Assembly: GCA_024279035.1 (NCBI GenBank)
Contig: JAJRSA010000012.1
Span: 1 to 64,000, forward strand
DNA: 64,000 nt
Reading direction: 5' to 3'
From: Alphaproteobacteria bacterium
Lineage (GTDB): Bacteria; Pseudomonadota; Alphaproteobacteria; Micavibrionales; Micavibrionaceae
Position numbers and translations under genes: made by a program. Shown here in pieces: positions 1 through 64,000 of this stretch. The number at the start of each line of letters is the position of its first letter. Within the stretch, counting starts at the first letter, position 1. The notes under the pieces are model-generated. The model worked only from the letters and a program-made list of their open reading frames with translations, had not been told where the DNA came from and ran no database searches.

Positions 1-177
1 GCGCAAAAGCGTATGATCAAAAGGTTGAGAGTCTGTATCGATTTGAAAAGAAAGGGTGCTTGAGCCTGCATAGGCATAGGACATTCCAATTTTAGTCCCG
101 CCATAGATCACAGAGAGTTTTGGAACTGATCCTCCAAAAACCCCCATAATATCAAAGCTTAATGTGTAAAGTGCCAT
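1..177 (-). CDS. Hypothetical protein, N-terminal fragment cut by window edge
   Basis: The first 59 residues, starting at the ATG at 177, read to the left edge without a stop. There is no signal peptide. The visible part is a beta-rich, Gly/Ser/Thr-rich segment with a Y-G-G-T-K-I-G stretch around residues 25-31. This loosely resembles the opening strands of xylan-binding-type carbohydrate modules found in secreted repeat proteins, but the match is by eye and weak. A TAGGG lies about 10 bases before the start. The function is unknown; the gene stands apart from the yggS operon and is separated from it by about 86 bp. Confidence 0.5.
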   Translation of the reverse strand, partial: MALYTLSFDIMGVFGGSVPKLSVIYGGTKIGMSYAYAGSSTLSFQIDTDSQPFDHTLLR

Positions 178-263
178 AAATATAATACCCTATTTGTTAA
201 ATACCCTATCTTTAGAATATCAATGAAAGGCTTAAAGTATCTTAATTTTAGATAAAATTTGAT

Positions 264-932
264 CTAATCTTTGCGCGTGCCAAAAAGGGACGTTCCAATA
301 CGCAAATATGTGGCATGAAGGGGGATAGCTTTTTCAAAGTCATGGCTCATCCCCATGCTTAAGTTTTTTAAACCATGTGCTTGCGCCAATTTTTTAAGAA
401 AAGCGAAATGGAGCGCACTGGGCTCATGCTGTGGCGGAATACACATTAAGCCTGTAATCTCTAGCCCAGCCTCTTGTGCATAGCAAAGAAGACTAGGAAG
501 AGCAGACGGAAACACACCTGACTTTTGGGATTCTTCCCCTGTATTCACCTGAATAAAACACATCAGTTTTTTATCCTGTTTCTTCATTTCCTTCACCACA
601 GCATCAACTAAGTTTGGGCGATCAATGGTTTCTATACACTCAAAGAGAGTCACAGCATCTTTGACTTTATTCGTCTGTAATGAGCCAATAAAATGAAGCT
701 TTACATCTGGATACTGCGTCTTCAGTCCCTTCCTTTCCCATGTCTTTTTAGCGTCTTGAATATTATTTTCTCCAAAGACACGATGCCCTGTCTCAAGCGC
801 CTCAATAATGCGCTCTATAGGTTGCTTTTTACTCACAGCGACCAGCTCAATGGTTTGTGGGTCTCTTACCCATTGCCGTGCTGTTTTTTGGATTTTGTAG
901 TGAATTTCTTTGAAGTTATGAGCAATATTCAT
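264..932 (-). CDS. yggS: YggS/PipY family pyridoxal phosphate homeostasis protein
   Basis: 222 residues, normal length for this single-domain alanine-racemase-fold protein, which binds PLP without known catalytic activity and keeps PLP and amino acid pools balanced in the cytoplasm. The PLP lysine is in A-V-S-K at residue 35. The phosphate-binding signatures S-M-G-M-S-H-D and R-I-G-T-S-L-F-G are present near the C terminus. Its ATG overlaps the rsmD stop (ATGA, 929-932), so it is the last, translationally coupled gene of the operon. The family call is secure; the cellular role is known only from homologues. Confidence 0.95.
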   Translation of the reverse strand: MNIAHNFKEIHYKIQKTARQWVRDPQTIELVAVSKKQPIERIIEALETGHRVFGENNIQDAKKTWERKGLKTQYPDVKLHFIGSLQTNKVKDAVTLFECIETIDRPNLVDAVVKEMKKQDKKLMCFIQVNTGEESQKSGVFPSALPSLLCYAQEAGLEITGLMCIPPQHEPSALHFAFLKKLAQAHGLKNLSMGMSHDFEKAIPLHATYLRIGTSLFGTRKD

Positions 933-1489
933 GTCTCATCCTTCTGTTTTTGGACAATTATAATTTTTGTGTCTTTATAAATCTTTTCCTGCACAGTACC
1001 AAAACCAGAGAGAGAAAACTCAAAATCTTTTTCACTTTCAATCACATAAATCACCCCCTCCTGAGTCCACTCTCCTTCTTCTAAACAGGAGATTGTTTTT
1101 AGAACGAGATCTTGGTGATAAGGAGGATCAAGAAACACAAGAGAGGCTTGGGGGACGGTATGTAATTTCTTTGTAAGTTGCACGCTATCTTGATATAGAA
1201 TAGTACAGTCTTTCTGTACGCCTATCATGTTCACATTAGACGTACATGTTTTGATAGAGCATTGATCATTGTCTATGAAAACGCAAAACTCTGCGCCTCG
1301 AGAGAGCGCCTCGAGCCCCAACGCGCCCGTCCCACAAAATGCATCAATAACATGAGCCCCTTGTACAAACTCTCGTGACTCAAGCATATTAAACACAGCC
1401 TGTCGTACCTTGTCAGACGTTGGTCTTATATGATATCCACTGGGCGTAGAAAGCGTACGTCCCCGATAGTGTCCACCACAAATCTTCAT
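929..1489 (-). CDS. rsmD: 16S rRNA (guanine(966)-N(2))-methyltransferase RsmD
   Basis: 186 residues. It methylates G966 of 16S rRNA in the 30S subunit using S-adenosylmethionine. The N terminus carries the family G-G-x-x-R-G-R motif and the R-P-T-S-D-K-V-R element. The SAM site is D-A-F-C-G-T-G-A-L-G (residues about 49-58), and the catalytic D-P-P-Y motif lies near residue 121. It overlaps yggS by four bases and follows the unknown gene at 1500-1997 by 10 bp. All diagnostic motifs are intact. Confidence 0.95.
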   Translation of the reverse strand: MKICGGHYRGRTLSTPSGYHIRPTSDKVRQAVFNMLESREFVQGAHVIDAFCGTGALGLEALSRGAEFCVFIDNDQCSIKTCTSNVNMIGVQKDCTILYQDSVQLTKKLHTVPQASLVFLDPPYHQDLVLKTISCLEEGEWTQEGVIYVIESEKDFEFSLSGFGTVQEKIYKDTKIIIVQKQKDET

Positions 1490-1499
1490 CTTTGTTCTA

Positions 1500-1997
1500 T
1501 CAATTCGTCACGTAAGATTTTTCTAACGCTTTCAAACACTGTTCACCAATACGAATTTCATGATGTATCCAGCTGTTTTCACTCTCATGCGTAATAATTT
1601 CAAACTTTATTGGTTGTAAGTCCTGAAGACTAAGCAATAGCTTATACTCATAATCTTTAGACAGAGGTGAAACTTTAAAACTTATATAGGGTGGTAATGT
1701 AGAGCGCTGATGATACCAAGAGCTTGTAATTTTTAAATCATAGCTCTGCCGATCAGAAAAATATTTGAAAATACAAGGAGGCATCTGCATCGTTGTATTT
1801 CCAATGGATATCAACTCTTTTTCAAAATCAATTTGTGCAGGTGAGTACTCATCAGGGAGTCCTTTCATATGACCGCTCTCATCAAGTTGAATGATGGTGT
1901 CTTGGTGTGCAAAAGCTGGAGCACCAAATAAAGAAAAAGGAACTGATACTATAAAAATTAGTAGTGTTACTTTTTTGAAAAAATGATTCTGATTCAT
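1500..1997 (-). CDS. Unknown exported protein
   Basis: 165 residues. A classical signal peptide (basic start, hydrophobic residues about 10-22, cleavage after A-P-A-F-A near residue 30) predicts export to the periplasm or envelope. There are two cysteines (in P-P-C-I-F and E-Q-C-L-K) and no recognisable domain. It lies 2 bp after panC and 10 bp before rsmD on the same strand, so it is cotranscribed with housekeeping genes, but neither neighbour suggests a role. Base and codon use match the surroundings, which makes recent transfer unlikely. Confidence 0.75.
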   Translation of the reverse strand: MNQNHFFKKVTLLIFIVSVPFSLFGAPAFAHQDTIIQLDESGHMKGLPDEYSPAQIDFEKELISIGNTTMQMPPCIFKYFSDRQSYDLKITSSWYHQRSTLPPYISFKVSPLSKDYEYKLLLSLQDLQPIKFEIITHESENSWIHHEIRIGEQCLKALEKSYVTN

Positions 1998-1999
1998 AC

Positions 2000-2827
2000 T
2001 TATATCTCCATGTTATCAATTAAACGTACAGTTCCGAGGAACGCCGCGACCAAGATACGTGTCTCCTGGTCATCTATAGACGTAATCTCTTGAAGCGTTT
2101 TGGCACATCGTAAAGTGATATAGTCAACTTTGTGGAAGCCTAAATCTATAATATTTTGCTCAAGCTGATGTTCACTCTCTTGAATGCTTATGGTTTTTAT
2201 GAGATCAGAGGCTTGCTTTAAAACACCGTTCAACTGTTGGGCTATTTTTAACTCAGAAGGGTTTAAATAAGCATTGCGAGAAGAGAGAGCCAATCCTTTG
2301 TCGTCTCTTATAATTGGACACCCCACAATTTCGACGGGAATATTTAAATCTTCAACCATTTTGCGCAAGACAGCGAGTTGTTGGTAATCTTTTTCTCCAA
2401 AATACGCCCGAGTCGGCTGAACTTGCATGAAGAGCTTGTTCACAACAATGGTTACCCCTTCAAAATGATCAGAACGGAAAGTACCTTCTAAGACTTCAGA
2501 CACGCCTGAAACACGTACAGAGGTTTGGAAATTATCTGGATAGATTTCAGAAACGGGAGGAGCCCAAATTGTACTCACTCCTATATTTTCTAGAAGCTCT
2601 ACATCCTTTTCAAGCGTCCGCGGATAGGTGTCAAAATCTTCGTGGGGTGCAAATTGAGTAGGATTGACAAAGATACTCGCAATTGTAGTCTCATTTTCGA
2701 CCAAAGATCTTTCGGCCAAAGACAAATGTCCTGCGTGAAGGGCGCCCATCGTTGGGACAAAACCAACAGACCCATTGATATGAGTACGCCACGCGCGGAG
2801 ATCTTTGAGTGTTTTGAGAATAAGCAT
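2000..2827 (-). CDS. panC: Pantothenate synthetase (pantoate-beta-alanine ligase)
   Basis: 275 residues, usual length. It joins D-pantoate and beta-alanine with ATP to give pantothenate, the precursor of coenzyme A. The ATP-binding P-T-M-G-A-L-H-A-G-H motif is at residues about 25-34. F-V-N-P-x-Q-F, the G-E-K-D-Y-Q-Q segment and the L-S-S-R-N KMSKS-like loop follow in order. The start codon follows directly on the stop of the acyl-CoA dehydrogenase with no gap, implying coupling. panB is not in this window. Placing a CoA-precursor gene behind a CoA-thioester enzyme is suggestive, but that link is inference. Confidence 0.95.
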   Translation of the reverse strand: MLILKTLKDLRAWRTHINGSVGFVPTMGALHAGHLSLAERSLVENETTIASIFVNPTQFAPHEDFDTYPRTLEKDVELLENIGVSTIWAPPVSEIYPDNFQTSVRVSGVSEVLEGTFRSDHFEGVTIVVNKLFMQVQPTRAYFGEKDYQQLAVLRKMVEDLNIPVEIVGCPIIRDDKGLALSSRNAYLNPSELKIAQQLNGVLKQASDLIKTISIQESEHQLEQNIIDLGFHKVDYITLRCAKTLQEITSIDDQETRILVAAFLGTVRLIDNMEI

Positions 2828-4618
2828 TTAAAACGCGCTTTCAGCAGTGTCCATCAAAGGCTCTGCACCGGCCATAATCATTTTAAAACGAGCGTCGGCT
2901 TCAGGAAGCATTCGTGTAAAGAAAAAACGCGCTGTTTTTATTTTTTGGGCGTAAAAATCTTGGTCTCCCTCTCCGCTTTCAAGCTTCTCTTGGGCTTTTT
3001 CAACCATTTGAATCCACATATAGGCCATTGCGACAAGCGCAAATTGACGTAGATAGTCAACGGAGGCGGCGCCTGCTTCTACAGGATCTTTTAACCCTTT
3101 TTGTGCAATGATCGCTGTTGATTGTTGCAACTTTGCGAAGCCTTTTGCCAAAAGAAATACAAATTCTGAAAGCTCTGGATTCGATTGATTTTTTTCAATA
3201 TAGGCAGAGACGGGATGAAAGAAACGGCGTAAGTTTCGCCCAAAATTCTGCCCCAATTTTCGTCCAACCAAATCAAGAGCTTGAATTCCGTTTGTTCCTT
3301 CATAAATCATGGTAATACGGGCATCTCGTGCATATTGCTCAACTCCATATTCTCCAATATAGCCAGCGCCTCCATGCACTTGAATGGCGAGATTTGCAAT
3401 TTCAAAGCCCATATCTGTTTGATAGGCTTTGATAATGGGTGTTAAAATCGCCACTAAATCTTCTGCCTCTTCTTTCGCCTGAGGGTCTGTACTTTTTTCA
3501 GCTGTGTCCAGCGCCATACCAACCCAATAGGACAATGCCCGCGCGCCTTCTGTGACGGCTTTCCCAGTCAAAAGCATACGCCGTACGTCTGGATGGACAA
3601 TGATAGGGTCAGCAGGTTTATCAGGATATTTTGTGCCCTCCAGAGCACGCATTTGTAGCCGATCTTTTGCATAGGCCACGGCATTTTGATAAGATACTTC
3701 CGCCATCCCAAGCCCTTGCATGCCAACCGCCAAACGTGCTGCATTCATCATGGTAAACATGGCTTTCAAGCCTTTATGCGCCTCTCCCAGTAAAAAACCT
3801 TTTGCGCCGTCATAATCCATGACACAGGTGGACGAGCCTTTAATTCCCATTTTATGTTCAATAGAAGAACAGCGCAACGTATTCTCTTTATTGTTCTCCT
3901 CCGACAAAAATTTAGGCGCAATAAAGAGAGAAATACCTCGTACGCCTTCGGGGGCATCTGGCAAACGTGCTAAAACAAGGTGAATGATATTGTCTGTGAG
4001 ATCATGCTCTCCTGCAGAAATAAAAATCTTTTGCCCAGACAGCGCCCACGATCCATCTTGATCAGGATGAGGCTCCGCCTTTGTTCGAATAAGTCCTAAA
4101 TCTGTTCCACATTGAGGCTCAGTTAAGTTCATCGTCCCTGACCATACCCCCTCAACCAATTTCGGAAGATAGAGGTCTTTTTGTGCCTGTGTCCCGTGCA
4201 AATAAATAGCATCATATGCTCCTTGGCTTAACCCCGGATACATTCCAAACGAGAGATTTGCCGAGCAAATCATTTCCTGCATGACAAAATTAACTGTATG
4301 AGGTAACCCCATCCCTCCATAGCGGGGATCACAAGCCACACCACACCATCCACTTTCTGCAAACAGTTTGTAGGCCTCTTTAAAACCTTTAGGGGTTGTA
4401 ACTTCTCCATTATCGAAATGACATCCCTCTTGATCTCCACTCATATTGAGGGGAAAGAGTTCTTCTTGGCAGAGCTTTGCGCCTTCTTCCAAGATTTGAT
4501 TGATCAATTCGGCGGAGGCTGTGTCCTCATAATCAGGCAAAGCGCCTAGAGTTTCAACATTTAAAAGCTCATGCAAAACAAAGCGAATATCATCAAGGGG
4601 GGCAGTATAAACAGGCAT
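2828..4618 (-). CDS. Acyl-CoA dehydrogenase, long AcdA/DmdC-type
   Basis: 596 residues, longer than the 380-residue classical enzymes. It carries the extra N-terminal segment and the extended C-terminal domain typical of the AcdA/DmdC group (3-methylmercaptopropionyl-CoA dehydrogenase-like). It oxidises an acyl-CoA to the 2-enoyl-CoA with FAD. The core shows M-N-L-T-E-P-Q-C-G-T-D, the flavin segment G-Q-K-I-F-I-S-A-G-E-H-D and the catalytic glutamate in I-Y-E-G-T-N-G-I-Q-A-L-D-L. The substrate cannot be read from sequence; medium-chain fatty acyl-CoA or methylmercaptopropionyl-CoA are both possible. It is first in the run with panC, the unknown gene, rsmD and yggS, 42 bp after hemC. Confidence 0.9.
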   Translation of the reverse strand: MPVYTAPLDDIRFVLHELLNVETLGALPDYEDTASAELINQILEEGAKLCQEELFPLNMSGDQEGCHFDNGEVTTPKGFKEAYKLFAESGWCGVACDPRYGGMGLPHTVNFVMQEMICSANLSFGMYPGLSQGAYDAIYLHGTQAQKDLYLPKLVEGVWSGTMNLTEPQCGTDLGLIRTKAEPHPDQDGSWALSGQKIFISAGEHDLTDNIIHLVLARLPDAPEGVRGISLFIAPKFLSEENNKENTLRCSSIEHKMGIKGSSTCVMDYDGAKGFLLGEAHKGLKAMFTMMNAARLAVGMQGLGMAEVSYQNAVAYAKDRLQMRALEGTKYPDKPADPIIVHPDVRRMLLTGKAVTEGARALSYWVGMALDTAEKSTDPQAKEEAEDLVAILTPIIKAYQTDMGFEIANLAIQVHGGAGYIGEYGVEQYARDARITMIYEGTNGIQALDLVGRKLGQNFGRNLRRFFHPVSAYIEKNQSNPELSEFVFLLAKGFAKLQQSTAIIAQKGLKDPVEAGAASVDYLRQFALVAMAYMWIQMVEKAQEKLESGEGDQDFYAQKIKTARFFFTRMLPEADARFKMIMAGAEPLMDTAESAF

Positions 4619-4660
4619 AAAGACAAACTCCTAAAAAATTAACACCCCATAATACAACAG

Positions 4661-5596
4661 CTAAACAAGAATGTCAGGGTCAATAATCTTTTTTAATGCG
4701 CATCCAAGCGTGAAACCTAACTCATCGGCCTCTTGATCTGTACGGATTTCTTGTGTGGCCTGATCTGTCCATATTTTAGATCCATCTTGTCTTAGAATTG
4801 AGACAGTTAGTGTCAATCTCATCCCATCGAGTGTTGCATATGCCCCAACAGGCGTACGACAGGACCCGTTTAAAGCTCGCAAAGCACCTCGTTCTGCAGA
4901 AATACGGAGGCCTGTCTCACGATCATGGAGAGGGGCAAAAAGATCACGAATATCGATCTCCATTTCTCGAAACTCAATCCCAATCGCGCCTTGTCCACAG
5001 GCAGGCAGCATATCCTCCACAGAGAAAATATGCTTAATATAAGAGGTTTGTTGCGTGCGTTCCAAACCAGACGCACTTAAAACCAAAGCATCTACTTGTC
5101 CTCCACACATTTTATCAATACGTGTGGTTACATTTCCTCGAATGTTAACAACTTTCAAATCAGGACGTTTATGGAGAAGAAAAGCCTGTCTACGGACACT
5201 TGTTGACCCAATGACTGCGCCTTTAGGAAGATCATCGAAAGACTCATAGATATCAGATACGAGTGCGTCATAAGGTGTGTCTCTTTTGAGGTAATGCAAC
5301 ATAGAGAGACCTTCGGGCAAGTAAGACGGCATATCTTTGACAGAATGAACGCCAATATCAATTTTATCTGCAAAAAGCGATAATTCAATTTCTTTCGCAA
5401 ATAATCCTTTTCCTCCGTTTTTCTCAGACAAAGGATTTTCTCCATGCTCAGGCTTCCAATCTCCTGACGTTTCAATGACAACAATCTCGGTTTCAAGGTC
5501 TGGATAGGTCTCATGGAGGGCATGACGGACTTGCTTGGCTTGAATCAAAGCCATCTTACTTCCCCGTGTCCCAATCCGTAATTTTTTATCGATCAT
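4661..5596 (-). CDS. hemC: Hydroxymethylbilane synthase (porphobilinogen deaminase)
   Basis: 311 residues. It polymerises four porphobilinogens into hydroxymethylbilane in haem synthesis. The N terminus I-G-T-R-G-S-K-M-A, the H-S-V-K-D-M-P motif, the G-N-V-x-T-R substrate loop and the dipyrromethane-cofactor cysteine in G-S-C-R-T-P-V-G-A (about residue 245) are all present. It is divergent from tsaD across 116 bp, a common arrangement in Alphaproteobacteria. hemD, often next door, is absent here. Confidence 0.96.
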   Translation of the reverse strand: MIDKKLRIGTRGSKMALIQAKQVRHALHETYPDLETEIVVIETSGDWKPEHGENPLSEKNGGKGLFAKEIELSLFADKIDIGVHSVKDMPSYLPEGLSMLHYLKRDTPYDALVSDIYESFDDLPKGAVIGSTSVRRQAFLLHKRPDLKVVNIRGNVTTRIDKMCGGQVDALVLSASGLERTQQTSYIKHIFSVEDMLPACGQGAIGIEFREMEIDIRDLFAPLHDRETGLRISAERGALRALNGSCRTPVGAYATLDGMRLTLTVSILRQDGSKIWTDQATQEIRTDQEADELGFTLGCALKKIIDPDILV

Positions 5597-5685
5597 AATC
5601 TTAGTGTGTACCTTACTCTGTCTTCAGATCAAAGGTCTATACGATCCTTTCTGAGATTGCAATGCAAGATATAAGGCTTGCTGTT

Positions 5686-5702
5686 TGACATCTAATATGT
5701 CA
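5686..5702. promoter_or_regulatory. Small inverted repeat upstream of tsaD
   Basis: A perfect 6-bp dyad, TGACAT-ctaat-ATGTCA, lies 10 bases before the tsaD start in the hemC/tsaD divergent region. It could be an operator or a leader hairpin. It is short, followed by a T run, and no matching regulator is evident, so the call is tentative. Confidence 0.25.
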
Positions 5703-5712
5703 GATTTTTTCT

Positions 5713-6762
5713 ATGAAAATCGTCCTTGGAATAGAAACAAGCTGTGATGAAACGGCTGTGGCTGTGGTTACAAATGAGAAGAAAATTCTCTCTCATCAAA
5801 TTTTTAGCCAGATCAATACTCATAAAAAATACGGTGGCGTTGTCCCAGAAATTGCAGCACGCAATCATCTTGATCGTTTGGATACGATGATTGTGGATGT
5901 AATGAAAGACGCACATTTATCTTATAACGCGCTCTCCGCCATCGCAACCACAACAGGGCCAGGTCTGATTGGAGGTGTCATGGTAGGCATGATGGCAGGA
6001 AAAACTATCGCAGCAACTTATGATAAACCTTTTATTGCGATCAATCATTTGGTAGCTCACGTTCTTACACCTCGTTTAACAGAAAACATAAAATTTCCCT
6101 ATCTTGCACTTCTTGTGTCAGGAGGGCACACACAATTTTTACTGATACGTGATATTGATGACATGCTTGAATTGGGGACAACCATTGATGATGCATTGGG
6201 GGAGGCTTTTGATAAAACAGCTAAAATGATGGGGTTACCTTACCCTGGTGGCCCTTATATAGAACAGCTTGCTCAGAAATGCCGAGACCCACAAAAAGCC
6301 ATAGACACATACCCTCTCCCAAAGCCCTTATATAGACGTGCAGGCTGTGATTTTTCTTTTTCTGGATTAAAAACTGCCATTGCGAAACAGGTTCAATCTC
6401 CCCCTGATGGTGATATTAAACCAGAAGATGCCCATGATATTGCCCATGCCTTTCAACATACCATTTTAGAGATTATCAAAGACCGTCTCCAAAATGCTAT
6501 TTGTCTGGCACAAGATCTCTCACAGGAAAAGCTAACACAGATGGTGATTGTAGGGGGAGTGTCTGCCAATCGTTATCTTTATAACGGTATTAAGGATATG
6601 GCTCATACTCACACACTTGAATGCCTAACTCCCCCTTTAAAATTATGCACGGATAATGGAGCGATGATTGCGTGGGCTGGGCTTGAATTTCTACACAAAG
6701 GAATTACACACCCCTTGTCTTTTCCTGCCCGCCCCAGATGGCCACTTGGCAGAGCCCAATAA
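5713..6762 (+). CDS. tsaD: tRNA N6-adenosine threonylcarbamoyltransferase TsaD
   Basis: 349 residues. It transfers the threonylcarbamoyl group to A37 of ANN-decoding tRNAs, working with TsaB and TsaE. The opening G-I-E-T-S-C-D-E-T-A and the metal-binding H-L-V-A-H (about residues 112-116) are intact. The nucleotide-binding G-P-G-L-I-G-G, the S-G-G-H-T-Q loop and the C-terminal G-G-V-S-A-N-R and D-N-G-A-M-I are also intact. It is followed by gpsA 40 bp downstream on the same strand. Confidence 0.96.
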   Translation: MKIVLGIETSCDETAVAVVTNEKKILSHQIFSQINTHKKYGGVVPEIAARNHLDRLDTMIVDVMKDAHLSYNALSAIATTTGPGLIGGVMVGMMAGKTIAATYDKPFIAINHLVAHVLTPRLTENIKFPYLALLVSGGHTQFLLIRDIDDMLELGTTIDDALGEAFDKTAKMMGLPYPGGPYIEQLAQKCRDPQKAIDTYPLPKPLYRRAGCDFSFSGLKTAIAKQVQSPPDGDIKPEDAHDIAHAFQHTILEIIKDRLQNAICLAQDLSQEKLTQMVIVGGVSANRYLYNGIKDMAHTHTLECLTPPLKLCTDNGAMIAWAGLEFLHKGITHPLSFPARPRWPLGRAQ

Positions 6763-6802
6763 ATATCTTAAGATGCGTGCCTTAATAAAAAGGAACAGAG
6801 AG

Positions 6803-7792
6803 ATGAGTGAACAAGTTAAAATTGGTGTGTTAGGCGGTGGTGCATGGGGAACAGCCCTTGCCCAAAATCTTACCCAATCCACACAGAATGTGATGTTATG
6901 GGCACGAGAAGAAGAGGTTGTTCAAAGCATTAATGAACACCATGAAAATAGCCTTTTCCTCCCAACAATCCCCTTATCTGAAAATATAAAAGCTACGCAG
7001 AATATAGAACAAACCTGCCAGAATGATATTCTTCTCGTTGTTACACCTGCACAATACGGACGCGATATATTTAAGACGATTGCACCTTATATCAAAGATG
7101 GGCAACCAATCGTTATTTGTTCAAAAGGGATAGAAATAGAGACAGGTTTTCTTCTTTCTCAAGTCATGGAAGAAGAAATTCCTCATGCTATTTGTGCCAT
7201 TATGACAGGGCCAACCTTCGCTACAGAGATTGCCCATGGAAAACCCAGTGCGATGACCTTAGCTGTCCAAGATAAAGATACAGCTCGGGAACTTAGAGAA
7301 ATTCTAAGTACAAAAACACTCAGAACTTATGTCTCAGATGATGTGGTGGGCACACAAATTGGAGGAGCCGTCAAGAATGTGATTGCTATTGCGTGTGGAA
7401 TTATCCATGGACTCGATTTTGGAGAGAGCGCACGCTCTGCCCTCGTTACCAGAGGACTCACAGAAATGGGGCGATTAGCCTCTGCTATGGGCGCACAGAA
7501 AGAAACACTTATGGGCATGTGTGGGATTGGGGATTTGATGCTGACCTGCTCAAGCTTACAATCTCGTAATTTCTCCCTTGGCGTTCTTCTTGGGCAAGGA
7601 AAAACGCTCGAGGAGATACTACAGAGTAGGAATTCTGTTACAGAAGGTGTCCATACCTCCAAGGCGCTCAAAATACTTGCAAAAAACAATGCTGTAGAAA
7701 TGCCTATTGCAGATGCCGTTTACAGGTGTCTCAATGAAAATGTCCCCGTCACAAAGATTGTCGATGATATTTTGGAAAGACCATTGCCTTAA
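6803..7792 (+). CDS. gpsA: Glycerol-3-phosphate dehydrogenase [NAD(P)+]
   Basis: 329 residues from the ATG at 6803. The frame is open further upstream into tsaD, but the Rossmann motif G-V-L-G-G-G-A-W-G-T-A-L begins right after this start, and AGGAACAGAGAG precedes it. The enzyme reduces dihydroxyacetone phosphate to sn-glycerol 3-phosphate for phospholipids. The catalytic lysine is in G-G-A-V-K-N-V-I-A, with C-S-K-G-I-E and T-G-P-T-F-A also present. The tsaD-gpsA pair is common in Alphaproteobacteria. Confidence 0.95.
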   Translation: MSEQVKIGVLGGGAWGTALAQNLTQSTQNVMLWAREEEVVQSINEHHENSLFLPTIPLSENIKATQNIEQTCQNDILLVVTPAQYGRDIFKTIAPYIKDGQPIVICSKGIEIETGFLLSQVMEEEIPHAICAIMTGPTFATEIAHGKPSAMTLAVQDKDTARELREILSTKTLRTYVSDDVVGTQIGGAVKNVIAIACGIIHGLDFGESARSALVTRGLTEMGRLASAMGAQKETLMGMCGIGDLMLTCSSLQSRNFSLGVLLGQGKTLEEILQSRNSVTEGVHTSKALKILAKNNAVEMPIADAVYRCLNENVPVTKIVDDILERPLP

Positions 7793-7838
7793 ACATATAG
7801 ATTTCTATTTCTCTTTTGGAAAGAAAGATCTATATGTT
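7792..7838. terminator. Hairpin between convergent gpsA and a minus-strand gene
   Basis: An 11-bp perfect stem (AACATATAGAT pairing with ATCTATATGTT) encloses a 25-base loop that could extend the pairing. It starts at the last base of gpsA and ends 14 bp before the stop of the convergent gene. The downstream T run is poor on both strands, so it may be a weak bidirectional terminator or an mRNA 3' end stabiliser. Confidence 0.4.
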
Positions 7839-7852
7839 CTTTAGATGGTTTT

Positions 7853-8404
7853 TCAAGGGTTTTTTTGTTTTAAATCAAACCCAAAAGATTTATTCACCAT
7901 GTCTTTTAGGCTTACTATTTTTTGCTCATCTTGTAATTTAGGCAAGAGATTTTGACACTCTTTTTCACTACTAATTGGTATAGGGTTAATTTTTTTATGG
8001 TACTCTAGTGCTTCTTGATCAAGCAAAGAGAGATAGTCTTTCATATTTTGAAGGGGGAGGACTTCTTCTAAAGAAAGTGTTCGAGAAAAAGCCTTTTTGG
8101 CTTTTTTAAGAATGGGATCGAGGGACTCCTGAAAGACACGAAAGCTTTTTTGAATGTCTTCCCCAAGATCTGGGTGATGCTCAGAGCAAGATTTAACAGC
8201 TTTTTCGACTGTGTTTTTTGTATAAGTAATAGAATTAATTAAACTATGTGCAGCTAAAACACGACTAAATTTATCTCTTTTCTCATCATCAAGAGGTTGA
8301 AAAATTTCCTCCGTTTTGAGACGCCCCGTACTCTTCTCCTCTGCATAAGAAAAAGCTGAGGAGAAAGAGATTAAAATTAAACACAGGAAAAATGATTTAA
8401 TCAT
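7853..8404 (-). CDS. Unknown exported helical protein downstream of rne
   Basis: 183 residues from the ATG at 8404, chosen because ATGA overlaps the rne stop and the signal peptide begins exactly there (hydrophobic residues 5-20, cleavage after S-Y-A). The mature part is charged and predicted helical, rich in K, E, D and L. Its only two cysteines are in S-C-S-E and E-C-Q-N-L. The spacing resembles a cytochrome c556/c'-like helical bundle, but there is no CxxCH, so haem binding is excluded. Coupling to rne is likely positional; the function is unknown. Confidence 0.7.
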   Translation of the reverse strand: MIKSFFLCLILISFSSAFSYAEEKSTGRLKTEEIFQPLDDEKRDKFSRVLAAHSLINSITYTKNTVEKAVKSCSEHHPDLGEDIQKSFRVFQESLDPILKKAKKAFSRTLSLEEVLPLQNMKDYLSLLDQEALEYHKKINPIPISSEKECQNLLPKLQDEQKIVSLKDMVNKSFGFDLKQKNP

Positions 8405-10677
8405 CCCTTGCTCCACCACCCTTTTTTCTTACTTTTAGGCGCTTGATTAACCGTTTCATAGTCCTTGCTCTGAGGGGGATCACTTGGTGTCTCTTGTGTT
8501 ACAGTTGTAGACGTTATAACCGTCGCCTTCTTATTTGAGGGGCTTTCTTTTACATTACTGTTAGAAACATCTTGTGGAGGCGTTTTTTTCTCAACACTCT
8601 CAGGTTTTTTAGAGGGGCGGGATTTAGGTTTTGTTTTTTCTGGAGTCTTTTCTGGAGTCTCTTCTTTCTTCTCTACAGACGGCTGTGAATCTATTTTAGA
8701 CCCCTGATCATTATCTGTATTCCTTGGTTTACGAGAACGATGTCTCTTTGGTTTTTGATCTCCCTCTGATTTCTCAGATTCTTGTTTGTCTTGAGGCTTA
8801 TTGTTGCGTGAACGGTGTGTATTTTTTTGTCCTCGGTTTTGAGGCGATTTTTTCTGATTTTCATTATTAGACACAACAGGAGGCTCATCATTAATTAAAA
8901 ATTCTGCAGGCGCGAGACCATCTCTGACTTGAAGAACAATCGTGCAATCATGACGTTTTTCAATATCAGACACGAGATCCCGTTTATGGTTGAGGATAAA
9001 TAATGCAACCTTAGAGGTGACGGTGAGTGTAATACTCTCCCCTTCTTTATTTTTTGAAGGTGTAAGTGCAAATTCCTCGACTGTTCTTAGGGCAATAATG
9101 GCGGTGGAATCTGTTGTCCGTGTATGTCCTAAGCCATGACAAGAGTCACAGAGCTTAAATTGAGCTTCTGTCATGCTTGGGTTTAGACGTTGTCTGGAGA
9201 GTTCAAGTAATCCAAAAGAAGAAATACGTCCGATTTGAATACGGGCACGATCAGAAGAAAGACATTCTTTCAAACGCCGTTCAACTTTTGCATTATTTCT
9301 ATAGTTCTCCATATCAATGAAGTCGATAACAATCAATCCTCCCAGATCACGGAGCTTTAATTGTCTGGCGGTTTCTTCTGCGGCTTCTAAGTTAGTGCGG
9401 AGGGCGGTTTCTTCAATATGACGTTCTTTTGTGGCCCGTCCTGAGTTCACATCAATAGCAACAAGGGCTTCTGTGGGGTTAATCACAATGGATCCCCCAG
9501 ATTTCAGGCGCGCCTCAGGCCCTCCCATTTCTACAATTTGACTTTCAATCTTGTATTTATGAAACAGAGGGATTTTTTCATCCTTATACTCAACAACCTT
9601 TTTGGCATGAGAAGGAATCAGCATTTTCATGAATTTCTTAGCTTCCTTGAAAGCGCTTTCCCCAGCAATTACAACTTCTTCGATATCACGCGCGTAAATA
9701 TCACGCACACCACGCTTAATGAGATTCCCTTCTTCATAGACACAGGCCGGTGCAATTGATTCCAGAGTTAACGCCCGAATGTCATCCCAAAGGCGCATTA
9801 AATAATCAAGATCACGTTTGATTTCAACTTTCGTCCGCGCCACGCCCGCTGTTCTCAAAATAACAGACATGCCTTCTGGAACATTGAGTTCTTTTAAGAT
9901 ATCGCGCATACGCTTACGCTCTTTATAATTCGCGATTTTACGGCTTACGCCTCCTCCACGAGGGCTATTGGGCATCAGGACACAGTAACGTCCTGGGAGA
10001 GAGATATAGGTTGTCACCGCAGCCCCTTTATTTCCACGCTCTTCTTTTTGGACTTGAATCAGCATAATCTGACTCCGCTTCACAACCTCTTGAATTTTAT
10101 AATTTTTTCGTAGAGTTGGGCGAGGGGTATGCTCTCCTTCTACAATATCACCACCGACGACTTCAACTTTGCGTGAATCAAGAGCGGCACGATTACGACC
10201 TCGTCCACGATAATTACGGCGACGTCCTTTCTTTTTTTCGGATGTTTCGTCTTCCTTGTTGTCTTCAGAGTCATCTGAGTCTGGTGCGTCGTCCTCTGCA
10301 CTTACAGAGTCTGCTATCTCCTCTGGGCTTTCATTTTCAACTTCTTCCTCAAGATCTGCGGCCTCTTCTTCTGCGGCAAGAGCATCCATATAGGCTTTTT
10401 GTTCTTCTAAGATGGCTTCTCGATCAGAGATCGGAATACGGAAGTAATCAGGGTGAATTTCATTAAAGGGAAGAAAACCATGGCGGTTTCCTCCAAAATT
10501 AACGAAAGAGGCTTGGAGAGAAGGTTCAACACGGGTGACTTTGGCCAGAAAAATACTGCCTTTAAGCTGTTGTCTTATATTGCTTTCATAGTCGAAATCA
10601 ATAATGCGACCGTCATCAACAACGGCAATACGTGTTTCTTCGGCGTGGGTAGCATCCACGAGCATAGATTTTGTCAT
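8401..10677 (-). CDS. rne: Ribonuclease E
   Basis: 758 residues. This endoribonuclease starts mRNA decay and processes rRNA and tRNA precursors. The S1 RNA-binding region is near the N terminus, interrupted after about residue 95 by an acidic then Arg-rich low-complexity insert (about 95-170), as in other alphaproteobacterial RNase E. The catalytic aspartates are in A-I-D-V-N-S-G and V-I-D-F-I-D-M (about residues 408 and 452). The zinc-link cysteines are in L-C-D-S-C-H-G (about 510). The C-terminal 180 residues are disordered, K/P/S/E-rich, and end in K-K-G-W-W-S-K-G, a likely partner-binding scaffold. Confidence 0.96.
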   Translation of the reverse strand: MTKSMLVDATHAEETRIAVVDDGRIIDFDYESNIRQQLKGSIFLAKVTRVEPSLQASFVNFGGNRHGFLPFNEIHPDYFRIPISDREAILEEQKAYMDALAAEEEAADLEEEVENESPEEIADSVSAEDDAPDSDDSEDNKEDETSEKKKGRRRNYRGRGRNRAALDSRKVEVVGGDIVEGEHTPRPTLRKNYKIQEVVKRSQIMLIQVQKEERGNKGAAVTTYISLPGRYCVLMPNSPRGGGVSRKIANYKERKRMRDILKELNVPEGMSVILRTAGVARTKVEIKRDLDYLMRLWDDIRALTLESIAPACVYEEGNLIKRGVRDIYARDIEEVVIAGESAFKEAKKFMKMLIPSHAKKVVEYKDEKIPLFHKYKIESQIVEMGGPEARLKSGGSIVINPTEALVAIDVNSGRATKERHIEETALRTNLEAAEETARQLKLRDLGGLIVIDFIDMENYRNNAKVERRLKECLSSDRARIQIGRISSFGLLELSRQRLNPSMTEAQFKLCDSCHGLGHTRTTDSTAIIALRTVEEFALTPSKNKEGESITLTVTSKVALFILNHKRDLVSDIEKRHDCTIVLQVRDGLAPAEFLINDEPPVVSNNENQKKSPQNRGQKNTHRSRNNKPQDKQESEKSEGDQKPKRHRSRKPRNTDNDQGSKIDSQPSVEKKEETPEKTPEKTKPKSRPSKKPESVEKKTPPQDVSNSNVKESPSNKKATVITSTTVTQETPSDPPQSKDYETVNQAPKSKKKGWWSKG

Positions 10678-10693
10678 TTTAAACTCCTTAATG

Positions 10694-10749
10694 GCGGAGC
10701 ACCTTAAGCCAGTGACATTGCGACGATGTCGCCTTGTGGCGCACTCCGC
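10694..10749 (-). promoter_or_regulatory. Putative structured leader of rne
   Basis: In the rne 5' untranslated region the distant segments GCGGAG (10694-10699) and CTCCGC (10744-10749) are exact complements. Between them are smaller helices, GACAT/ATGTC and GCC/GGC. In Escherichia coli, rne mRNA is autoregulated through 5'-leader hairpins; the same role here is inference from position and folding only. Confidence 0.3.
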
Positions 10750-11002
10750 ATATTCTTAATATTATCTAGATGCAACCCACATTGGATATGATGAATTTAG
10801 GATCACCAGAGAGAACTTTCTCTTATAAAAGCCTCATGCACCGTCTGTATTCAATTTAGTGTCTGACTAGCGAAACCTTAACTTTTGTTTATGCTCTTCT
10901 TCGAGCTTGCTAAAATCGGACACGTCGCAGATGTGACACTAGTCTTTTATCCCCAAAAGTACAATGAAAAAATACATACACATCAGAGAAGAAATTTATG
11001 AT

Positions 11003-11032
11003 TTGATTGAAAACAGTCTCTTATGCTATAGT
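11003..11032 (+). promoter_or_regulatory. Candidate sigma70-type promoter for the amidase gene
   Basis: TTGATT at 11003-11008 and TATAGT at 11027-11032 are separated by 18 bp, about 40 bp upstream of the start codon at 11074. It is a reasonable match to the consensus, with no experimental support. Confidence 0.4.
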
Positions 11033-11073
11033 TCATAAGCTATTGAGACCTCTTAAGAGTTGTATTTTTATTC

Positions 11074-12309
11074 ATGTTTACTCGCCTTATCATTTTTTTA
11101 GTCTACCTTTGTCCTGTTGCTCTGATGGGATCACAGGTGTATGCGAATAATGGATTGATTAAAATTAGGTATGGAGAACATCTTGAAAAAGATCGTCTTG
11201 TATTAGATTTTGATCACAAAGTCACGTCTTCCGTTTTTGCCCTCTCAAACCCTAACCGCATTGTGATTGATATCCCAAAAGGGGAATGGAGTGTTAAGGT
11301 CTCAGATACTGTTCAATCTGGGAAAATAAAAACAATCCATATTGGAGATTTTGAACACTCAACATCTCGTATCGTGATTGATATGAGCAATACGATACAC
11401 ATTGAAAAGTCTTTTTGGTTGCCAGCTCTACATGAGTTTAAAGATCGGCTGGTGATCGATTTTACACAAAGCACAGAAAAACAAGAGCGCTCTATTGAGC
11501 AGGTTTTGTCTCAAACGTTTGATCGTCCTATTGAAACAACTTTCATTCTCCACCCTCCCAAGAAACCAAAGCGTTTCTCCAAACCTACATCTCATCCAAG
11601 CTCTCCCCTTAAGAAACAGGTCATTGTTATTGATGCAGGCCATGGAGGAAAAGACTCGGGGGCGGTCTCTAAAAATAAATTATATGAAAAAACGGTGGTT
11701 TTAAAACTTGCAAAAGAGCTTGCTGTGTCCTTGGAAAAAACAGGGCGCTATCGGGCGCTCCTGACACGTTCAAATGATAAATATGTTGCTTTGCGCAGAC
11801 GGGTTTCTTTTGCACGTCAGCACAAGGCAGATCTGTTTATTTCTATTCATGCAGATTCTATTGAAAATCGAAAAATCTCGGGAGCCTCTGTGTACACACT
11901 CTCAGAAAAAGCCTCTGATGCGCAAACAGCTAAGCTCGCCGCGCACGAAAATAAATCAGATTTGATTGCAGGGCTTGATCTCTCCACACAAGATCCTGAT
12001 GTTACAAATATTCTCCTTGATCTTGTGGCACGAGACACCACTAATCAATCCAAATTTTTTGCTAATCTCATTGTTGAAGAATTAGAAAGTCACCATGTAA
12101 AAACACTAGAGCGCCCCCACCGTTATGCAGGCTTTGCCGTTTTAAAGGCACCCGATATTCCTGCCATTTTGATTGAAACAGGTTTCATGTCGAATGCGAG
12201 AGAGGCGCGTAAGTTGAATGATCCTAACTATCGCAAAAATATTGTGCAATCCTTAACAACAGGCGTTGATGCCTATTTTGTGAGGCTGGCTTCTCTTAAT
12301 TTGAACTAG
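11074..12309 (+). CDS. amiC: N-acetylmuramoyl-L-alanine amidase, AMIN plus Amidase_3 (AmiC-like)
   Basis: 411 residues. A signal peptide (residues 1-25) leads to the periplasm. An AMIN domain (about 30-130), which targets peptidoglycan or the division site, is followed by a linker and the zinc amidase domain (about 185-405). Zinc and catalytic residues are visible as I-D-A-G-H-G-G-K-D, the glutamate in Y-E-K-T-V, S-I-H-A-D and the final glutamate in I-L-I-E-T-G-F. It cleaves the bond between MurNAc and the stem peptide to split daughter cells. In Alphaproteobacteria it usually precedes a class A PBP gene; here PBP1A lies about 44 kb away. Confidence 0.93.
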   Translation: MFTRLIIFLVYLCPVALMGSQVYANNGLIKIRYGEHLEKDRLVLDFDHKVTSSVFALSNPNRIVIDIPKGEWSVKVSDTVQSGKIKTIHIGDFEHSTSRIVIDMSNTIHIEKSFWLPALHEFKDRLVIDFTQSTEKQERSIEQVLSQTFDRPIETTFILHPPKKPKRFSKPTSHPSSPLKKQVIVIDAGHGGKDSGAVSKNKLYEKTVVLKLAKELAVSLEKTGRYRALLTRSNDKYVALRRRVSFARQHKADLFISIHADSIENRKISGASVYTLSEKASDAQTAKLAAHENKSDLIAGLDLSTQDPDVTNILLDLVARDTTNQSKFFANLIVEELESHHVKTLERPHRYAGFAVLKAPDIPAILIETGFMSNAREARKLNDPNYRKNIVQSLTTGVDAYFVRLASLNLN

Positions 12310-12314
12310 AATTT

Positions 12315-12336
12315 AGTGTTGCTAAAATACAACACT
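12315..12336 (+). terminator. Weak hairpin after the amidase gene
   Basis: A 7-bp stem, AGTGTTG/CAACACT, with an 8-base loop begins six bases after the amidase stop. It is followed only by CATTT, so termination would be weak. Confidence 0.3.
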
Positions 12337-12486
12337 CATTTAAGCTGATCGTATGAAAAAATGAAAAAATGAAAATAAGACTTTAATTTCATAAGAATAC
12401 TGCTAGAACTATAAAACTCTTAGCCCTCTTCGTGGGGGATATCGGATTAAGTATATTTAACATTGAACCATAAAGGGGATCATCAG

Positions 12487-12687
12487 ATGAAAACAGTAAT
12501 TGCAATAGTATGTCTTTTAGGATCTACACTTGCTTTGTCAGCGTGCGGAAGCACAGGCATGGGCTATGTAGACACACAACCGCCATATGCACATGAGCGC
12601 ACAGCCTCACACAAGCAAGCTCCTATGGCAAAACCAGCGCCTGTACGTACAGCAGCGCCTGTCTTTGAAACACGTGTTTTAAAGTAA
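12487..12687 (+). CDS. Small lipoprotein, unknown function
   Basis: 66 residues from the ATG at 12487, chosen because AAGGGGAT sits about 10 bases upstream and the lipoprotein signal starts there. The frame is open eight codons further. The signal peptide ends in a good lipobox, L-S-A-C, so the mature protein is a Cys-anchored peptide of about 45 residues rich in Ala, Pro, His and Thr. No domain is recognisable. A strong terminator follows directly, so it is probably monocistronic. Confidence 0.75.
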   Translation: MKTVIAIVCLLGSTLALSACGSTGMGYVDTQPPYAHERTASHKQAPMAKPAPVRTAAPVFETRVLK

Positions 12688-12711
12688 TATTTTAGATAGT
12701 CTAAAGAATTC

Positions 12712-12740
12712 AAAAAGCCACCTTCTGGGTGGCTTTTTTT
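12712..12740 (+). terminator. Rho-independent terminator after the small lipoprotein gene
   Basis: The stem AGCCACC/GGTGGCT, extended by A:T pairs on the outside, encloses a five-base loop and is followed by seven T. This is a classical intrinsic terminator 24 bases after the stop codon. Confidence 0.9.
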
Positions 12741-12839
12741 ATATATCAGTAAGAATCCCCCTAGGATCAGGACCTATTAATTTTCAGGAGTCCATTGAAT
12801 CGGGAAATATGGCTTACTGAGGGTGGAGGGGATTTCACC

Positions 12840-13021
12840 ATGAGCAACTTATTTTATTTAAAGAAAAACCAATTAAACCTTATAAAGACTTACTTTCCTC
12901 TGCCTCACAGCAATCCTCTTGCAGATGATAGGCGGGTAATTAGAGCCTTATCCATGTCTTAAAAAGAAGGCTTCAATGGCTAGATGCACCACTAAAATAT
13001 GACGTACACAAGGCGGGCTAA
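12840..13021 (+). pseudogene. IS5-family transposase remnant, N-terminal part, frameshifted
   Basis: The ATG at 12840 opens a 40-codon frame with the N-terminal signature of IS5-family transposases: M-S-N-L-F-Y-L, then F-P-L-P-H, then D-D-R-R-V-I-R-A. It stops at 12960-12962. The next conserved block, L-Q-W-L-D-A-P-L-K-Y-D-V-H-K-A-G, continues in another frame at 12971-13018 and then meets a stop at 13019-13021. The DDE catalytic region is missing. It is therefore a decayed 5' stub, ending where an oppositely oriented transposase fragment begins. Confidence 0.7.
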
Positions 13022-13351
13022 ATTCAAAGCTTCATGCGGTTTGTGATCGACGAGGGAGATTTGATCAATCAGTTTTCTTAAAACTGTTTCTACATATCGT
13101 CGTTTATTCATGATAGATTTGACGAATGATTTTGGTCGTGTCTCTTTCGTATTATGGCGTATAGGGGGATGCATGAGGATGTTTTGATCTTTCATTTCTT
13201 GTGTAAATATTTTACCGAAATACCCTTTATCGCAGAGCATATGCCCTTGAATTTGAAGAGTCATATCGAGCAAGGCTTCTCGTTCATAGGACGCTACTTG
13301 TATCACATTAAAGCCTCTGGTCTCCCCCTTATAGTAGCTTGAATTAAAAAT
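12992..13351 (-). pseudogene. IS982-like transposase remnant, C-terminal part
   Basis: An open frame on the minus strand, bounded upstream by a stop at 13352-13354 and having no ATG, encodes about 119 residues. It resembles the C-terminal third of IS982-family transposases: D-K-G-Y-F-G-K, the M-H-P-P-I-R-H-N segment, then K-R-R-Y-V-E-T-V-L-R-K-L. The N-terminal DDE part is absent and I could not find terminal repeats. The final residues overlap the IS5-type stub on the other strand, so the junction lies around 12992-13021. The family name is by eye. Confidence 0.6.
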
Positions 13352-13470
13352 CTATCGTTGTTATAATTCCAGATGAGTTAAGAACTAAATATCTAGATAG
13401 CTAGTTTCTCTTGACGATTATAAAGACACATGCGATAACGCCCTAAATGTGAAATTCAGGAGTTTAATGT

Positions 13471-14007
13471 ATGTTTTTAGATAAAGTTTCAATGGGAAAA
13501 GATGTTCCCAATGACATCAATGTCATTGTTGAAAACCCAATGGGTGGATGTCCTGTTAAATATGAGCTTGATAAAGAGTCTGGCATGATGTTTGTGGATC
13601 GCTTTGTGCATACAGCCATGTTTTACCCAGGAAACTATGGGTTTCTTCCACATACATTATCAGGGGATGGTGATCCTGTTGATGTTCTTGTTATGAGCAC
13701 ACTTCCTGTTGTCTCTGGTGCTGTGATCCCTTCACGTCCTATCGGGGTCTTGGAAATGGAAGATGATGGTGGCCAAGATGAAAAAATCATTGCTGTGCCA
13801 ACAACAAAGATTTTTCCCTATCATGAAAATATTACAACTATTGAAGATCTACCCGCTATCCAAAGAGAACAAATTGAGCATTTCTTTATGCATTATAAAG
13901 ATTTGGAAAAGGGGAAATGGTCCAAAACATTAGGGTGGCACGGTGTCGAGCGCGCAAAAGATCTGATTCTCGAGGGCATAAAGCGAGCTGAAGATAAAAA
14001 AAGGTAG
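13471..14007 (+). CDS. ppa: Inorganic pyrophosphatase (class I)
   Basis: 178 residues, usual for bacterial soluble pyrophosphatase. It hydrolyses PPi to two phosphates and so drives biosynthetic reactions in the cytoplasm. Visible signatures are V-K-Y-E-L-D-K, Y-P-G-N-Y-G-F and the metal-binding D-G-D-P-V-D-V-L-V near residues 65-75, with K-x-x-E-x-G-K-W in the C-terminal third. A good ribosome site, CAGGAG, precedes the start. ndk follows after 70 bp. Confidence 0.96.
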   Translation: MFLDKVSMGKDVPNDINVIVENPMGGCPVKYELDKESGMMFVDRFVHTAMFYPGNYGFLPHTLSGDGDPVDVLVMSTLPVVSGAVIPSRPIGVLEMEDDGGQDEKIIAVPTTKIFPYHENITTIEDLPAIQREQIEHFFMHYKDLEKGKWSKTLGWHGVERAKDLILEGIKRAEDKKR

Positions 14008-14077
14008 CATAAGTTCTTGTGAAACAACAAAAGAGCCAGTATAAAAACACGATACCCTCAATAAAAGGATTTTAAAC

Positions 14078-14494
14078 ATGGAAAGAACATTCTCAATTAT
14101 TAAACCAGATGCAACTCGCCGTAACTTAACGGGCGCGATTACCCAAAGATTTGAAGATAATGGTTTACGCGTTGTGGCTTCTAAAAGGATTCATATGACA
14201 CAAGAGCAAGCAGAAGGTTTTTATGCGGTTCATAAAGACCGCCCATTCTTTGGCGAGCTCGTTGAAATGATGCTCTCAGAGCCTGTCGTTGTACAGGTTC
14301 TTGAAGGGGAAGATGCTGTCTCTAAAAACCGTGAAATCATGGGGGCTACTAATCCAGCAGATGCGGCCGTTGGAACAATCCGAGCAGATTTTGCTGAAAG
14401 TATTGGAGCCAACTCTGTTCATGGATCTGATAGTCTTGAAAACGCAGACATTGAAATTAAATATTTCTTCTCAGACGATGAAATTGTTGGGTAA
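14078..14494 (+). CDS. ndk: Nucleoside diphosphate kinase
   Basis: 138 residues. It moves the gamma-phosphate between nucleoside di- and triphosphates through a phosphohistidine in N-S-V-H-G-S-D (about residue 115). The N-terminal T-F-S-I-I-K-P-D and R-x-x-x-G-A-T-N-P segments are intact. AAAGGA lies ahead of the start. The stop codon abuts the stop of the convergent histidine kinase with no space, so no terminator fits between the two genes. Confidence 0.97.
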
Positions 14495-17400
14495 TCACTT
14501 CCATTTTTCTAAAAAGAGATGCGCCTGTTTGATATCTTCTTCAAGCTGGTCTCTGAGACTATTCAGGGTTGCTTGAGGGGGGTTACTTGTTTTAATAGTA
14601 TCTTCCATTAGCGTGGCACGAGAACTTAATCCAACCAAACCAAAATTCCCAGCCATCCCTTTTAAATCATGGAGACGTGCACGTACTAAATCAAGTTTTT
14701 GATTTTGAAGGGCGTTAGATATCTCATAAAATAGGTTATCAATTTTGAGTGTAAACTCATGAATCATGCTTGTAAGTTCATGTCGTACCATACTTGTTTT
14801 CAGGGACATTAATGTTGATGGGTCAAAATCGGCGGGATTATATGAATACTCTTCTTCCTTTTTTTTATCCTCTTCTGCCAGCTCATCAATTATCAATCCC
14901 GTATCCATATCACTCAGAGAAATGCCATGTGGCGTGTCTGATAAATCCTGAGAGCCTCGTGACGAAGAAGAGGGAGATATAGGAGATTCATAATCATCAT
15001 CAAGCTCTAAACTACTCTCTTGATCAAGGGATAACTCTAACTCTTTGGACAAAGGGTTATCAAGGTCACTTTTTCCTCTTTCTTGTTGCACAGGTTCTTT
15101 TTGAGGAAGAGGAGATGATAGGGGGGGCATCGATAGGGGGTCTATGGCTTCCTTCTCTTTAATCTTGTGAAGTATCTTCTCAAGCTTCTCTGCTTCTATT
15201 GGTTTTGCTATAAACCCATTCATACCGACCTCTAAATAAGAGGCAATTTCATCTTGCCCTGTATTCCCTGTAAGGGCAATAATTGGAAGCGATTCCTTGT
15301 CTATTTTTAGATCTTCTCGAATAACACGAGTGGTTTCAATACCGCTAATCCCAGGCATTTCGATATCCATAAAAATGAGATCATACGGTGTATTATTTGT
15401 CTTTAAATCATCAATAGCTTCTTGTCCTGTAACAAAAGAATATGTCTGATGTCCTAGCGGACTAATCAATCCTGCAACAACTTTTTGGTTAATGGCATTG
15501 TCATCCACAACCATGATTGTCAGAGTCTCAGAAGAGGGATGCATTTCTTCCTTAGGTGGCAATAGCTGAACAGGGTGAATTGGTTGAGAATTCTCACAAA
15601 AAACAGGTGGAATCTGTACATTAGGATCATTCATCTTTCCCTCAGGCATCATAATTGAAAAGAAGAAATTACTTCCCTCATTAGAAGTGCTATTTACATT
15701 GATATCTCCTCCCATAGTATTGACAAGCTTTTGGCATATAGCGAGCCCTAGTCCTGATCCTCCATATTTACGACTCGTAGCACTATCAGCTTGAATAAAA
15801 GGATTGAAGAGATTTACTTGTGCTTCTTTTGGAATACCAATACCTGTATCTTGAACAGAAAAATAAAGTTGATAATGCGCATTTTTATGTTCCAACGGGT
15901 GAACCTGAAGAGAAACATACCCTTCTTTTGTGAATTTCAGAGCATTACTAACAAGGTTAAGGAGAATTTGTCTTAAGCGTGTTGGATCCCCATAGATATA
16001 CTGAGGCGTATCTTTATCAATTTCAAGTTTCAGATCAATGTTGTACTCTTCCGTTCGACCGAGCATTAAAGATTGGACATTCTTGAGCAAGTTATAAAGG
16101 TCAAACTCTATACTTTCCAGATCCATTTTCCCTGTATCAATTTTTTCATAATCTAAAATGTCATTCAAAAGCGCCATCATTGCATCTCCAGAATCACTAA
16201 TCGTGTCAACATGATCATTTTGCTCCGCATTCAATGCAGAATGTCTTAAAAGACGAACCATCCCCATAATACCTGTCATGGGCGTCCGAATCTCATGGCT
16301 AATTACAGCCAGAAACACTGATTTTGCTTGATTTGCATAGTCAGCTTTTTCTTTCTCAACTTTCATGTCTTCTGTGAGTTGCACATCCTTTTCTCTCAAT
16401 TCTTTCATAATTTGACGTTCTCGTTTTAAAACTTTTACAAGACGTTCATTGTCAAATCCTTCACGAACTTCTTTTAGCTTTTGAAGCTGACCTCCTCTTT
16501 CTTTGACTTCTTTTTTATTGATTTTTTCTTCTGGTTTTTCTGTTTTTAACTCCTCCGCAAGCCCAATAACCCAGCAGAGTCCAAAAAAGAGAGTTGACCC
16601 ATAATAGGCATTCGCAGAGAAGAGTAATGGAGGAAGGATTTCCATGAAACTAAGAGCCGTAATCAATGCTCCCATAAAAAGGCAAAACCATCCCAAAAAA
16701 GGGATTAAGGTCGCACGAGATATTTTTGACATGGTTAAAAATAAGGAGGAGAGAAAAGATACTGCACAAAGCAGCACAAGAGTTGAGAGAATGAAGAGAG
16801 GCATAGAGTTCTGAAGAATACCAAAAGCATAAAGCCCAGAAAAAAGTACCAAACCAACACTTAAAAGAAGTGATCCAAAATTCAAAATAAAGACAAGAGA
16901 TGCCGCTTGCCGTTTATAAAGAAGACCTCGTTGTGCAACAACAATGAAAGGAAGCCAGAGAATAAAAAGGAGGGGAGTGATATGAGCTAATCCAAGATGA
17001 ATAAACGATGAATTTAGGAGAATACTCGTCACAAAAAGTGCCCACCCAATGCACGCAGGAAGAGAAATAGAAAAGGGGATATTAAAAAGGAAAACAAGCG
17101 ATATAAGAAATAGACTAACCCCCAGTGAAATTAAAACAGTATGGGCAATAGGCATATGCCTATCAGGCAAAGATCCATACATATAAAGTTTAGGGGCATA
17201 ATTTCCCCACCTTGATCCCACACGAGACTCTAGCTCTTGAAAAGAAAGGGTGAGCATGTAGGGTTTGTTTTTTTCGAGCGTAACAATATGTTTTGTCTGA
17301 GTAGGTTTAAAAGTTGTTATTTTCTGCCCTGTCAAAGAATTATAGAGAACGACATCTTTATAGGCAGGAGAAGGCAGAAACAATGAAGGGGACAAATCTA

Positions 17401-17758
17401 AAACCCACTGTGTAGACTGTGTATCATTAATCAGCAGAAACGTAATTTGAATCTCATTTTCCTTCATAAAAACAGATTCTCCAATAGGAGCCTGACGCAG
17501 AGAAGAAAAAACACTCACAATAGTTTTGAAACTCTTTTGAGTAAGCTCCTTTTCGTGAGTCTTATACGCTTTTGATTGGAAAGAATAGACTTTATCACTT
17601 TCACTCAAGAGCATAAGCCCAGGATGTTGAAAAGGATCAAAGGGGAACTCTTTCAACGCAGGGGAGTTGATCCCTGCAATAATATTATTTTGAGCAAATA
17701 CACTGCCCCCTAAGAACAAGAGCATACAAAAGAGAGGGGTAAAAAATAGATGTTTCAT
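14495..17758 (-). CDS. Hybrid sensor histidine kinase with 7TM sensor, receiver and Hpt domains
   Basis: 1087 residues. Order: signal peptide (1-22), an extracytoplasmic 7TMR-DISM-like beta domain (about 40-185), a seven-helix membrane block (about 195-400), a coiled coil (about 410-470), and HisKA with the phospho-His in I-S-H-E-I-R-T-P (about 487). An HATPase domain (D-T-G-I-G-I-P, G-G-S-G-L-G-L-A), a receiver with the Asp in F-M-D-I-E-M-P-G (about 797), an acidic linker, and an Hpt domain with the His in L-H-D-L-K-G-M-A (about 1030) follow. It is a BarA-like phosphorelay. No response regulator is adjacent, so the output partner and ligand are unknown. Confidence 0.92.
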   Translation of the reverse strand: MKHLFFTPLFCMLLFLGGSVFAQNNIIAGINSPALKEFPFDPFQHPGLMLLSESDKVYSFQSKAYKTHEKELTQKSFKTIVSVFSSLRQAPIGESVFMKENEIQITFLLINDTQSTQWVLDLSPSLFLPSPAYKDVVLYNSLTGQKITTFKPTQTKHIVTLEKNKPYMLTLSFQELESRVGSRWGNYAPKLYMYGSLPDRHMPIAHTVLISLGVSLFLISLVFLFNIPFSISLPACIGWALFVTSILLNSSFIHLGLAHITPLLFILWLPFIVVAQRGLLYKRQAASLVFILNFGSLLLSVGLVLFSGLYAFGILQNSMPLFILSTLVLLCAVSFLSSLFLTMSKISRATLIPFLGWFCLFMGALITALSFMEILPPLLFSANAYYGSTLFFGLCWVIGLAEELKTEKPEEKINKKEVKERGGQLQKLKEVREGFDNERLVKVLKRERQIMKELREKDVQLTEDMKVEKEKADYANQAKSVFLAVISHEIRTPMTGIMGMVRLLRHSALNAEQNDHVDTISDSGDAMMALLNDILDYEKIDTGKMDLESIEFDLYNLLKNVQSLMLGRTEEYNIDLKLEIDKDTPQYIYGDPTRLRQILLNLVSNALKFTKEGYVSLQVHPLEHKNAHYQLYFSVQDTGIGIPKEAQVNLFNPFIQADSATSRKYGGSGLGLAICQKLVNTMGGDINVNSTSNEGSNFFFSIMMPEGKMNDPNVQIPPVFCENSQPIHPVQLLPPKEEMHPSSETLTIMVVDDNAINQKVVAGLISPLGHQTYSFVTGQEAIDDLKTNNTPYDLIFMDIEMPGISGIETTRVIREDLKIDKESLPIIALTGNTGQDEIASYLEVGMNGFIAKPIEAEKLEKILHKIKEKEAIDPLSMPPLSSPLPQKEPVQQERGKSDLDNPLSKELELSLDQESSLELDDDYESPISPSSSSRGSQDLSDTPHGISLSDMDTGLIIDELAEEDKKKEEEYSYNPADFDPSTLMSLKTSMVRHELTSMIHEFTLKIDNLFYEISNALQNQKLDLVRARLHDLKGMAGNFGLVGLSSRATLMEDTIKTSNPPQATLNSLRDQLEEDIKQAHLFLEKWK

Positions 17759-17780
17759 ACAAAAGAGTATAAAACGCTTT

Positions 17781-18548
17781 CTACAAAAGGAAAAGAGCCA
17801 TTACACTTAGAATGGCGATGACAGATAAAGTTGCATATTTCATAATTATAGTAAAAGACATCCACATATCTCGTGAGGCTTTAAATGCATTTTTATAAGG
17901 TGTTTGAGTAGAGCCTAACTCTTTTGTAGATGTGTTTAAGAAGTTGAATTCTGATTGATCAACCTGTTTAAATTTCCCCTCAACAACACAGAAAATAGCC
18001 TCAGAATAGGCAAGGTGTTCTTCCACTAATAATTTTTGCGCTAGCGTTTCAGACGTATCTTTCTTCAAAATTTTAATCGAACGTTGGATAATGGTTTGTC
18101 CCGTATCCATCTCAGACGTCACATAATGAACGGTACATCCCGTTTTTTTATCTCCTGCTTCAATCGCACGCGCATGTGTATCTAACCCTTTATACTTTGG
18201 CAAAAGGGAGGGATGGATATTAATAATATTCTCTCCCCATTGTTCTAAAAAATAAGGACTTAGAATACGCATAAATCCAGCAAGACAAATAAGGTCTACG
18301 GGTTCATGTGTGAGGGTTTCGAGCAAGGCTTTTTCAAACTCTTGTTTCGTTGCATAGTCTTTGTGAGAGATAATCGCATAGGGAACATCAAACTCTTTCG
18401 CATAGTCTAGTCCTCCTGCGTCTGCCTTGTTCGAGATAATACAGCTCACACGCGCTGGAAAGTCAGGCTGTTTACAAGCCTCTAAGATCGCTTTGAGATT
18501 ACTCCCGCGACCAGAAATAAAAACGCAGAGATTTATTTTCTTCGTCAT
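17781..18548 (-). CDS. purN: Phosphoribosylglycinamide formyltransferase fused to a CoxIV-like membrane tail
   Basis: 255 residues; stand-alone PurN is about 190-215. Residues 1-200 are a complete GAR transformylase using 10-formyl-THF in purine synthesis: I-S-G-R-G-S-N-L, catalytic N110 and H112 in I-N-I-H-P-S-L-L-P, and D148 in M-D-T-G. Residues about 201-224 form a linker. Residues 224-255 contain one membrane helix with the W-x-x-F-T-x-x-x-K-Y and M-A-L-F pattern of bacterial aa3-type cytochrome oxidase subunit IV. The frame is continuous, with no ATG, GTG or TTG between the parts except M228 and M230 just before the helix. It overlaps purM by ATGA. The PurN assignment is firm; the CoxIV call is by eye. 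Confidence 0.88.
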
Positions 18549-19585
18549 TTTAACACAATATTTTGCGCTTCATTTTTAACAATGCGCCCAATTTCAAAAA
18601 CACGTTCCCCTTCTTGCTCTAGGACAGATGAAACCTGTTCTTTATCCTCTGCCCTCACAATCACAACAAATCCAATGCCACAATTAAAGGTGCGTGCCAT
18701 ATCGTCTTGTGACAAATTGCCTGCCTCTTGGAGCCATGTGAATAAAGATGGCCTGTCCCATGTGTCCATACTAATCTCCGCACATAGCCCCTTGGGCAAG
18801 ACACGCGGGATATTCTCAAGAAGTCCACCACCTGTGATATGCGACATACCTTGAAGTGCATGGGTTTCCTGTATAGCTTTTAAAATAGGCTGAACATAAA
18901 GGCGTGTGGGCACAAGGAGAGCCTCCCCAAATATGATGGATGTATCATATGGGGCAGGGCTTTGATAAGAAAAACCCTGAGAATTTTCAACCAATTTACG
19001 AACAAGAGAAAATCCATTTGAATGGACTCCGTTCGAGGCCAGACCAAGAATAACATCACCGTCTTCAATATTGGCGCCTGTAATGGCGTCTTCACGTTCA
19101 ACAGCCCCAACAGCAAACCCTGCAAGGTCAAAATCATCGCCTGCGTACATCCCAGGCATTTCAGCTGTTTCTCCGCCAATTAAGGCACATCCAGACATCT
19201 CACACCCTTTGGCAATCCCTGCGATAACAGCCTCTGCCACATCAACATCCAGTGCCCCACAGGCAAAATAATCGAGAAAGAAGAGGGGTTCAGCGCCTTG
19301 TACAAGCAAATCATTCACACACATTGCAACAAGGTCAATACCAACCGTGTCATATATTTTTATATCGAGGGCAATTTTGAGCTTTGTGCCTACGCCATCT
19401 GTTCCAGAGACAAAGATAGGGTCTTTAAATCCTGCGGCTTTAGGGTCAAAAAAACTTCCAAATCCGCCAAATCCACCCATTACGCCTGCACGATGCGTTT
19501 GTTTTATAAGGGGTTTAATGCGGTCAACAAGCTGGTTTCCTGCTTCAATATCGACTCCAGCCTCTTTATATGCGTTATGTTTCAT
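18545..19585 (-). CDS. purM: Phosphoribosylformylglycinamidine cyclo-ligase
   Basis: 346 residues. It makes aminoimidazole ribonucleotide from FGAM and ATP. The N terminus [11 protein letters not shown], the [11 protein letters not shown] nucleotide loop and the [11 protein letters not shown] motif are all intact, as is H-I-T-G-G-G-L. It is translationally coupled to purN and divergent from the DUF2066 gene, the arrangement seen in many Alphaproteobacteria. Confidence 0.96.
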
Positions 19586-19643
19586 GTTATATTCTGCAAA
19601 TTGTTTTTGAATTTATATCCATTCCAAGCTATATCTCTAAAGT

Positions 19644-20906
19644 ATGATCTATCTTTCAAAATACATGCTCTGTTTTCTTGTCATCTTTCTTAGCATGATC
19701 GGCGGAAAAGTAAATAGATCTTTGGCGCAAGAAGTTGAGAACTCTTCTCCCTTTATCGTCAAAAACATACATATTGATGTCACTGCAAAGAGTGCCAAAG
19801 AGGCACGCGATAAAGCCTTTCGTCAAGCCCAAGAAAAATCTCTTCCTCTCCTCATACAACAACTCAAAGAGAATAAGTACGATGTTTCTTTGATGCGACA
19901 GGCTGATCCAAAATCCATTGCCAATGCGGTCAAGGATTTTGAGATTTCAAATGAGCAAATATCAGCAGTGCGCTATAAAGGAGACTTCGTGTTTCGCTAT
20001 GATGAAAATTTGTTGAGCCATTATTTCTATGGCGCGCAAACCCAAGAGATCACGACACCCTCCTCTCCTCATCACCAAATCATTAACACAACGGGGCAAG
20101 AGCGTATTTTAGTCCTTCCATTTTTTCAATCTGGCGGAGGGAAAATGTCCTTGTGGGAAGGCTATAACCCATGGAAAGATGTATGGACACGCACAACAAC
20201 AAGTTCAATTATAGCGCCTATTGGGGATTTATCTGATTTGCGAGATATTCAGGGAAACCAAGCTCTCACCTATAACCCTGAACAATTGGCACGTATGAGC
20301 GCCCGCTATTCTGCTGATCGTGTTGTAATTCTCATTGCCTCTCACGAAAATGCTGCGCTTCCCTCCTCCCTCTCTCAACGTGCTACAGGGATGTTAAGAG
20401 TAAGTGCCTATGACACGGCGCGTGGACGCCCTGAGTTTGTGAATGACATCATGCTCAAGGAATCAAATTATCAAAATTTTGGAAAAGTGTTACAGGCAGG
20501 ATATAATAGATCTGTAGAGCTTATCCATGGATTAAACTCTGTGCGCTCTATTGGGTATGCGTCAACTCCTGTGCAAGAGGGGTTATACGAGCCTTATACC
20601 AGAGAAGAGAAAAATACAGAATCCTCTACCTTTCAGGCGCGTATAGAATATACATCCATGCAAGATTGGGTAAAAGCACAGAAAGTTTTAAGATCTATTC
20701 CCTCTATTTCCGCGTTAAATGTGCTCTCCCTGACCTCTCGTGAGGCGGAGCTCAAAATTCATTACAAAGGCACATTGGAGAATGTTGCAAGCGCTATGAC
20801 ACAAAAAGGATACAACATCCAAGCCACGTCTAAAGCGGGACGTTATTTGATCTATACAGGGCGTCAATCCGCCTATAATCAAAATGGAGGCATTGTTTAC
20901 CGATGA
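19644..20906 (+). CDS. DUF2066 domain exported protein
   Basis: 420 residues with an N-terminal signal peptide (hydrophobic about 8-24). The DUF2066 region includes the V-D-V-T-A-K-S-A-K-E-A-R-D-K-A-F start and a later V-L-P-F-F segment. The ATG at 19665 is an alternative start. The order DUF2066 protein, AI-2E transporter, HdaA, divergent from purMN, is conserved in Alphaproteobacteria. The biochemical role is unknown. Its stop overlaps the ATG of the next gene (20903-20906). Confidence 0.8.
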   Translation: MIYLSKYMLCFLVIFLSMIGGKVNRSLAQEVENSSPFIVKNIHIDVTAKSAKEARDKAFRQAQEKSLPLLIQQLKENKYDVSLMRQADPKSIANAVKDFEISNEQISAVRYKGDFVFRYDENLLSHYFYGAQTQEITTPSSPHHQIINTTGQERILVLPFFQSGGGKMSLWEGYNPWKDVWTRTTTSSIIAPIGDLSDLRDIQGNQALTYNPEQLARMSARYSADRVVILIASHENAALPSSLSQRATGMLRVSAYDTARGRPEFVNDIMLKESNYQNFGKVLQAGYNRSVELIHGLNSVRSIGYASTPVQEGLYEPYTREEKNTESSTFQARIEYTSMQDWVKAQKVLRSIPSISALNVLSLTSREAELKIHYKGTLENVASAMTQKGYNIQATSKAGRYLIYTGRQSAYNQNGGIVYR

Positions 20907-21999
20907 AGGGTACTTTCATCAGTAAATCATTATTTTGGGTGTTCATCACAGCCTTATTTTTGGGATTTCTGTGGCTTTTTAAAGCCGTTTTGATGCCTTT
21001 TATATTGGGGTTTGCCGTGGCATATCTCCTCAACCCCGTCATCTTTAAACTAGAGAAGATCAAACTTACGCGCAAACCTGCGAGCCTTTGATCCTCACCA
21101 GTTTCTTTGCACTCTTAGCGCTTGTCCTCGCTGTTATTTCTCCCATTTTAATCCGAGAAATGAGTGAGTTTATCACTGAGTTTCCGTCTTATATTGATAA
21201 AATATGGATTCTTCTACAGCCTCTGATAGAACGTATCCAAACACAATTTGGGCTTGAGACAAATGATGATGTTATCACCTCTCTTCAGCCTTATATGGGC
21301 AAAGTCGCCCAGACAAGTGCAGGAATCCTCAAGCATTTAATGTCGGCGAGCACGGTACTCTTTGATTTCACACTCACGCTCTTTTTAACACCGATTGTGG
21401 CCTATTTCCTTTTGAAAGAATGGCCGAAAATCACAGATTGGATCTATAGTCTCATGCCCAGAGATCACGAAACAACGCTCAAAGGATTGCTCTCACAGAT
21501 TGACAAAAAACTCTCAGGGTTTGTACGGGGACAATTAAGTGTGTGTGCTGTTCTCGGTATCTTATATGCCATCGCCTTGATGATCGCAGGCCTAAAATAT
21601 GGGTTCTTCATTGGATTGATGGCGGGCGCGCTCTCCATTATTCCTTTGGTCGGCTCAATCGTAGGGCTTTTGGTCAGTGTCATGGTTGCCTATTTCCAGT
21701 CAGGAGATCTTACCTATGTCGGGATCATTGCCACGATATTTCTTGTCGGACAAGTGATTGAAGGCAATCTCCTCACCCCTAAATTAGTCGGCGACAGTGT
21801 TGGCCTTCACCCCCTCTGGATTATTTTTTCTTTAATGGCGGGTGGGGCCATCTTTGGCATCTTAGGCATGTTTCTTGCTGTCCCTGTCGCTGCAATCGTA
21901 GGCGTTCTCATCGGCTTTTTTGTTCTAAAATATAAAAAGAGCACTTTTTATAAAAAGACACCTGTGAAAAATAAGAAAAAAGCAAAGAATGCAAAATAA
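20903..21999 (+). pseudogene. AI-2E family (PerM-like) transporter, split by a -1 frameshift
   Basis: Two frames together encode a normal, about 365-residue AI-2E/PerM permease. Frame one (20903-21091, 62 residues) carries the first two membrane helices and ends A-S-L-stop. Frame two opens at 21088 with I-L-T-S-F-F-A-L and carries the remaining helices, including the conserved P-L-V-G-S-I region and the C-terminal Lys-rich tail. One extra T in the run CTTTGA at 21086-21091 would restore A-S-L-L-I-L-T. So this is a single-base deletion, a sequencing error in the T run, frameshifting, or reinitiation at TTG on the TTGA overlap. No ribosome binding site is seen before the TTG. The 3' end overlaps hdaA by 11 bp. 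Confidence 0.8.
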
Positions 22000-22672
22000 T
22001 AAACTCTCACAACTCCCCCTCGATCTAGGGCACCGCGTCGCCTACGGACGAGAGGACTTTTTAGTATCCCCGAGTAATGCAGAGGCTGTCGCATGGATTG
22101 ATCGATGGCCTGACTGGGTGAGTCATATCCTTATCCTTCATGGTGCCTCCGCCAGCGGAAAAAGTCATTTGGCCGCTGTCTGGGCCAACAAAGCAAAGGC
22201 CTCCTTTTGGACATCTGATGATGTTCTCTCAGACAAAACATTGGGCACACAAACATCCCTCGTGATTGAACGGGCGGATCTTCTTATCGGAGATAGAGAA
22301 ACTGAAACACAATTGTTTCACCTCTATAACATGGCCAAAGAGAAAAACTGTTCTCTCCTCATGACAATGGGCGTTGCGCCTGCACAGCTCTCCTTTTGTA
22401 TTCCAGATCTCAGTTCTCGTCTACGCGCCTCCCAAGCCATAGGGATTGAGTCCCCCGATGATACACTTCTAAGTGCCCTCATCGTTAAACTCTTCGCCGA
22501 TCGACAAATGACAATCACACCTGAAGTCCTGCGCTATCTCCTCCCTCGGATGGATCGCTCCTTTACCGCCGCGCGCGATATTGTTGAAAAAGCAGATGCC
22601 CTTGCTCTCTCTGAGAAAAGAGCCATCTCTATTCCTTTGATGCGCACAGTTTTAAGCAACAAAAATCCTTGA
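21989..22672 (+). CDS. hdaA: DnaA-related regulatory protein HdaA/Hda
   Basis: 227 residues, a short AAA+ protein without the DnaA DNA-binding domain. In Caulobacter and Escherichia coli it works with the beta clamp to switch off DnaA-ATP. The N-terminal Q-L-P-L-D-L clamp-binding motif (residues 8-13) is clear. The P-loop is degenerate, G-A-S-A-S-G-K-S-H; the sensor-2 arginine lies in the S-F-T-A-A-R-D segment. It overlaps the transporter end by 11 bp. Confidence 0.9.
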   Translation: MQNNKLSQLPLDLGHRVAYGREDFLVSPSNAEAVAWIDRWPDWVSHILILHGASASGKSHLAAVWANKAKASFWTSDDVLSDKTLGTQTSLVIERADLLIGDRETETQLFHLYNMAKEKNCSLLMTMGVAPAQLSFCIPDLSSRLRASQAIGIESPDDTLLSALIVKLFADRQMTITPEVLRYLLPRMDRSFTAARDIVEKADALALSEKRAISIPLMRTVLSNKNP

Positions 22673-22733
22673 TGATCCCTGCAAAGACTTCTACACTACT
22701 GCCCAGAATAATAGTAAGAGGATAATTACGTAC

Positions 22734-23618
22734 ATGTCAGATCATAAAATTGAATATGGAAGTACAGGCAAGCCCCATCCATTCCATGTTCCAGAGCCTA
22801 GCATATGGCCTCTTATGGGCGCATTGGCGGCTGGAATCTTTACACTCGGCATGGTTCTTTTTATGCATGATATTGAACTCTCGGGCTTTCAATTTGGCTT
22901 AAAGGGTGTATTTCTCGGCGTTCTTGCGATTTTGGGTGTGATGTTTTACTGGTGGAGAGATGTTTTGACAGAGTCTTTTCAAAAAGGGGCGCATTCTCCT
23001 ATTACGCAAATTGGGTTTCGCTATGGGATGGCTCTCTTTATCTGTTCAGAAGTGATGTTTTTTGTGGCATTCTTCTGGGCATTTTTTGATGCCAGCCTTC
23101 TCTCGGGAGAGATTAATCAGTTCCTCCGTATGGAGTATACACAAGGTGCATGGCCTCCTCCTCATATTGAAATCATTGGCCCCTTTGGCTTACCTCTCCT
23201 CATGACTATGATTCTTCTTTTATCAGGCTGTACCGTCACATGGGCGCATTATGCGATTACACAAGGCAAGCATGCAGAGGCCACAAAAGCGCTCGGCATA
23301 ACCGTTGGATTGGGATTTATCTTTCTTTGCTTTCAAGTCTATGAATATGCCCATGCACATTTTGGCTTTACCGAAGGTATTTATCCCTCAACTTTCTTTA
23401 TGGCCACAGGATTCCATGGCTTTCATGTCCTTGTAGGGACAATTTTCCTGTTTGTCTGTTGGAGACGCTCTGCCAAAGGCCATTTCACACAAGAACGTCA
23501 TTTTGGCTTTGAGGCCGCGGCATGGTATTGGCATTTTGTAGATGTTGTCTGGCTCTTTTTGTTCATTTCAATTTACTGGTGGGGAAACACAATAGGCCTT
23601 GATTCTGTTGCACCATGA
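22734..23618 (+). CDS. ctaE: Cytochrome c oxidase subunit III
   Basis: 294 residues, seven membrane helices. It is a core subunit of the aa3-type haem-copper oxidase. Signatures: H-P-F-H-V-P-E-P-S-I-W-P at the N terminus, S-E-V-M-F-F-V-A-F-F-W-A-F-F, and the closing W-H-F-V-D-V-V-W-L-F-L-F. It starts 61 bp after hdaA and overlaps the SURF1 gene by ATGA. Subunits I and II, ctaB and ctaG, which usually precede it, are not in the window, so the oxidase genes are split in this genome. Confidence 0.96.
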   Translation: MSDHKIEYGSTGKPHPFHVPEPSIWPLMGALAAGIFTLGMVLFMHDIELSGFQFGLKGVFLGVLAILGVMFYWWRDVLTESFQKGAHSPITQIGFRYGMALFICSEVMFFVAFFWAFFDASLLSGEINQFLRMEYTQGAWPPPHIEIIGPFGLPLLMTMILLLSGCTVTWAHYAITQGKHAEATKALGITVGLGFIFLCFQVYEYAHAHFGFTEGIYPSTFFMATGFHGFHVLVGTIFLFVCWRRSAKGHFTQERHFGFEAAAWYWHFVDVVWLFLFISIYWWGNTIGLDSVAP

Positions 23619-24265
23619 AGCCCCACCCCTCTTTTCCATGGCTTGCCACAGGACTCACCCTCATCAGTGCTGTAATTTTATGTGGATTAGGTCTGTGGCA
23701 ACTCCAGCGCTTGGATTGGAAGACAGAGCTTCTCTCTAATCTTGCGAGAGAATACCCAAAAGACCCCTTAGATCACCCTCTTCATGCCCAAGATTTTTTA
23801 AGCATGGAGCAAAATGATATCCGTCATGGGCATGTGACGGGACATTTTTTGTATGAACAAGAAATAGCTATAGGCCCTCGTATACACCAAGAAGAACTGG
23901 GCTATGAAATCTATATCCCCTTCACTTTAGAGACGGGCAAAACTCTTCTCGTCCACCAAGGCTGGACAAAAGAGAAATCTACACGCCATCAAACAGAAAC
24001 AGGCCTCCTCTCGCTCTCAGGCACAGCCCGTATGCCTTCAAAACCATGGAAACTCGGCATCCATAACCAGCCAGACCAAAATATGTGGGTCTATCTGGAT
24101 ATGGAAGATATAGCCCAAACAGTCCCAGACCTCCTCCCCGTTGTCTTTTACAGAGAAAACACCCAATGGATACCCAACAATAACCACCTCCGCTATGCCC
24201 TCTTCTGGTTTGCAATGTGTGGCATTATGCTTGTGATTTACTATGTGAGGTTTTGGAAGATCTAA
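23615..24265 (+). CDS. SURF1 family cytochrome oxidase assembly protein
   Basis: 216 residues with the expected topology: one helix near the N terminus (about 10-28), a periplasmic domain, and one helix near the C terminus (about 192-212). It helps insert haem a into subunit I. G-L-W-Q-L-Q-R-L-x-W-K and G-P-R-I-H and V-H-Q-G-W are family features. It is translationally coupled to subunit III and ends an operon; a 114-bp convergent gap separates it from rmuC. Confidence 0.9.
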   Translation: MKPHPSFPWLATGLTLISAVILCGLGLWQLQRLDWKTELLSNLAREYPKDPLDHPLHAQDFLSMEQNDIRHGHVTGHFLYEQEIAIGPRIHQEELGYEIYIPFTLETGKTLLVHQGWTKEKSTRHQTETGLLSLSGTARMPSKPWKLGIHNQPDQNMWVYLDMEDIAQTVPDLLPVVFYRENTQWIPNNNHLRYALFWFAMCGIMLVIYYVRFWKI

Positions 24266-24379
24266 TTTGCAACAGAACCAATCCCTTTGTCTCCGTTTTT
24301 GAAAGCTATTGTGAATCGAGTCTAATGAAAAAGGTATAGCTTGTTTGAACAGGGACACACTATTCTAGTGTTTAGAATT

Positions 24380-25633
24380 TTAAGTATGTTTTCCAACTAT
24401 CTTCTTACTCTCCACCAACTCTGGTGAAGACAAATTCCGTGTGGTGGTTTCGACGAGTTTTATGGGTTCTATATCTTTATGCCCACTGGCGACTTGATAG
24501 TCTTTGAAACGGCGGGCTTGAGGAAGGACATTGCTTTCCAGTGAGCCAATCGCCTGATTATAACTACCAATCGCTTTTTCAAGGCCTTTGCCCACATTTT
24601 CCATGTGGCCTCCAAAGACAGAGACGCGTTTATAAAGCTCTTGCCCAAGCTCTGAAATCTCACGGGCACTGTCCGCCAGCTTTTCTTGAGACCAGCCATA
24701 CATAACGGCCTTACACAAGGAAATGAGTGTTGTCGGCGAGGCGGGAATTACTTTTTGCTCAACGCCTGCTTCAATCAGAGAGGGATCTCGTTCAAGGGCG
24801 GCAGAAAAATAGCTCTCTCCCGGCAAGAACATAATTACAAACTCAGGAGAGTCAAAGTTTTTCCAGTAGGCTTTAGCGCCGAGTTTCTTGAGATGGTCTT
24901 TCACATGGAGGGCGTGTTTTTCTAGATATTGAAGACGTGCCTCTTCGGTCACGTCCTCCTTAAATGCATTTAGATAAGCCTCAATAGGTGCTTTGGCATC
25001 AATAATGATTTGCTTTTTGCCCGGCAATTCAATAATCACATCAGGGCGTTGCCCCTCGACAGAAACTTGTTGATGAAAATGAACACCTTCCACCATACCC
25101 GCCATTTCCAGACAGCGTTTCAGCTGCATCTCGCCCCATTGCCCACGCGTGGAAGGAGACCGCAACGCCTGCACCAAAGAGGATGTTTCTTGGCGCAGTT
25201 TTGCTTGATCACTCAGCATTCCAGACACTTGCGTTTTGAGTTCTGAATAGGCAGAGATTCTTGCTTTCTCGAGCGCCCCAAGTTTTTCATCCATGGTGGA
25301 GAGCGTTTTATTGACAGGATCAATCAAATCAGAAATTGCTTTTTGCCGTTTTTCTAGCTCATGGGCACTATTTGTATGACTTTGTGCTAATTTTTCCTGC
25401 GCCAATTGAAGGAACTGTTCGGAACTTTTCCGCAACGCCTCTTGTGCCAACCCATCAAATGTTTGTCCCAAAGTTTGAAATTGCTGAGTAAGTTGTGATT
25501 TTTCTTTTTCAAGACGGAGAATCCAACGCATAAAGAGGAGAGAGCCCAGTAAAACACCTAAGGCGCCCCCCACAAGAAGGCCTTGCATTTGTGTGTCCAT
25601 AAGAACTTGAAAGGAATCGTATATTTTCTGCAT
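24380..25633 (-). CDS. rmuC: DNA recombination protein RmuC
   Basis: 417 residues from the ATG at 25633; 25600 is an alternative. Upstream extension of the frame runs into the divergent gene and is rejected. A single N-terminal helix (about 17-37) is followed by a long coiled coil (about 38-165) and the nuclease-like core: R-G-Q-W-G-E-M-Q-L, P-D-V-I-I-E-L-P, D-A-K-A-P-I-E-A-Y, F-L-P-G-E-S-Y-F. RmuC limits inversions at short inverted repeats and is implicated in defence against incoming DNA; the exact reaction is not settled. Confidence 0.93.
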   Translation of the reverse strand: MQKIYDSFQVLMDTQMQGLLVGGALGVLLGSLLFMRWILRLEKEKSQLTQQFQTLGQTFDGLAQEALRKSSEQFLQLAQEKLAQSHTNSAHELEKRQKAISDLIDPVNKTLSTMDEKLGALEKARISAYSELKTQVSGMLSDQAKLRQETSSLVQALRSPSTRGQWGEMQLKRCLEMAGMVEGVHFHQQVSVEGQRPDVIIELPGKKQIIIDAKAPIEAYLNAFKEDVTEEARLQYLEKHALHVKDHLKKLGAKAYWKNFDSPEFVIMFLPGESYFSAALERDPSLIEAGVEQKVIPASPTTLISLCKAVMYGWSQEKLADSAREISELGQELYKRVSVFGGHMENVGKGLEKAIGSYNQAIGSLESNVLPQARRFKDYQVASGHKDIEPIKLVETTTRNLSSPELVESKKIVGKHT

Positions 25634-25691
25634 ATTCTTACTATCGCATAAAGGATGACGTTGGAGCAACTCTCGTGGTATACTTATAGAC

Positions 25692-26363
25692 ATGAGAGAG
25701 TCATCATCAGGAAATGCCGTTATTATTGTACTTATTGCGGTTGCCCTATTTGCAGCCCTCACATTTACGCTCTCAAAATCGATGCAGGGAGGGAATTCGT
25801 CTGAGGTCAATGAAGCAAGTATTGCTCGTTATACATCGGAGCTTTTAACTTATTCAGGCGTCGCAGAATCTGTGATTGATCAAATGCTTTTCAATGGAGC
25901 CTCCCTTGATGATATAGACCCTATTTTACCTTCTGACGGTGCGTTTGAGACAGGCTCGGATATCTATAAGCTCTTTCATGCGAATGGAGGAGGATTAAAT
26001 TACAAACCAGCAAGAGAACCTCCCTTTGTGCTAGTATCCCCTGCCCCTACAACACAGAGCGGATGGGTCATCAGCGACATTACAAATGTTGAATGGACAG
26101 AAACCACGTCTACTGACATTATATTGACAGCGTTTGGGGTTGCACAAAATATCTGTGCAGAACTTAATGAAAAGATCACAGGGTCTAATACAATTCCTGC
26201 TCTTGTTGGCGCAAGCTTCCCTGATGAAGCTTTTGCCGAAGAGAGTGGAGGATCAGATTTGACCACTATAGAATGTGCCACCTGTGATGGTTATTCTTCT
26301 CTGTGCGTGAGTAACGCCGCCGTTGATCGCTGGTATTTTTATTCTGTCATTGGCGCGCGTTAA
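25692..26363 (+). CDS. Pilin-like protein with N-terminal class III-type helix, unknown
   Basis: 223 residues. A short polar start, M-R-E-S-S-S-G, precedes N-A-V-I-I-V-L-I-A-V-A-L-F-A-A-L-T-F, a layout like type IV prepilins with cleavage after Gly7. The usual Glu at mature position 5 is missing. The rest is extracytoplasmic, with three or more Cys clustered near the C terminus (C-A-T-C, L-C-V), probably disulfide-bonded. No pilus genes are adjacent. It starts 58 bp from the divergent rmuC start. It could be a minor pseudopilin or a simple membrane-anchored surface protein. Confidence 0.65.
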   Translation: MRESSSGNAVIIVLIAVALFAALTFTLSKSMQGGNSSEVNEASIARYTSELLTYSGVAESVIDQMLFNGASLDDIDPILPSDGAFETGSDIYKLFHANGGGLNYKPAREPPFVLVSPAPTTQSGWVISDITNVEWTETTSTDIILTAFGVAQNICAELNEKITGSNTIPALVGASFPDEAFAEESGGSDLTTIECATCDGYSSLCVSNAAVDRWYFYSVIGAR

Positions 26364-26370
26364 GACCGTT

Positions 26371-27003
26371 TTATACGGCTAACTTCAAAATCTGACTTTG
26401 TAACTCATTTAATCCAAACTTTTTCCATGCGCTACTTTGAACAATGATTGGCTGTGCGGCCGCGTGTTTTTTAAGGGTAGATTCGATGATTTCTTTACTT
26501 TTAGACAGTTGCTCATCTTTTTGCTTATCACATTTAGTGAGGACTATGCGATAGTTTACGGCTGTCCTATCGAGCATGGTCATCATCTCAATATCACTGG
26601 GTTTAAGGCCGTGACGCGCATCGATGAGAACAAACACACAGCGTAAATTGGGACGTCCACGCAAATAGCTTTTCATCAATTTTGTCCAGTCATTGACTTG
26701 AGACTTAGAGACTTTGGCATAGCCATATCCGGGGAGATCAACAATATAAACCTTCCCGCCTAGATTAAAGAAATTGAGCTGTTGCGTGCGTCCCGGTGTA
26801 TTTGACGTGCGCGCAAGATCCTTTCGCCCTGTCAAGGCATTGATCAAAGAGGATTTTCCGACATTTGAACGCCCGATAAAGGCGACTTCTGACATATCAG
26901 GGGCTGGAAGCTGTTTTAAATCTGCTACACCCAACACAAAATCACATGCACCCGCAAAGAATTTACGGGACGCTTCTAACTCTTGGTCTGTTATCTCTTC
27001 CAT
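26371..27003 (-). CDS. engB: Ribosome biogenesis GTP-binding protein YsxC/EngB
   Basis: 210 residues. A TRAFAC-class GTPase needed for large-subunit assembly. G1 G-R-S-N-V-G-K-S-S, the T-P-G-R-T-Q switch I, D-L-P-G-Y-G-Y-A G3, T-K-C-D G4 and Q-S-S-A G5 are all visible. It overlaps the 3' end of yidC by 13 bp and is the last gene of the rpmH-rnpA-yidD-yidC-engB operon. It is convergent with the pilin-like gene, 7 bp apart. Confidence 0.96.
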   Translation of the reverse strand: MEEITDQELEASRKFFAGACDFVLGVADLKQLPAPDMSEVAFIGRSNVGKSSLINALTGRKDLARTSNTPGRTQQLNFFNLGGKVYIVDLPGYGYAKVSKSQVNDWTKLMKSYLRGRPNLRCVFVLIDARHGLKPSDIEMMTMLDRTAVNYRIVLTKCDKQKDEQLSKSKEIIESTLKKHAAAQPIIVQSSAWKKFGLNELQSQILKLAV

Positions 27004-28799
27004 CTAATCGTCTTTTTCACAAGAGCTGTACTCTCTAACTCATCTTCATCTTTTGAGAAAAGGTGAATTTGTACGCCCATGGATTTCATGATTACGCTTT
27101 GCTGTAAGACAGATAATGCATTACTAAATGTCCAATAAATGACCAAGCCCGAGGCAAATCCAGACAACATAAATCCTATAAAGAGAGGAAAATACTTCAT
27201 CATGATTTTTTGGGTTGGATCTTGAGGCGGTGGATTAAGGCGCTGTTGCAAGATCATAAACCCAATCATTAAGCATGGCCAAATCCCAATCATTAAGAGG
27301 GATGGAGGGTCAAAGGGAAGTAATCCAAAGAGATTAAAAATCGAGGTTGGATCAGGTTGAGAGAGATCTTGAATCCATCCAAAAAACGGGGCATGACGCA
27401 TTTCGACAGAGATATAGACCACCTTATACATCGCAAAGAAAATCGGGATTTGGAGCAAAATAGGAAAGCACCCTGCCATCGGATTCACTTTTTCTTTTTG
27501 GTACAAATTGGCAAGCTCTGTGCGCATACTGGCTTTATCTTCTTTATACTTTTCTTTGAGCTCATTCATTTGAGGCCCCAATTTTTTCATCTTCGCAAAT
27601 GAGCGATAGGATGTATTGGCCAAAGGAAAGACAGCGAGTCGCAACAGAAAAGTTAGCATAATAATGGCCACTCCAAAATTCCCGACCCAGCTATGAAAGA
27701 GGGATAACAGCCAATGGAGAGGGCGGGTGAGAAAATACAAAATCCCGAAATCAACTGCTAAATCAAAATGACGTACCCCCATCTCCTTACTATATTCATC
27801 TAAAAGACGGACATTTTTAATCCCTGCATAAATGTTGTGCGTGACATCTATGGATTGCCCAGCTTCGAGTTTTAAAGCCGTCCCCATAATGTCTGTTTGG
27901 AATAAAGGGCGTACCATTGTGTTCTTGGTTTTCCCTTTTTGGACAAAACGAAAAGTTTTCTCTTGGGTTTGTTCGGGGAGTAATCCTACGAGCCAGTATT
28001 TTTGTCCAAAGCCAATCCATCCCTCATTAGAGACAATATTCCATGATGGCTTATCGCCCATATCACTATAATCAATTTCTTCCAGCTCTCCCCCAATATA
28101 GCCAAGAGGGCCATCATGGACGATCATATTTTTATCAACAAATTCGGGTTTTCCACGGCGCGCAATTGCTGAATAAGGATAAAGTTCAAGCACTTTTCCT
28201 GTACTATTACGCACAGTCTCCGTCACAGAAATCATAAAATGATCATCAACACTGTATACCCGCTCAAAGGCAAGGCCTTGTGTATTGTTCCATTGAAAGA
28301 CGAGTGGTGTTGAGGGTGTCAAAGCTACTCCACTCACAAGAGACCAAAGCGTGTTCTTATCGGGGAGAGAAAGAGATTTATCAGACGCCACCCAGCCTGT
28401 TTCTGCATAATGTGGATATTTACTCCCTACAGGAGATAAAAGAGGTACATTACGCTTCCGTTCAAGCGTTTCAAAATGATTTTTCAAAGAAATATCATCT
28501 AAACGCCCTCCTTTTGGGGAGAGAGATCCTGTCAATTCAGGAGAGTCTATTTGAATACGCGCAGAGTCTGTAATTAAAGTTTGACGATCTCCTTTCGGAT
28601 CCAGTACCTCCAGAGTATCTTGTAGACGACGCGTCTCATTCATTTTTTGGTCTTGCTCAATTTTGGCGTATTGCGCATCTACATTAGGTTTCATTACAAA
28701 ACGGTCATAGGCCGCCCACAAACCAATGGCGATTACTACAAATAATATGAGATTTCTGATATCATCGGGGTGCATCTGCCCTGGTTTTTGACCGTTCAT
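26991..28799 (-). CDS. yidC: Membrane protein insertase YidC
   Basis: 602 residues, the long Gram-negative form. A signal-anchor helix (about 13-28), a large periplasmic beta domain (about 60-345), then the conserved five-helix insertase core with F-P-L-A-N-T-S-Y-R-S-F and the N-P-M-A-G-C-F-P-I-L-L-Q-I-P segment. It inserts and folds inner-membrane proteins alone or with SecYEG. It overlaps yidD by four bases. The short basic tail is typical. Confidence 0.96.
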   Translation of the reverse strand: MNGQKPGQMHPDDIRNLILFVVIAIGLWAAYDRFVMKPNVDAQYAKIEQDQKMNETRRLQDTLEVLDPKGDRQTLITDSARIQIDSPELTGSLSPKGGRLDDISLKNHFETLERKRNVPLLSPVGSKYPHYAETGWVASDKSLSLPDKNTLWSLVSGVALTPSTPLVFQWNNTQGLAFERVYSVDDHFMISVTETVRNSTGKVLELYPYSAIARRGKPEFVDKNMIVHDGPLGYIGGELEEIDYSDMGDKPSWNIVSNEGWIGFGQKYWLVGLLPEQTQEKTFRFVQKGKTKNTMVRPLFQTDIMGTALKLEAGQSIDVTHNIYAGIKNVRLLDEYSKEMGVRHFDLAVDFGILYFLTRPLHWLLSLFHSWVGNFGVAIIMLTFLLRLAVFPLANTSYRSFAKMKKLGPQMNELKEKYKEDKASMRTELANLYQKEKVNPMAGCFPILLQIPIFFAMYKVVYISVEMRHAPFFGWIQDLSQPDPTSIFNLFGLLPFDPPSLLMIGIWPCLMIGFMILQQRLNPPPQDPTQKIMMKYFPLFIGFMLSGFASGLVIYWTFSNALSVLQQSVIMKSMGVQIHLFSKDEDELESTALVKKTIRWKR

Positions 28800-29074
28800 T
28801 GAGTATCCTTTGACATCTTTTTTTTACGTTTCAAGGCCTTCTTATAAAGGAAGAGATCCCGATAGGCAAATCGTTTTGGCACAGGATTGAGGACATCCCC
28901 TTTATACCACGGACTGCACTTTAAAATACGCACGACCATCAAAACTGTGCCTTTCAAAAACCCATGGCACATATACGCCTCTTCCGCATAATGGGAACAG
29001 GTTGGATGAAAACGACATTGATTTCCCATAAAAGGAGAGAGGACAAATCGATAGATTTGAATCAGTCGCTTCAT
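28796..29074 (-). CDS. yidD: Membrane protein insertion efficiency factor YidD
   Basis: 92 residues from the ATG at 29074, chosen because it forms an ATGA overlap with the rnpA stop; a start at 29104 is possible but overlaps rnpA by 34 bp. Family signatures are Y-R-x-x-L-S-P, C-R-F-x-P-T-C-S-x-Y-A and the I-L-K-C-S-P-W region. It is a peripheral inner-membrane protein helping YidC-dependent insertion. The C terminus is Lys-rich. Confidence 0.93.
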   Translation of the reverse strand: MKRLIQIYRFVLSPFMGNQCRFHPTCSHYAEEAYMCHGFLKGTVLMVVRILKCSPWYKGDVLNPVPKRFAYRDLFLYKKALKRKKKMSKDTQ

Positions 29075-29451
29075 ACCTGCGACGAGAGTCTTTTCAATGC
29101 CCATTTTAAATCTTTTTGTAAGTCCGTAAAATCACGTGTGAGCGTTTCTTTGCGCCCAATCAGAACATAATCCATCTGAGAGACCCCATGCACACAGAGG
29201 ATATCAGACGCGATATGTCTCAAGCGTCTTTTGACTCGATTGCGATCAACAGCTCTTTTGAATATTCTCTTTGTAATGGTGACCCCAAAACGAATATCGA
29301 GGTCACATTCAACCTCAGAGGCTCTTTCTTTGTGCTGAATAATGAATGATTTTGTAATCCATTTTTGACCACCTTTCTGAAGACGTAAAAAATCGGCACG
29401 TTTTTTCAAACTGCCGATTGTTTTTCCTGTCACAATGTCGTTTGACATCAT
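29071..29451 (-). CDS. rnpA: Ribonuclease P protein component
   Basis: 126 residues from the ATG at 29451 (29448 also possible); the longer frame to 29553 lies inside rpmH and is rejected. It is the protein subunit of RNase P, which matures tRNA 5' ends. L-K-K-R-A-D-F-L-R, the F-G-V-T-I-T-K-R strand and the diagnostic R-N-R-V-K-R-R-L-R helix are present. One base separates it from the rpmH stop. Confidence 0.93.
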   Translation of the reverse strand: MMSNDIVTGKTIGSLKKRADFLRLQKGGQKWITKSFIIQHKERASEVECDLDIRFGVTITKRIFKRAVDRNRVKRRLRHIASDILCVHGVSQMDYVLIGRKETLTRDFTDLQKDLKWALKRLSSQV

Positions 29452-29452
29452 A

Positions 29453-29593
29453 TCATGCAGACAATTTTTTACGCCCTTTGGCACGACGGTTCGCAATAAT
29501 AGCGCGTCCATTACGTGTCGCCATACGCGCACGAAATCCATGACGACGGGCACGCACCAAGCGAGAAGGCTGAAAAGTTCTTTTTGTTGACAT
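29453..29593 (-). CDS. rpmH: 50S ribosomal protein L34
   Basis: 46 residues, translated by hand. It begins [11 protein letters not shown] and contains [14 protein letters not shown] and the basic [11 protein letters not shown] end. It is a small, very basic protein of the 50S subunit. GGAGCAA is located just upstream as ribosome site. It is first in the operon with rnpA, yidD, yidC and engB. Confidence 0.95.
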
Positions 29594-29844
29594 GCGCGTT
29601 GCTCCTAAAAATATAAATATTTAATAAATCTTGAAGTGGCAGTATATAATCAGTAAAAGAGGGAATGTCAAGAAACATATTAGTAGCTTACAAACGGCGT
29701 TTAAACATCACGCAGGCGAGCCACTTGTTTTTATTTCCATTAAGAATGCGACGTTATTAATGGAAATGGCTATAAACACTTTTCTTTCCATTCTGTTTCT
29801 GGCATGCTATTGACAATAAGAATATAAGAAGAAGAGTTTATTTT

Positions 29845-30486
29845 ATGTATGAAGATGATAATTGGGCACCTGTAACAGGAGAAGAGCTCGACGGATTTCT
29901 CTCTCAGGTTGGAAAAATTGATGGCGTTATGGATCCCTCCCCCACCACGACAAAAGTAGAATGGCGTGCATGTCCTTTTTATGAGTCCGTGGCCATGATT
30001 CGTCTGCGTGACGAGAATTGGATGCCCAAAGAGCTTACCATTTACTACCTCACCGATCAAGGGACACTCTATCGCCTCAACGGGACATCTCCTCCCATTC
30101 ACGACATTAACGCCAAATCAACCATCAAGGTCACAGACGATAATGTTTTGGATTACCTCCGCTTTTTCTGCTTCTTTGTACGAGGAGAAGAAGGCCCTTT
30201 CTTGATTTCAGAGGATATGGATAACCCCAATATGCCTGAGATGGATGATAAAATGAAGGCCGTCATCGGTGGCTCTCTCCGTCCTGCAAGTTACGAAGGT
30301 AAAAACGATAAAGGACATTGGCTGTGTGATGCTGTTGTCTTTTACTCCAACGCCCTCTTCATCGCCAACTTCGCCGTTCACCCCTCAGGCATGATCGAAA
30401 TGCTAGATGATGAACCTATTGCGTCTGAATTGACTGTACGTGTTAATCGTCCCGTGGCGATTGATACGAATGGGACGGCGAAATAA
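29845..30486 (+). CDS. Unknown cytoplasmic protein
   Basis: 213 residues without signal peptide or membrane helix; acidic overall. No motif is recognised. It has a Trp/Tyr-rich N-terminal half and a V-V-F-Y-S-N-A-L-F-I-A-N-F segment suggesting a compact beta domain. It stands alone between the rpmH operon (divergent) and rsmC (convergent). The composition is like its neighbours, so I regard it as a native gene of unknown role. Confidence 0.7.
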   Translation: MYEDDNWAPVTGEELDGFLSQVGKIDGVMDPSPTTTKVEWRACPFYESVAMIRLRDENWMPKELTIYYLTDQGTLYRLNGTSPPIHDINAKSTIKVTDDNVLDYLRFFCFFVRGEEGPFLISEDMDNPNMPEMDDKMKAVIGGSLRPASYEGKNDKGHWLCDAVVFYSNALFIANFAVHPSGMIEMLDDEPIASELTVRVNRPVAIDTNGTAK

Positions 30487-30508
30487 AATAGTTCGAGTTT
30501 AAATGAGA

Positions 30509-31531
30509 CTATTTAAGGGCTTTAAAGATTTTAAAGCCCTTTTCTTGTGTCAAAGACTCTACATTTGAAAAAGAGGTTTTTAAGAGTTTCTCATAAGGAA
30601 GGTGTGTGTTGGCAACCATGTAAAGAATGCCTTGTTTTTTGAGGGCTTTATGGGCGATCTGAATAAGTTTTTGGCCTAAAAACAGATTTTGACTTTTTCC
30701 CTCATGAAAGGGAGGATTCATAACGATAAAATCGAACGTATTTGTAAGAAGAGATTGTGTTAAATCCATCCATATTACGTCAAAAGACCGCGTGGGATGG
30801 CGCTCTTGTATATTCTTTTGGCATGAGTCCACAGCGTGAACATCCACATCAAAACAGGAGATATGTTGGATGTAAGGGTTTTTTGTTAAAACTTGATCTG
30901 TGAGATAGCCATATCCACATCCAAAATCAGCCCCTTTTCCTATCAAACCACTGGGTAAGTAATGGCTTAATATCTGAGAACCTCCATCAATTTTATTCCA
31001 TCCAAACACGCCTGCTTTAACATGATAGCCATGTTGGTTGATCTGCATGCGTCCGTTGTGCAAACACGTCTTAATTTGATCCGTCTTGACTTTTACTTTA
31101 CGAGCGATCACACATTTACAATGGTATTTCGAGAAACTGTCTAAATACTCAAGACCAAATGCTTTTAATATCTTGAGTAACCGCGCTCCGCCTGCATCTT
31201 TTGCCGCACATAAAACAAGGACTCCGCCCTCTTTTAAATGCGTAAGGGCAGAGGCAATATCATAGAGGGCTTGATCTTTTTGTTTCGGGAGGAGCACACA
31301 GCATAAATCATAGTCTTTTGTGTCTTGGATAGAGGTCTCACAGACATAGCCTTGCGCTTTGAACGTCTGATAGCTACGATAATAGGGTGTAACTATACCT
31401 GTCTTCTCTGGGGGGAGGGACTGTAAAATATCCGTATGAAACGACCCATTGATCAAGCACCCCTTCTCAAAAGACAAAGAGGCCACATTTAAACTATACA
31501 ATAATGCTTTAAGATCATGTCCAGACATCAA
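30509..31531 (-). CDS. rsmC: RsmC-like class I methyltransferase (16S rRNA G1207 type)
   Basis: 340 residues, two tandem Rossmann-like halves as in RsmC: a degenerate N-terminal half (about 1-160) and an active C-terminal half (about 165-340). The SAM motif is G-A-D-F-G-C-G-Y-G-Y-L and the catalytic motif is V-M-N-P-P-F-H-E-G. RsmC makes m2G1207 in 16S rRNA; RlmG is a close alternative. Its 5' end overlaps the sulfotransferase gene by 17 bp, an odd pairing in function. Confidence 0.85.
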   Translation of the reverse strand: MMSGHDLKALLYSLNVASLSFEKGCLINGSFHTDILQSLPPEKTGIVTPYYRSYQTFKAQGYVCETSIQDTKDYDLCCVLLPKQKDQALYDIASALTHLKEGGVLVLCAAKDAGGARLLKILKAFGLEYLDSFSKYHCKCVIARKVKVKTDQIKTCLHNGRMQINQHGYHVKAGVFGWNKIDGGSQILSHYLPSGLIGKGADFGCGYGYLTDQVLTKNPYIQHISCFDVDVHAVDSCQKNIQERHPTRSFDVIWMDLTQSLLTNTFDFIVMNPPFHEGKSQNLFLGQKLIQIAHKALKKQGILYMVANTHLPYEKLLKTSFSNVESLTQEKGFKIFKALK

Positions 31532-32384
31532 TGGGATGACCTAATAATGTTTCCAGTTTTTTGATTTCTGGTTCAAGCTTTTCATTCATAAAATCCAGAT
31601 CTTCCTGAGACATTTCTGTCTTGGTGGCATCTGGTTTTTCTGTGCCAAAGACAAGGCGTTTCACACCTAAGGCTTTCACACAATTAACAATAAAATAGAG
31701 ACGGTGTTGACGGAGCCAATCAGCTATCTTTTGTGCCCACCCTGCCAGCGCTCCTGAGTGGGAATAGGTGGTGACATTATAGCGTTCTCGGAGCTCTTCT
31801 GGAGGCGCAATATAGGGCAGATTCAATAGGTCACAGATTTCATTGATGAACACATCCTGATCAGCTTCTAATGTTTCTTGATAAACAATTTTAATCTGTT
31901 CACGATCATAATATTTGAGCCAGCGCTCAAGATTGGCCGTGTAATAACTGCTTTCTATAATTTGAGGGTGGTGTGAGCAGGCGTCTTGCAACGAGCCAGA
32001 TACAATCCCATAGCGCAAATAATGAAGATAGAGCGAATAAGAGCGCACCACAGGATGGCGCAAAGGACAGATCAACTGAATATCTTTACCAAATACATCA
32101 TAAACGCGTTTTGGGACATCGGGATGATCAAAGCTTGTGGTTGAGATCTCCATGATCTTCTTATGTGCCTCTTGCGGACGAAAATGGGCGGTATAGCTTC
32201 CAATCCCCTTTGAAAAATCACGATCAAAGAAAAAGACCTCTTTGACATCCGAGGGCAAACAGATATCGCCTCGCACACGTAAATAGCGATCTAACCATGA
32301 CGTCCCAGCCCGTTGTGGCCCCATACAGAGCACAAAAGGGCGATCGAAAATACGATAGGATTTTTGTCTGCGTTCAACGATCAT
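31515..32384 (-). CDS. Sulfotransferase family protein
   Basis: 289 residues. The PAPS 5'-phosphosulfate loop is G-P-Q-R-A-G-T-S-W-L (about residues 22-31), and the 3'-phosphate site is represented by R-H-P-V-V-R-S-Y-S-L-Y. A mid-domain D-R-E-Q-I-K-I-V-Y-Q-E-T matches the heparan-type group. It would transfer sulfate from PAPS to a sugar or lipid acceptor. It overlaps the glycosyltransferase upstream by four bases, so a sulfated surface glycan or glycolipid is a fair inference. There is no signal peptide. Confidence 0.85.
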   Translation of the reverse strand: MIVERRQKSYRIFDRPFVLCMGPQRAGTSWLDRYLRVRGDICLPSDVKEVFFFDRDFSKGIGSYTAHFRPQEAHKKIMEISTTSFDHPDVPKRVYDVFGKDIQLICPLRHPVVRSYSLYLHYLRYGIVSGSLQDACSHHPQIIESSYYTANLERWLKYYDREQIKIVYQETLEADQDVFINEICDLLNLPYIAPPEELRERYNVTTYSHSGALAGWAQKIADWLRQHRLYFIVNCVKALGVKRLVFGTEKPDATKTEMSQEDLDFMNEKLEPEIKKLETLLGHPIDVWT

Positions 32385-33580
32385 GAGGCTGTCTTGTCCT
32401 GTATAAAACCTGCAAATCCTGACCAGAATTGCTCCCGAATAGGGTGGAGGATATCATGCGTATAGTCCATTGATTTTTTGAAATTCTCTTGGGCTTGAGA
32501 GGCGAGCGTTTTGTCTTTAATACTCTGTATAATCTGTTCTGCTAGTTGCTCCGCCTGTCCTGCTTTGTGAATATAAGCAGGGGGGAGAAGTTCAGGAATG
32601 CCTCCTGCATTCGACCCAAACGCAGGACATCCTCTACTCATCGCTTCAATAGTGGCTCGAGGAACTCCTTCATGAAAGCTTGGCTGAATATATAGGTCAA
32701 TCTGATCCAGCCAGTGTAACACAGGATCTCCACTTGTTAGCACGCCCTCAAAACGCACATGATTTTGCAAATTACATTTGTGAATAAGAGGGCGATAAGG
32801 AGACGAATTCCCCGCACCGAGTATTTTTAGGATAAAAGGGCGATCAGAGTCTGCATTCAACAGAGACAGAGCTTTAATCGCAATATCAATCCCTTTTAAT
32901 TTATGATCTAAATGACCAATGAGACCAATTTCTATGGGAAAGTCAGACGAGGGCGATGAGCCAATGCGCTCTAAGCGACGCTCTAGCACAGAGGGCTCTG
33001 GCTTTTCAATCCGTACATTGGACGCAATAGCTGTTGTTCCTGTCGCAGGATAGCGCTTGGGCAAAAACTCTTTGCTCACATACAAAACATAGTCGGCTTT
33101 TTGCGCCAGTTTTTTCATACGGCAATACCGAAGAGGGGCATATAGCTTTGCCAAAAGAGATCCATGATTCCATGTGTTATCCCATGGACATCCTGCGATC
33201 TCATGCGCAATGGGTTTCCCTCGTTTTCTGGCGACTTTAAAGGCCAACCACCCGATTTCACTCATCGTGCGGACAATAACGGCGTCTGCCTCTTCAACTA
33301 ACGCCTCCACGCGCTCTTGGACGACAGACCTATTGTGAAGAAGCCCTAAAGGACTATTCATGTTCGGAAGTATTTGTATGCTCACACCCTCCCCATTGCT
33401 TTTATTGAGCACCGAGAGATCATCATCTTCGGTCAAAGCGCGCCCTCGCCCTGCAACGATCAATTCATCACAAATATTGATATAAGGCGCCCAATACGCA
33501 TAAGAAAACTGCCCCTCCGAATAGAATGTCGTTTCAGAGTTTTGAATATAAGTATTGTCGTGACAGTAAAGAATTTTCAT
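32381..33580 (-). CDS. Glycosyltransferase, GT4-like
   Basis: 399 residues from M-K-I-L-Y-C-H-D at 33580; 33592 is possible. GT-B fold: an N-terminal acceptor half and a C-terminal Glycos_transf_1 half with I-G-L-I-G-H-L-D-H-K-L-K-G, P-S-F-H-E-G-V-P-R-A-T-I-E-A-M-S-R-G (nucleotide-sugar site) and F-G-S-N-A-G-G-I-P-E. Substrates are unknown. It is coupled to the sulfotransferase and lies divergent from the MATE gene with 50 bp between starts. Confidence 0.88.
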   Translation of the reverse strand: MKILYCHDNTYIQNSETTFYSEGQFSYAYWAPYINICDELIVAGRGRALTEDDDLSVLNKSNGEGVSIQILPNMNSPLGLLHNRSVVQERVEALVEEADAVIVRTMSEIGWLAFKVARKRGKPIAHEIAGCPWDNTWNHGSLLAKLYAPLRYCRMKKLAQKADYVLYVSKEFLPKRYPATGTTAIASNVRIEKPEPSVLERRLERIGSSPSSDFPIEIGLIGHLDHKLKGIDIAIKALSLLNADSDRPFILKILGAGNSSPYRPLIHKCNLQNHVRFEGVLTSGDPVLHWLDQIDLYIQPSFHEGVPRATIEAMSRGCPAFGSNAGGIPELLPPAYIHKAGQAEQLAEQIIQSIKDKTLASQAQENFKKSMDYTHDILHPIREQFWSGFAGFIQDKTAS

Positions 33581-33630
33581 GGAAGAAAGCATTGCGTTGT
33601 TACGCTAAACAGAATAAATCTTTTATCCAT

Positions 33631-34965
33631 ATGACGCAATCAAAGATCAACTTATTAGAAGGCTCTATCCCGAAACACCTTATTCGTCTAACGCTTCCAA
33701 TGATCTGGGGCATCGGCGTAATTATCAGCTTTCAAGTGGTGGATACTTATTTCATTTCAAAGCTTGGGAAAGAAGCACTGGCCGCGGTAAGCTTTACGTT
33801 CCCAGTCACCTACGCTATTTTTACGCTGACCATGGGATTTAGTGTGGCAATGTCGTCCGTTGTGTCTCGTTTGATTGGGGAAGGAGAACAAGATCTCATC
33901 TGTCGTGTCATTACACAAGGGCTCTTTCTTGTTCTCATCTTTACTTCTCTTCTGTCCGTCATCGGATTTTTAATACAAGAGCCTCTCTTTCATGCCATGG
34001 GGGCACAGGCACATTTAATGCCTCTTATTCTCGATTATGTAACCCTCTGGCTCTTCTCTATCCCCTTAATCGCCATTCCTTTGGTTGGAAATTCTTCTCT
34101 GCGCGCAGGGGGAGATGCCATCACTCCAGCTATTATTATGAGTATCGCCGCCTTCACAAATCTCATTCTCGATCCCCTTTTGATCTTTGGGGTGGCAGGT
34201 TTTCCAAAAATGGGGATAGAGGGCGCAGCACTGGCCACCGTGATTGCCAATTTTTGTGCTCTATGTGCCAGTCTCTATGTTCTTTCCGTGCGTAAAAAAC
34301 GCTTGAAATGGATATGGATTATGGATCTCTCTGCGTTTAAAGATACCTGTAAACGCCTCCTTGTCATTGCACTCCCTGTTGGGATCACAAGCCTTATTCT
34401 CCCTCTAACCAATGCAATTATTATTGCGCTTCTTTCTGGACTGAGTATTGAAGCTGTCGCCGCCTTTGGAATTGCCACTCGCATAGAAGCCTTTGCCTTT
34501 ATTGTCCTTATGGCGCTCTCCACGGCTATGTCCCCCATTATCGGACAAAATTGGGGCGCAAAGAATCTATCTCGAGTCCATGAAACACTCAAAAAGGCCA
34601 TTGGATTTAATATTATATGGTCTTTAGGGGTGGCTGTCCTTCTTCTCCTCTTCGGCAAACATATCGCCAGCCTGTTTTCAACCGATCCAGACATCATCCA
34701 AATAGCACAGCTCTTTTTCTGGATTGTCCCACTTTCTTATGCCCTCAGTAACCTCCTTAACGGCTGGATGTCCGCCTTCAACGCCATGGGCAACCCAAAA
34801 CGCTCTCTCACCATGATGTTCATCAAATACATCCTCATGCTCCTCCCTGCCCTCTGGATTGGACAATTTTATGGCGTGGTCGGTATTTTTAGTGCACTCG
34901 CATTGGTGAATATAGTTTCTGGGATACTATTCCATATTTTGAATTGGAAAATGTGTAAGACTTAA
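33631..34965 (+). CDS. MATE family efflux transporter
   Basis: 444 residues from the ATG at 33631. The frame is open upstream to 33526 but that part overlaps the divergent glycosyltransferase and lacks membrane character. Twelve helices form two MatE halves; I-P-K-H-L-I-R-L-T-L-P-M-I and the second-half G-I-T-S-L-I-L-P-L are visible. It is an inner-membrane, cation-coupled exporter of drugs or metabolites. Substrate not predictable. Confidence 0.92.
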   Translation: MTQSKINLLEGSIPKHLIRLTLPMIWGIGVIISFQVVDTYFISKLGKEALAAVSFTFPVTYAIFTLTMGFSVAMSSVVSRLIGEGEQDLICRVITQGLFLVLIFTSLLSVIGFLIQEPLFHAMGAQAHLMPLILDYVTLWLFSIPLIAIPLVGNSSLRAGGDAITPAIIMSIAAFTNLILDPLLIFGVAGFPKMGIEGAALATVIANFCALCASLYVLSVRKKRLKWIWIMDLSAFKDTCKRLLVIALPVGITSLILPLTNAIIIALLSGLSIEAVAAFGIATRIEAFAFIVLMALSTAMSPIIGQNWGAKNLSRVHETLKKAIGFNIIWSLGVAVLLLLFGKHIASLFSTDPDIIQIAQLFFWIVPLSYALSNLLNGWMSAFNAMGNPKRSLTMMFIKYILMLLPALWIGQFYGVVGIFSALALVNIVSGILFHILNWKMCKT

Positions 34966-34980
34966 AAAAGGTAAAATTAT

Positions 34981-35106
34981 ATGCCCTTCTCAGAATCACT
35001 TCGCCTCCCTTATTTCTACAAACACCCTCTGCCTTATTTTCAAAATGGGGCGGGATTTCCTATGTGTTTGGTTTCTAACTCACTGGTATACCGTATAAAA
35101 AACTAG
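34981..35106 (+). CDS. Possible 41-residue small protein
   Basis: ATG at 34981, 15 bases after the MATE stop, with AAAGG about 10 bases upstream. The peptide is rich in Phe, Tyr, Leu and Pro and has no recognisable motif. A frame this short in intergenic DNA can occur by chance; it may also be a relic of a larger gene. Confidence 0.2.
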   Translation: MPFSESLRLPYFYKHPLPYFQNGAGFPMCLVSNSLVYRIKN

Positions 35107-35119
35107 AGGAGATAGGGTT

Positions 35120-35203
35120 ATGGGCAATTTACAGATTCTATCGCAAACAGAAAAATGCCCGGAAATTTTACATGGACAGAAAATTCGTGATATACTGGAA
35201 TAA
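35120..35203 (+). CDS. Possible 27-residue small protein
   Basis: ATG at 35120 with a good AGGAGA ribosome site just upstream (35107-35112) and a TAA at 35201. The peptide is polar with an E-K-C-P-E-I-L segment. No family recognised; supported only by the ribosome site. Confidence 0.2.
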   Translation: MGNLQILSQTEKCPEILHGQKIRDILE

Positions 35204-35223
35204 GACCAGAAATCATTCACGTC

Positions 35224-35253
35224 TTGACAAGTTTCATTAAAATCCGCTATCAT
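35224..35253 (+). promoter_or_regulatory. Candidate sigma70-type promoter for the IalB-like gene
   Basis: A perfect TTGACA at 35224-35229 and TATCAT at 35248-35253, spaced 18 bp, lie about 32 bp upstream of the start at 35285. Confidence 0.55.
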
Positions 35254-35284
35254 TCTTCCATCATAAAACAATAGGTGCGTCTCA

Positions 35285-35797
35285 ATGGTTAAATCTTTTT
35301 ATATATGTGTTGCTATTATCAGTTGTCTTTTTGCCTCCTCTTTTGCATATGCGAGTGAGCCAAAGAAAATAGGATCTTTTTCGGATTGGTCAGCTTACTC
35401 CTTTCTGGAGAACGGAAAAAAAGTCTGTTACATGGTGAGTACTCCTAAAACAGATGAAGGAAATTACACACGCCGTGGAGATATATATACACTCGTTACG
35501 CATCGCCCTTCAGAAAACACCCGCAATGTTTTTAGTTATATTGGAGGGTATCCTTATAAGCAGGACAGTGAAGTAACTGTGAAGATTGATGGAAAAACAT
35601 TTAAGCTTTTTACCTATGAAGAAACAGCATGGGCGCCTGATGGCTTAACAGACAATGCATTATCTTCTGCGTTGCGTAGCGGGAGTAAAATGGTTGTTAA
35701 GGGGACGTCAAAGCGCGGAACTTTAACCACAGATACATATAGCTTGAAAGGATCAAGTTCTGCCCATGAGGCGATCTCGAAAGCCTGTAAAGGATAA
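35285..35797 (+). CDS. Invasion-associated locus B (IalB) family protein
   Basis: 170 residues. A signal peptide (cleavage after A-Y-A near residue 23) leads to a periplasmic domain with the family features F-S-D-W-S-A-Y near the start, K-V-C-Y-M-V-S-T-P and the K-G-x-S-x-R-G-T-x-T-x-D-T-Y-S-L-K-G C-terminal stretch. Two cysteines (V-C-Y and K-A-C-K-G) probably pair. The family is widespread in Alphaproteobacteria, including non-pathogens, so invasion should not be inferred. Preceded by AGGTG and a good promoter. Confidence 0.85.
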   Translation: MVKSFYICVAIISCLFASSFAYASEPKKIGSFSDWSAYSFLENGKKVCYMVSTPKTDEGNYTRRGDIYTLVTHRPSENTRNVFSYIGGYPYKQDSEVTVKIDGKTFKLFTYEETAWAPDGLTDNALSSALRSGSKMVVKGTSKRGTLTTDTYSLKGSSSAHEAISKACKG

Positions 35798-35903
35798 ACT
35801 ATCCCGAGCTTAAAGATAAGAAAAGACACCCATCCCTTGAAACCCTTTCTTTCTGTGCTTATGTTGAGCATGGAAATACCAATCTTTCAGGAGTGCCCCT
35901 AAC

Positions 35904-37469
35904 GTGCAGGTTTTATCACAGACATATTTTTTATTACCACGTAAGGTATCTTGGAATATTCTTAATTTTTTAAGATTGAAAGATCGTTATATCCGTAGAC
36001 GTGATGGGTCTTTACGTGTGCGCTGTAAGGCCGTTTTGTCTTCTACATTGTGTGTGGCAACACTCTTGATGGGGACACAAGCCTATGAGGCGTATTCAGG
36101 GATTGATTTTGATCTTCAATATGCCGAGCAATTAATGGCGGAAGAAAAGACTTCTCAAGAGAAAATAGATTTTTCTCGTTCTTTTAAATCTCTATCTCAA
36201 AGTCAACCTGCATTAGCCTCTGTTGTGGCTTTGGAAGAAAACCAAGATCAGAATACTTTTCTACATAATTATACACGCATTCGGAATGCGCTTTCGAATG
36301 AAGACAGTCTCAAGAAGAAATTTGCGCCACGCACAACGAAAATTACCATTAAAAAAGGAGATACCCTTGCAGGGGCGCTCCAAAGAAATGGTGTGAGTGA
36401 TGGAGATACCTATACAATTGTTAAATCAATGTCACATCATTTAGATCCGCGTCTCATTCGTCCAGGTCAAAAGGTCTCCTTGACGATTGCCCCTTATGAG
36501 GGAGAGATGATTTTTTCTCGTTTGGATATTGTCTCTGATCCTATTCGTACCATCGTTGTTGAACGTGATGAGAACGGAATTATAGATAGCCAATTAGTTC
36601 AAAAAGAAATTATGCCTAAGATGTTTGCGGCAAAGGCTACAATTGAGAACTCTTTGTATGGATCTGCGATGAAGCAAAAAGTGCCTGAGCCTATTGTGGC
36701 TCAAGCAATTCGTATTCTTTCATGGTCTATTGATTTTCAACGGGAAATACGTGCGGGAGATGAACTTCAAGTGCTCTACGATGTCTATGTGACGGATGAG
36801 GGCGAATATGTCCGCAGCGGTGAACCGCACTATATAAAATTGACCCAAGCCGACAATGAAGTCGCCCTCTATCTGCATGAATTTGCGGATGGACGTAAAT
36901 CTTATTTCCGTGAAAACGGACATAGTGCTAAAAAAGGCCTTCTCAGAACACTCGTTGATGGCGCACGCTTATCCTCTGGATTCGGGATGCGTAGACATCC
37001 TGTCCTTGGATATGGAAAGATGCATAAAGGCCTTGATTTCGCAGCAGCCAGAGGCACGCCTGTTTATGCCGCAGGAGATGGCGTTGTTAAACGTGCTAGC
37101 CGTTTTGGCGCCTACGGAAATTATATTAAGATCCGTCATAATACGAAATTAGAAACCGCCTATGCGCATTTAAAAAGCTATGCCAAGGGTGTAAAGGCTG
37201 GAAAACGTATTAAACAAGGACAAGTCATTGGGTATGTTGGAACAACAGGGCGCTCAACAGGGCCTCATTTGCATTACGAAGTCCTCGTCAACGGCAAACA
37301 AGCTAATCCGCGCTCTGTGAAAGTCCCAACAGGAGAAATCCTCACTGGAAAATCTCTTCAGGCCCTCAAGAGTACTATTCGGAAGTATGACCGCAAATTT
37401 GCGACTCTCATAGACCACGATAAATTTGCGGCGAATACAAAGAGTTTTAAATCCAACCCTCTGAATTGA
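35904..37469 (+). CDS. M23 family metallopeptidase with OapA/LysM-like domain
   Basis: 521 residues from the GTG at 35904, favoured by CAGGAG ten bases upstream. A membrane anchor lies at about 47-68. A LysM/OapA-like region (I-K-K-G-D-T-L-A-G-A-L at about 150-160, R-P-G-Q-K-V-S-L) precedes the M23 endopeptidase (about 350-470) with zinc ligands in H-K-G-L-D-F and H-L-H-Y-E and the Y-A-H-L helper. It cuts peptidoglycan cross-links in the periplasm, like MepM. Cell-wall growth or division is the likely role. Ends before a bidirectional hairpin. Confidence 0.92.
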   Translation: MQVLSQTYFLLPRKVSWNILNFLRLKDRYIRRRDGSLRVRCKAVLSSTLCVATLLMGTQAYEAYSGIDFDLQYAEQLMAEEKTSQEKIDFSRSFKSLSQSQPALASVVALEENQDQNTFLHNYTRIRNALSNEDSLKKKFAPRTTKITIKKGDTLAGALQRNGVSDGDTYTIVKSMSHHLDPRLIRPGQKVSLTIAPYEGEMIFSRLDIVSDPIRTIVVERDENGIIDSQLVQKEIMPKMFAAKATIENSLYGSAMKQKVPEPIVAQAIRILSWSIDFQREIRAGDELQVLYDVYVTDEGEYVRSGEPHYIKLTQADNEVALYLHEFADGRKSYFRENGHSAKKGLLRTLVDGARLSSGFGMRRHPVLGYGKMHKGLDFAAARGTPVYAAGDGVVKRASRFGAYGNYIKIRHNTKLETAYAHLKSYAKGVKAGKRIKQGQVIGYVGTTGRSTGPHLHYEVLVNGKQANPRSVKVPTGEILTGKSLQALKSTIRKYDRKFATLIDHDKFAANTKSFKSNPLN

Positions 37470-37499
37470 TAGAAGTTTCTTCTGTCTCTCTTGGCGTGA

Positions 37500-37548
37500 T
37501 ATAGTCACTTAGAATAAGAATATCTTGTTCTTATTCTAAGTGACTATA
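37500..37548. terminator. Bidirectional terminator, 21-bp perfect stem
   Basis: A flawless 21-bp inverted repeat (37500-37520 with 37528-37548) encloses a 7-base loop, between the convergent M23 peptidase and aminotransferase genes. TATTTTT follows within seven bases on the plus strand. The stem is AT-rich and unusually long for an intrinsic terminator. Confidence 0.75.
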
Positions 37549-37565
37549 AGCTATTTTTGCACTCT

Positions 37566-38933
37566 TTAAGCCAAAACCCCCGCCACCTTCCCCGATGAAA
37601 TATCATCAAGAACATCGCCAAGCATCGTGACGAGTTGATCAATTTCCTTTTCAGTGACAGTGAGCGCTGGAGAGAGCTGGAGAGTTGGACCAGAATATCG
37701 AATCACGGCCCCTCGGTTAAAGAGCTCATAGGAGGCTGTACGTGTCCGAAGCATTGGGTCATCCTCGGAATAATTTTCAAGCTGTACGCCCGCAATCATC
37801 CCACAATTTCTAATATCAATCACATAGGGTTTATCTTTGAGGGAATGAATGGCCTCTTCGAAAATGGGCATCATTTTTTTGGCATTGTCTAAAATCTTTC
37901 CTTCTTCAAAGGCATCGAGCGTTCCAATCGCTGCTGCACACGCTAAAGGGTGACCTGAATAGGTATAACCATGCATGAGCTCAATCACTTCTCGTGGACC
38001 ATGCATAAATGTGTCGTAAATATCAGCGGTGACAAAGGTTGCACCCATTGGGACAGCGCCATTGGTAAGGCCTTTGGCAGACACAATAATATCTGGCATA
38101 ACTCCGAAATAAGTGGCCGATGACATTTCTCCCATCCGTCCAAACGCAGTGACCACTTCATCGAAAATGAGGAGAATGTCATACTCGTCACAGATCTCTC
38201 GAATACGTTTGAGATAGCCTTGAGGGGGAGGCAAAATACCCGTTGATCCTGCAACAGGCTCAATAATAACAGCGGCAATATTGGAGGGATCATTCAAATA
38301 GATTGTGTTCAAAAGATCATCCGCTAGATGTGCCCCCCATTCTGGCTCTCCCTTGGAAAAGGCATTATGTTCTAAATCCCATGTATGGACGATGTGATCA
38401 ACGTCAGGCAACTTCTGACCGAAATAGGCACATGTATAGGGAATGCCTCCCACAGAAATGCCTCCAAATCCCACACCATGGTATCCGCGTTCTCGCCCAA
38501 TAAGGACACGGCGCTGTCCATCGCCTTTGGCACGGTGATAGCCCAGCGCAATTTTAAGGGCTGTGTCTACGGCTTCAGATCCAGAATTACTAAAAAACAC
38601 ATGTGTAAACGGGTCAGGCATAGCGTCTACGAGGCGTTTGGCCGCCTGAAAGGCTGTCGGGTGCCCATATTGAAAGTTAGGCGCGAAATCAAGCGTGTCC
38701 ATCTGTGCTTTCATAGCCTCTATGATTTTAGGGTGGTTATGCCCTACATTGGTACACCATAGACCTGCAATCCCATCTAACACTTTATTCCCATCCTGAT
38801 CCGTATAATACATCCCCTCGGCGGAGACCATCATGCGTGGATTTCTTTTAAAGAGCCGTTGAGGCGTAAAGGGCATCCAAAATTCTCCAAAAGCTTGGTG
38901 GGAAATTGTCGGATTGGTAAAATCATAACTCAT
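37566..38933 (-). CDS. Class III aminotransferase (omega-amino acid:pyruvate type)
   Basis: 455 residues from the ATG at 38933, which has AAGGA seven bases upstream; an ATG at 38960 is less likely. PLP enzyme of fold type I. G-S-E-A-V-D-T-A-L-K, F-D-E-V-V-T-A-F-G-R-M-G and the PLP lysine in S-A-K-G-L-T-N-G-A-V-P-M-G are intact. The W-M-P-F-T-x-x-x-x-F-K start is typical of omega-amino acid:pyruvate aminotransferases (beta-alanine, taurine or amines as donors). The exact donor is undetermined. Confidence 0.9.
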   Translation of the reverse strand: MSYDFTNPTISHQAFGEFWMPFTPQRLFKRNPRMMVSAEGMYYTDQDGNKVLDGIAGLWCTNVGHNHPKIIEAMKAQMDTLDFAPNFQYGHPTAFQAAKRLVDAMPDPFTHVFFSNSGSEAVDTALKIALGYHRAKGDGQRRVLIGRERGYHGVGFGGISVGGIPYTCAYFGQKLPDVDHIVHTWDLEHNAFSKGEPEWGAHLADDLLNTIYLNDPSNIAAVIIEPVAGSTGILPPPQGYLKRIREICDEYDILLIFDEVVTAFGRMGEMSSATYFGVMPDIIVSAKGLTNGAVPMGATFVTADIYDTFMHGPREVIELMHGYTYSGHPLACAAAIGTLDAFEEGKILDNAKKMMPIFEEAIHSLKDKPYVIDIRNCGMIAGVQLENYSEDDPMLRTRTASYELFNRGAVIRYSGPTLQLSPALTVTEKEIDQLVTMLGDVLDDISSGKVAGVLA

Positions 38934-39016
38934 GGAAATATCCTTTTTGATGATGGGCATCGGGTGAAAATTACTCTACACTCTTATTGTATCTTATTTT
39001 ATGGGCATTGAAAAAC

Positions 39017-39748
39017 ATGGATGATCAAAAACACAGTGGGAATGGATTAGATACAGACAATGTGGTCTCTTTTAAAAACCATAAGAAGAAAGCGCCTGCT
39101 CCTGTGCCCCCCTCTCCTCCTAAAGAACCACTTGTAAATCTCCCTGATGGCGTAAAAGCGCTTGTTGGATTTATGCTCCTCATTCATGTTGGATTATGGG
39201 GGATTTCTCACTTTACATCCGATGATTTTTTATTTCTGAGCGCTCTTAATTGGGGGTTTATCCCTGCGCGTTTTTCAGGAGATATCCCTTTCTTGCCCAC
39301 AAGCATTCTAACACCACTTACATACACACTTCTTCATGGAAGCTGGATGCATTTGATTATGAATGGTGTAATGCTCATGGCCTTTGGCTCTGGATTTGAA
39401 AAGATGTTGGGCTTGAAAAAGATGATGCTCGTCTTTTGGGGATCAAGCCTCATTGCCGCCTTCATCCATTTTCTCCTCGATCCACACGCCATCGTCCCTA
39501 TGGTTGGAGCCTCTGGAGGTCTCAGCGGATTATTCGCAGGCATGATCCTCATTCTCCATAAAACAGGCCGTCTTACTCCCAACAAAAGATTATTCCCGGC
39601 TATCGCCGTTTTTATCGGGATCTCCATTGTATTTGGCCTTTTGGGAGGCCCTGACGGAAGCATGATTGCATGGGCGGCCCATGTGGGAGGATTCTTAGGC
39701 GGGTTGGGATTGACGCATTTTATACTCAAGAAAGGGCTTTATAAATGA
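39017..39748 (+). CDS. Rhomboid family intramembrane serine protease
   Basis: 243 residues from the ATG at 39017; a TTG at 38987 is open but weaker. A polar, Pro-rich cytoplasmic tail (1-45) precedes six helices. The catalytic serine is in G-A-S-G-G-L-S-G, and the histidine in A-A-H-V-G-G-F. The supporting H-L-I-M-N sequence lies in helix two. It cleaves membrane proteins within the bilayer. It overlaps the next gene by ATGA. Confidence 0.92.
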   Translation: MDDQKHSGNGLDTDNVVSFKNHKKKAPAPVPPSPPKEPLVNLPDGVKALVGFMLLIHVGLWGISHFTSDDFLFLSALNWGFIPARFSGDIPFLPTSILTPLTYTLLHGSWMHLIMNGVMLMAFGSGFEKMLGLKKMMLVFWGSSLIAAFIHFLLDPHAIVPMVGASGGLSGLFAGMILILHKTGRLTPNKRLFPAIAVFIGISIVFGLLGGPDGSMIAWAAHVGGFLGGLGLTHFILKKGLYK

Positions 39749-40353
39749 AGCTTATTCTTGCCGCAGAATTTTATGATAGTTTTGAGATAACACGTAAATT
39801 GTTGGGGGATAATCTAAAAGGAAAAAAAGTAAGCCTTATTCCAACGGCTGCGTATGGGGAAGGTTTTGAGCCAGCCTATGAAACGAACATAAAGCCTTTT
39901 GAACAACTAGGCTTATCGGTGACACTTTTTGATATTGCAGAAAAATCTCCTCAAGAAGTCAAAGACGAGATGGATACCGTGGATATAATCTATATCTGTG
40001 GAGGGAATACATTCTCTCTTCTCTACCACATGAATGCGTGTGGATTTAAAGACATCTTGATGAACTTCTTGGATAGAGGAGGGGTGTATATTGGATCTAG
40101 TGCGGGATCAATTATAGCCTCTCCCGACATTGAGTTTATTTCATCGATGGATGATAGAACCGCAGTGAAATTAGATAATTATATCGGGCTTAATCTCATT
40201 GATTTCCCCCTTCTTCCACATCTTGATCATAAAACAATGGGAAAAGATGCCCGTAAGATTATGGAGCATTACAAAGATGGATCTCAGTCAATTCTAGCCT
40301 TGTGTGATAATCAAGTGCTCTATGTTGATGGGAAAATTATAAGAGTTATTTAA
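39745..40353 (+). CDS. Peptidase E-like S51 family protein
   Basis: 202 residues with the type 1 glutamine amidotransferase-like fold. C-G-G-N-T-F-S-L-L and the nucleophile elbow G-S-S-A-G-S-I-I (serine near residue 118) identify the S51 family, which includes Asp-specific dipeptidase PepE. It is cytoplasmic and coupled to the rhomboid gene by a 4-base overlap; a shared proteolysis role is possible but unproven. Confidence 0.85.
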   Translation: MKLILAAEFYDSFEITRKLLGDNLKGKKVSLIPTAAYGEGFEPAYETNIKPFEQLGLSVTLFDIAEKSPQEVKDEMDTVDIIYICGGNTFSLLYHMNACGFKDILMNFLDRGGVYIGSSAGSIIASPDIEFISSMDDRTAVKLDNYIGLNLIDFPLLPHLDHKTMGKDARKIMEHYKDGSQSILALCDNQVLYVDGKIIRVI

Positions 40354-40367
40354 GAAAGGATAATCCC

Positions 40368-41639
40368 ATGTCACCCTCGAACCCTCTCCAAGATAAGCAC
40401 CTTTGGGTTAAAATTCTTCTCGGCCTTGTTTTAGGGATTGGGTTTGGATTGGCGCTCTCTCCTGAAGCTGGGGCTCTATTCTCTCCTGAGAGGACAAGAG
40501 TGATTGCGGAATGGGTTGAGTTGCCAGGGTTGATTTTTATGGGGCTTTTGAAGATGGTGGTGGTGCCTTTGGTCATCTGTTCTATTATCACGGGGATTGC
40601 AGAGAGTGGCTCGTTAGGGTTTGTGAAAGTCATTGGGACACGGATTATTTTGTATTTTGTGTTAACCAGTTCTATCGCCATTCTCATTGGGATAGGGATC
40701 ACGTCGTTTATAAACCCTGGGTCTGGGCTCTCTTCTGGCTTTGTGGATCATGCGCTAGCGCAACAAGCTGAAATGTCTGCGCCTCAAACGCTTGAAGGAC
40801 TTACCATTCCAAAGCGTATCGCGAACGTCATCCCTACAAATCCTGCAAAAGCTCAACTTGAGAAAAATATGCTTCAAATTGTGATTGTGGCGCTTTTAAT
40901 CGGATTGGCTTTACTCTCTTTGCCTAAAGCAACGGGACAGCCCATTTTGACTCTGTGCCAATCAGGGTTATCTATTGCGATGAAGATTATTGAATGGGCA
41001 ATGCTGCTTGCCCCCTATGCGGTGTTTGGATTGATTGCCAATGTGGTAATCAAGCTTGGATTTGAGGCGGTCACAGGAGTTGCTCTTTATATGGTGACTG
41101 TACTTCTTGGGCTAGGGATCATGTTCATGATCTATCTGTTTCTTGCTAAATTTGTAGGACAACAATCCATCCCTGCCTTTTTAAAGGCAATTAGAGAGGC
41201 ACAAATCATAGCTTTTTCAAGCTCGTCTTCAGCAGCCACTATTCCAGTTTCCATGAAATGTGCAGAAGAGCATCTAAAAATCCCCAAGAAAGTGGCCGGC
41301 TTTACCATTCCGTTGGGGGCAACCATCAATATGGATGGAACAGCCCTCTATCAAGCGGTTGCCGCCATTTTCCTCACACAAGTTTTTGGTGTAGATCTGT
41401 CAACAGGAGATATGGTGCTCCTCCTTGTCACAACCGTTGGAGCCTCTATCGGCACCCCTGGTATTCCTGGGATTGGTATTGTCGTCCTTGCCACAATCTT
41501 AACAGGAATCGGTGTCCCTGCCGAAGGTATTGCCCTCATTCTCGGTGTTGATCGTATTCTCGACATGTGTCGTACGACGATCAATGTGACAGGCGACCTT
41601 ACGGCCACAGTCGTAATGAATCGGTGGGTTAAAGAATAA
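40368..41639 (+). CDS. Dicarboxylate/amino acid:cation symporter (DAACS)
   Basis: 423 residues, eight helices and two re-entrant loops. The serine-rich hairpin A-F-S-S-S-S-S-A-A-T-I-P, the N-M-D-G-T-A-L-Y motif and the final D-R-I-L-D-M-C-R-T-x-x-N substrate site are intact. It is a GltP/DctA-type symporter taking up glutamate, aspartate or C4-dicarboxylates with Na+ or H+. AAAGGA precedes the start. Confidence 0.93.
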   Translation: MSPSNPLQDKHLWVKILLGLVLGIGFGLALSPEAGALFSPERTRVIAEWVELPGLIFMGLLKMVVVPLVICSIITGIAESGSLGFVKVIGTRIILYFVLTSSIAILIGIGITSFINPGSGLSSGFVDHALAQQAEMSAPQTLEGLTIPKRIANVIPTNPAKAQLEKNMLQIVIVALLIGLALLSLPKATGQPILTLCQSGLSIAMKIIEWAMLLAPYAVFGLIANVVIKLGFEAVTGVALYMVTVLLGLGIMFMIYLFLAKFVGQQSIPAFLKAIREAQIIAFSSSSSAATIPVSMKCAEEHLKIPKKVAGFTIPLGATINMDGTALYQAVAAIFLTQVFGVDLSTGDMVLLLVTTVGASIGTPGIPGIGIVVLATILTGIGVPAEGIALILGVDRILDMCRTTINVTGDLTATVVMNRWVKE

Positions 41640-41652
41640 TAGGAGTGTAAAA

Positions 41653-41670
41653 GGGATGCGACTGCATCCC
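41653..41670. other. Short hairpin after the symporter gene
   Basis: A perfect 7-bp stem, GGGATGC/GCATCCC, with a 4-base loop, 13 bases after the stop. There is no T run, so it may stabilise the mRNA end rather than terminate. Confidence 0.35.
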
Positions 41671-41741
41671 CGCCCCACATGGGACGAAGCCTGCGTGGCG
41701 TCTGAACGCACTACCTGTAACATTAGGCAACAAAGCGTGAT

Positions 41742-41769
41742 TTGAATGTGAGGGGCATGATCATATATA
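41742..41769 (+). promoter_or_regulatory. Candidate lpxC promoter
   Basis: TTGAAT (41742-41747) and TATATA (41764-41769) are spaced 16 bp, 34 bp before the lpxC start. Confidence 0.4.
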
Positions 41770-41803
41770 GTGTACAAGTACAGAGGTTTAAAAAGGGAAT
41801 ATT

Positions 41804-42712
41804 ATGCAACAGACGCTCGCTCAAAAAATTGCACTTACTGGCATTGGTCTGCACTCTGGTGTGGAAACAATCATGACGATAAAGCCTGCACGAGAAGATA
41901 CAGGGATTGTGATTGTTAGAGATGACGTGACGGATCGTGATAATCGTATTCCTGCGCGCTATGACCATGTGATTGACACACGCCTATGTACTGTTGTTGG
42001 TAATAAAGCAGGGGTCACTGTTGGAACAGTTGAGCATGTCATGGCTGCTTTAAGAGCATGTGATATTGATAACGCCATTTTAGAGCTTGATGGGCCTGAG
42101 ATTCCTGTCTTTGATGGCTCAAGCCGTCCTTTTATAAAGGCGATTGACAGTGTGGGTGTCAAAACCCTTTCTGCGCCGCGTCGCGCCATTCGAATTTTAA
42201 AGGAAGTGCGTTATGAAGAAGAGGGGAAGTGGGTCACTTTAAGCCCGTCTACTGGAAGTTCTTTTGATGTCACGATAGATTTTGATAATTCTTCGATTGG
42301 ACGACAATCCGCAAAAATTGATTTATATACGCAAGATTTTGAGTCTCAAATTTCTGATGCAAGAACATTTGGATTTCTTCATGAAGTCAATGCATTGCGT
42401 CAACAAGGATTAGCACTCGGAGGCTCTCTTGAAAATGCAGTGGTTATTGATGGAGACACTATTTTGAACCCAGAGGGCACACGCTACGACAATGAATTTG
42501 CACGCCATAAGCTTTTGGATGCTGTTGGAGATTTGTATCTTGCAGGAGGGATAATTTTGGGGGCATATAAGAGCTATAAAGCAGGACATGCCCTGAACAA
42601 CAAAATGCTACAGCACTTATTTGTAACACCAGAGGCTTTTGAGATCATTGATCTAGAACACTCTCCTTGTATTCTCCGTTCAGAGTCTGTTTTCGAAACC
42701 ATAGTGGCGTAA
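41804..42712 (+). CDS. lpxC: UDP-3-O-acyl-N-acetylglucosamine deacetylase
   Basis: 302 residues. It catalyses the committed step of lipid A synthesis. Opening L-T-G-I-G-L-H-S-G, zinc ligands in V-E-H-V-M-A-A-L (first His) and H-K-L-L-D-A-V-G-D (second His and Asp), and the H-A-L-N-N-K catalytic region are intact. It shows that the cell makes lipid A. The ribosome site is AAGGGA. lpxC followed by bamD is a familiar alphaproteobacterial order, normally after ftsZ. Confidence 0.96.
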   Translation: MQQTLAQKIALTGIGLHSGVETIMTIKPAREDTGIVIVRDDVTDRDNRIPARYDHVIDTRLCTVVGNKAGVTVGTVEHVMAALRACDIDNAILELDGPEIPVFDGSSRPFIKAIDSVGVKTLSAPRRAIRILKEVRYEEEGKWVTLSPSTGSSFDVTIDFDNSSIGRQSAKIDLYTQDFESQISDARTFGFLHEVNALRQQGLALGGSLENAVVIDGDTILNPEGTRYDNEFARHKLLDAVGDLYLAGGIILGAYKSYKAGHALNNKMLQHLFVTPEAFEIIDLEHSPCILRSESVFETIVA

Positions 42713-42778
42713 AACCCTCTTTTATTCCTGTTCAAGCCTTGCTAAGGTAGCCTTGAAAACAAAAGGAGACTCCCTCAT

Positions 42779-43615
42779 ATGTTACGTTTTATAGGATTAA
42801 GTGCATTTGCTATTCTCTCCCTTTCGGCATGTTCGTCTTCAGATAAAGACACCACCTTAAAAGACGCCTCGCAATTTGATGAGCGCCGTGAAGTTGAGGT
42901 CTTGTATGAAGAAGCTGCAACCGCGATGAAAGATGGACGCTATATTGAGGCCAGCCACCTTTTTCAAGAAGTGGAACGCCAATATCCTTACTCGCAATTG
43001 GCTGTCAAATCTCAACTCAATACAGCCTATGCCGCCTATAAAAACTTGAACTATGATGAGGCGGTCATCTCTTTGGATCGCTTTGTAGAATTGCATCCCG
43101 GAAACGAAGATGTGCCGTATGCGCTTTATCTCAAGGCTTTGTCTTACTATGAACAAATTTCAGACGTTCGCCGAGATCAAGAAATCACGCTTTTGGCCCT
43201 CAATGCCTTCGATGCACTTATTAAACGTCACCCCGAAAGTGATTATGCACGCGATGGAACGCTAAAACGAGATTTAACTCTCGATCATTTAGCAGGGAAA
43301 GAAATGGAAGTCGGGCGCTATTATCTCACCCGTGGAAAGGTAAACGCAGGCATTAACCGTTTCCTCGTCGTGATACGTCAGTTCGATACGACCACCCACG
43401 CTCCAGAAGCTCTTCATCGCCTCATTGAGTCTTATTTAATCCTCGGCTTGGAAGAACAAGCCTTGAGAATTGCAGCTGTCTTGGGACATAACTACCCAGG
43501 GAGCGAATGGTACGACGCTAGCTACAAACTCCTAAGCCCCGAACAACGCCAAAAGATTTTGGACAATCGTGGCTGGGTCGATAAAACGATTGAGGCCATT
43601 TTAAAGCCAGAATAA
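42779..43615 (+). CDS. bamD: Outer membrane assembly lipoprotein BamD
   Basis: 278 residues. Signal peptide with lipobox L-S-A-C (Cys about 18) and a series of TPR-like repeats (A-x-x-A-M-K-D-G-R-Y-I-E-A-S-x-x-F, Y-P-Y-S). It is part of the BAM machine that folds beta-barrel proteins into the outer membrane. AAGGAG precedes the start. The usual downstream recN is not here; a thioredoxin-like gene follows instead. Confidence 0.93.
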   Translation: MLRFIGLSAFAILSLSACSSSDKDTTLKDASQFDERREVEVLYEEAATAMKDGRYIEASHLFQEVERQYPYSQLAVKSQLNTAYAAYKNLNYDEAVISLDRFVELHPGNEDVPYALYLKALSYYEQISDVRRDQEITLLALNAFDALIKRHPESDYARDGTLKRDLTLDHLAGKEMEVGRYYLTRGKVNAGINRFLVVIRQFDTTTHAPEALHRLIESYLILGLEEQALRIAAVLGHNYPGSEWYDASYKLLSPEQRQKILDNRGWVDKTIEAILKPE

Positions 43616-43643
43616 GTTAAATTGGGACTGGAAAGAGAGAAAA

Positions 43644-44213
43644 ACGATAAAAGTAAATACACTTCTTATTGGCGTAGCTGTTTTAATTGGATTTGGGTCA
43701 ACCTTTCTTATTGAACAAAAGCGACATACTATACAAAATGTTCCTCTTAACATTGAACATGTAACAGTACAAAATCAGAAAAAAATACCAGATTTTGCTC
43801 TTTATACACTTGAGGGGAAAACGATCCACCTCTCTGATCTTCTGGGGCATAAAATTCTTCTTAACTTTTGGGCGTCATGGTGTACGCCTTGTATTGTTGA
43901 GCTACCTCAGCTTCTGGCGCTTGCGCGGACACAAGAAGACATGTTTTTTGTATTTCTCTCAAGTGATTTGACACAAGAAAAATTGCAAACGTTCTTAAAA
44001 AAAATCCCTCAAGAAAGCCTCCATCAAAAAAATGTGATTATTGCGTGGGATAAGCAAGGGAAAATCACCAGAGAGATCTTTCAGACTTACCAACTTCCTG
44101 AAACCGTCTTGATTAATGAAAAAGGGGAGCTCTATCATAAAATTGTGGGGGTAGCGCAGTGGGACTCTGAAGAGATTTTAAATCTGTTGAATGGGCGTTC
44201 ACCTATGCTATAA
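43644..44213 (+). CDS. TlpA-like membrane-anchored thioredoxin, apparent ACG start
   Basis: About 189 residues. An N-terminal membrane helix (about 5-23) is followed by a periplasmic thioredoxin fold with W-C-T-P-C (active site, about residues 80-84) and the cis-Pro in L-P-E-T-V-L-I. It would reduce or exchange disulfides, for instance in cytochrome c or oxidase maturation. There is no in-frame ATG, GTG or TTG between bamD and the active site; the first ATG (43941) would remove the helix and the catalytic motif. The best start is ACG at 43644, behind GGAAAGAGAG, giving (M)-I-K-V-N-T-L-L-I-G. It may be a real rare start, or a mutated ATG. Confidence 0.7.
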   Translation, partial: TIKVNTLLIGVAVLIGFGSTFLIEQKRHTIQNVPLNIEHVTVQNQKKIPDFALYTLEGKTIHLSDLLGHKILLNFWASWCTPCIVELPQLLALARTQEDMFFVFLSSDLTQEKLQTFLKKIPQESLHQKNVIIAWDKQGKITREIFQTYQLPETVLINEKGELYHKIVGVAQWDSEEILNLLNGRSPML

Positions 44214-44251
44214 GCATGGATCTACACACAAAAGTTAAGGACAAGTAAAAG

Positions 44252-45928
44252 ATGGCATCATACAAATATATTTATGTAATGAATGGGCTCACAAAAACCT
44301 ATGCAGGGGGGAAAACTGTTTTAAATGGGGTGACGTTGAGTTTTATTCCTGGGGCTAAAATTGGAGTGTTGGGGCCAAACGGAGCAGGGAAATCTACACT
44401 TCTTAAAATTATGGCAGGGGTTGAACAGGACTTTTCTGGAGAAGCATGGGTGGCTGAGGGTGCAACAGTTGGATATCTTCCTCAAGAACCAGAGCTTGAT
44501 CCTAACAAAACCGTACAAGAAAACGTCACGGAAGGACTTGGTGAGATCAAATCTATGGTTGATCGGTATAATGAGATCGGGCAGCTTATGGCGGAACCAG
44601 ACGCTGATTTCGATGTTTTAATGGCAGAAATGGGAGATCTACAAGAAAAAATAGATGCTGTTGACGGGTGGGAGCTTGAGCGCTTTATTGAGGTTGCGAT
44701 GGATGCTCTCCGCTGTCCTCCTGCGGACTCTGCTGTTACGCATCTCTCAGGAGGAGAAAAACGCCGTGTCGCTCTCGCGAAACTCTTGCTCCAAAAACCA
44801 GACCTTCTTCTCCTTGATGAGCCAACAAACCATTTGGATGCTGAAAGTAATGCGTGGCTTCAACGTCACCTTTCTGATTATGCAGGGGCTGTGGTGATGA
44901 TTACCCATGATCGTTATTTCTTGGATAATGTCACAGGCTGGATTCTTGAGCTGGATCGCGGCAATGGAATGCCCTATGAAGGTAATTATTCTGCCTATAT
45001 TGAACAAAAACAAAAACGGCTCTTGCAGGAATCTCGTGAAGAAGATACACGCCAGAAAACACTTGCCCGTGAATTAGAATGGGTACGTCAAAGCCCCTCT
45101 GCCCGTCGTACGAAATCAAAAGCACGGATTAGTTCTTACGAACAAATGCTCCAAGAGGCAGAAAATGAAACGGTTGGACGCGCACAAATTGTCATTCCAA
45201 CACCGCCGCGCCTTGGAGATCTTGTGATTGAAGCCAAAAACATCTCTAAAGGGTTTGGAGATAAAATGCTGATGGATAATTTCTCTTTCCGTCTCCCTGC
45301 TGGGGGTATTGTTGGTGTTATTGGACCAAATGGGGCAGGGAAAACGACGTTATTCAAAATGATTATAGGCACAGAGACTCCTGATTCTGGAGACTTTAAT
45401 GTTGGAGATACTGTTGAGCTTGGCTATGTTGACCAAAGTCGTGATGATTTAGATCCGAACAAAAATGTCTGGGAAGAAATTTCAGATGGGCTCGATGTTC
45501 TCCATCTTGGAAAGATTGAAAAATCCTCTCGGGCGTATGTGTCTACCTTTAACTTTAAAGGCTCAGATCAGCAGAAAAAAGTGGGTAAATTATCAGGAGG
45601 AGAGCGTAACCGTGTCCATTTGGCTAAAATGCTCAAAAAGCCATCAAATGTTCTCTTACTCGATGAGCCAACCAATGATCTGGACATAGAGACATTATCT
45701 GCCTTGGAAGAAGCGTTAGAGCGTTTCCCTGGATGCGCCGTAGTCATCTCTCATGATCGCGCCTTTCTTGATCGCCTTGCGACCCATATTCTAGCCTTTG
45801 AAGGAGACAGCAAACTTGTATGGTTTGAAGGCAATTACGAAGACTATGAAGCAGATCGTAAACGCCGTTTGGGACATGATGCAGATCAACCAAGCCGTAT
45901 AAAATACAAAAAACTACATGCGGCTTAA
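44252..45928 (+). CDS. ettA: Energy-dependent translational throttle protein EttA
   Basis: 558 residues, the usual EttA length. Soluble ABC-F protein with two ATPase domains: Walker [10 protein letters not shown] and G-P-N-G-A-G-K-T-T, signatures L-S-G-G-E-K-R-R and L-S-G-G-E-R-N-R, and Walker B L-L-L-D-E-P-T-N twice. The arm insert and P-site tRNA-interaction linker lie between. It gates the ribosome at initiation according to ADP/ATP. Its end overlaps the convergent glk end by four bases. Confidence 0.95.
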
Positions 45929-46845
45929 TGATCTTCCAACATTGCTTTCAGCCCGTGCAATGCTACAAAAGGGGTGTCAATCAGGTAAACAGGTGTTTTT
46001 TCTAATGCTGGTCTGACAATATCATTTGAATTAAGGCGCATAAAATGTAAAAAGCTGGCCTGATCAAAGAGCTCTTTTTCATAGAGTGTTTGTGTTATGC
46101 CTCCATCGAGATAAACACCTCCAAAAGCATGCCCTGTAATTGTTGCCGTATGAACAAGTAATCCAAAAAATTCGTGAAATAAACGAAGCGTATGGGCTTT
46201 CATGTCATTGTTTTCTTGCTCCAAAATCTCTACACCATCAAGATCTTTACGTTTAATACCGTGCATCATACAAACCGCTTGATAAAGGTGAGGAAGCCCT
46301 CGTCCACTGACAATATCTTCAAATGTCACAATATCTGTCTTGTTTTTTATACGACGGACAAGGTCTATAATCATGTGGTGTTCATCTGTTTGAGAAGAGG
46401 CCACAATATGTCCTCCATATGTTCGTAAAATATGAGATGTTTCCTCTTTCCTCGGGAGATTGTAAGCAAAGCCAAGCCCTGTCCCTATACCACAAATTAG
46501 GGTGTTATTCCCGAAGCCTTTCTCTCCTTTATATATAGTGATAATTTCATCTTGTGAAAGAACAAGCGCCCCTCTTGCTGAAGCTTCAAAGTCATTGGTT
46601 TGTAATACAATAGGGAAAGGCATGATCTCAAGAAAACTAAAGTCATTCATGTCTCGTATGGCAATGGCAAGAGAAAAAGGCATCTTCAATCCTTCTCTTT
46701 CAACGGCACGATCAAAGCATTCTGTAATATCTTTGTAATCCGAAAGTTTCCATTTTACGGGAGGGGACAATAGCCCTTCTTTTAAAATAGAATATCGGAA
46801 ATGCGTTCCTCCAATATCGGCTAGAATATAGGTGTCTTTCTTCAT
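45925..46845 (-). CDS. glk: Glucokinase
   Basis: 306 residues, somewhat short for proteobacterial Glk (about 320). The N-terminal phosphate loop A-D-I-G-G-T-H-F-R and the second loop [10 protein letters not shown] are present, with V-Y-L-D-G-G-I-T in the C-terminal half. It phosphorylates glucose with ATP. It lies 2 bp after the cation efflux gene on the same strand. Some substrate-loop residues differ from the Escherichia coli enzyme, so another hexose is possible. Confidence 0.85.
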
Positions 46846-46847
46846 CT

Positions 46848-47786
46848 CTAATGCTCAGCCACATCGTGCACATGTCGACTATCTGCAGGACTACCCGCGG
46901 GGTCTATATGGATCATAATCTCGGCATTGGGGAAGGTTTTAAGGAGGTCCAGTTCAACATCTCTGGCAATTTCGTGGGCAGACCACAGGAGAATGTTTGG
47001 ATCAACGTCAATATCAAAATTGACAATCATTTTCATGCCAGAGCGTATCGCTCGGAGATCATGCATGTCTAGAATTTCACTATGGCTGAGGACAATGTCC
47101 TTTATGTTTTGACGAAGAGGTTCTTCAATCTCTCGATCCAGAAGCATATTCACAGCCTTTTGTCCTACTTCATAGGCGGTATGCCACACATAAACAGCTA
47201 CAACAAGTGCAAAAATAGCATCAATCCATATGGGGAATCCGTAATAGATTAAGAGGAGGACAATCAAAACCCCCGCATTAATGACTATATCTGTTTTATA
47301 ATGGGCATGATCCGCTTCAATTGCCAAAGAATATGTGTCTTCCAAGGCTTTCTTTTGAATAGAAACCAACAGCAAAGAAAGCAAGATAGAGAGCACCATA
47401 ATAGCAACACTCAAAAAATAATCCCCCAAAGGAACAGGGTTAAAGAGGTGTTGTAAAGACATAAATACGACAATCGCCCCTGCAATTGCAATAATTACAG
47501 ATTGAAGGAGAGCAAATAGTCCTTCTATTTTTCCATGTCCATAGCGATGTTCTTTATCGGCGGGTTTTAAGGACATGCGCAAAGATACAAAGGCCGTTAA
47601 AGACATCATGGCATCCGCCAGAGAATCGGTGAGTGTTGAGAGAACACTCGCAGACCCACTGAACATAAAAGCAATTGCCTTTGCGAAAATCAAAATAGAG
47701 ACAATCATTAAGGCGGCGCGCCCTGCATTGAGTGCTTTCTCAGATTTTAGAGCGTGAGGGTTGAAAAGTGGGGTATGATCGTGCAT
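46848..47786 (-). CDS. Cation diffusion facilitator (FieF/YiiP-like)
   Basis: 312 residues. Six helices with metal sites S-L-A-D-A-M-M-S (helix two; the usual S-x-x-D) and A-D-H-A-H-Y-K-T-D-I (helix five), and a cytoplasmic C-terminal domain with H-D-L-R-A-I-R-S-G and the I-H-I-D-P metal ligands. It exports Fe2+ or Zn2+ in exchange for protons. The C terminus is His-rich. Cotranscribed with glk by spacing only. Confidence 0.9.
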   Translation of the reverse strand: MHDHTPLFNPHALKSEKALNAGRAALMIVSILIFAKAIAFMFSGSASVLSTLTDSLADAMMSLTAFVSLRMSLKPADKEHRYGHGKIEGLFALLQSVIIAIAGAIVVFMSLQHLFNPVPLGDYFLSVAIMVLSILLSLLLVSIQKKALEDTYSLAIEADHAHYKTDIVINAGVLIVLLLIYYGFPIWIDAIFALVVAVYVWHTAYEVGQKAVNMLLDREIEEPLRQNIKDIVLSHSEILDMHDLRAIRSGMKMIVNFDIDVDPNILLWSAHEIARDVELDLLKTFPNAEIMIHIDPAGSPADSRHVHDVAEH

Positions 47787-47843
47787 GAGTAATCCTTTGC
47801 GTTATCATACACACATGTTAAAAGAGTGAAAAGACTGGACTTC

Positions 47844-48926
47844 ATGGTAAACTCCCAAAACCTTAAAATTATGCATATGGTCGCTGGGGCTGGTGTTGGG
47901 GGCGCAGAGATGTTTTCCCTTGATGCGATTAAGGCGCTTCATGATGAAACAGGGCTCAAACAGCATGTAGTATGCCGTGATTATGATCACTATATTAAAG
48001 CCTTTGAAGAGCGAGGCATATCTTATGACATTCTCCGCTATAATCACTGGGAACGTTTAACGGGACAGGCCAACCGTCTTCTCAAAGACCGTATTGAGCA
48101 GTTTCAGCCCAACATGATTCATTCATGGATGGGGCGTGCGTCCTCTTTTGTGCCATCAAATCTAAATATCCCTGCCTTGGGATGGTTTGGGGGGTATTAT
48201 GATCTTAAACGTTATAAAAACTGCCAGTATTATGCAGGGGTCACCCGAGATATTCGTCGTCATTTGGTTGAAAAAAGCGGAGAGCCTGATAAATGTTTTA
48301 CTCTCCATACCTTTGGGACTTTGGACAATGACCCACCCGTTACACGGGAAGAGTTTGATATTCCAGAAGAGGCACCTCTTATCCTTCTTCTCTCTCGGAT
48401 GCATTGGAAAAAAGGCGTAGATACACTCTTAGAAGCACTCAAACACTGCGAGGGATACTACGCGCTTCTCGCAGGATCTGGCCCTGATCTCGAAAAATAT
48501 AAGCAGATGGCTCACACGCTAGGTGTTGCAGAACGTGTTCGCTTTTTAGGGTGGAGAGATGACCGCCAAGCGCTTTTAAATATAGCGGATATCTGTGTGC
48601 TTCCTTCTCGCTATGAGCCTTTTGGAACCGTTATTGCTGAAAGCTGGTTTGCAAAAGTCCCTCTCGTTGCCGCTAAAGCCGCAGGCGCAAAGCAATATGT
48701 CACACATAATAAAGATGGATTGCTTTGTGAAATAGATGATGTAGATGGCTTGGCACATGAACTTAAACGTGCGGGAGAAGACCAGACACTTCGAGAGTCT
48801 TTAATCCAGCAAGGACACCAGACCTATAATGCCCTCTTTAGCAAAGAAGTTGTGATCCAGTCTTTTAGTGAGACGTATCAGAAGATTCTTCGGTCGTCAT
48901 GTTTGGAACAGAGTCTTCCTCTTTGA
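47844..48926 (+). CDS. Glycosyltransferase, GT4 family
   Basis: 360 residues from the ATG at 47844; the GTG at 47826 is open too. GT-B fold with G-A-G-V-G-G-A-E-M-F-S in the N-terminal half and L-S-R-M-H-W-K-K-G-V-D-T-L, P-S-R-Y-E-P-F-G-T-V-I-A-E-S-W in the C-terminal half. It resembles WaaG/RfaG-like lipopolysaccharide sugar transferases. Acceptor unknown. The last 62 bp overlap, tail to tail, the cytochrome c gene on the other strand. Confidence 0.88.
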   Translation: MVNSQNLKIMHMVAGAGVGGAEMFSLDAIKALHDETGLKQHVVCRDYDHYIKAFEERGISYDILRYNHWERLTGQANRLLKDRIEQFQPNMIHSWMGRASSFVPSNLNIPALGWFGGYYDLKRYKNCQYYAGVTRDIRRHLVEKSGEPDKCFTLHTFGTLDNDPPVTREEFDIPEEAPLILLLSRMHWKKGVDTLLEALKHCEGYYALLAGSGPDLEKYKQMAHTLGVAERVRFLGWRDDRQALLNIADICVLPSRYEPFGTVIAESWFAKVPLVAAKAAGAKQYVTHNKDGLLCEIDDVDGLAHELKRAGEDQTLRESLIQQGHQTYNALFSKEVVIQSFSETYQKILRSSCLEQSLPL

Positions 48927-49506
48927 CTTCAGGCAATAACTCCGCGTTTTCAGCATCAATTTGAGTTTGTGTAGGAAGAGGCGCAGGGCTATCTGCAAGT
49001 GTTCTTAGCCATGCGATGACACTCGCACGATCTTCTGGTTTTTTGAGACCAATAAAGTTCATTTTTGTCCCCTTAGCATATTTCTTTGGCTTATAGAGGT
49101 ATTTGTTCAACTCGGCATCTGTCCAAATGTCTCCGCCTTGTTGAGTAAGGGTCCCTGAATAGCTATAGCCCTCTTTAGATTGTTTGTTTGACCCGAGACT
49201 ATTCCAAAGATTTGGCCCCACACCATTAGATCCGCCTTTTGTAAAACTATGGCACGCGGCACATGCTTTTGAAACTTTTTGACCCCGCGCGACATCAGCA
49301 TTTGCGATTAAATATAAGATAGGCTCTGGCAATTTTTCTTTTTGGGCTCTGTGATCAGATCCCCCATCACTGTCTTCAATAGCAATAGCATCTTTTCCAA
49401 GATCGTTGGGATGGGTGAGTATTTCAGCGATAAACCCCGAAAGCATCGCAATAATACCCGCGACAAGAAGGGCTGCAAAAATTTTATTAGATTCTAAATT
49501 ATTCAT
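48865..49506 (-). CDS. Membrane-anchored cytochrome c (CycM-like)
   Basis: 213 residues. One N-terminal helix (about 9-29) is retained as an anchor, followed by a linker and a class I cytochrome c domain with C-A-A-C-H (about 80-84) and the Met ligand in G-T-K-M-N-F. This architecture matches CycM/c552, which passes electrons from complex III to the aa3 oxidase. The C-terminal tail is acidic, Glu/Ser-rich and lies in the 62-bp overlap with the convergent glycosyltransferase. Confidence 0.9.
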   Translation of the reverse strand: MNNLESNKIFAALLVAGIIAMLSGFIAEILTHPNDLGKDAIAIEDSDGGSDHRAQKEKLPEPILYLIANADVARGQKVSKACAACHSFTKGGSNGVGPNLWNSLGSNKQSKEGYSYSGTLTQQGGDIWTDAELNKYLYKPKKYAKGTKMNFIGLKKPEDRASVIAWLRTLADSPAPLPTQTQIDAENAELLPEVKEEDSVPNMTTEESSDTSH

Positions 49507-49620
49507 AGATACTCTTTACCATCAGTTTATTTTGAGTTGTTTTGACTTTTACTCCATTTTTGAAGATACTCCAACTATTCATCGCTTGTCGATGGTGTTT
49601 TTAATAGATTTAGGACGAGA

Positions 49621-50457
49621 ATGCCACACAGTAATATAATTTCTTTTCAAGGGGCAAAAGGAGCATACTCAGATTTGGCCTGCCGTGCCATGTATCCACA
49701 GATGGACACGCTTCCATGTACAACGTTTGAAGAGGCCTTTCAGGCTGTCATGAATGGACAGGCAAAATATGGTATGATCCCCGTCGAAAATACGTTGGCT
49801 GGACGTGTTGCCGACGTTCATCACCTCATTCCAACAAGTGGGCTTTATATTATTGGAGAGCATTTTCAGCCTATCCATCATAATTTACTGGGCATAAAAG
49901 GGACAAAGATTGAGGAGATAAAAGTTATTCATAGCCATCTTCATGCCATTCCTCAGTGCCGAAAGCTTATAAAGACACTCAATGTTCAAACAAATGTACA
50001 AGCCGATACAGCAGGCTCTGCTCAAAATATTGCAAATCTTAACGATCCAACGCAAGCGGCCATTGCCTCAACGCTTGCCGCAAAAATTTATGACCTTGAG
50101 ATTTTACAAGAACATATTGAAGATGAAGACCATAATACGACGCGTTTTTTAATCTTTTCAAAAAAACCTCTGACAGAGTTTCCCACAGAGATATCTCTTA
50201 TTACCAGCCTAACATTTGAAGTTCGTAATATTCCCGCAGCTCTTTATAAGGCAATGGGAGGGTTTGCAACCAACAATGTCCAGATGACCAAGCTAGAAAG
50301 TTATGTTGGCGCCCATTTTAAAGCCGCCTTTTTCTTTGCAGACGTTATAGGACACCCAGACGATGACAATCTGAAATTGGCTCTCGATGAGCTTAATTTC
50401 TTTGCTAAAGACATTCATGTTTTAGGGACGTACCCTGCTCATTCAGAAAGACTTTAG
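49621..50457 (+). CDS. pheA: Prephenate dehydratase
   Basis: 278 residues, monofunctional type without a chorismate mutase domain. It decarboxylates and dehydrates prephenate to phenylpyruvate. F-Q-G-A-K-G-A-Y-S starts the catalytic part; T-T-R-F-L holds the catalytic Thr; the ACT domain (about 190-275) with L-E-S-Y provides phenylalanine feedback. AGGACGAG precedes the ATG. putA follows 18 bp later. Confidence 0.93.
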   Translation: MPHSNIISFQGAKGAYSDLACRAMYPQMDTLPCTTFEEAFQAVMNGQAKYGMIPVENTLAGRVADVHHLIPTSGLYIIGEHFQPIHHNLLGIKGTKIEEIKVIHSHLHAIPQCRKLIKTLNVQTNVQADTAGSAQNIANLNDPTQAAIASTLAAKIYDLEILQEHIEDEDHNTTRFLIFSKKPLTEFPTEISLITSLTFEVRNIPAALYKAMGGFATNNVQMTKLESYVGAHFKAAFFFADVIGHPDDDNLKLALDELNFFAKDIHVLGTYPAHSERL

Positions 50458-50475
50458 GAAAGGCATCTATCTTTT

Positions 50476-53409
50476 ATGGCTCTATCTTCCTTCAAATATC
50501 AAGATGAAAAACAATGTGTTGAAGAGCTTTTGAGCACTTTAGACTGGGATCAGGGCTGTGCGGATCGTATTGCGGATAAAACATGCAATCTGATTACGCA
50601 CGCGCGTCAACACCGCACACATTCGGGGGAAATTGAGGGCTTTTTGCGTGCATATGGGTTGGAGACACCAGAAGGGATTGCGCTGATGACTCTGGCGGAG
50701 GCATTGCTTCGGATTCCTGATTCTGAGACGGCGAGCGCACTCATTAAAGACAAAATCAATCAAGCCGACTGGTCGCAAAGCAAGAGCGATGATTGGATGC
50801 TTAAAGCGACATCTTTGGGGTTAAATATCACGAAAAAAACGCTCAATTCATTGATAGAGACAGTAGGCGCCCCCTTTATTCGTCAAGCGCTCCGTCAGGC
50901 CATGAAAATGATGGGGCGACAATTTGTTTTGGGGCGCTCTATAGAAGAGGCGATGGCGCAGGGGAAAAGCTTTCGAGCAGACGGGTATGGATTGTCTTAT
51001 GATATGTTGGGGGAAGGCGCACGGACACAAAAAGATGCGGATCGTTATTTTGAAGCGTACAAAAATGCTGTACGTGCCCTCTCTGAGAGTCCTCAAAATA
51101 ATCAAACAGGTATCTCTGTTAAGCTCTCTGCACTTCATCCTCGCTATGAATTTGCACAAAAAGAGAGCTGTGTCCCTATTTTAACTCAACGGCTTTTAGA
51201 GCTCTGTCATCTGTCTATAGAGAAGAATATGAGACTCACTGTGGATGCTGAGGAAGCAGATCGTCTCTCTTTGTCTCTTGAGATTGTAGGTACGGTAATG
51301 CAAGACAAAAAAGTGAGGGCATGGGCACAAGATACATACGGGTTTGGAATGGCGGTTCAAGCCTATCAAAAACGCGCTGTCCCCCTTATTCAATATCTTG
51401 TTCAACACAGTCAAGAGACGCAGTGTCCTCTCCATGTACGTCTGGTCAAAGGTGCCTATTGGGACACAGAAATCAAGCACGCACAAATTGAAGGATTGCC
51501 CGATTATCCTGTGTTTACGCGCAAAGACCATACTGATCTCTCTTATCTTGTCTGTGCCCAGATTTTATTGTCTCATCGAGACACCATCTACCCAATGTTT
51601 GGCACACATAATGCACAGACGATTGCCAGCATTCTAGAGTTTGCAGGAGAAACACAGGATGATTTTGAGTTTCAACGACTCCATGGAATGGGAGAAAACC
51701 TCTATAAAAGTCTTTTAAAGCAACAAAATGTCAAAGTAAGCCTTTATGCGCCTGTGGGCAAGCATAACCATCTTTTGGCGTATCTTGTGCGACGTTTGCT
51801 TGAAAATGGAGCCAATAGCTCTTTTGTCCATAAAATTTATAACGAAGATATTCCTGTAGAGGATTTGGCACAAGACTACGTTCACCCCACACAAAACCAT
51901 GAGACAAAGCGCCATCCACATATTCCCTTGCCTCAAGATATTTATGCGCCTCGTCTCAATTCCAAAGGGATGGATCTTCATGAAGAGACAAATGTATCTA
52001 CACTTCTTAAGATGATGAATCCCCTAGATTTAACACCATATTTAGAGACATCTCAAAACGAGATCGATGAGGCTTTTCAAACAGCAAAAGAGGGATTTAA
52101 ACTTTGGAGACGTACACTTTCTATTGACCGTGCTACCTGTCTTTTGAAGCTCGCAGACTTGCTAGAAGATCATAAAGAACGACTGATTTCTTTGTGTGTG
52201 TACGAAGCAGGAAAAACAATTCCTGATGCTCTGGCTGAAATACGAGAAGCCATTGATTTTTGTCGTTACTATGCCATGCGAGGGATCACAGACTTTGATG
52301 AAAAGAGGCTGAATCTCCCTTCTCCAACAGGGGAAACAAATCGTCTTATCTTAGAGGGACGAGGCGTGTTTGTGTGTGTTTCTCCATGGAATTTCCCCTT
52401 GGCTATTTTTACAGGACAAGTGGTGGCTGCGCTTATGGCAGGCAATGCGGTTATAGCAAAACCTGCCGAACAAACACCTCATATTGCGATGGATACTGTG
52501 GCCTTGATGCATGAAGCAGGGATTCCAGACTCGGTTTTACAGCTTGTGATAGGAGATGGACAAGTGGGGGCTGCTCTTGTGGATCATCTTGATGTTGGAG
52601 GCGTGGCCTTCACAGGCTCGACTAAAGTGGCACGCTCTATTAACCGTACTCTTGCTGCAAAAGAGGGCACTATTGTTCCTCTCATTGCAGAAACAGGCGG
52701 ACAAAATGCGATGATTGTAGATTCCTCGGCGCTGACGGAGCAAGTTGTAGATGATGTTATTTTAAGTGCGTTTGGCTCTGCGGGGCAACGTTGTTCTGCG
52801 TTGCGACTCCTGTGTCTTCAAGAAGACATTGCCGATCAAACAATAGAGATGCTCAAAGGCGCAATGGATGAGCTTGTCATTGGAGATCCAAGTAAAATAA
52901 GTACGGATATAGGCCCTGTGATTGATAAAGAGGCGCTGCATCATTTGAAAGCATGTGTTCAAGGATTGACCCCCATTAAGACACTTTTTATTGATAAAAA
53001 CTTAGAGGGTCATTTTTTTGCGCCAGCCTTATTTGAAATCACAGACATCTCAGAGCTAAAAGAAGAAATATTTGGCCCTGTCTTACATGTTTATCGCTTT
53101 CAAGCCTCTCAAAGAGAGACAGTTATTGAAGAAATTAATGCCTTAGGTTTTGGTCTGACATTTGGCGTGCATAGCCGTATTGAGACACATATACAAAAAG
53201 ACGTACAGGCCATTCAAGCTGGAAATATATATATCAACCGCTCAACGATCGGCGCCGTTGTTGGTGTTCAGCCTTTTGGAGGACGAGGTCTCTCAGGCAC
53301 AGGGCCAAAAGCAGGCGGCCCTCACTATCTCCCCCGCTTTGCAACAGAAAAAACAATCACCACGAATACCACCGCTTCAGGTGGAAACACCGCACTTCTT
53401 TCTCTGTAA
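50476..53409 (+). CDS. putA: Bifunctional proline dehydrogenase/P5C dehydrogenase PutA
   Basis: 977 residues, a short type A PutA. It lacks the N-terminal ribbon-helix-helix DNA-binding domain and the long C-terminal domain of the trifunctional enzyme, so it should not repress its own gene. The PRODH barrel (about 150-440) shows the V-R-L-V-K-G-A-Y-W-D-T-E motif. The P5CDH part (about 500-960) shows S-P-W-N-F-P-L-A-I-F, the Glu in A-E-T-G-G-Q-N and the catalytic Cys in G-Q-R-C-S-A-L-R. It converts proline to glutamate via channelled P5C. It is coupled in position to pheA. Confidence 0.95.
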   Translation: MALSSFKYQDEKQCVEELLSTLDWDQGCADRIADKTCNLITHARQHRTHSGEIEGFLRAYGLETPEGIALMTLAEALLRIPDSETASALIKDKINQADWSQSKSDDWMLKATSLGLNITKKTLNSLIETVGAPFIRQALRQAMKMMGRQFVLGRSIEEAMAQGKSFRADGYGLSYDMLGEGARTQKDADRYFEAYKNAVRALSESPQNNQTGISVKLSALHPRYEFAQKESCVPILTQRLLELCHLSIEKNMRLTVDAEEADRLSLSLEIVGTVMQDKKVRAWAQDTYGFGMAVQAYQKRAVPLIQYLVQHSQETQCPLHVRLVKGAYWDTEIKHAQIEGLPDYPVFTRKDHTDLSYLVCAQILLSHRDTIYPMFGTHNAQTIASILEFAGETQDDFEFQRLHGMGENLYKSLLKQQNVKVSLYAPVGKHNHLLAYLVRRLLENGANSSFVHKIYNEDIPVEDLAQDYVHPTQNHETKRHPHIPLPQDIYAPRLNSKGMDLHEETNVSTLLKMMNPLDLTPYLETSQNEIDEAFQTAKEGFKLWRRTLSIDRATCLLKLADLLEDHKERLISLCVYEAGKTIPDALAEIREAIDFCRYYAMRGITDFDEKRLNLPSPTGETNRLILEGRGVFVCVSPWNFPLAIFTGQVVAALMAGNAVIAKPAEQTPHIAMDTVALMHEAGIPDSVLQLVIGDGQVGAALVDHLDVGGVAFTGSTKVARSINRTLAAKEGTIVPLIAETGGQNAMIVDSSALTEQVVDDVILSAFGSAGQRCSALRLLCLQEDIADQTIEMLKGAMDELVIGDPSKISTDIGPVIDKEALHHLKACVQGLTPIKTLFIDKNLEGHFFAPALFEITDISELKEEIFGPVLHVYRFQASQRETVIEEINALGFGLTFGVHSRIETHIQKDVQAIQAGNIYINRSTIGAVVGVQPFGGRGLSGTGPKAGGPHYLPRFATEKTITTNTTASGGNTALLSL

Positions 53410-53452
53410 GATACAGAAGACTCGATTCACAATAGCCCTTAATTCTTTGCAA

Positions 53453-53832
53453 TTATGTTTTGCAGGCCATTATTACGATGAATATCGGTAAAAATCCTGA
53501 ATTTTTTATGCGGCCAACAGCCAAAATATGCGTCATGGCACGATTAACACGGCAAACGGTGGGCAAAGAAACGCTGAAAACAAGACCTAAAAAGACATGC
53601 GTCGTGTAGGTTCGATAGTAAATCAGGTACATGAGAAGTTGCGCGGGGGAAATCAAGTTCATATTTGTAACCCGCCCCAATAGCGCGTTTGCGGTTAGAA
53701 CGAGACAGACGAGCATGCTCGTTTTTGAGCCATAGCGGGTATTTTTAACCAGCTTATCAAAATCTTCAAGCCAGATGCCTGAAATTCGGAAAAATAACGT
53801 GGTCGTACCCGTAAAACTTTCAATGTATTCAT
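53453..53832 (-). pseudogene. Transposase N-terminal remnant (HTH_Tnp_4/IS5-type), frameshifted
   Basis: The ATG at 53832 opens M-N-T-L-K-V-L-R-V-R-P-R-Y-F-S-E-F in one frame. The matching continuation, I-S-G-I-W-L-E-D-F-D-K-L-V and then L-M-Y-L-I-Y-Y-R-T-Y-T-T-H-V-F-L-G-L, lies in another frame (to 53453). Together they match the helix-turn-helix start of DDE_Tnp_4 transposases. The DDE nuclease part is absent, and the frame ends 44 bp before putA. It is a dead fragment. No terminal repeats were found. Confidence 0.65.
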
Positions 53833-53867
53833 GAAAAATCCTCCTGCACAAAGATTATGCAGGGGAT
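53833..53867 (-). terminator. Rho-independent terminator of the PBP1A-DUF898-M48 run
   Basis: Read on the minus strand, a 10-bp stem (ATCCCCTGCA with TGCAGGAGGAT, one bulged base) is followed by TTTTT, 31 bases after the M48 stop. Its distal arm contains AGGAGG. Confidence 0.7.
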
Positions 53868-53897
53868 AAATGTACCATAAAGGACGAGAGTCACACA

Positions 53898-55007
53898 TCA
53901 TTTTTCTTCTTTCTCTTTATAACAGATTGATTTTAATGCTTTCCATTCTTTTTTGGACAGAATATGGGCATATTTATTTTTCTCTCCTTGCATTTTTCTT
54001 TGGGTTTTTGCGGTCTCCTTAATATGTCTGATCCTCTCTTCTGTTTCTGGGTGTGTTGATAAGAGGTCTAAAACATCAGGCAGATCGAAAATTGCTTCTT
54101 GTTTTTGCGCGCGTTCGAAAAAACTAGGGGCTTTTTGTAAGTCAATATTCTTTTGTAATAAGAGGTCGAGGGCAAATTGATCAGATTGGGCTTCATTTCC
54201 TCTATTATTGTGCAAATTCCCAAGAGAGCCCACGATATCAAGCACACCTGTATCAATCATTGATACATTTCCTGTGGTTAGCCTCAGGAGAAAAGAGAGT
54301 CCTTGAGAGCGTACAAAAGATTTCATCGCATGCCTGTATTTCACGTGTCCCATTTCATGCGCCAAAACAAACAGCATTTCTTCAGGAGACTCTGCGTTCT
54401 TAATGAATCCTCCAAAGAGAACAATAGAGTTTCCAGGGAAGGCGAGGGCATTTTCCAACGCAAAATCTACGACACTGACATTCAGATCATAAGAGGGCGC
54501 AATCAATGTTACCATCTTAGTGAGGGCGTCGAGAGACTCTTTGTTTTCACAGCGCCCGAGTTCTTCATGCAAATCCAGAACAATCTGATCTCCTATTTTT
54601 GTATCAACAGAGGTAGGAATAAAGGCGACGCTTTGCTCGATGAAGATCGGAATAGCCTTATAGAAAAAGGCAAGGCAGAGACAGGTTAAAACAGCGTAGA
54701 GGACAATTGAAGAATATGTAATAGGGAGCTGTTTTTTAAACGCACTTTGAGGGAGAAGAGCGATGAGTGTGTTCCAGTCTTCGAGAGAGTGGATAATAAG
54801 GCGTATATCGGGTTGATACACACATCCTAGTTTCCCAGGAGATCCTGAGGAGGGCTTTTGAATAATTTGAATATCTTCGAGATGCCAGAAGGCTTTCTTT
54901 TTTCCACACTCTCTCTCTTTTAAAATCAGCATCCCTGCTTGATGTTCAAGGATACAGGGATGCTGTTGTGCGTGGAGACCATCCAAATACAGGCAAGAAA
55001 TTTTCAT
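53898..55007 (-). CDS. M48 family metalloprotease
   Basis: 369 residues. A cytoplasmic N-terminal part, one membrane helix (about 105-125) and the peptidase domain with the zinc motif V-L-A-H-E-M-G-H-V-K (about residues 213-222). The distal Glu is in N-E-A-Q-S-D-Q-F-A. Family members trim or check the quality of envelope proteins. It starts 6 bp after the DUF898 gene, and YjgN-M48 pairs recur in Proteobacteria, suggesting joint function. Confidence 0.88.
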   Translation of the reverse strand: MKISCLYLDGLHAQQHPCILEHQAGMLILKERECGKKKAFWHLEDIQIIQKPSSGSPGKLGCVYQPDIRLIIHSLEDWNTLIALLPQSAFKKQLPITYSSIVLYAVLTCLCLAFFYKAIPIFIEQSVAFIPTSVDTKIGDQIVLDLHEELGRCENKESLDALTKMVTLIAPSYDLNVSVVDFALENALAFPGNSIVLFGGFIKNAESPEEMLFVLAHEMGHVKYRHAMKSFVRSQGLSFLLRLTTGNVSMIDTGVLDIVGSLGNLHNNRGNEAQSDQFALDLLLQKNIDLQKAPSFFERAQKQEAIFDLPDVLDLLSTHPETEERIRHIKETAKTQRKMQGEKNKYAHILSKKEWKALKSICYKEKEEK

Positions 55008-55013
55008 GTGTAT

Positions 55014-56198
55014 TTAAAACCCAACATCTAATCCTATATCCGCATCGACATCCAAAGTATCGGCCAGAGAGTCTCCTCCCGCGGCTTTTTGTTTCTCAAT
55101 TTGTTGCGCAGAAAAGTTTTCTAGATCTCCTCCAATAACAGTATTATCACAAAAGAACACCATATTCCGTCTCCACACAATCGCTTGTCCAAACCCAAGA
55201 GTAAAGAGGAAGATGAAGAAATTGCCAGCATAAAGTTTAAAGAGGGGCCATCCCATAATTTTACTCTTAAAGCGAAGATCTCCAAGCTTCATCCCTCCAA
55301 ATTGTTTACGGGTGAGCGCGGCTTTGTATCTCAGACTGAATAACATAAAAAGTAAAACACAAATAAGTATAACGATCGGCATAGCTATGGATAAAACTTG
55401 CTCTATCCCCTCTGTCATATTTCCAGCAACAGGAGCTGCAACAGAATTATTTAAGCTTTCTTGTTGTTTTGTTTCTGCATTTTGTATCATTTCCTGCCCT
55501 TTTAATATCCCTCCAATCAATATTCCAAGAAGTAGAGGAATGAGTAGAGGTACCATATATCCTAGAATATATGGTTTCATCAGTCCCTTAGAATTTCCAT
55601 GAAATTCCATCTTCTGTGAGCCAAATTGGAGATTATTCATTTTGTATTTGTGTTTGAGAATGTCGGATTTTGGTTTTAAAAACCCTAATGAGACAATGTT
55701 TAAAATTGTGCGCCAGAGGGTAAATCTTCCATATTTAAGAGCTGATCCTCCGAGATAACCTCGAATACCACGCCATGTTGTACGGGTTGCCATGTATCGA
55801 AAGGAGGCATATTGAGCTACATGAAAGAGATAGCCTAATATAGCATAAAATATAAGATATGCGCCAATAATTATGGTTTGTATAAGGGAAGAAGCGCTAG
55901 GGAGCCCCATAGCCCCTTCCAAGAGAATAAAAAGACAGATAATGGGAAGTACAAATTTTGCAAAGCCACGGAAGAGTTCTCTTCCATTCCCCGTATGCTC
56001 AAAAAAGCTTCCATCCAAACGCACATGACTTGCTTGATAGCGCCGTATTTTTGCTTTGGCCCAGAAACGATAAATCCCCAAAGTTGGAATCATTAAGAGG
56101 ATATTGACAAGCCACACTTTGAATAGCTCACCTGCACGTCCTGTATACTCGAAATGATTGGCTTTAATTTTTTGTTTTTGAGACATAGCTTGAGACAT
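55014..56198 (-). CDS. YjgN family DUF898 membrane protein
   Basis: 394 residues. A soluble start with F-E-Y-T-G-R-A-G-E-L-F is followed by about seven helices. The domain repeats: F-x-Y-T/H-G-N-G-R/K-x-L and W-A-K-A-K-I-R-R-Y appear in the first half and analogous G-N-S-K-G-L-M, Y-A-G-N-F-F-I-F in the second. It is an inner-membrane protein of unknown function. It is coupled to the downstream M48 peptidase and lies 85 bp after PBP1A. Confidence 0.88.
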   Translation of the reverse strand: MSQAMSQKQKIKANHFEYTGRAGELFKVWLVNILLMIPTLGIYRFWAKAKIRRYQASHVRLDGSFFEHTGNGRELFRGFAKFVLPIICLFILLEGAMGLPSASSLIQTIIIGAYLIFYAILGYLFHVAQYASFRYMATRTTWRGIRGYLGGSALKYGRFTLWRTILNIVSLGFLKPKSDILKHKYKMNNLQFGSQKMEFHGNSKGLMKPYILGYMVPLLIPLLLGILIGGILKGQEMIQNAETKQQESLNNSVAAPVAGNMTEGIEQVLSIAMPIVILICVLLFMLFSLRYKAALTRKQFGGMKLGDLRFKSKIMGWPLFKLYAGNFFIFLFTLGFGQAIVWRRNMVFFCDNTVIGGDLENFSAQQIEKQKAAGGDSLADTLDVDADIGLDVGF

Positions 56199-56283
56199 AG
56201 AAAGACTCCTTCTATTTGTAGATTGAATAACTTAATTTCAAATTTAGAGTACACAGTAAAATGTTAAGGGGAGATTAACAGGA

Positions 56284-58758
56284 TTAATAAAGCCCTCCAG
56301 TTCCTGTGCTTTCACTTGTATGTGAAGAAGTTGGATAGTTCTCTTTATAGGAGTCTGAAGAGTGTATGGTTGTAGGAGGAGGCGAAGAATTTTGATAGTA
56401 GACATCATAGGGATTTTTATACTCATACCCATGTTCATCGATGATCGTATCATCATGTGAAATGGTCAAGCTTCCATCAATAATAAGTGTTGAGGTTTCA
56501 GGCGTTGTCCCAGGAACAAAGGCTTCCCAAATTCCTGTTTCATCCAAGGGGCTCACACGACGACCTGTTTTTGGGTTCACACGAATCTGGCGCATCCCTT
56601 CGGGAACACGAAAAGGGGTGGCGGGGACATCTTTGAGGGCAGTCTCCATAAAAGATTTGAAAATCGGGAGTGCCACGGAGGATCCTGTTTCTTTTTTACC
56701 AAGTGATTTAGGCGTATCAAATCCTGTGTAAACGCCCACGACAAGATCAGGAGAAAAACCGATAAACCACGCATCACGAGACTCATTTGTTGTGCCTGTT
56801 TTTCCAGCCAAAGGGCGATTTAAAGAGCGTAAACGCCGTGCTGTTCCCCGTTCTACGACACCCTCCAAGATAGAGACGATCTGATAGACATTTTGTGGAT
56901 TGCTGACGGGAGGGCGCGTATCTGGAATGTCTGGAACGGCTTGATGTCCCCATTGGATAAGATCTCCACAGGAAGGGCATTGGCGATGATCGTGCTGAAA
57001 GATAGTTTCTCCATAGCGATTTTGAATGCGATCAATAAAGGTCGGGACTATTTTTTTCCCGCCATTCACAAGCATGGCATAGGCAGAAGTGATCTCAAAC
57101 AAAGTTGTTTCACTGGCGCCGAGCGCATTAGCTAAATGTGGTTTCAAAGTGGGATCAGCGCCAAAGCGTTTGGCGGTCTCAACGACTTTATCCATGCCTA
57201 CATGGTGGGCAAGGCGTACTGTCATTAAATTTCTAGATTTTTCAACCCCGACACGGATAGGGGTTGGGCCATAATAAGTATCTGAGTAGTTTTTTGGTTT
57301 CCAAATATTTCCGGGACGATCCTCATATTCAAAGGGAGCATCTAAAACACGCGTTGAGGGGGTTAAACCTGACTCTAAGGCGGCGAGATATACAAAGGGT
57401 TTAAAGGCTGATCCCGGTTGGCGCTTGGCTTGAGTTGCGCGGTTATAGGTGCTCTTATCGAATGTCCATCCGCCCTGCATGGCCAAAATACGTCCTGTGT
57501 GAGGATCCATAACAATAATAGCGCCTTGAATCTGAGGAACTTGATGGAGGGCGTATGTTGTGTCTTTGATTTTTTTAACCATCACGGCATTTCCTGCTTT
57601 TAGGGCGTGTGTTGTGCGAGCCCATTTTTGGTCTTTCTCTTGAATACGCCCTTTTGCTCCCTTTTGTGTTTCAATTACCCCAGAGGTATTTTTGACCAGT
57701 GCGAGCTCCCATCCTTTAAGCATTCCTTTTTGGATTTTAACCTCTAAAAAGGCTGTGCCCTTAGCGTTTTTTTTCACAGGACCTCGCCATCCATGTCGTC
57801 GATCATAGGCGAGCAACCCTTCTCGCAAAACACGCATGGACAGATCTTGATAGAGAGGATCAAGAGTTGTACGAATAGAGAGGCCTTTTGTATAGAGGCT
57901 CTCTTCCCCATAGACATGGATCATTTTACGGCGGACTTCTTCAGCAAAATAGGGGGCTTTTACAATATGTTTTTGATCTCTCTTTTTTATTTGCAGAGGG
58001 GTTGCTTTTGCAAGTTCGGCTTGACTGTGTGTGATAAAGCCTTCTTTGTCCATGCGCTCTATCACCCAATTACGACGGCTCATTGCGCGATCATGGTGGC
58101 GGACAGGGTGATAACGGCTTGGCGCCTTTGGGAGAGCGGCGAGATAGGCCACTTCGCTGATACTCAAATCATCAAGCGGCTTATTAAAATAATTCAAACC
58201 CGCGGCACCCACACCATAAGAGCGATATCCCAGAAAGATCTCATTGAGATATAATTCCAAAATCCTATCTTTAGACATCGCCTTATCCATGCGATATGCA
58301 ATAATAGCCTCACGGATTTTACGTTCAAAAGATTGCTCGTTTGTGAGAAGGAAATTTTTAGCGACTTGTTGAGAGATAGTGGACGCACCCACCATTCTTT
58401 TTCCTGATCCATGGTTTTGTAAATTAATTACAATAGCGCGCAAAACGGCTTTAAAATCAACGCCGGGATGTTCATAAAAATTTTGATCTTCGGCGGCAAT
58501 AAAGGCATTTTTGACGCGTTCTGGAATTTCTTCAATCGGGACATAAATCCGACGTTCTTGTGCAAACTCTGCTAATAAGCGTCCATCCCCTGTATGTACG
58601 CGTGTGACAACAGGAGGCTCGTACTCTTTTAAGAACCCATGATCTGGCAGGCCTTGGCTATAGTGATGGACAACACCAATCACCAAGATAATCCCAGAAA
58701 TAAGGCCTAAAAGCCCCAAAGAGACACACCATAAAATGAATTTTCCAAATAGCTTCAT
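56284..58758 (-). CDS. mrcA: Penicillin-binding protein 1A
   Basis: 824 residues. Class A PBP: membrane anchor (about 8-28), glycosyltransferase GT51 domain (E-D-Q-N-F-Y-E-H-P-G at about 90, G-A-S-T-I-S-Q-Q), an OB-like insert (about 320-420), and the transpeptidase with S-A-F-K (about 450), S-R-N and K-T-G-T-T-N-E-S-R-D-A-W (about 655). It polymerises and cross-links peptidoglycan. The Ser/Thr/Tyr-rich last 60 residues are disordered. Confidence 0.95.
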   Translation of the reverse strand: MKLFGKFILWCVSLGLLGLISGIILVIGVVHHYSQGLPDHGFLKEYEPPVVTRVHTGDGRLLAEFAQERRIYVPIEEIPERVKNAFIAAEDQNFYEHPGVDFKAVLRAIVINLQNHGSGKRMVGASTISQQVAKNFLLTNEQSFERKIREAIIAYRMDKAMSKDRILELYLNEIFLGYRSYGVGAAGLNYFNKPLDDLSISEVAYLAALPKAPSRYHPVRHHDRAMSRRNWVIERMDKEGFITHSQAELAKATPLQIKKRDQKHIVKAPYFAEEVRRKMIHVYGEESLYTKGLSIRTTLDPLYQDLSMRVLREGLLAYDRRHGWRGPVKKNAKGTAFLEVKIQKGMLKGWELALVKNTSGVIETQKGAKGRIQEKDQKWARTTHALKAGNAVMVKKIKDTTYALHQVPQIQGAIIVMDPHTGRILAMQGGWTFDKSTYNRATQAKRQPGSAFKPFVYLAALESGLTPSTRVLDAPFEYEDRPGNIWKPKNYSDTYYGPTPIRVGVEKSRNLMTVRLAHHVGMDKVVETAKRFGADPTLKPHLANALGASETTLFEITSAYAMLVNGGKKIVPTFIDRIQNRYGETIFQHDHRQCPSCGDLIQWGHQAVPDIPDTRPPVSNPQNVYQIVSILEGVVERGTARRLRSLNRPLAGKTGTTNESRDAWFIGFSPDLVVGVYTGFDTPKSLGKKETGSSVALPIFKSFMETALKDVPATPFRVPEGMRQIRVNPKTGRRVSPLDETGIWEAFVPGTTPETSTLIIDGSLTISHDDTIIDEHGYEYKNPYDVYYQNSSPPPTTIHSSDSYKENYPTSSHTSESTGTGGLY

Positions 58759-58841
58759 GACATTTTTGTTTATGCCATAGGCGTCGAGTAAAGACTAGAG
58801 GAATTCGACTGAAAAGTAAGTTTGAGACCGATAATCCAGAA

Positions 58842-58869
58842 TTGAAAGTTTCTCTTGCAATCCTATAGC
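58842..58869 (+). promoter_or_regulatory. Candidate rpmF promoter
   Basis: TTGAAA (58842-58847) and TATAGC (58864-58869) are 16 bp apart. An overlapping second pair, TTGCAA (58855-58860) with TATAAG (58879-58884), spacer 18, is also plausible. Both lie 40-60 bp before rpmF in the gap divergent from PBP1A. Confidence 0.4.
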
Positions 58870-58926
58870 GTTTTGGCTTATAAGTCGGCTCTGGTTTTAT
58901 AATGATTTAAAGTAGGATGTAAGAGC

Positions 58927-59106
58927 ATGGCTGTTCCAAAAAGTAAAATATCAAAATCGAAACGCAATATGCGCCGTGCGCATGATTCTTTGACCGCGGT
59001 GAACTGGGTTGAAGATTCTCATACAGGAGAACCTGTGCGTCGTCATCATATTGACCTAAAAACAGGGATGTATAAGGGAAAACAAATTCTCGAAGACGCG
59101 GAGTAA
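58927..59106 (+). CDS. rpmF: 50S ribosomal protein L32
   Basis: 59 residues, translated by hand: [19 protein letters not shown] start, and [14 protein letters not shown] near the end. This is the alphaproteobacterial, cysteine-free form of L32. It heads the conserved rpmF-plsX-fabH-ihfA-merR order. Confidence 0.96.
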
Positions 59107-59146
59107 ACAATCCGCTTCGATTGATAAAAAATCTGTGGTATGAAGG

Positions 59147-59174
59147 AGGCAGTATATTTCTACTGCCTTTTTTT
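59147..59174 (+). terminator. Intrinsic terminator between rpmF and plsX
   Basis: AGGCAGTA pairs with TACTGCCT around a 6-base loop and is followed by seven T. It lies 40 bases after rpmF and 28 bases before plsX. Confidence 0.85.
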
Positions 59175-59202
59175 AATTGTTTATCCTGATGGGTTTTAAA
59201 GC

Positions 59203-60255
59203 ATGTCTTCACAAATTACGATTGCACTTGATGTTATGGGGGGAGATCTAGGGGTCAATATGACGATCCCGGGTGCGGCGCGTGCTCTGAAAACCCATTC
59301 TGATATTAAATTTTTATTATTTGGGGATGAAGCAATAATCCGTCCTGTCCTCTCTCGTTATCCTGATTTAAAAACCCATGCCGAGATCATCCATACAGAC
59401 CAGTTTATCTGTAACACTGAAAAGCCGTCTACGGCTTTGCGCAAAGGACGGCATTCAAGCATGCGTTTGGCGATCAATGCTGTGTCCGAAGGCAAAGCAG
59501 ACTGTATTGTCTCTGCTGGAAACACAGGGGCTTTAATGGCGATGGCCAAAATGGTCTTAAAATGTTTGCCCGATATTCGCCGTCCTGCCATTGCGAGTGT
59601 GATGCCGACCAAAGATGGACGTGTTGTCATGCTTGATCTTGGGGCTAATTTATTTTGTGACTCAGAAATTCTTGTGCAATTTTCTTTGTTAGGGGCTGTC
59701 TACTCCAAAGTTGTTGAAGGGAAGGAGACGCCAACAGTCGGTCTTCTCAATATTGGGTCGGAAGATGTGAAGGGGCATGAAGAGCTCCGCACGGCCGCTG
59801 CCGTGTTAGAACGCGTTTCTTTTTCTGGAAAATATTATGGCTTTGTTGAGGGGGATGACATTCCAATGGGCACGACAGATGTCGTGGTCACAGACGGCTT
59901 TACAGGAAATATTGCCCTTAAAACTGCAGAGGGAGTCGCAAAACTCTCAAGTCTTTATATGAAAGATGCCTTTAAATCTTCCCCTCTGGCCATGCTTGGA
60001 GGCCTTTTGGCCAAACCTGCTCTCATACGTATGAAGAAGAAAGTTGATCCTCGCTTTTATAATGGGGGGATGTTTTTGGGGTTAGATGGGGTCTGCGTCA
60101 AAAGTCATGGAGGCACAGATGAAATTGGGTTTTCCAATGCGCTTCAAGTGGCCTATGATCTCATTGAGAATAAATTTAATGACCAAGTGGCTAAAGAGCT
60201 TGAAAATGTGATGGGTCAAGAATCCTTTTTTACCGCTGACACGACAGAAGAATAA
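59203..60255 (+). CDS. plsX: Phosphate acyltransferase PlsX
   Basis: 350 residues. It makes acyl-phosphate from acyl-ACP for the PlsY step of phospholipid synthesis. A-L-D-V-M-G-G-D start, S-A-G-N-T-G-A-L-M-A near residue 105, and G-F-x-G-N-I-A-L-K. It has no membrane helix and is peripheral. fabH follows 8 bp later. Confidence 0.96.
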   Translation: MSSQITIALDVMGGDLGVNMTIPGAARALKTHSDIKFLLFGDEAIIRPVLSRYPDLKTHAEIIHTDQFICNTEKPSTALRKGRHSSMRLAINAVSEGKADCIVSAGNTGALMAMAKMVLKCLPDIRRPAIASVMPTKDGRVVMLDLGANLFCDSEILVQFSLLGAVYSKVVEGKETPTVGLLNIGSEDVKGHEELRTAAAVLERVSFSGKYYGFVEGDDIPMGTTDVVVTDGFTGNIALKTAEGVAKLSSLYMKDAFKSSPLAMLGGLLAKPALIRMKKKVDPRFYNGGMFLGLDGVCVKSHGGTDEIGFSNALQVAYDLIENKFNDQVAKELENVMGQESFFTADTTEE

Positions 60256-60263
60256 AAAACACG

Positions 60264-61226
60264 ATGAGTATTCAATCCATTATTAAGGGCACAGGCTCAT
60301 ATCTTCCCTCCAAAATTCTAACCAATGCTGATCTTGAGAAGATGGTGGACACATCTGATGAATGGATTGTCCAACGAACAGGGATTAAGCAACGTCATAT
60401 TGTGTCTGAGGGCGAGACAACATCAACGCTTGCCATTGAAGCAGCCAAACAGGCGCTAGACGCGTCTGGTCTTGAGGCAAGCGAAATAGATGGTGTGATT
60501 GTAGCCACCACAACACCTGACCTCACTTTTCCTTCTGTGGCGGTGCATGTACAAGCTGCCCTTGGCCTTCCTTCCAAGATGGCCTTTGACGTACAGGCTG
60601 TATGTACAGGGTTTGTGTACGCTCTGAGTACGGCGCACAGCTTCCTTCAAACAGGCATGGCCAAGAATATTTTAGTGATTGGCGCTGAATCTATGTCTAC
60701 GCTCTTGAACTGGGATGATCGGACAACATGTGTTTTGTTCGGAGATGGTGCAGGCGCTGTGGTGCTCGGAGAGAGCCATGATACATCAAGAGGTATTCTC
60801 TCAACACATCTGTATGCAGATGGCACCCACAAAGATATTCTCTGTACCACAGGGGGTGTCTCAAAAACACAAACCGCGGGCACAATTCAAATGCAAGGCC
60901 GAGATATGTTTAAACAAGCGGTGACTCTCATGCACAATGTCGTCGAAGAAGCGCTGTCTACGAATGGATTAACAGACGCCGATCTTGATTGGCTTGTGCC
61001 CCATCAAGCCAATATCCGTATCATTAGTGCCACCGCCGATAAATTAGGACTTTCCATGGACAAAGTTGTGGTTACCGTTGCCGATCATGGAAACACATCC
61101 GCAGCCTCCATCCCCCTTGCCCTTGATCAAGCGGTACGGGATGGACGTATCCAAGACAACCAGTTGATCCTCTTGGAGGCTCTTGGAGGTGGATTAACGT
61201 GGGGGGCAGCGCTCTTAAGATTTTAA
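60264..61226 (+). CDS. fabH: 3-oxoacyl-ACP synthase III
   Basis: 320 residues. It condenses acetyl-CoA with malonyl-ACP to start fatty acid synthesis. Catalytic Cys in A-V-C-T-G-F-V-Y-A (about 113), His in P-H-Q-A-N-I-R and Asn in H-G-N-T-S-A-A-S. D-E-W-I-V-Q-R-T-G-I-K starts the CoA site. Together with plsX it forms the lipid part of the run. Confidence 0.97.
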   Translation: MSIQSIIKGTGSYLPSKILTNADLEKMVDTSDEWIVQRTGIKQRHIVSEGETTSTLAIEAAKQALDASGLEASEIDGVIVATTTPDLTFPSVAVHVQAALGLPSKMAFDVQAVCTGFVYALSTAHSFLQTGMAKNILVIGAESMSTLLNWDDRTTCVLFGDGAGAVVLGESHDTSRGILSTHLYADGTHKDILCTTGGVSKTQTAGTIQMQGRDMFKQAVTLMHNVVEEALSTNGLTDADLDWLVPHQANIRIISATADKLGLSMDKVVVTVADHGNTSAASIPLALDQAVRDGRIQDNQLILLEALGGGLTWGAALLRF

Positions 61227-61264
61227 CAATGAATAGTTTATGAAAAATATATTAAAGTAACCTA

Positions 61265-61293
61265 TTGACCCATAATCCAAATTCCTCTATTCT
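61265..61293 (+). promoter_or_regulatory. Candidate ihfA promoter
   Basis: TTGACC (61265-61270) and TATTCT (61288-61293) with an ideal 17-bp spacer lie about 38 bp upstream of ihfA, in the 104-bp gap after fabH. This would let ihfA-merR be expressed apart from the lipid genes. Confidence 0.5.
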
Positions 61294-61330
61294 GGGTATA
61301 TACACACAATAAATTTAAAGGTGGTTGAAG

Positions 61331-61636
61331 ATGGCCGAAAGAACGATTACACGTGCAGACCTTGCAGATTCTCTCTATCAGGAGCTTGGATTGTCACGCA
61401 ATGAGTCCGCAGATCTTGTTGATTCTGTATTTGAAGAAATGTCTGATGCACTTGTCGCAGGAGAAAATGTTAAGATCTCCTCCTTTGGAAGCTTTATCCT
61501 CAGAGAGAAAAAAGAACGGATTGGACGTAACCCTAAAACAGGCATTGAAGTGCCGATTACACCAAGAACTGTTCTGGTGTTTAAAGCGTCTCATATTCTC
61601 AAGAACTTGATGAATAAGATACGAGGTGAGTCTTAA
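61331..61636 (+). CDS. ihfA: Integration host factor subunit alpha
   Basis: 101 residues from the ATG at 61331; a TTG at 61325 is less likely. HU/IHF fold: T-I-T-R-A-D-L-A start, V-K-I-S-S-F-G-S-F, then the DNA-bending arm [18 protein letters not shown] bends DNA and shapes nucleoid, replication and transcription complexes. AGGTGG lies upstream. Confidence 0.95.
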
Positions 61637-61677
61637 ATAACTCGTAAGTGTAAGTCTGTGCCTAAAAGAGAGTAACA

Positions 61678-62169
61678 ATGAGTATATATTTGGCAGAAGA
61701 CGGCGAAGAAAACCAAGGGAGTGTAAAAAAAGCCAAAGGGGCTTTCCGGACCATCAGTGAGGTTGCGGATATGCTTGCCGTGCAACAACATGTGCTCCGA
61801 TTTTGGGAAACAAAGTTTTCACAAGTAAAACCTTTAACGCGAGGTGGTGGACGACGATACTACCGTCCCGAAGATGTCGGCGTCCTCCAAAAAGTACATC
61901 ATATTCTCTATAAAGAAGGCTACACAATCAAGGGCGCACAGAAGCTTTTAAAAGGCTTAAGCAAAGGACAGGTGGCACAGCTCTCTCTTCAACGTTTAGC
62001 CTCTGAACAGCACAACGAACCACAAACAAAATCTCCTGAAAAACAAACAGAGTCCGCCCCCGTTCAAGGCCTAACAACACACCAAAAAGCTGTGTTAGAG
62101 TCCTTACTTGGGGACCTCACAGACATACGCGACAGCCTAAAGAAGTCTATGTTTAGCTCCAAGTTATGA
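61678..62169 (+). CDS. MerR family transcriptional regulator
   Basis: 163 residues. Winged-helix start [11 protein letters not shown] and V-L-R-F-W-E-T-K-F, then [12 protein letters not shown], a coiled coil and a variable tail. This is the group always found behind ihfA in Alphaproteobacteria, lacking metal-binding cysteines; its effector is unknown. The tRNA gene often found after it is not present here. It converges on the repeat protein with 13 bp between stops. Confidence 0.92.
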
Positions 62170-62182
62170 TGAAATCATAAAT

Positions 62183-64000
62183 CTAACCAATACCCCCAAG
62201 ATCAGATAAATCATCGTCTGTGCCACTATTGTCAGTATCCATATCACCAAGATTACTATCATCCAAGATATCAACACCAGCATCAGTATTATCGGTTGTG
62301 GTCCAATCACCGGAAACATCACCTGCGCTTGCATCATCAAGGTTTGCGTTGTCCGAACTACTTCCTTGCATAACATTATCAGCATCGACATCAACGGTTA
62401 GGTGATCAGTTGCGCCATCAACAGCTACATCAGATTCATTGTAACCACTGATTTGCATGTCGATCTCTCCTTCAAAATCATCACCAAGGGTAACAGTAAT
62501 AGGTTGTGATAAATCACCACTAATAACATAGTCGCCATCTTCATTTTCAAGACCTGAAGAAATCTCTGCTCCTTCTGGTAGATCTGAAATAATGACATGG
62601 TCAACATCTGCGTTACCTGCAATATCTTCTGGAATACTAATAGTAAAGTCATCACCAGGTGCGGCACTGTAATCTGTAGCATCATCCGTTGCAGGTGCTA
62701 CTTGTTCAGTCTCCACATCGCTATCAGCTGAAGCATTCGCCCTAGCATCTTCTTCTACTGTTGCAGTAACACCAAGTCCTAAAGTCTCTGATATTGTTTG
62801 ATCGCCATCAGATGCTGTTATATCTAGGTTGATATCACCTGAAAATTCAGGATCAGGCCAGAATGTCCAACTACCATCATCATTACTAATTAGAGTTCCG
62901 TCATCTCCTGAGTATGCCAGATCATTGATACTAATATTGTCACTATCAGAATCCATTCCAGCAATCAGTGACTCTGGTGTAATTGAAATAGATCCATCAT
63001 CTGCGGCAGCAAACTGTGCATTCGCATCAACGACCTCTTCTACAGAGTTAACATCAATAGTGCTTTGAACATCTATAACTTCATCACCACGCTCAACTAC
63101 ATAAGCAAAGTCAACCTGACCGCTAAAGTCTGCGGATGGAGTAAATGTATATGTACCATCTCCGTTATCAGTCATTTCACCTTGAGAACGATCTACTAAA
63201 TGGACAAGCCCAACATCATCACCATCTTGAAGTTCAAGGCCATCAGCCATTGCCAGTAGCTCATCTGTTGTCATGGTAATAGCTTCGCCAGCTTCCATAT
63301 CAAAATCAGCGGTAGCATACGGTGCATTAGGGTTATCAGAGCTTTCATCGCCATAATCAACTGTAGTAGACGTTACAGTAACTGAGAAGCTTCCGTTAAA
63401 GTCTTGAGGAGGAGTCATTTCCAGATCACTAAAGTCCCAAGAGGTAATATCAATAACTTGTCCCTCTTCTGTAATGGTTACACTATTTTCACCATCTCCA
63501 ACTACAAAGCCAACTGGGAAACCTGTAATAACAAGATTACTCAAAGATTCCGAGTCATCGAGCATATCAACATTCAAGCCAAAATGGCCTGTTGTATCCT
63601 CACCAAATACTAGCGGTCCTTCATGGTCAGTAGTAATCGCGGCACCATCGGCAACGGGGCGAATATATACTGGCATTTCCATGACAGCTTCTTCTTGTCC
63701 ATCACTTACAACAACTTGAAGTCCTGCAGTTCCAGAAAAATCAGCGGTAGGTGTAAATGTATATGTACCATCACCATTGTCGGTTACCTCACCACCATCT
63801 TCACCTTCTGCGGTAATAACTCGTGAGATCGTAAGATCATCACCATCGATATCACCAAATAGGCCTATAAGATCATCAGCATCAAAAGTAATGGCCTCAT
63901 CTTCAACTGTTGCTTTATATGCATTACCATTTACAAATGGCCCATCATTTACTGGTATAACATCAACATTTAATGACCCTGTAACTTCTTCAGTTCCATC
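62183..64000 (-). CDS. Large cadherin-like repeat protein, C-terminal 605 residues
   Basis: The frame is open through the right edge, so the start is outside; the ATG at 63682 is internal. Tandem beta-sandwich units are visible, each ending with forms of D-N-G-D-G-T-Y-T-F-T-P-x-A-D-F-S-G, as in Cadherin_5/VCBS-type tandem-95 proteins. Others match the L-P-x-G-x-x-x-S-G type. Composition is strikingly acidic (Asp/Glu-rich) and Cys-free, as in calcium-bound secreted adhesins. The last 60 residues are Asp/Ser/Asn-rich and end G-G-I-G. A type I secretion substrate is likely, but no RTX nonapeptides or transporter genes are in view. Confidence 0.85.
   Translation of the reverse strand, partial: DGTEEVTGSLNVDVIPVNDGPFVNGNAYKATVEDEAITFDADDLIGLFGDIDGDDLTISRVITAEGEDGGEVTDNGDGTYTFTPTADFSGTAGLQVVVSDGQEEAVMEMPVYIRPVADGAAITTDHEGPLVFGEDTTGHFGLNVDMLDDSESLSNLVITGFPVGFVVGDGENSVTITEEGQVIDITSWDFSDLEMTPPQDFNGSFSVTVTSTTVDYGDESSDNPNAPYATADFDMEAGEAITMTTDELLAMADGLELQDGDDVGLVHLVDRSQGEMTDNGDGTYTFTPSADFSGQVDFAYVVERGDEVIDVQSTIDVNSVEEVVDANAQFAAADDGSISITPESLIAGMDSDSDNISINDLAYSGDDGTLISNDDGSWTFWPDPEFSGDINLDITASDGDQTISETLGLGVTATVEEDARANASADSDVETEQVAPATDDATDYSAAPGDDFTISIPEDIAGNADVDHVIISDLPEGAEISSGLENEDGDYVISGDLSQPITVTLGDDFEGEIDMQISGYNESDVAVDGATDHLTVDVDADNVMQGSSSDNANLDDASAGDVSGDWTTTDNTDAGVDILDDSNLGDMDTDNSGTDDDLSDLGGIG
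63141..63160. repeat. 20-bp direct repeat inside the repeat protein gene, copy 1
   Basis: An identical 20-bp string recurs at 63753-63772. Both encode the D-G-T-Y-T-F-T core of repeat units about 200 residues apart, which shows recent sequence exchange or constraint between units. Confidence 0.8.
63753..63772. repeat. 20-bp direct repeat inside the repeat protein gene, copy 2
   Basis: Second copy of the 20-bp string at 63141-63160, in the next visible unit of the same type towards the N terminus. Confidence 0.8.

Follow-up and report, generated by a model that had tools for sequence, protein, structure and literature searches.

The question raised by this locus is why the reading frame of purN, whose product is a soluble purine enzyme, runs on past the end of that enzyme into a membrane helix, and what the helix is. 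The window, by which we mean the whole stretch of 64,000 nucleotides that was analysed, belongs to a draft genome of 1.82 Mb in 40 contigs. The initial annotation had described PurN, a linker and a membrane helix as a single frame, and this is what is found: 255 sense codons without an internal stop. The features on which the argument depends are the following.

17781-18548, minus strand: the fused purN-coxIV reading frame, 255 amino acids and a stop codon, the sole stop lying at 17781-17783.
17970-18548, minus strand: the PurN part, residues 1-193, with Asn110, His112 and Asp148; TIGR00639 match at residues 6-193.
17904-17969, minus strand: the linker, residues 194-215 (about 22 residues), predicted to be disordered and 19-31% identical within the genus.
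17784-17903, minus strand: the CoxIV tail, residues 216-255, with a tail-profile match and a sub-threshold PF07835 match.
17901-17903, minus strand: ACA where the CoxIV start used to be, 40 codons from the end; G001 and G002, of the same genus, have ATG there.
17859-17867, minus strand: ATG TGG ATG (M228 and M230), the first possible internal starts, with anti-SD energies of -0.1 and -3.0 kcal/mol, at background level.
17793-17849, minus strand: the strongest hydrophobic stretch by hydropathy, residues 234-252, within the predicted helix 217-254; Lys237 is the last charged residue.
18545-19585, minus strand: purM, overlapping the start of purN by 4 bases.
14495-17758, minus strand: a sensor histidine kinase gene after the tail, a conserved neighbour.
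22734-24265, plus strand: coxIII and SURF1, whose proximity to purN is not conserved.

Elsewhere in the window, between unrelated genes, a 104-residue frame at 12992-13306 (minus strand) resembles, as judged by eye, the remnant of an insertion-sequence transposase.

The PurN part matches TIGR00639 with 233.6 bits (residues 6-193, model positions 2-189 of 192), a match that spans the model and exceeds the equivalog cut-off of 150.1. Residues N110, H112 and D148, which from E. coli PurN we take to be the catalytic Asn, His and Asp, are present and are invariant in 39 PurN rows. Beyond the end of the PurN model at residue 193, another 62 residues remain in the fused frame. AlphaFold2, run with 39 aligned sequences (38 of the 74 usable PurN references were taken), gives block means of 91-98 pLDDT for PurN residues 1-190, falls below 50 in the linker (residues 198-216), and predicts a single helix at residues 217-254. 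The maximum Kyte-Doolittle value of any 19-mer in the fused protein, 2.08, is reached at residues 234-252, the best 19-mer starting before residue 180 having 1.39. Four basic residues (K219, K223, R226 and K237) all lie N-terminal of the last 18 residues, which are uncharged; the tail has one predicted membrane helix with a positive N side, as looked for in CoxIV. By its predicted C-terminal helix, PurN would be tethered to the membrane.

Is the tail a CoxIV, that is, subunit IV of an aa3-type oxidase? The initial annotation had recognized the pattern of this subunit, and the Pfam family PF07835 does match the tail alone, at 18.2-18.3 bits (10.8 bits with the whole protein), although this single score stays below the gathering cut-off of 22; a six-frame search of the window genome with PF07835 returns no match at E 0.001, the fused tail included. 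The relatives give further evidence. We aligned 22 tails, six from fused frames and 16 from separate genes 46-51 residues long; PF07835 recognizes 20 of them at E up to 1. When 57 genomes were searched in six frames with this family, eight gave a match over the cut-off, and in three of these eight (G041, G033 and G008) the match is the gene adjoining purN. PF07835 was also applied to genes that follow purN in Azospirillum and further alphaproteobacterial records: all eight tested, taken from 12 such loci with a tail, match it, five of them over the cut-off and the best (Azospirillum rugosum) at 36.3 bits. The window tail is in this way connected to CoxIV through intermediates that pass the Pfam cut-off.

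Profiles built from the tails point the same way. The profile of the 22 aligned tails (A1), of which the window tail itself is one row, finds that tail in its own genome at E 2.6e-16. Searched against the PDB, it gives 12 matches at E up to 10, five of which, including ranks 1 and 2, are cytochrome oxidase chains (1qle_D, 5weh_D, 7ate_D, 9fks_j and 1m56_D; E 0.039-1.3); the matches are individually weak and unrelated chains are interspersed. Subunit IV is named in three of the five (5weh_D, 7ate_D and 9fks_j), and the other two, 1qle_D and 1m56_D, labelled merely cytochrome c oxidase, are presumably subunit IV as well. A second profile was made from separate tails with no fused ones; the test comprised 50 distinct tails, nine fused and 41 separate, L057 being left out because its frame leaves the family pattern. 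Against this profile the window tail scores 35.0 bits, compared with a leave-one-out mean of 36.4 (sd 9.3) for the separate tails, 34% of which score lower, and with a mean of -0.2 and a maximum of 11.8 bits for 180 shuffled fused tails. An unrelated hydrophobic tail is ruled out by the PF07835 match, the A1 matches in the genome and the PDB, and the separate-copy profile; the initial annotation had named unrelated hydrophobic tails in the relatives as a case against its reading, and the relatives carry the same tail family. Judged by sequence, the window tail is homologous to subunit IV of aa3 oxidases.

The fused tail is also the sole tail-profile match at E 0.01 in the 40 contigs of the draft genome, and no second CoxIV was found elsewhere in it with either the tail profile (E 0.01) or PF07835 (E 0.001). 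The genome has one COX1 gene, beside an open frame that looks like COX2 (named by eye). We observe COX1 together with this COX2-like and a COX15-like frame, the last two named by eye, on another contig (G000:C27, L186), apart from coxIII and SURF1, and the oxidase genes of this genome seem to be scattered. That coxIII and SURF1 lie 4-6 kb from the fused frame had been offered as support for a CoxIV tail; the positions are as described, and the linkage is not conserved. By tblastn at E 1e-8, neither gene was found in the 18-19 kb around purN of G001, G005, G011 and G113, nor by tblastn in the shorter stretches of G042, G080, L096, L099, L100 and L101. Conserved linkage is thereby ruled out as support, and since the two genes were not found near purN in these relatives, their proximity in the window is no argument.

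How the two genes came to share a frame can be read from the order as a whole. We searched 142 genomes with a fused-protein profile and a tail profile. The former matched 116; the 79 whose PurN is close (E better than 1e-60) were kept, and the 37 with weaker matches were left out; for the tail, 88 rows with E below 1e-5 were used and five rows at E 7e-4 to 0.009 were dropped. In 51 of the 79 genomes the tail adjoins purN on the same strand, 42 times as a separate gene and nine times fused. The separate genes occur in all three frames relative to purN (14, 16 and 12). In one further genome (G088) the tail is on another contig and purN at a contig end, and in the remaining 27 of the 79 there is no tail match anywhere in the genome. 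The initial annotation had considered a lost stop that fused two neighbours; separate purN and coxIV genes in 42 of 51 adjacent pairs, with the frame fused in G001 and G002, bear this out. Genomes in which a CoxIV match is absent include G004, G012, G020, G024 and G034, and the absence extends to all ten close-PurN genomes of genus g3 and all four of g11. These genomes suggest, as far as profile matches can tell, repeated loss of oxidase subunit IV in the order. In one locus (L057, G122) the frame of the CoxIV-like gene after purN departs from the family pattern where the helix begins and terminates early, possibly through a frameshift or decay.

The pairing extends beyond the order. Among 80 PurN loci from a wider contig collection, a tail follows purN in 14 and is absent in 66; two of the 14 had come up before, on contigs of the order, and the other 12 belong to Azospirillum, Rhodovibrio, Rhodospirillaceae and unplaced alphaproteobacterial or proteobacterial MAGs. 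In Azospirillum, purN is immediately followed by a CoxIV-like gene at L100:4728-4874, L101:4740-4886 and L103:4774-4914 (the last under the Pfam cut-off), which shows that the pairing is not confined to the order of the window. Within the order, the genomes compared have in common, as far as their stretches reach, a block of hda, perM and DUF2066 facing purM, purN, the kinase and ndk; the two Azospirillum loci compared share the gene order perM, DUF2066, purM, purN, ndk and have coxIV next to purN, on its downstream side. From this block and the Azospirillum gene order, the purN neighbourhood looks like an old home of coxIV. Most of the distant PurN loci, however, lack coxIV beside purN.

The nine fused genomes fall into four genera: g1 (the window genome, G001 and G002), g4 (G005, G113 and G114), g22 (G080) and g40 (G042 and G054), the last belonging to another family. 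On a maximum-likelihood tree of 84 PurN domains, 79 from the order and five chosen outsiders, the fused label changes four times (bootstrap range 4-5), and the strongly supported branches force at least two changes. In G014, purN is closed by a stop and the genome has no tail match. By this tree, the history would comprise either three fusions, with CoxIV lost in G014, or four fusions. In a draw of 385 genomes from the whole class, 260 of which matched at E 1e-60, none of the matches listed outside the order runs on into the tail uninterrupted by a stop; among them, G220, G201, G447, G221, G259, G437, G514 and G176 have the tail matched across one or two stops.

The reading that we favour, and think probable, is a fused gene pair whose product is a PurN anchored in the membrane by a tail that still acts as CoxIV. 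An old neighbour pair of purN and the gene for aa3-oxidase subunit IV would have fused in frame through loss of the purN stop, and the window genome would afterwards have lost the former start codon of coxIV as well. The sole ordinary source of a full-length CoxIV tail would then be one polypeptide of cytoplasmic PurN, flexible linker and C-terminal helix. The helix would insert with its N side facing the cytoplasm, PurN would remain an active enzyme held at the inner membrane, and the helix would still fill the place of CoxIV on the single aa3 oxidase. We infer the order of the two losses, the insertion and topology of the helix, its docking on the oxidase and the activity of PurN. Tethering of PurN to the aa3 oxidase is likewise what we infer, the association being that one COX1 and one tail match occur together in the genome.

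As the initial annotation had noted, there is no ATG, GTG or TTG between the two parts other than two Met: codons 193-231 hold only M228 and M230, and from ACA to ATG TGG ATG there is no ATG, GTG, TTG or near-cognate start. Further downstream in the tail are ATG at M236 and M250 and TTG at L255. The window is the only one of the nine fused frames without ATG at the old CoxIV start; the codon is kept in all eight others, with anti-SD energies of -5.3, -8.4, -9.5, -6.6, -3.0, -12.3, -5.6 and -5.1 kcal/mol. Their mean of -7.0 is stronger than the -2.9 of 192 ATGs inside PurN domains (p 0.0003); the starts of 35 separate CoxIV genes average -5.5 kcal/mol, these starts being picked by script, wrongly for L021 and L089. 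Having better sites than background as a group, the kept ATGs probably allow both the fusion and a free CoxIV to be made, and going by these sites the eight other fused species may still make the free subunit. In one of these loci (L066, G080) a TTG lies six codons before the internal ATG, after a stretch resembling a ribosome site (-9.5); with this strong upstream stretch, the internal start in G080 may be the TTG.

It is from these kept starts, and from the predicted disorder of the linker, that another explanation draws its strength, namely that the genes are fused and the products are not: the whole protein would be cut in the linker, or a helix of 26-28 residues would be started at M228 or M230, and soluble PurN and free CoxIV would persist. 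Free CoxIV does seem to be kept in the eight other fused frames (-3.0 to -12.3), although taken singly three of the kept ATGs (-5.3, -5.1 and -3.0) are equalled by 21, 21 and 54% of background ATGs. In the window itself, ACA at the old start leaves no normal start for a full-length free tail, and the sites of M228 and M230 are at background level, with 82% and 54% of background ATGs as good or better. For the window, we consider a fusion confined to the gene unlikely.

Selection on the tail bears on whether it still has work to do in the oxidase. G113 and G114, the closest fused pair, give a dN/dS of about 0.07 for PurN, 0.27 for the linker region and about 0.08 for the tail (31 codons). In the genus of the window, the tail has dN/dS of about 0.5-0.6 (dN 0.43-0.50, dS 0.71-0.94; 31 codons), and its identity is 45-48% against 67-73% for PurN. 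In the PurN identity band of 60-76%, the tails of four fused pairs are 41-45% identical, compared with a mean of 35.5% (sd 10.2) for 187 separate pairs, whose mean PurN identity is lower (63%) and whose tail mean is depressed by out-of-register L089 pairs. Relaxed selection as read from the dN/dS of the genus is therefore unsupported, fused tails diverging no faster than separate ones in this control. The nine fused tails do score somewhat lower than the separate copies on the separate-copy profile (mean 31.5 against 36.4 bits, p 0.058), which leaves room for mild relaxation.

These measurements are divided over a neutral accident, in which CoxIV is dispensable, loss of the stop did no harm, and what is left of the tail's role is that of an anchor or passenger with no function in the oxidase. 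Paracoccus is only mildly affected by losing subunit IV, and the 27 of 79 close-PurN genomes without a CoxIV match imply, against our reading, that the subunit may be dispensable; with so many relatives lacking a detectable CoxIV, a passenger tail is conceivable. The lost start codon of the window, the lower scores of fused tails and the dN/dS of 0.5-0.6 within the genus fit as well. Against it, the score of the window tail falls among those of the separate copies, divergence is no faster in fused tails than in free ones, and in G113 and G114 the tail is constrained much like PurN. On balance such an accident appears quite improbable. That an assembly or sequencing error produced the fusion, as a draft of 40 contigs might suggest, we all but discount, the frame being open in both other genomes of the genus, which differ in sequence (in G002 the contig starts inside purN), and also in G005, G113, G114, G080, G042 and G054, and ATG and ACA being two substitutions apart.

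A membrane-anchored PurN with a working CoxIV tail thus stays our preferred reading, and it has a bolder form that we put forward tentatively and rather doubt: that the cytochrome oxidase of this lineage contains PurN as an integral part. Every CoxIV would then carry a PurN on the cytoplasmic face, their stoichiometry would be fixed, and 10-formyl-THF would be used at a respiratory complex, with the stepwise intermediates (separate genes, a fused frame with an internal start, an obligate fusion) still alive in sister genera.

PurN and CoxIV are themselves known families, and what appears to be new is the recurrent fusion of neighbouring genes with an unusual pair of partners. Two proteins of unrelated pathways appear to have been fused several times from the same neighbour pair, and the steps are still visible, from separate genes through a fused frame keeping its internal start to an obligate fusion. 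Repeated fusion with visible steps provides a natural test between function and tolerated accident as the reason why operon neighbours fuse. In these genomes, annotation may hide CoxIV inside PurN, and a housekeeping enzyme of the soluble kind may be acting from the membrane. No PurN-CoxIV fusion occurs in the titles and abstract beginnings of the literature matches listed, and a word search of PMC6431628 gave no occurrences.

Three known systems invite comparison. The first is the COX4-type C-terminal extension on COX1 of bacterial aa3 oxidases, which is in print (PMC4013037). There, as in the window, a COX4-type subunit forms the C-terminal extension of another protein; the partner in that case is subunit I of the oxidase itself, whereas in the window it is an unrelated purine enzyme. 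The second is glycinamide ribonucleotide formyltransferase, the known PurN (TIGR00639, PF00551), which the window protein resembles in its full-length match and its Asn, His and Asp; its best solved relatives are GART/PurN. Unlike known PurN, it has a 62-residue extension with a membrane helix. The third is subunit IV of aa3 oxidases (PF07835, COX4_pro_2), with which the tail shares W-x-x-F and a single C-terminal helix. Unlike free subunit IV, with its 46-51 residues in the 16 aligned separate copies, the tail is not a free protein; taken singly it falls under the Pfam cut-off, and its N-terminal part is shortened in the genus of the window.
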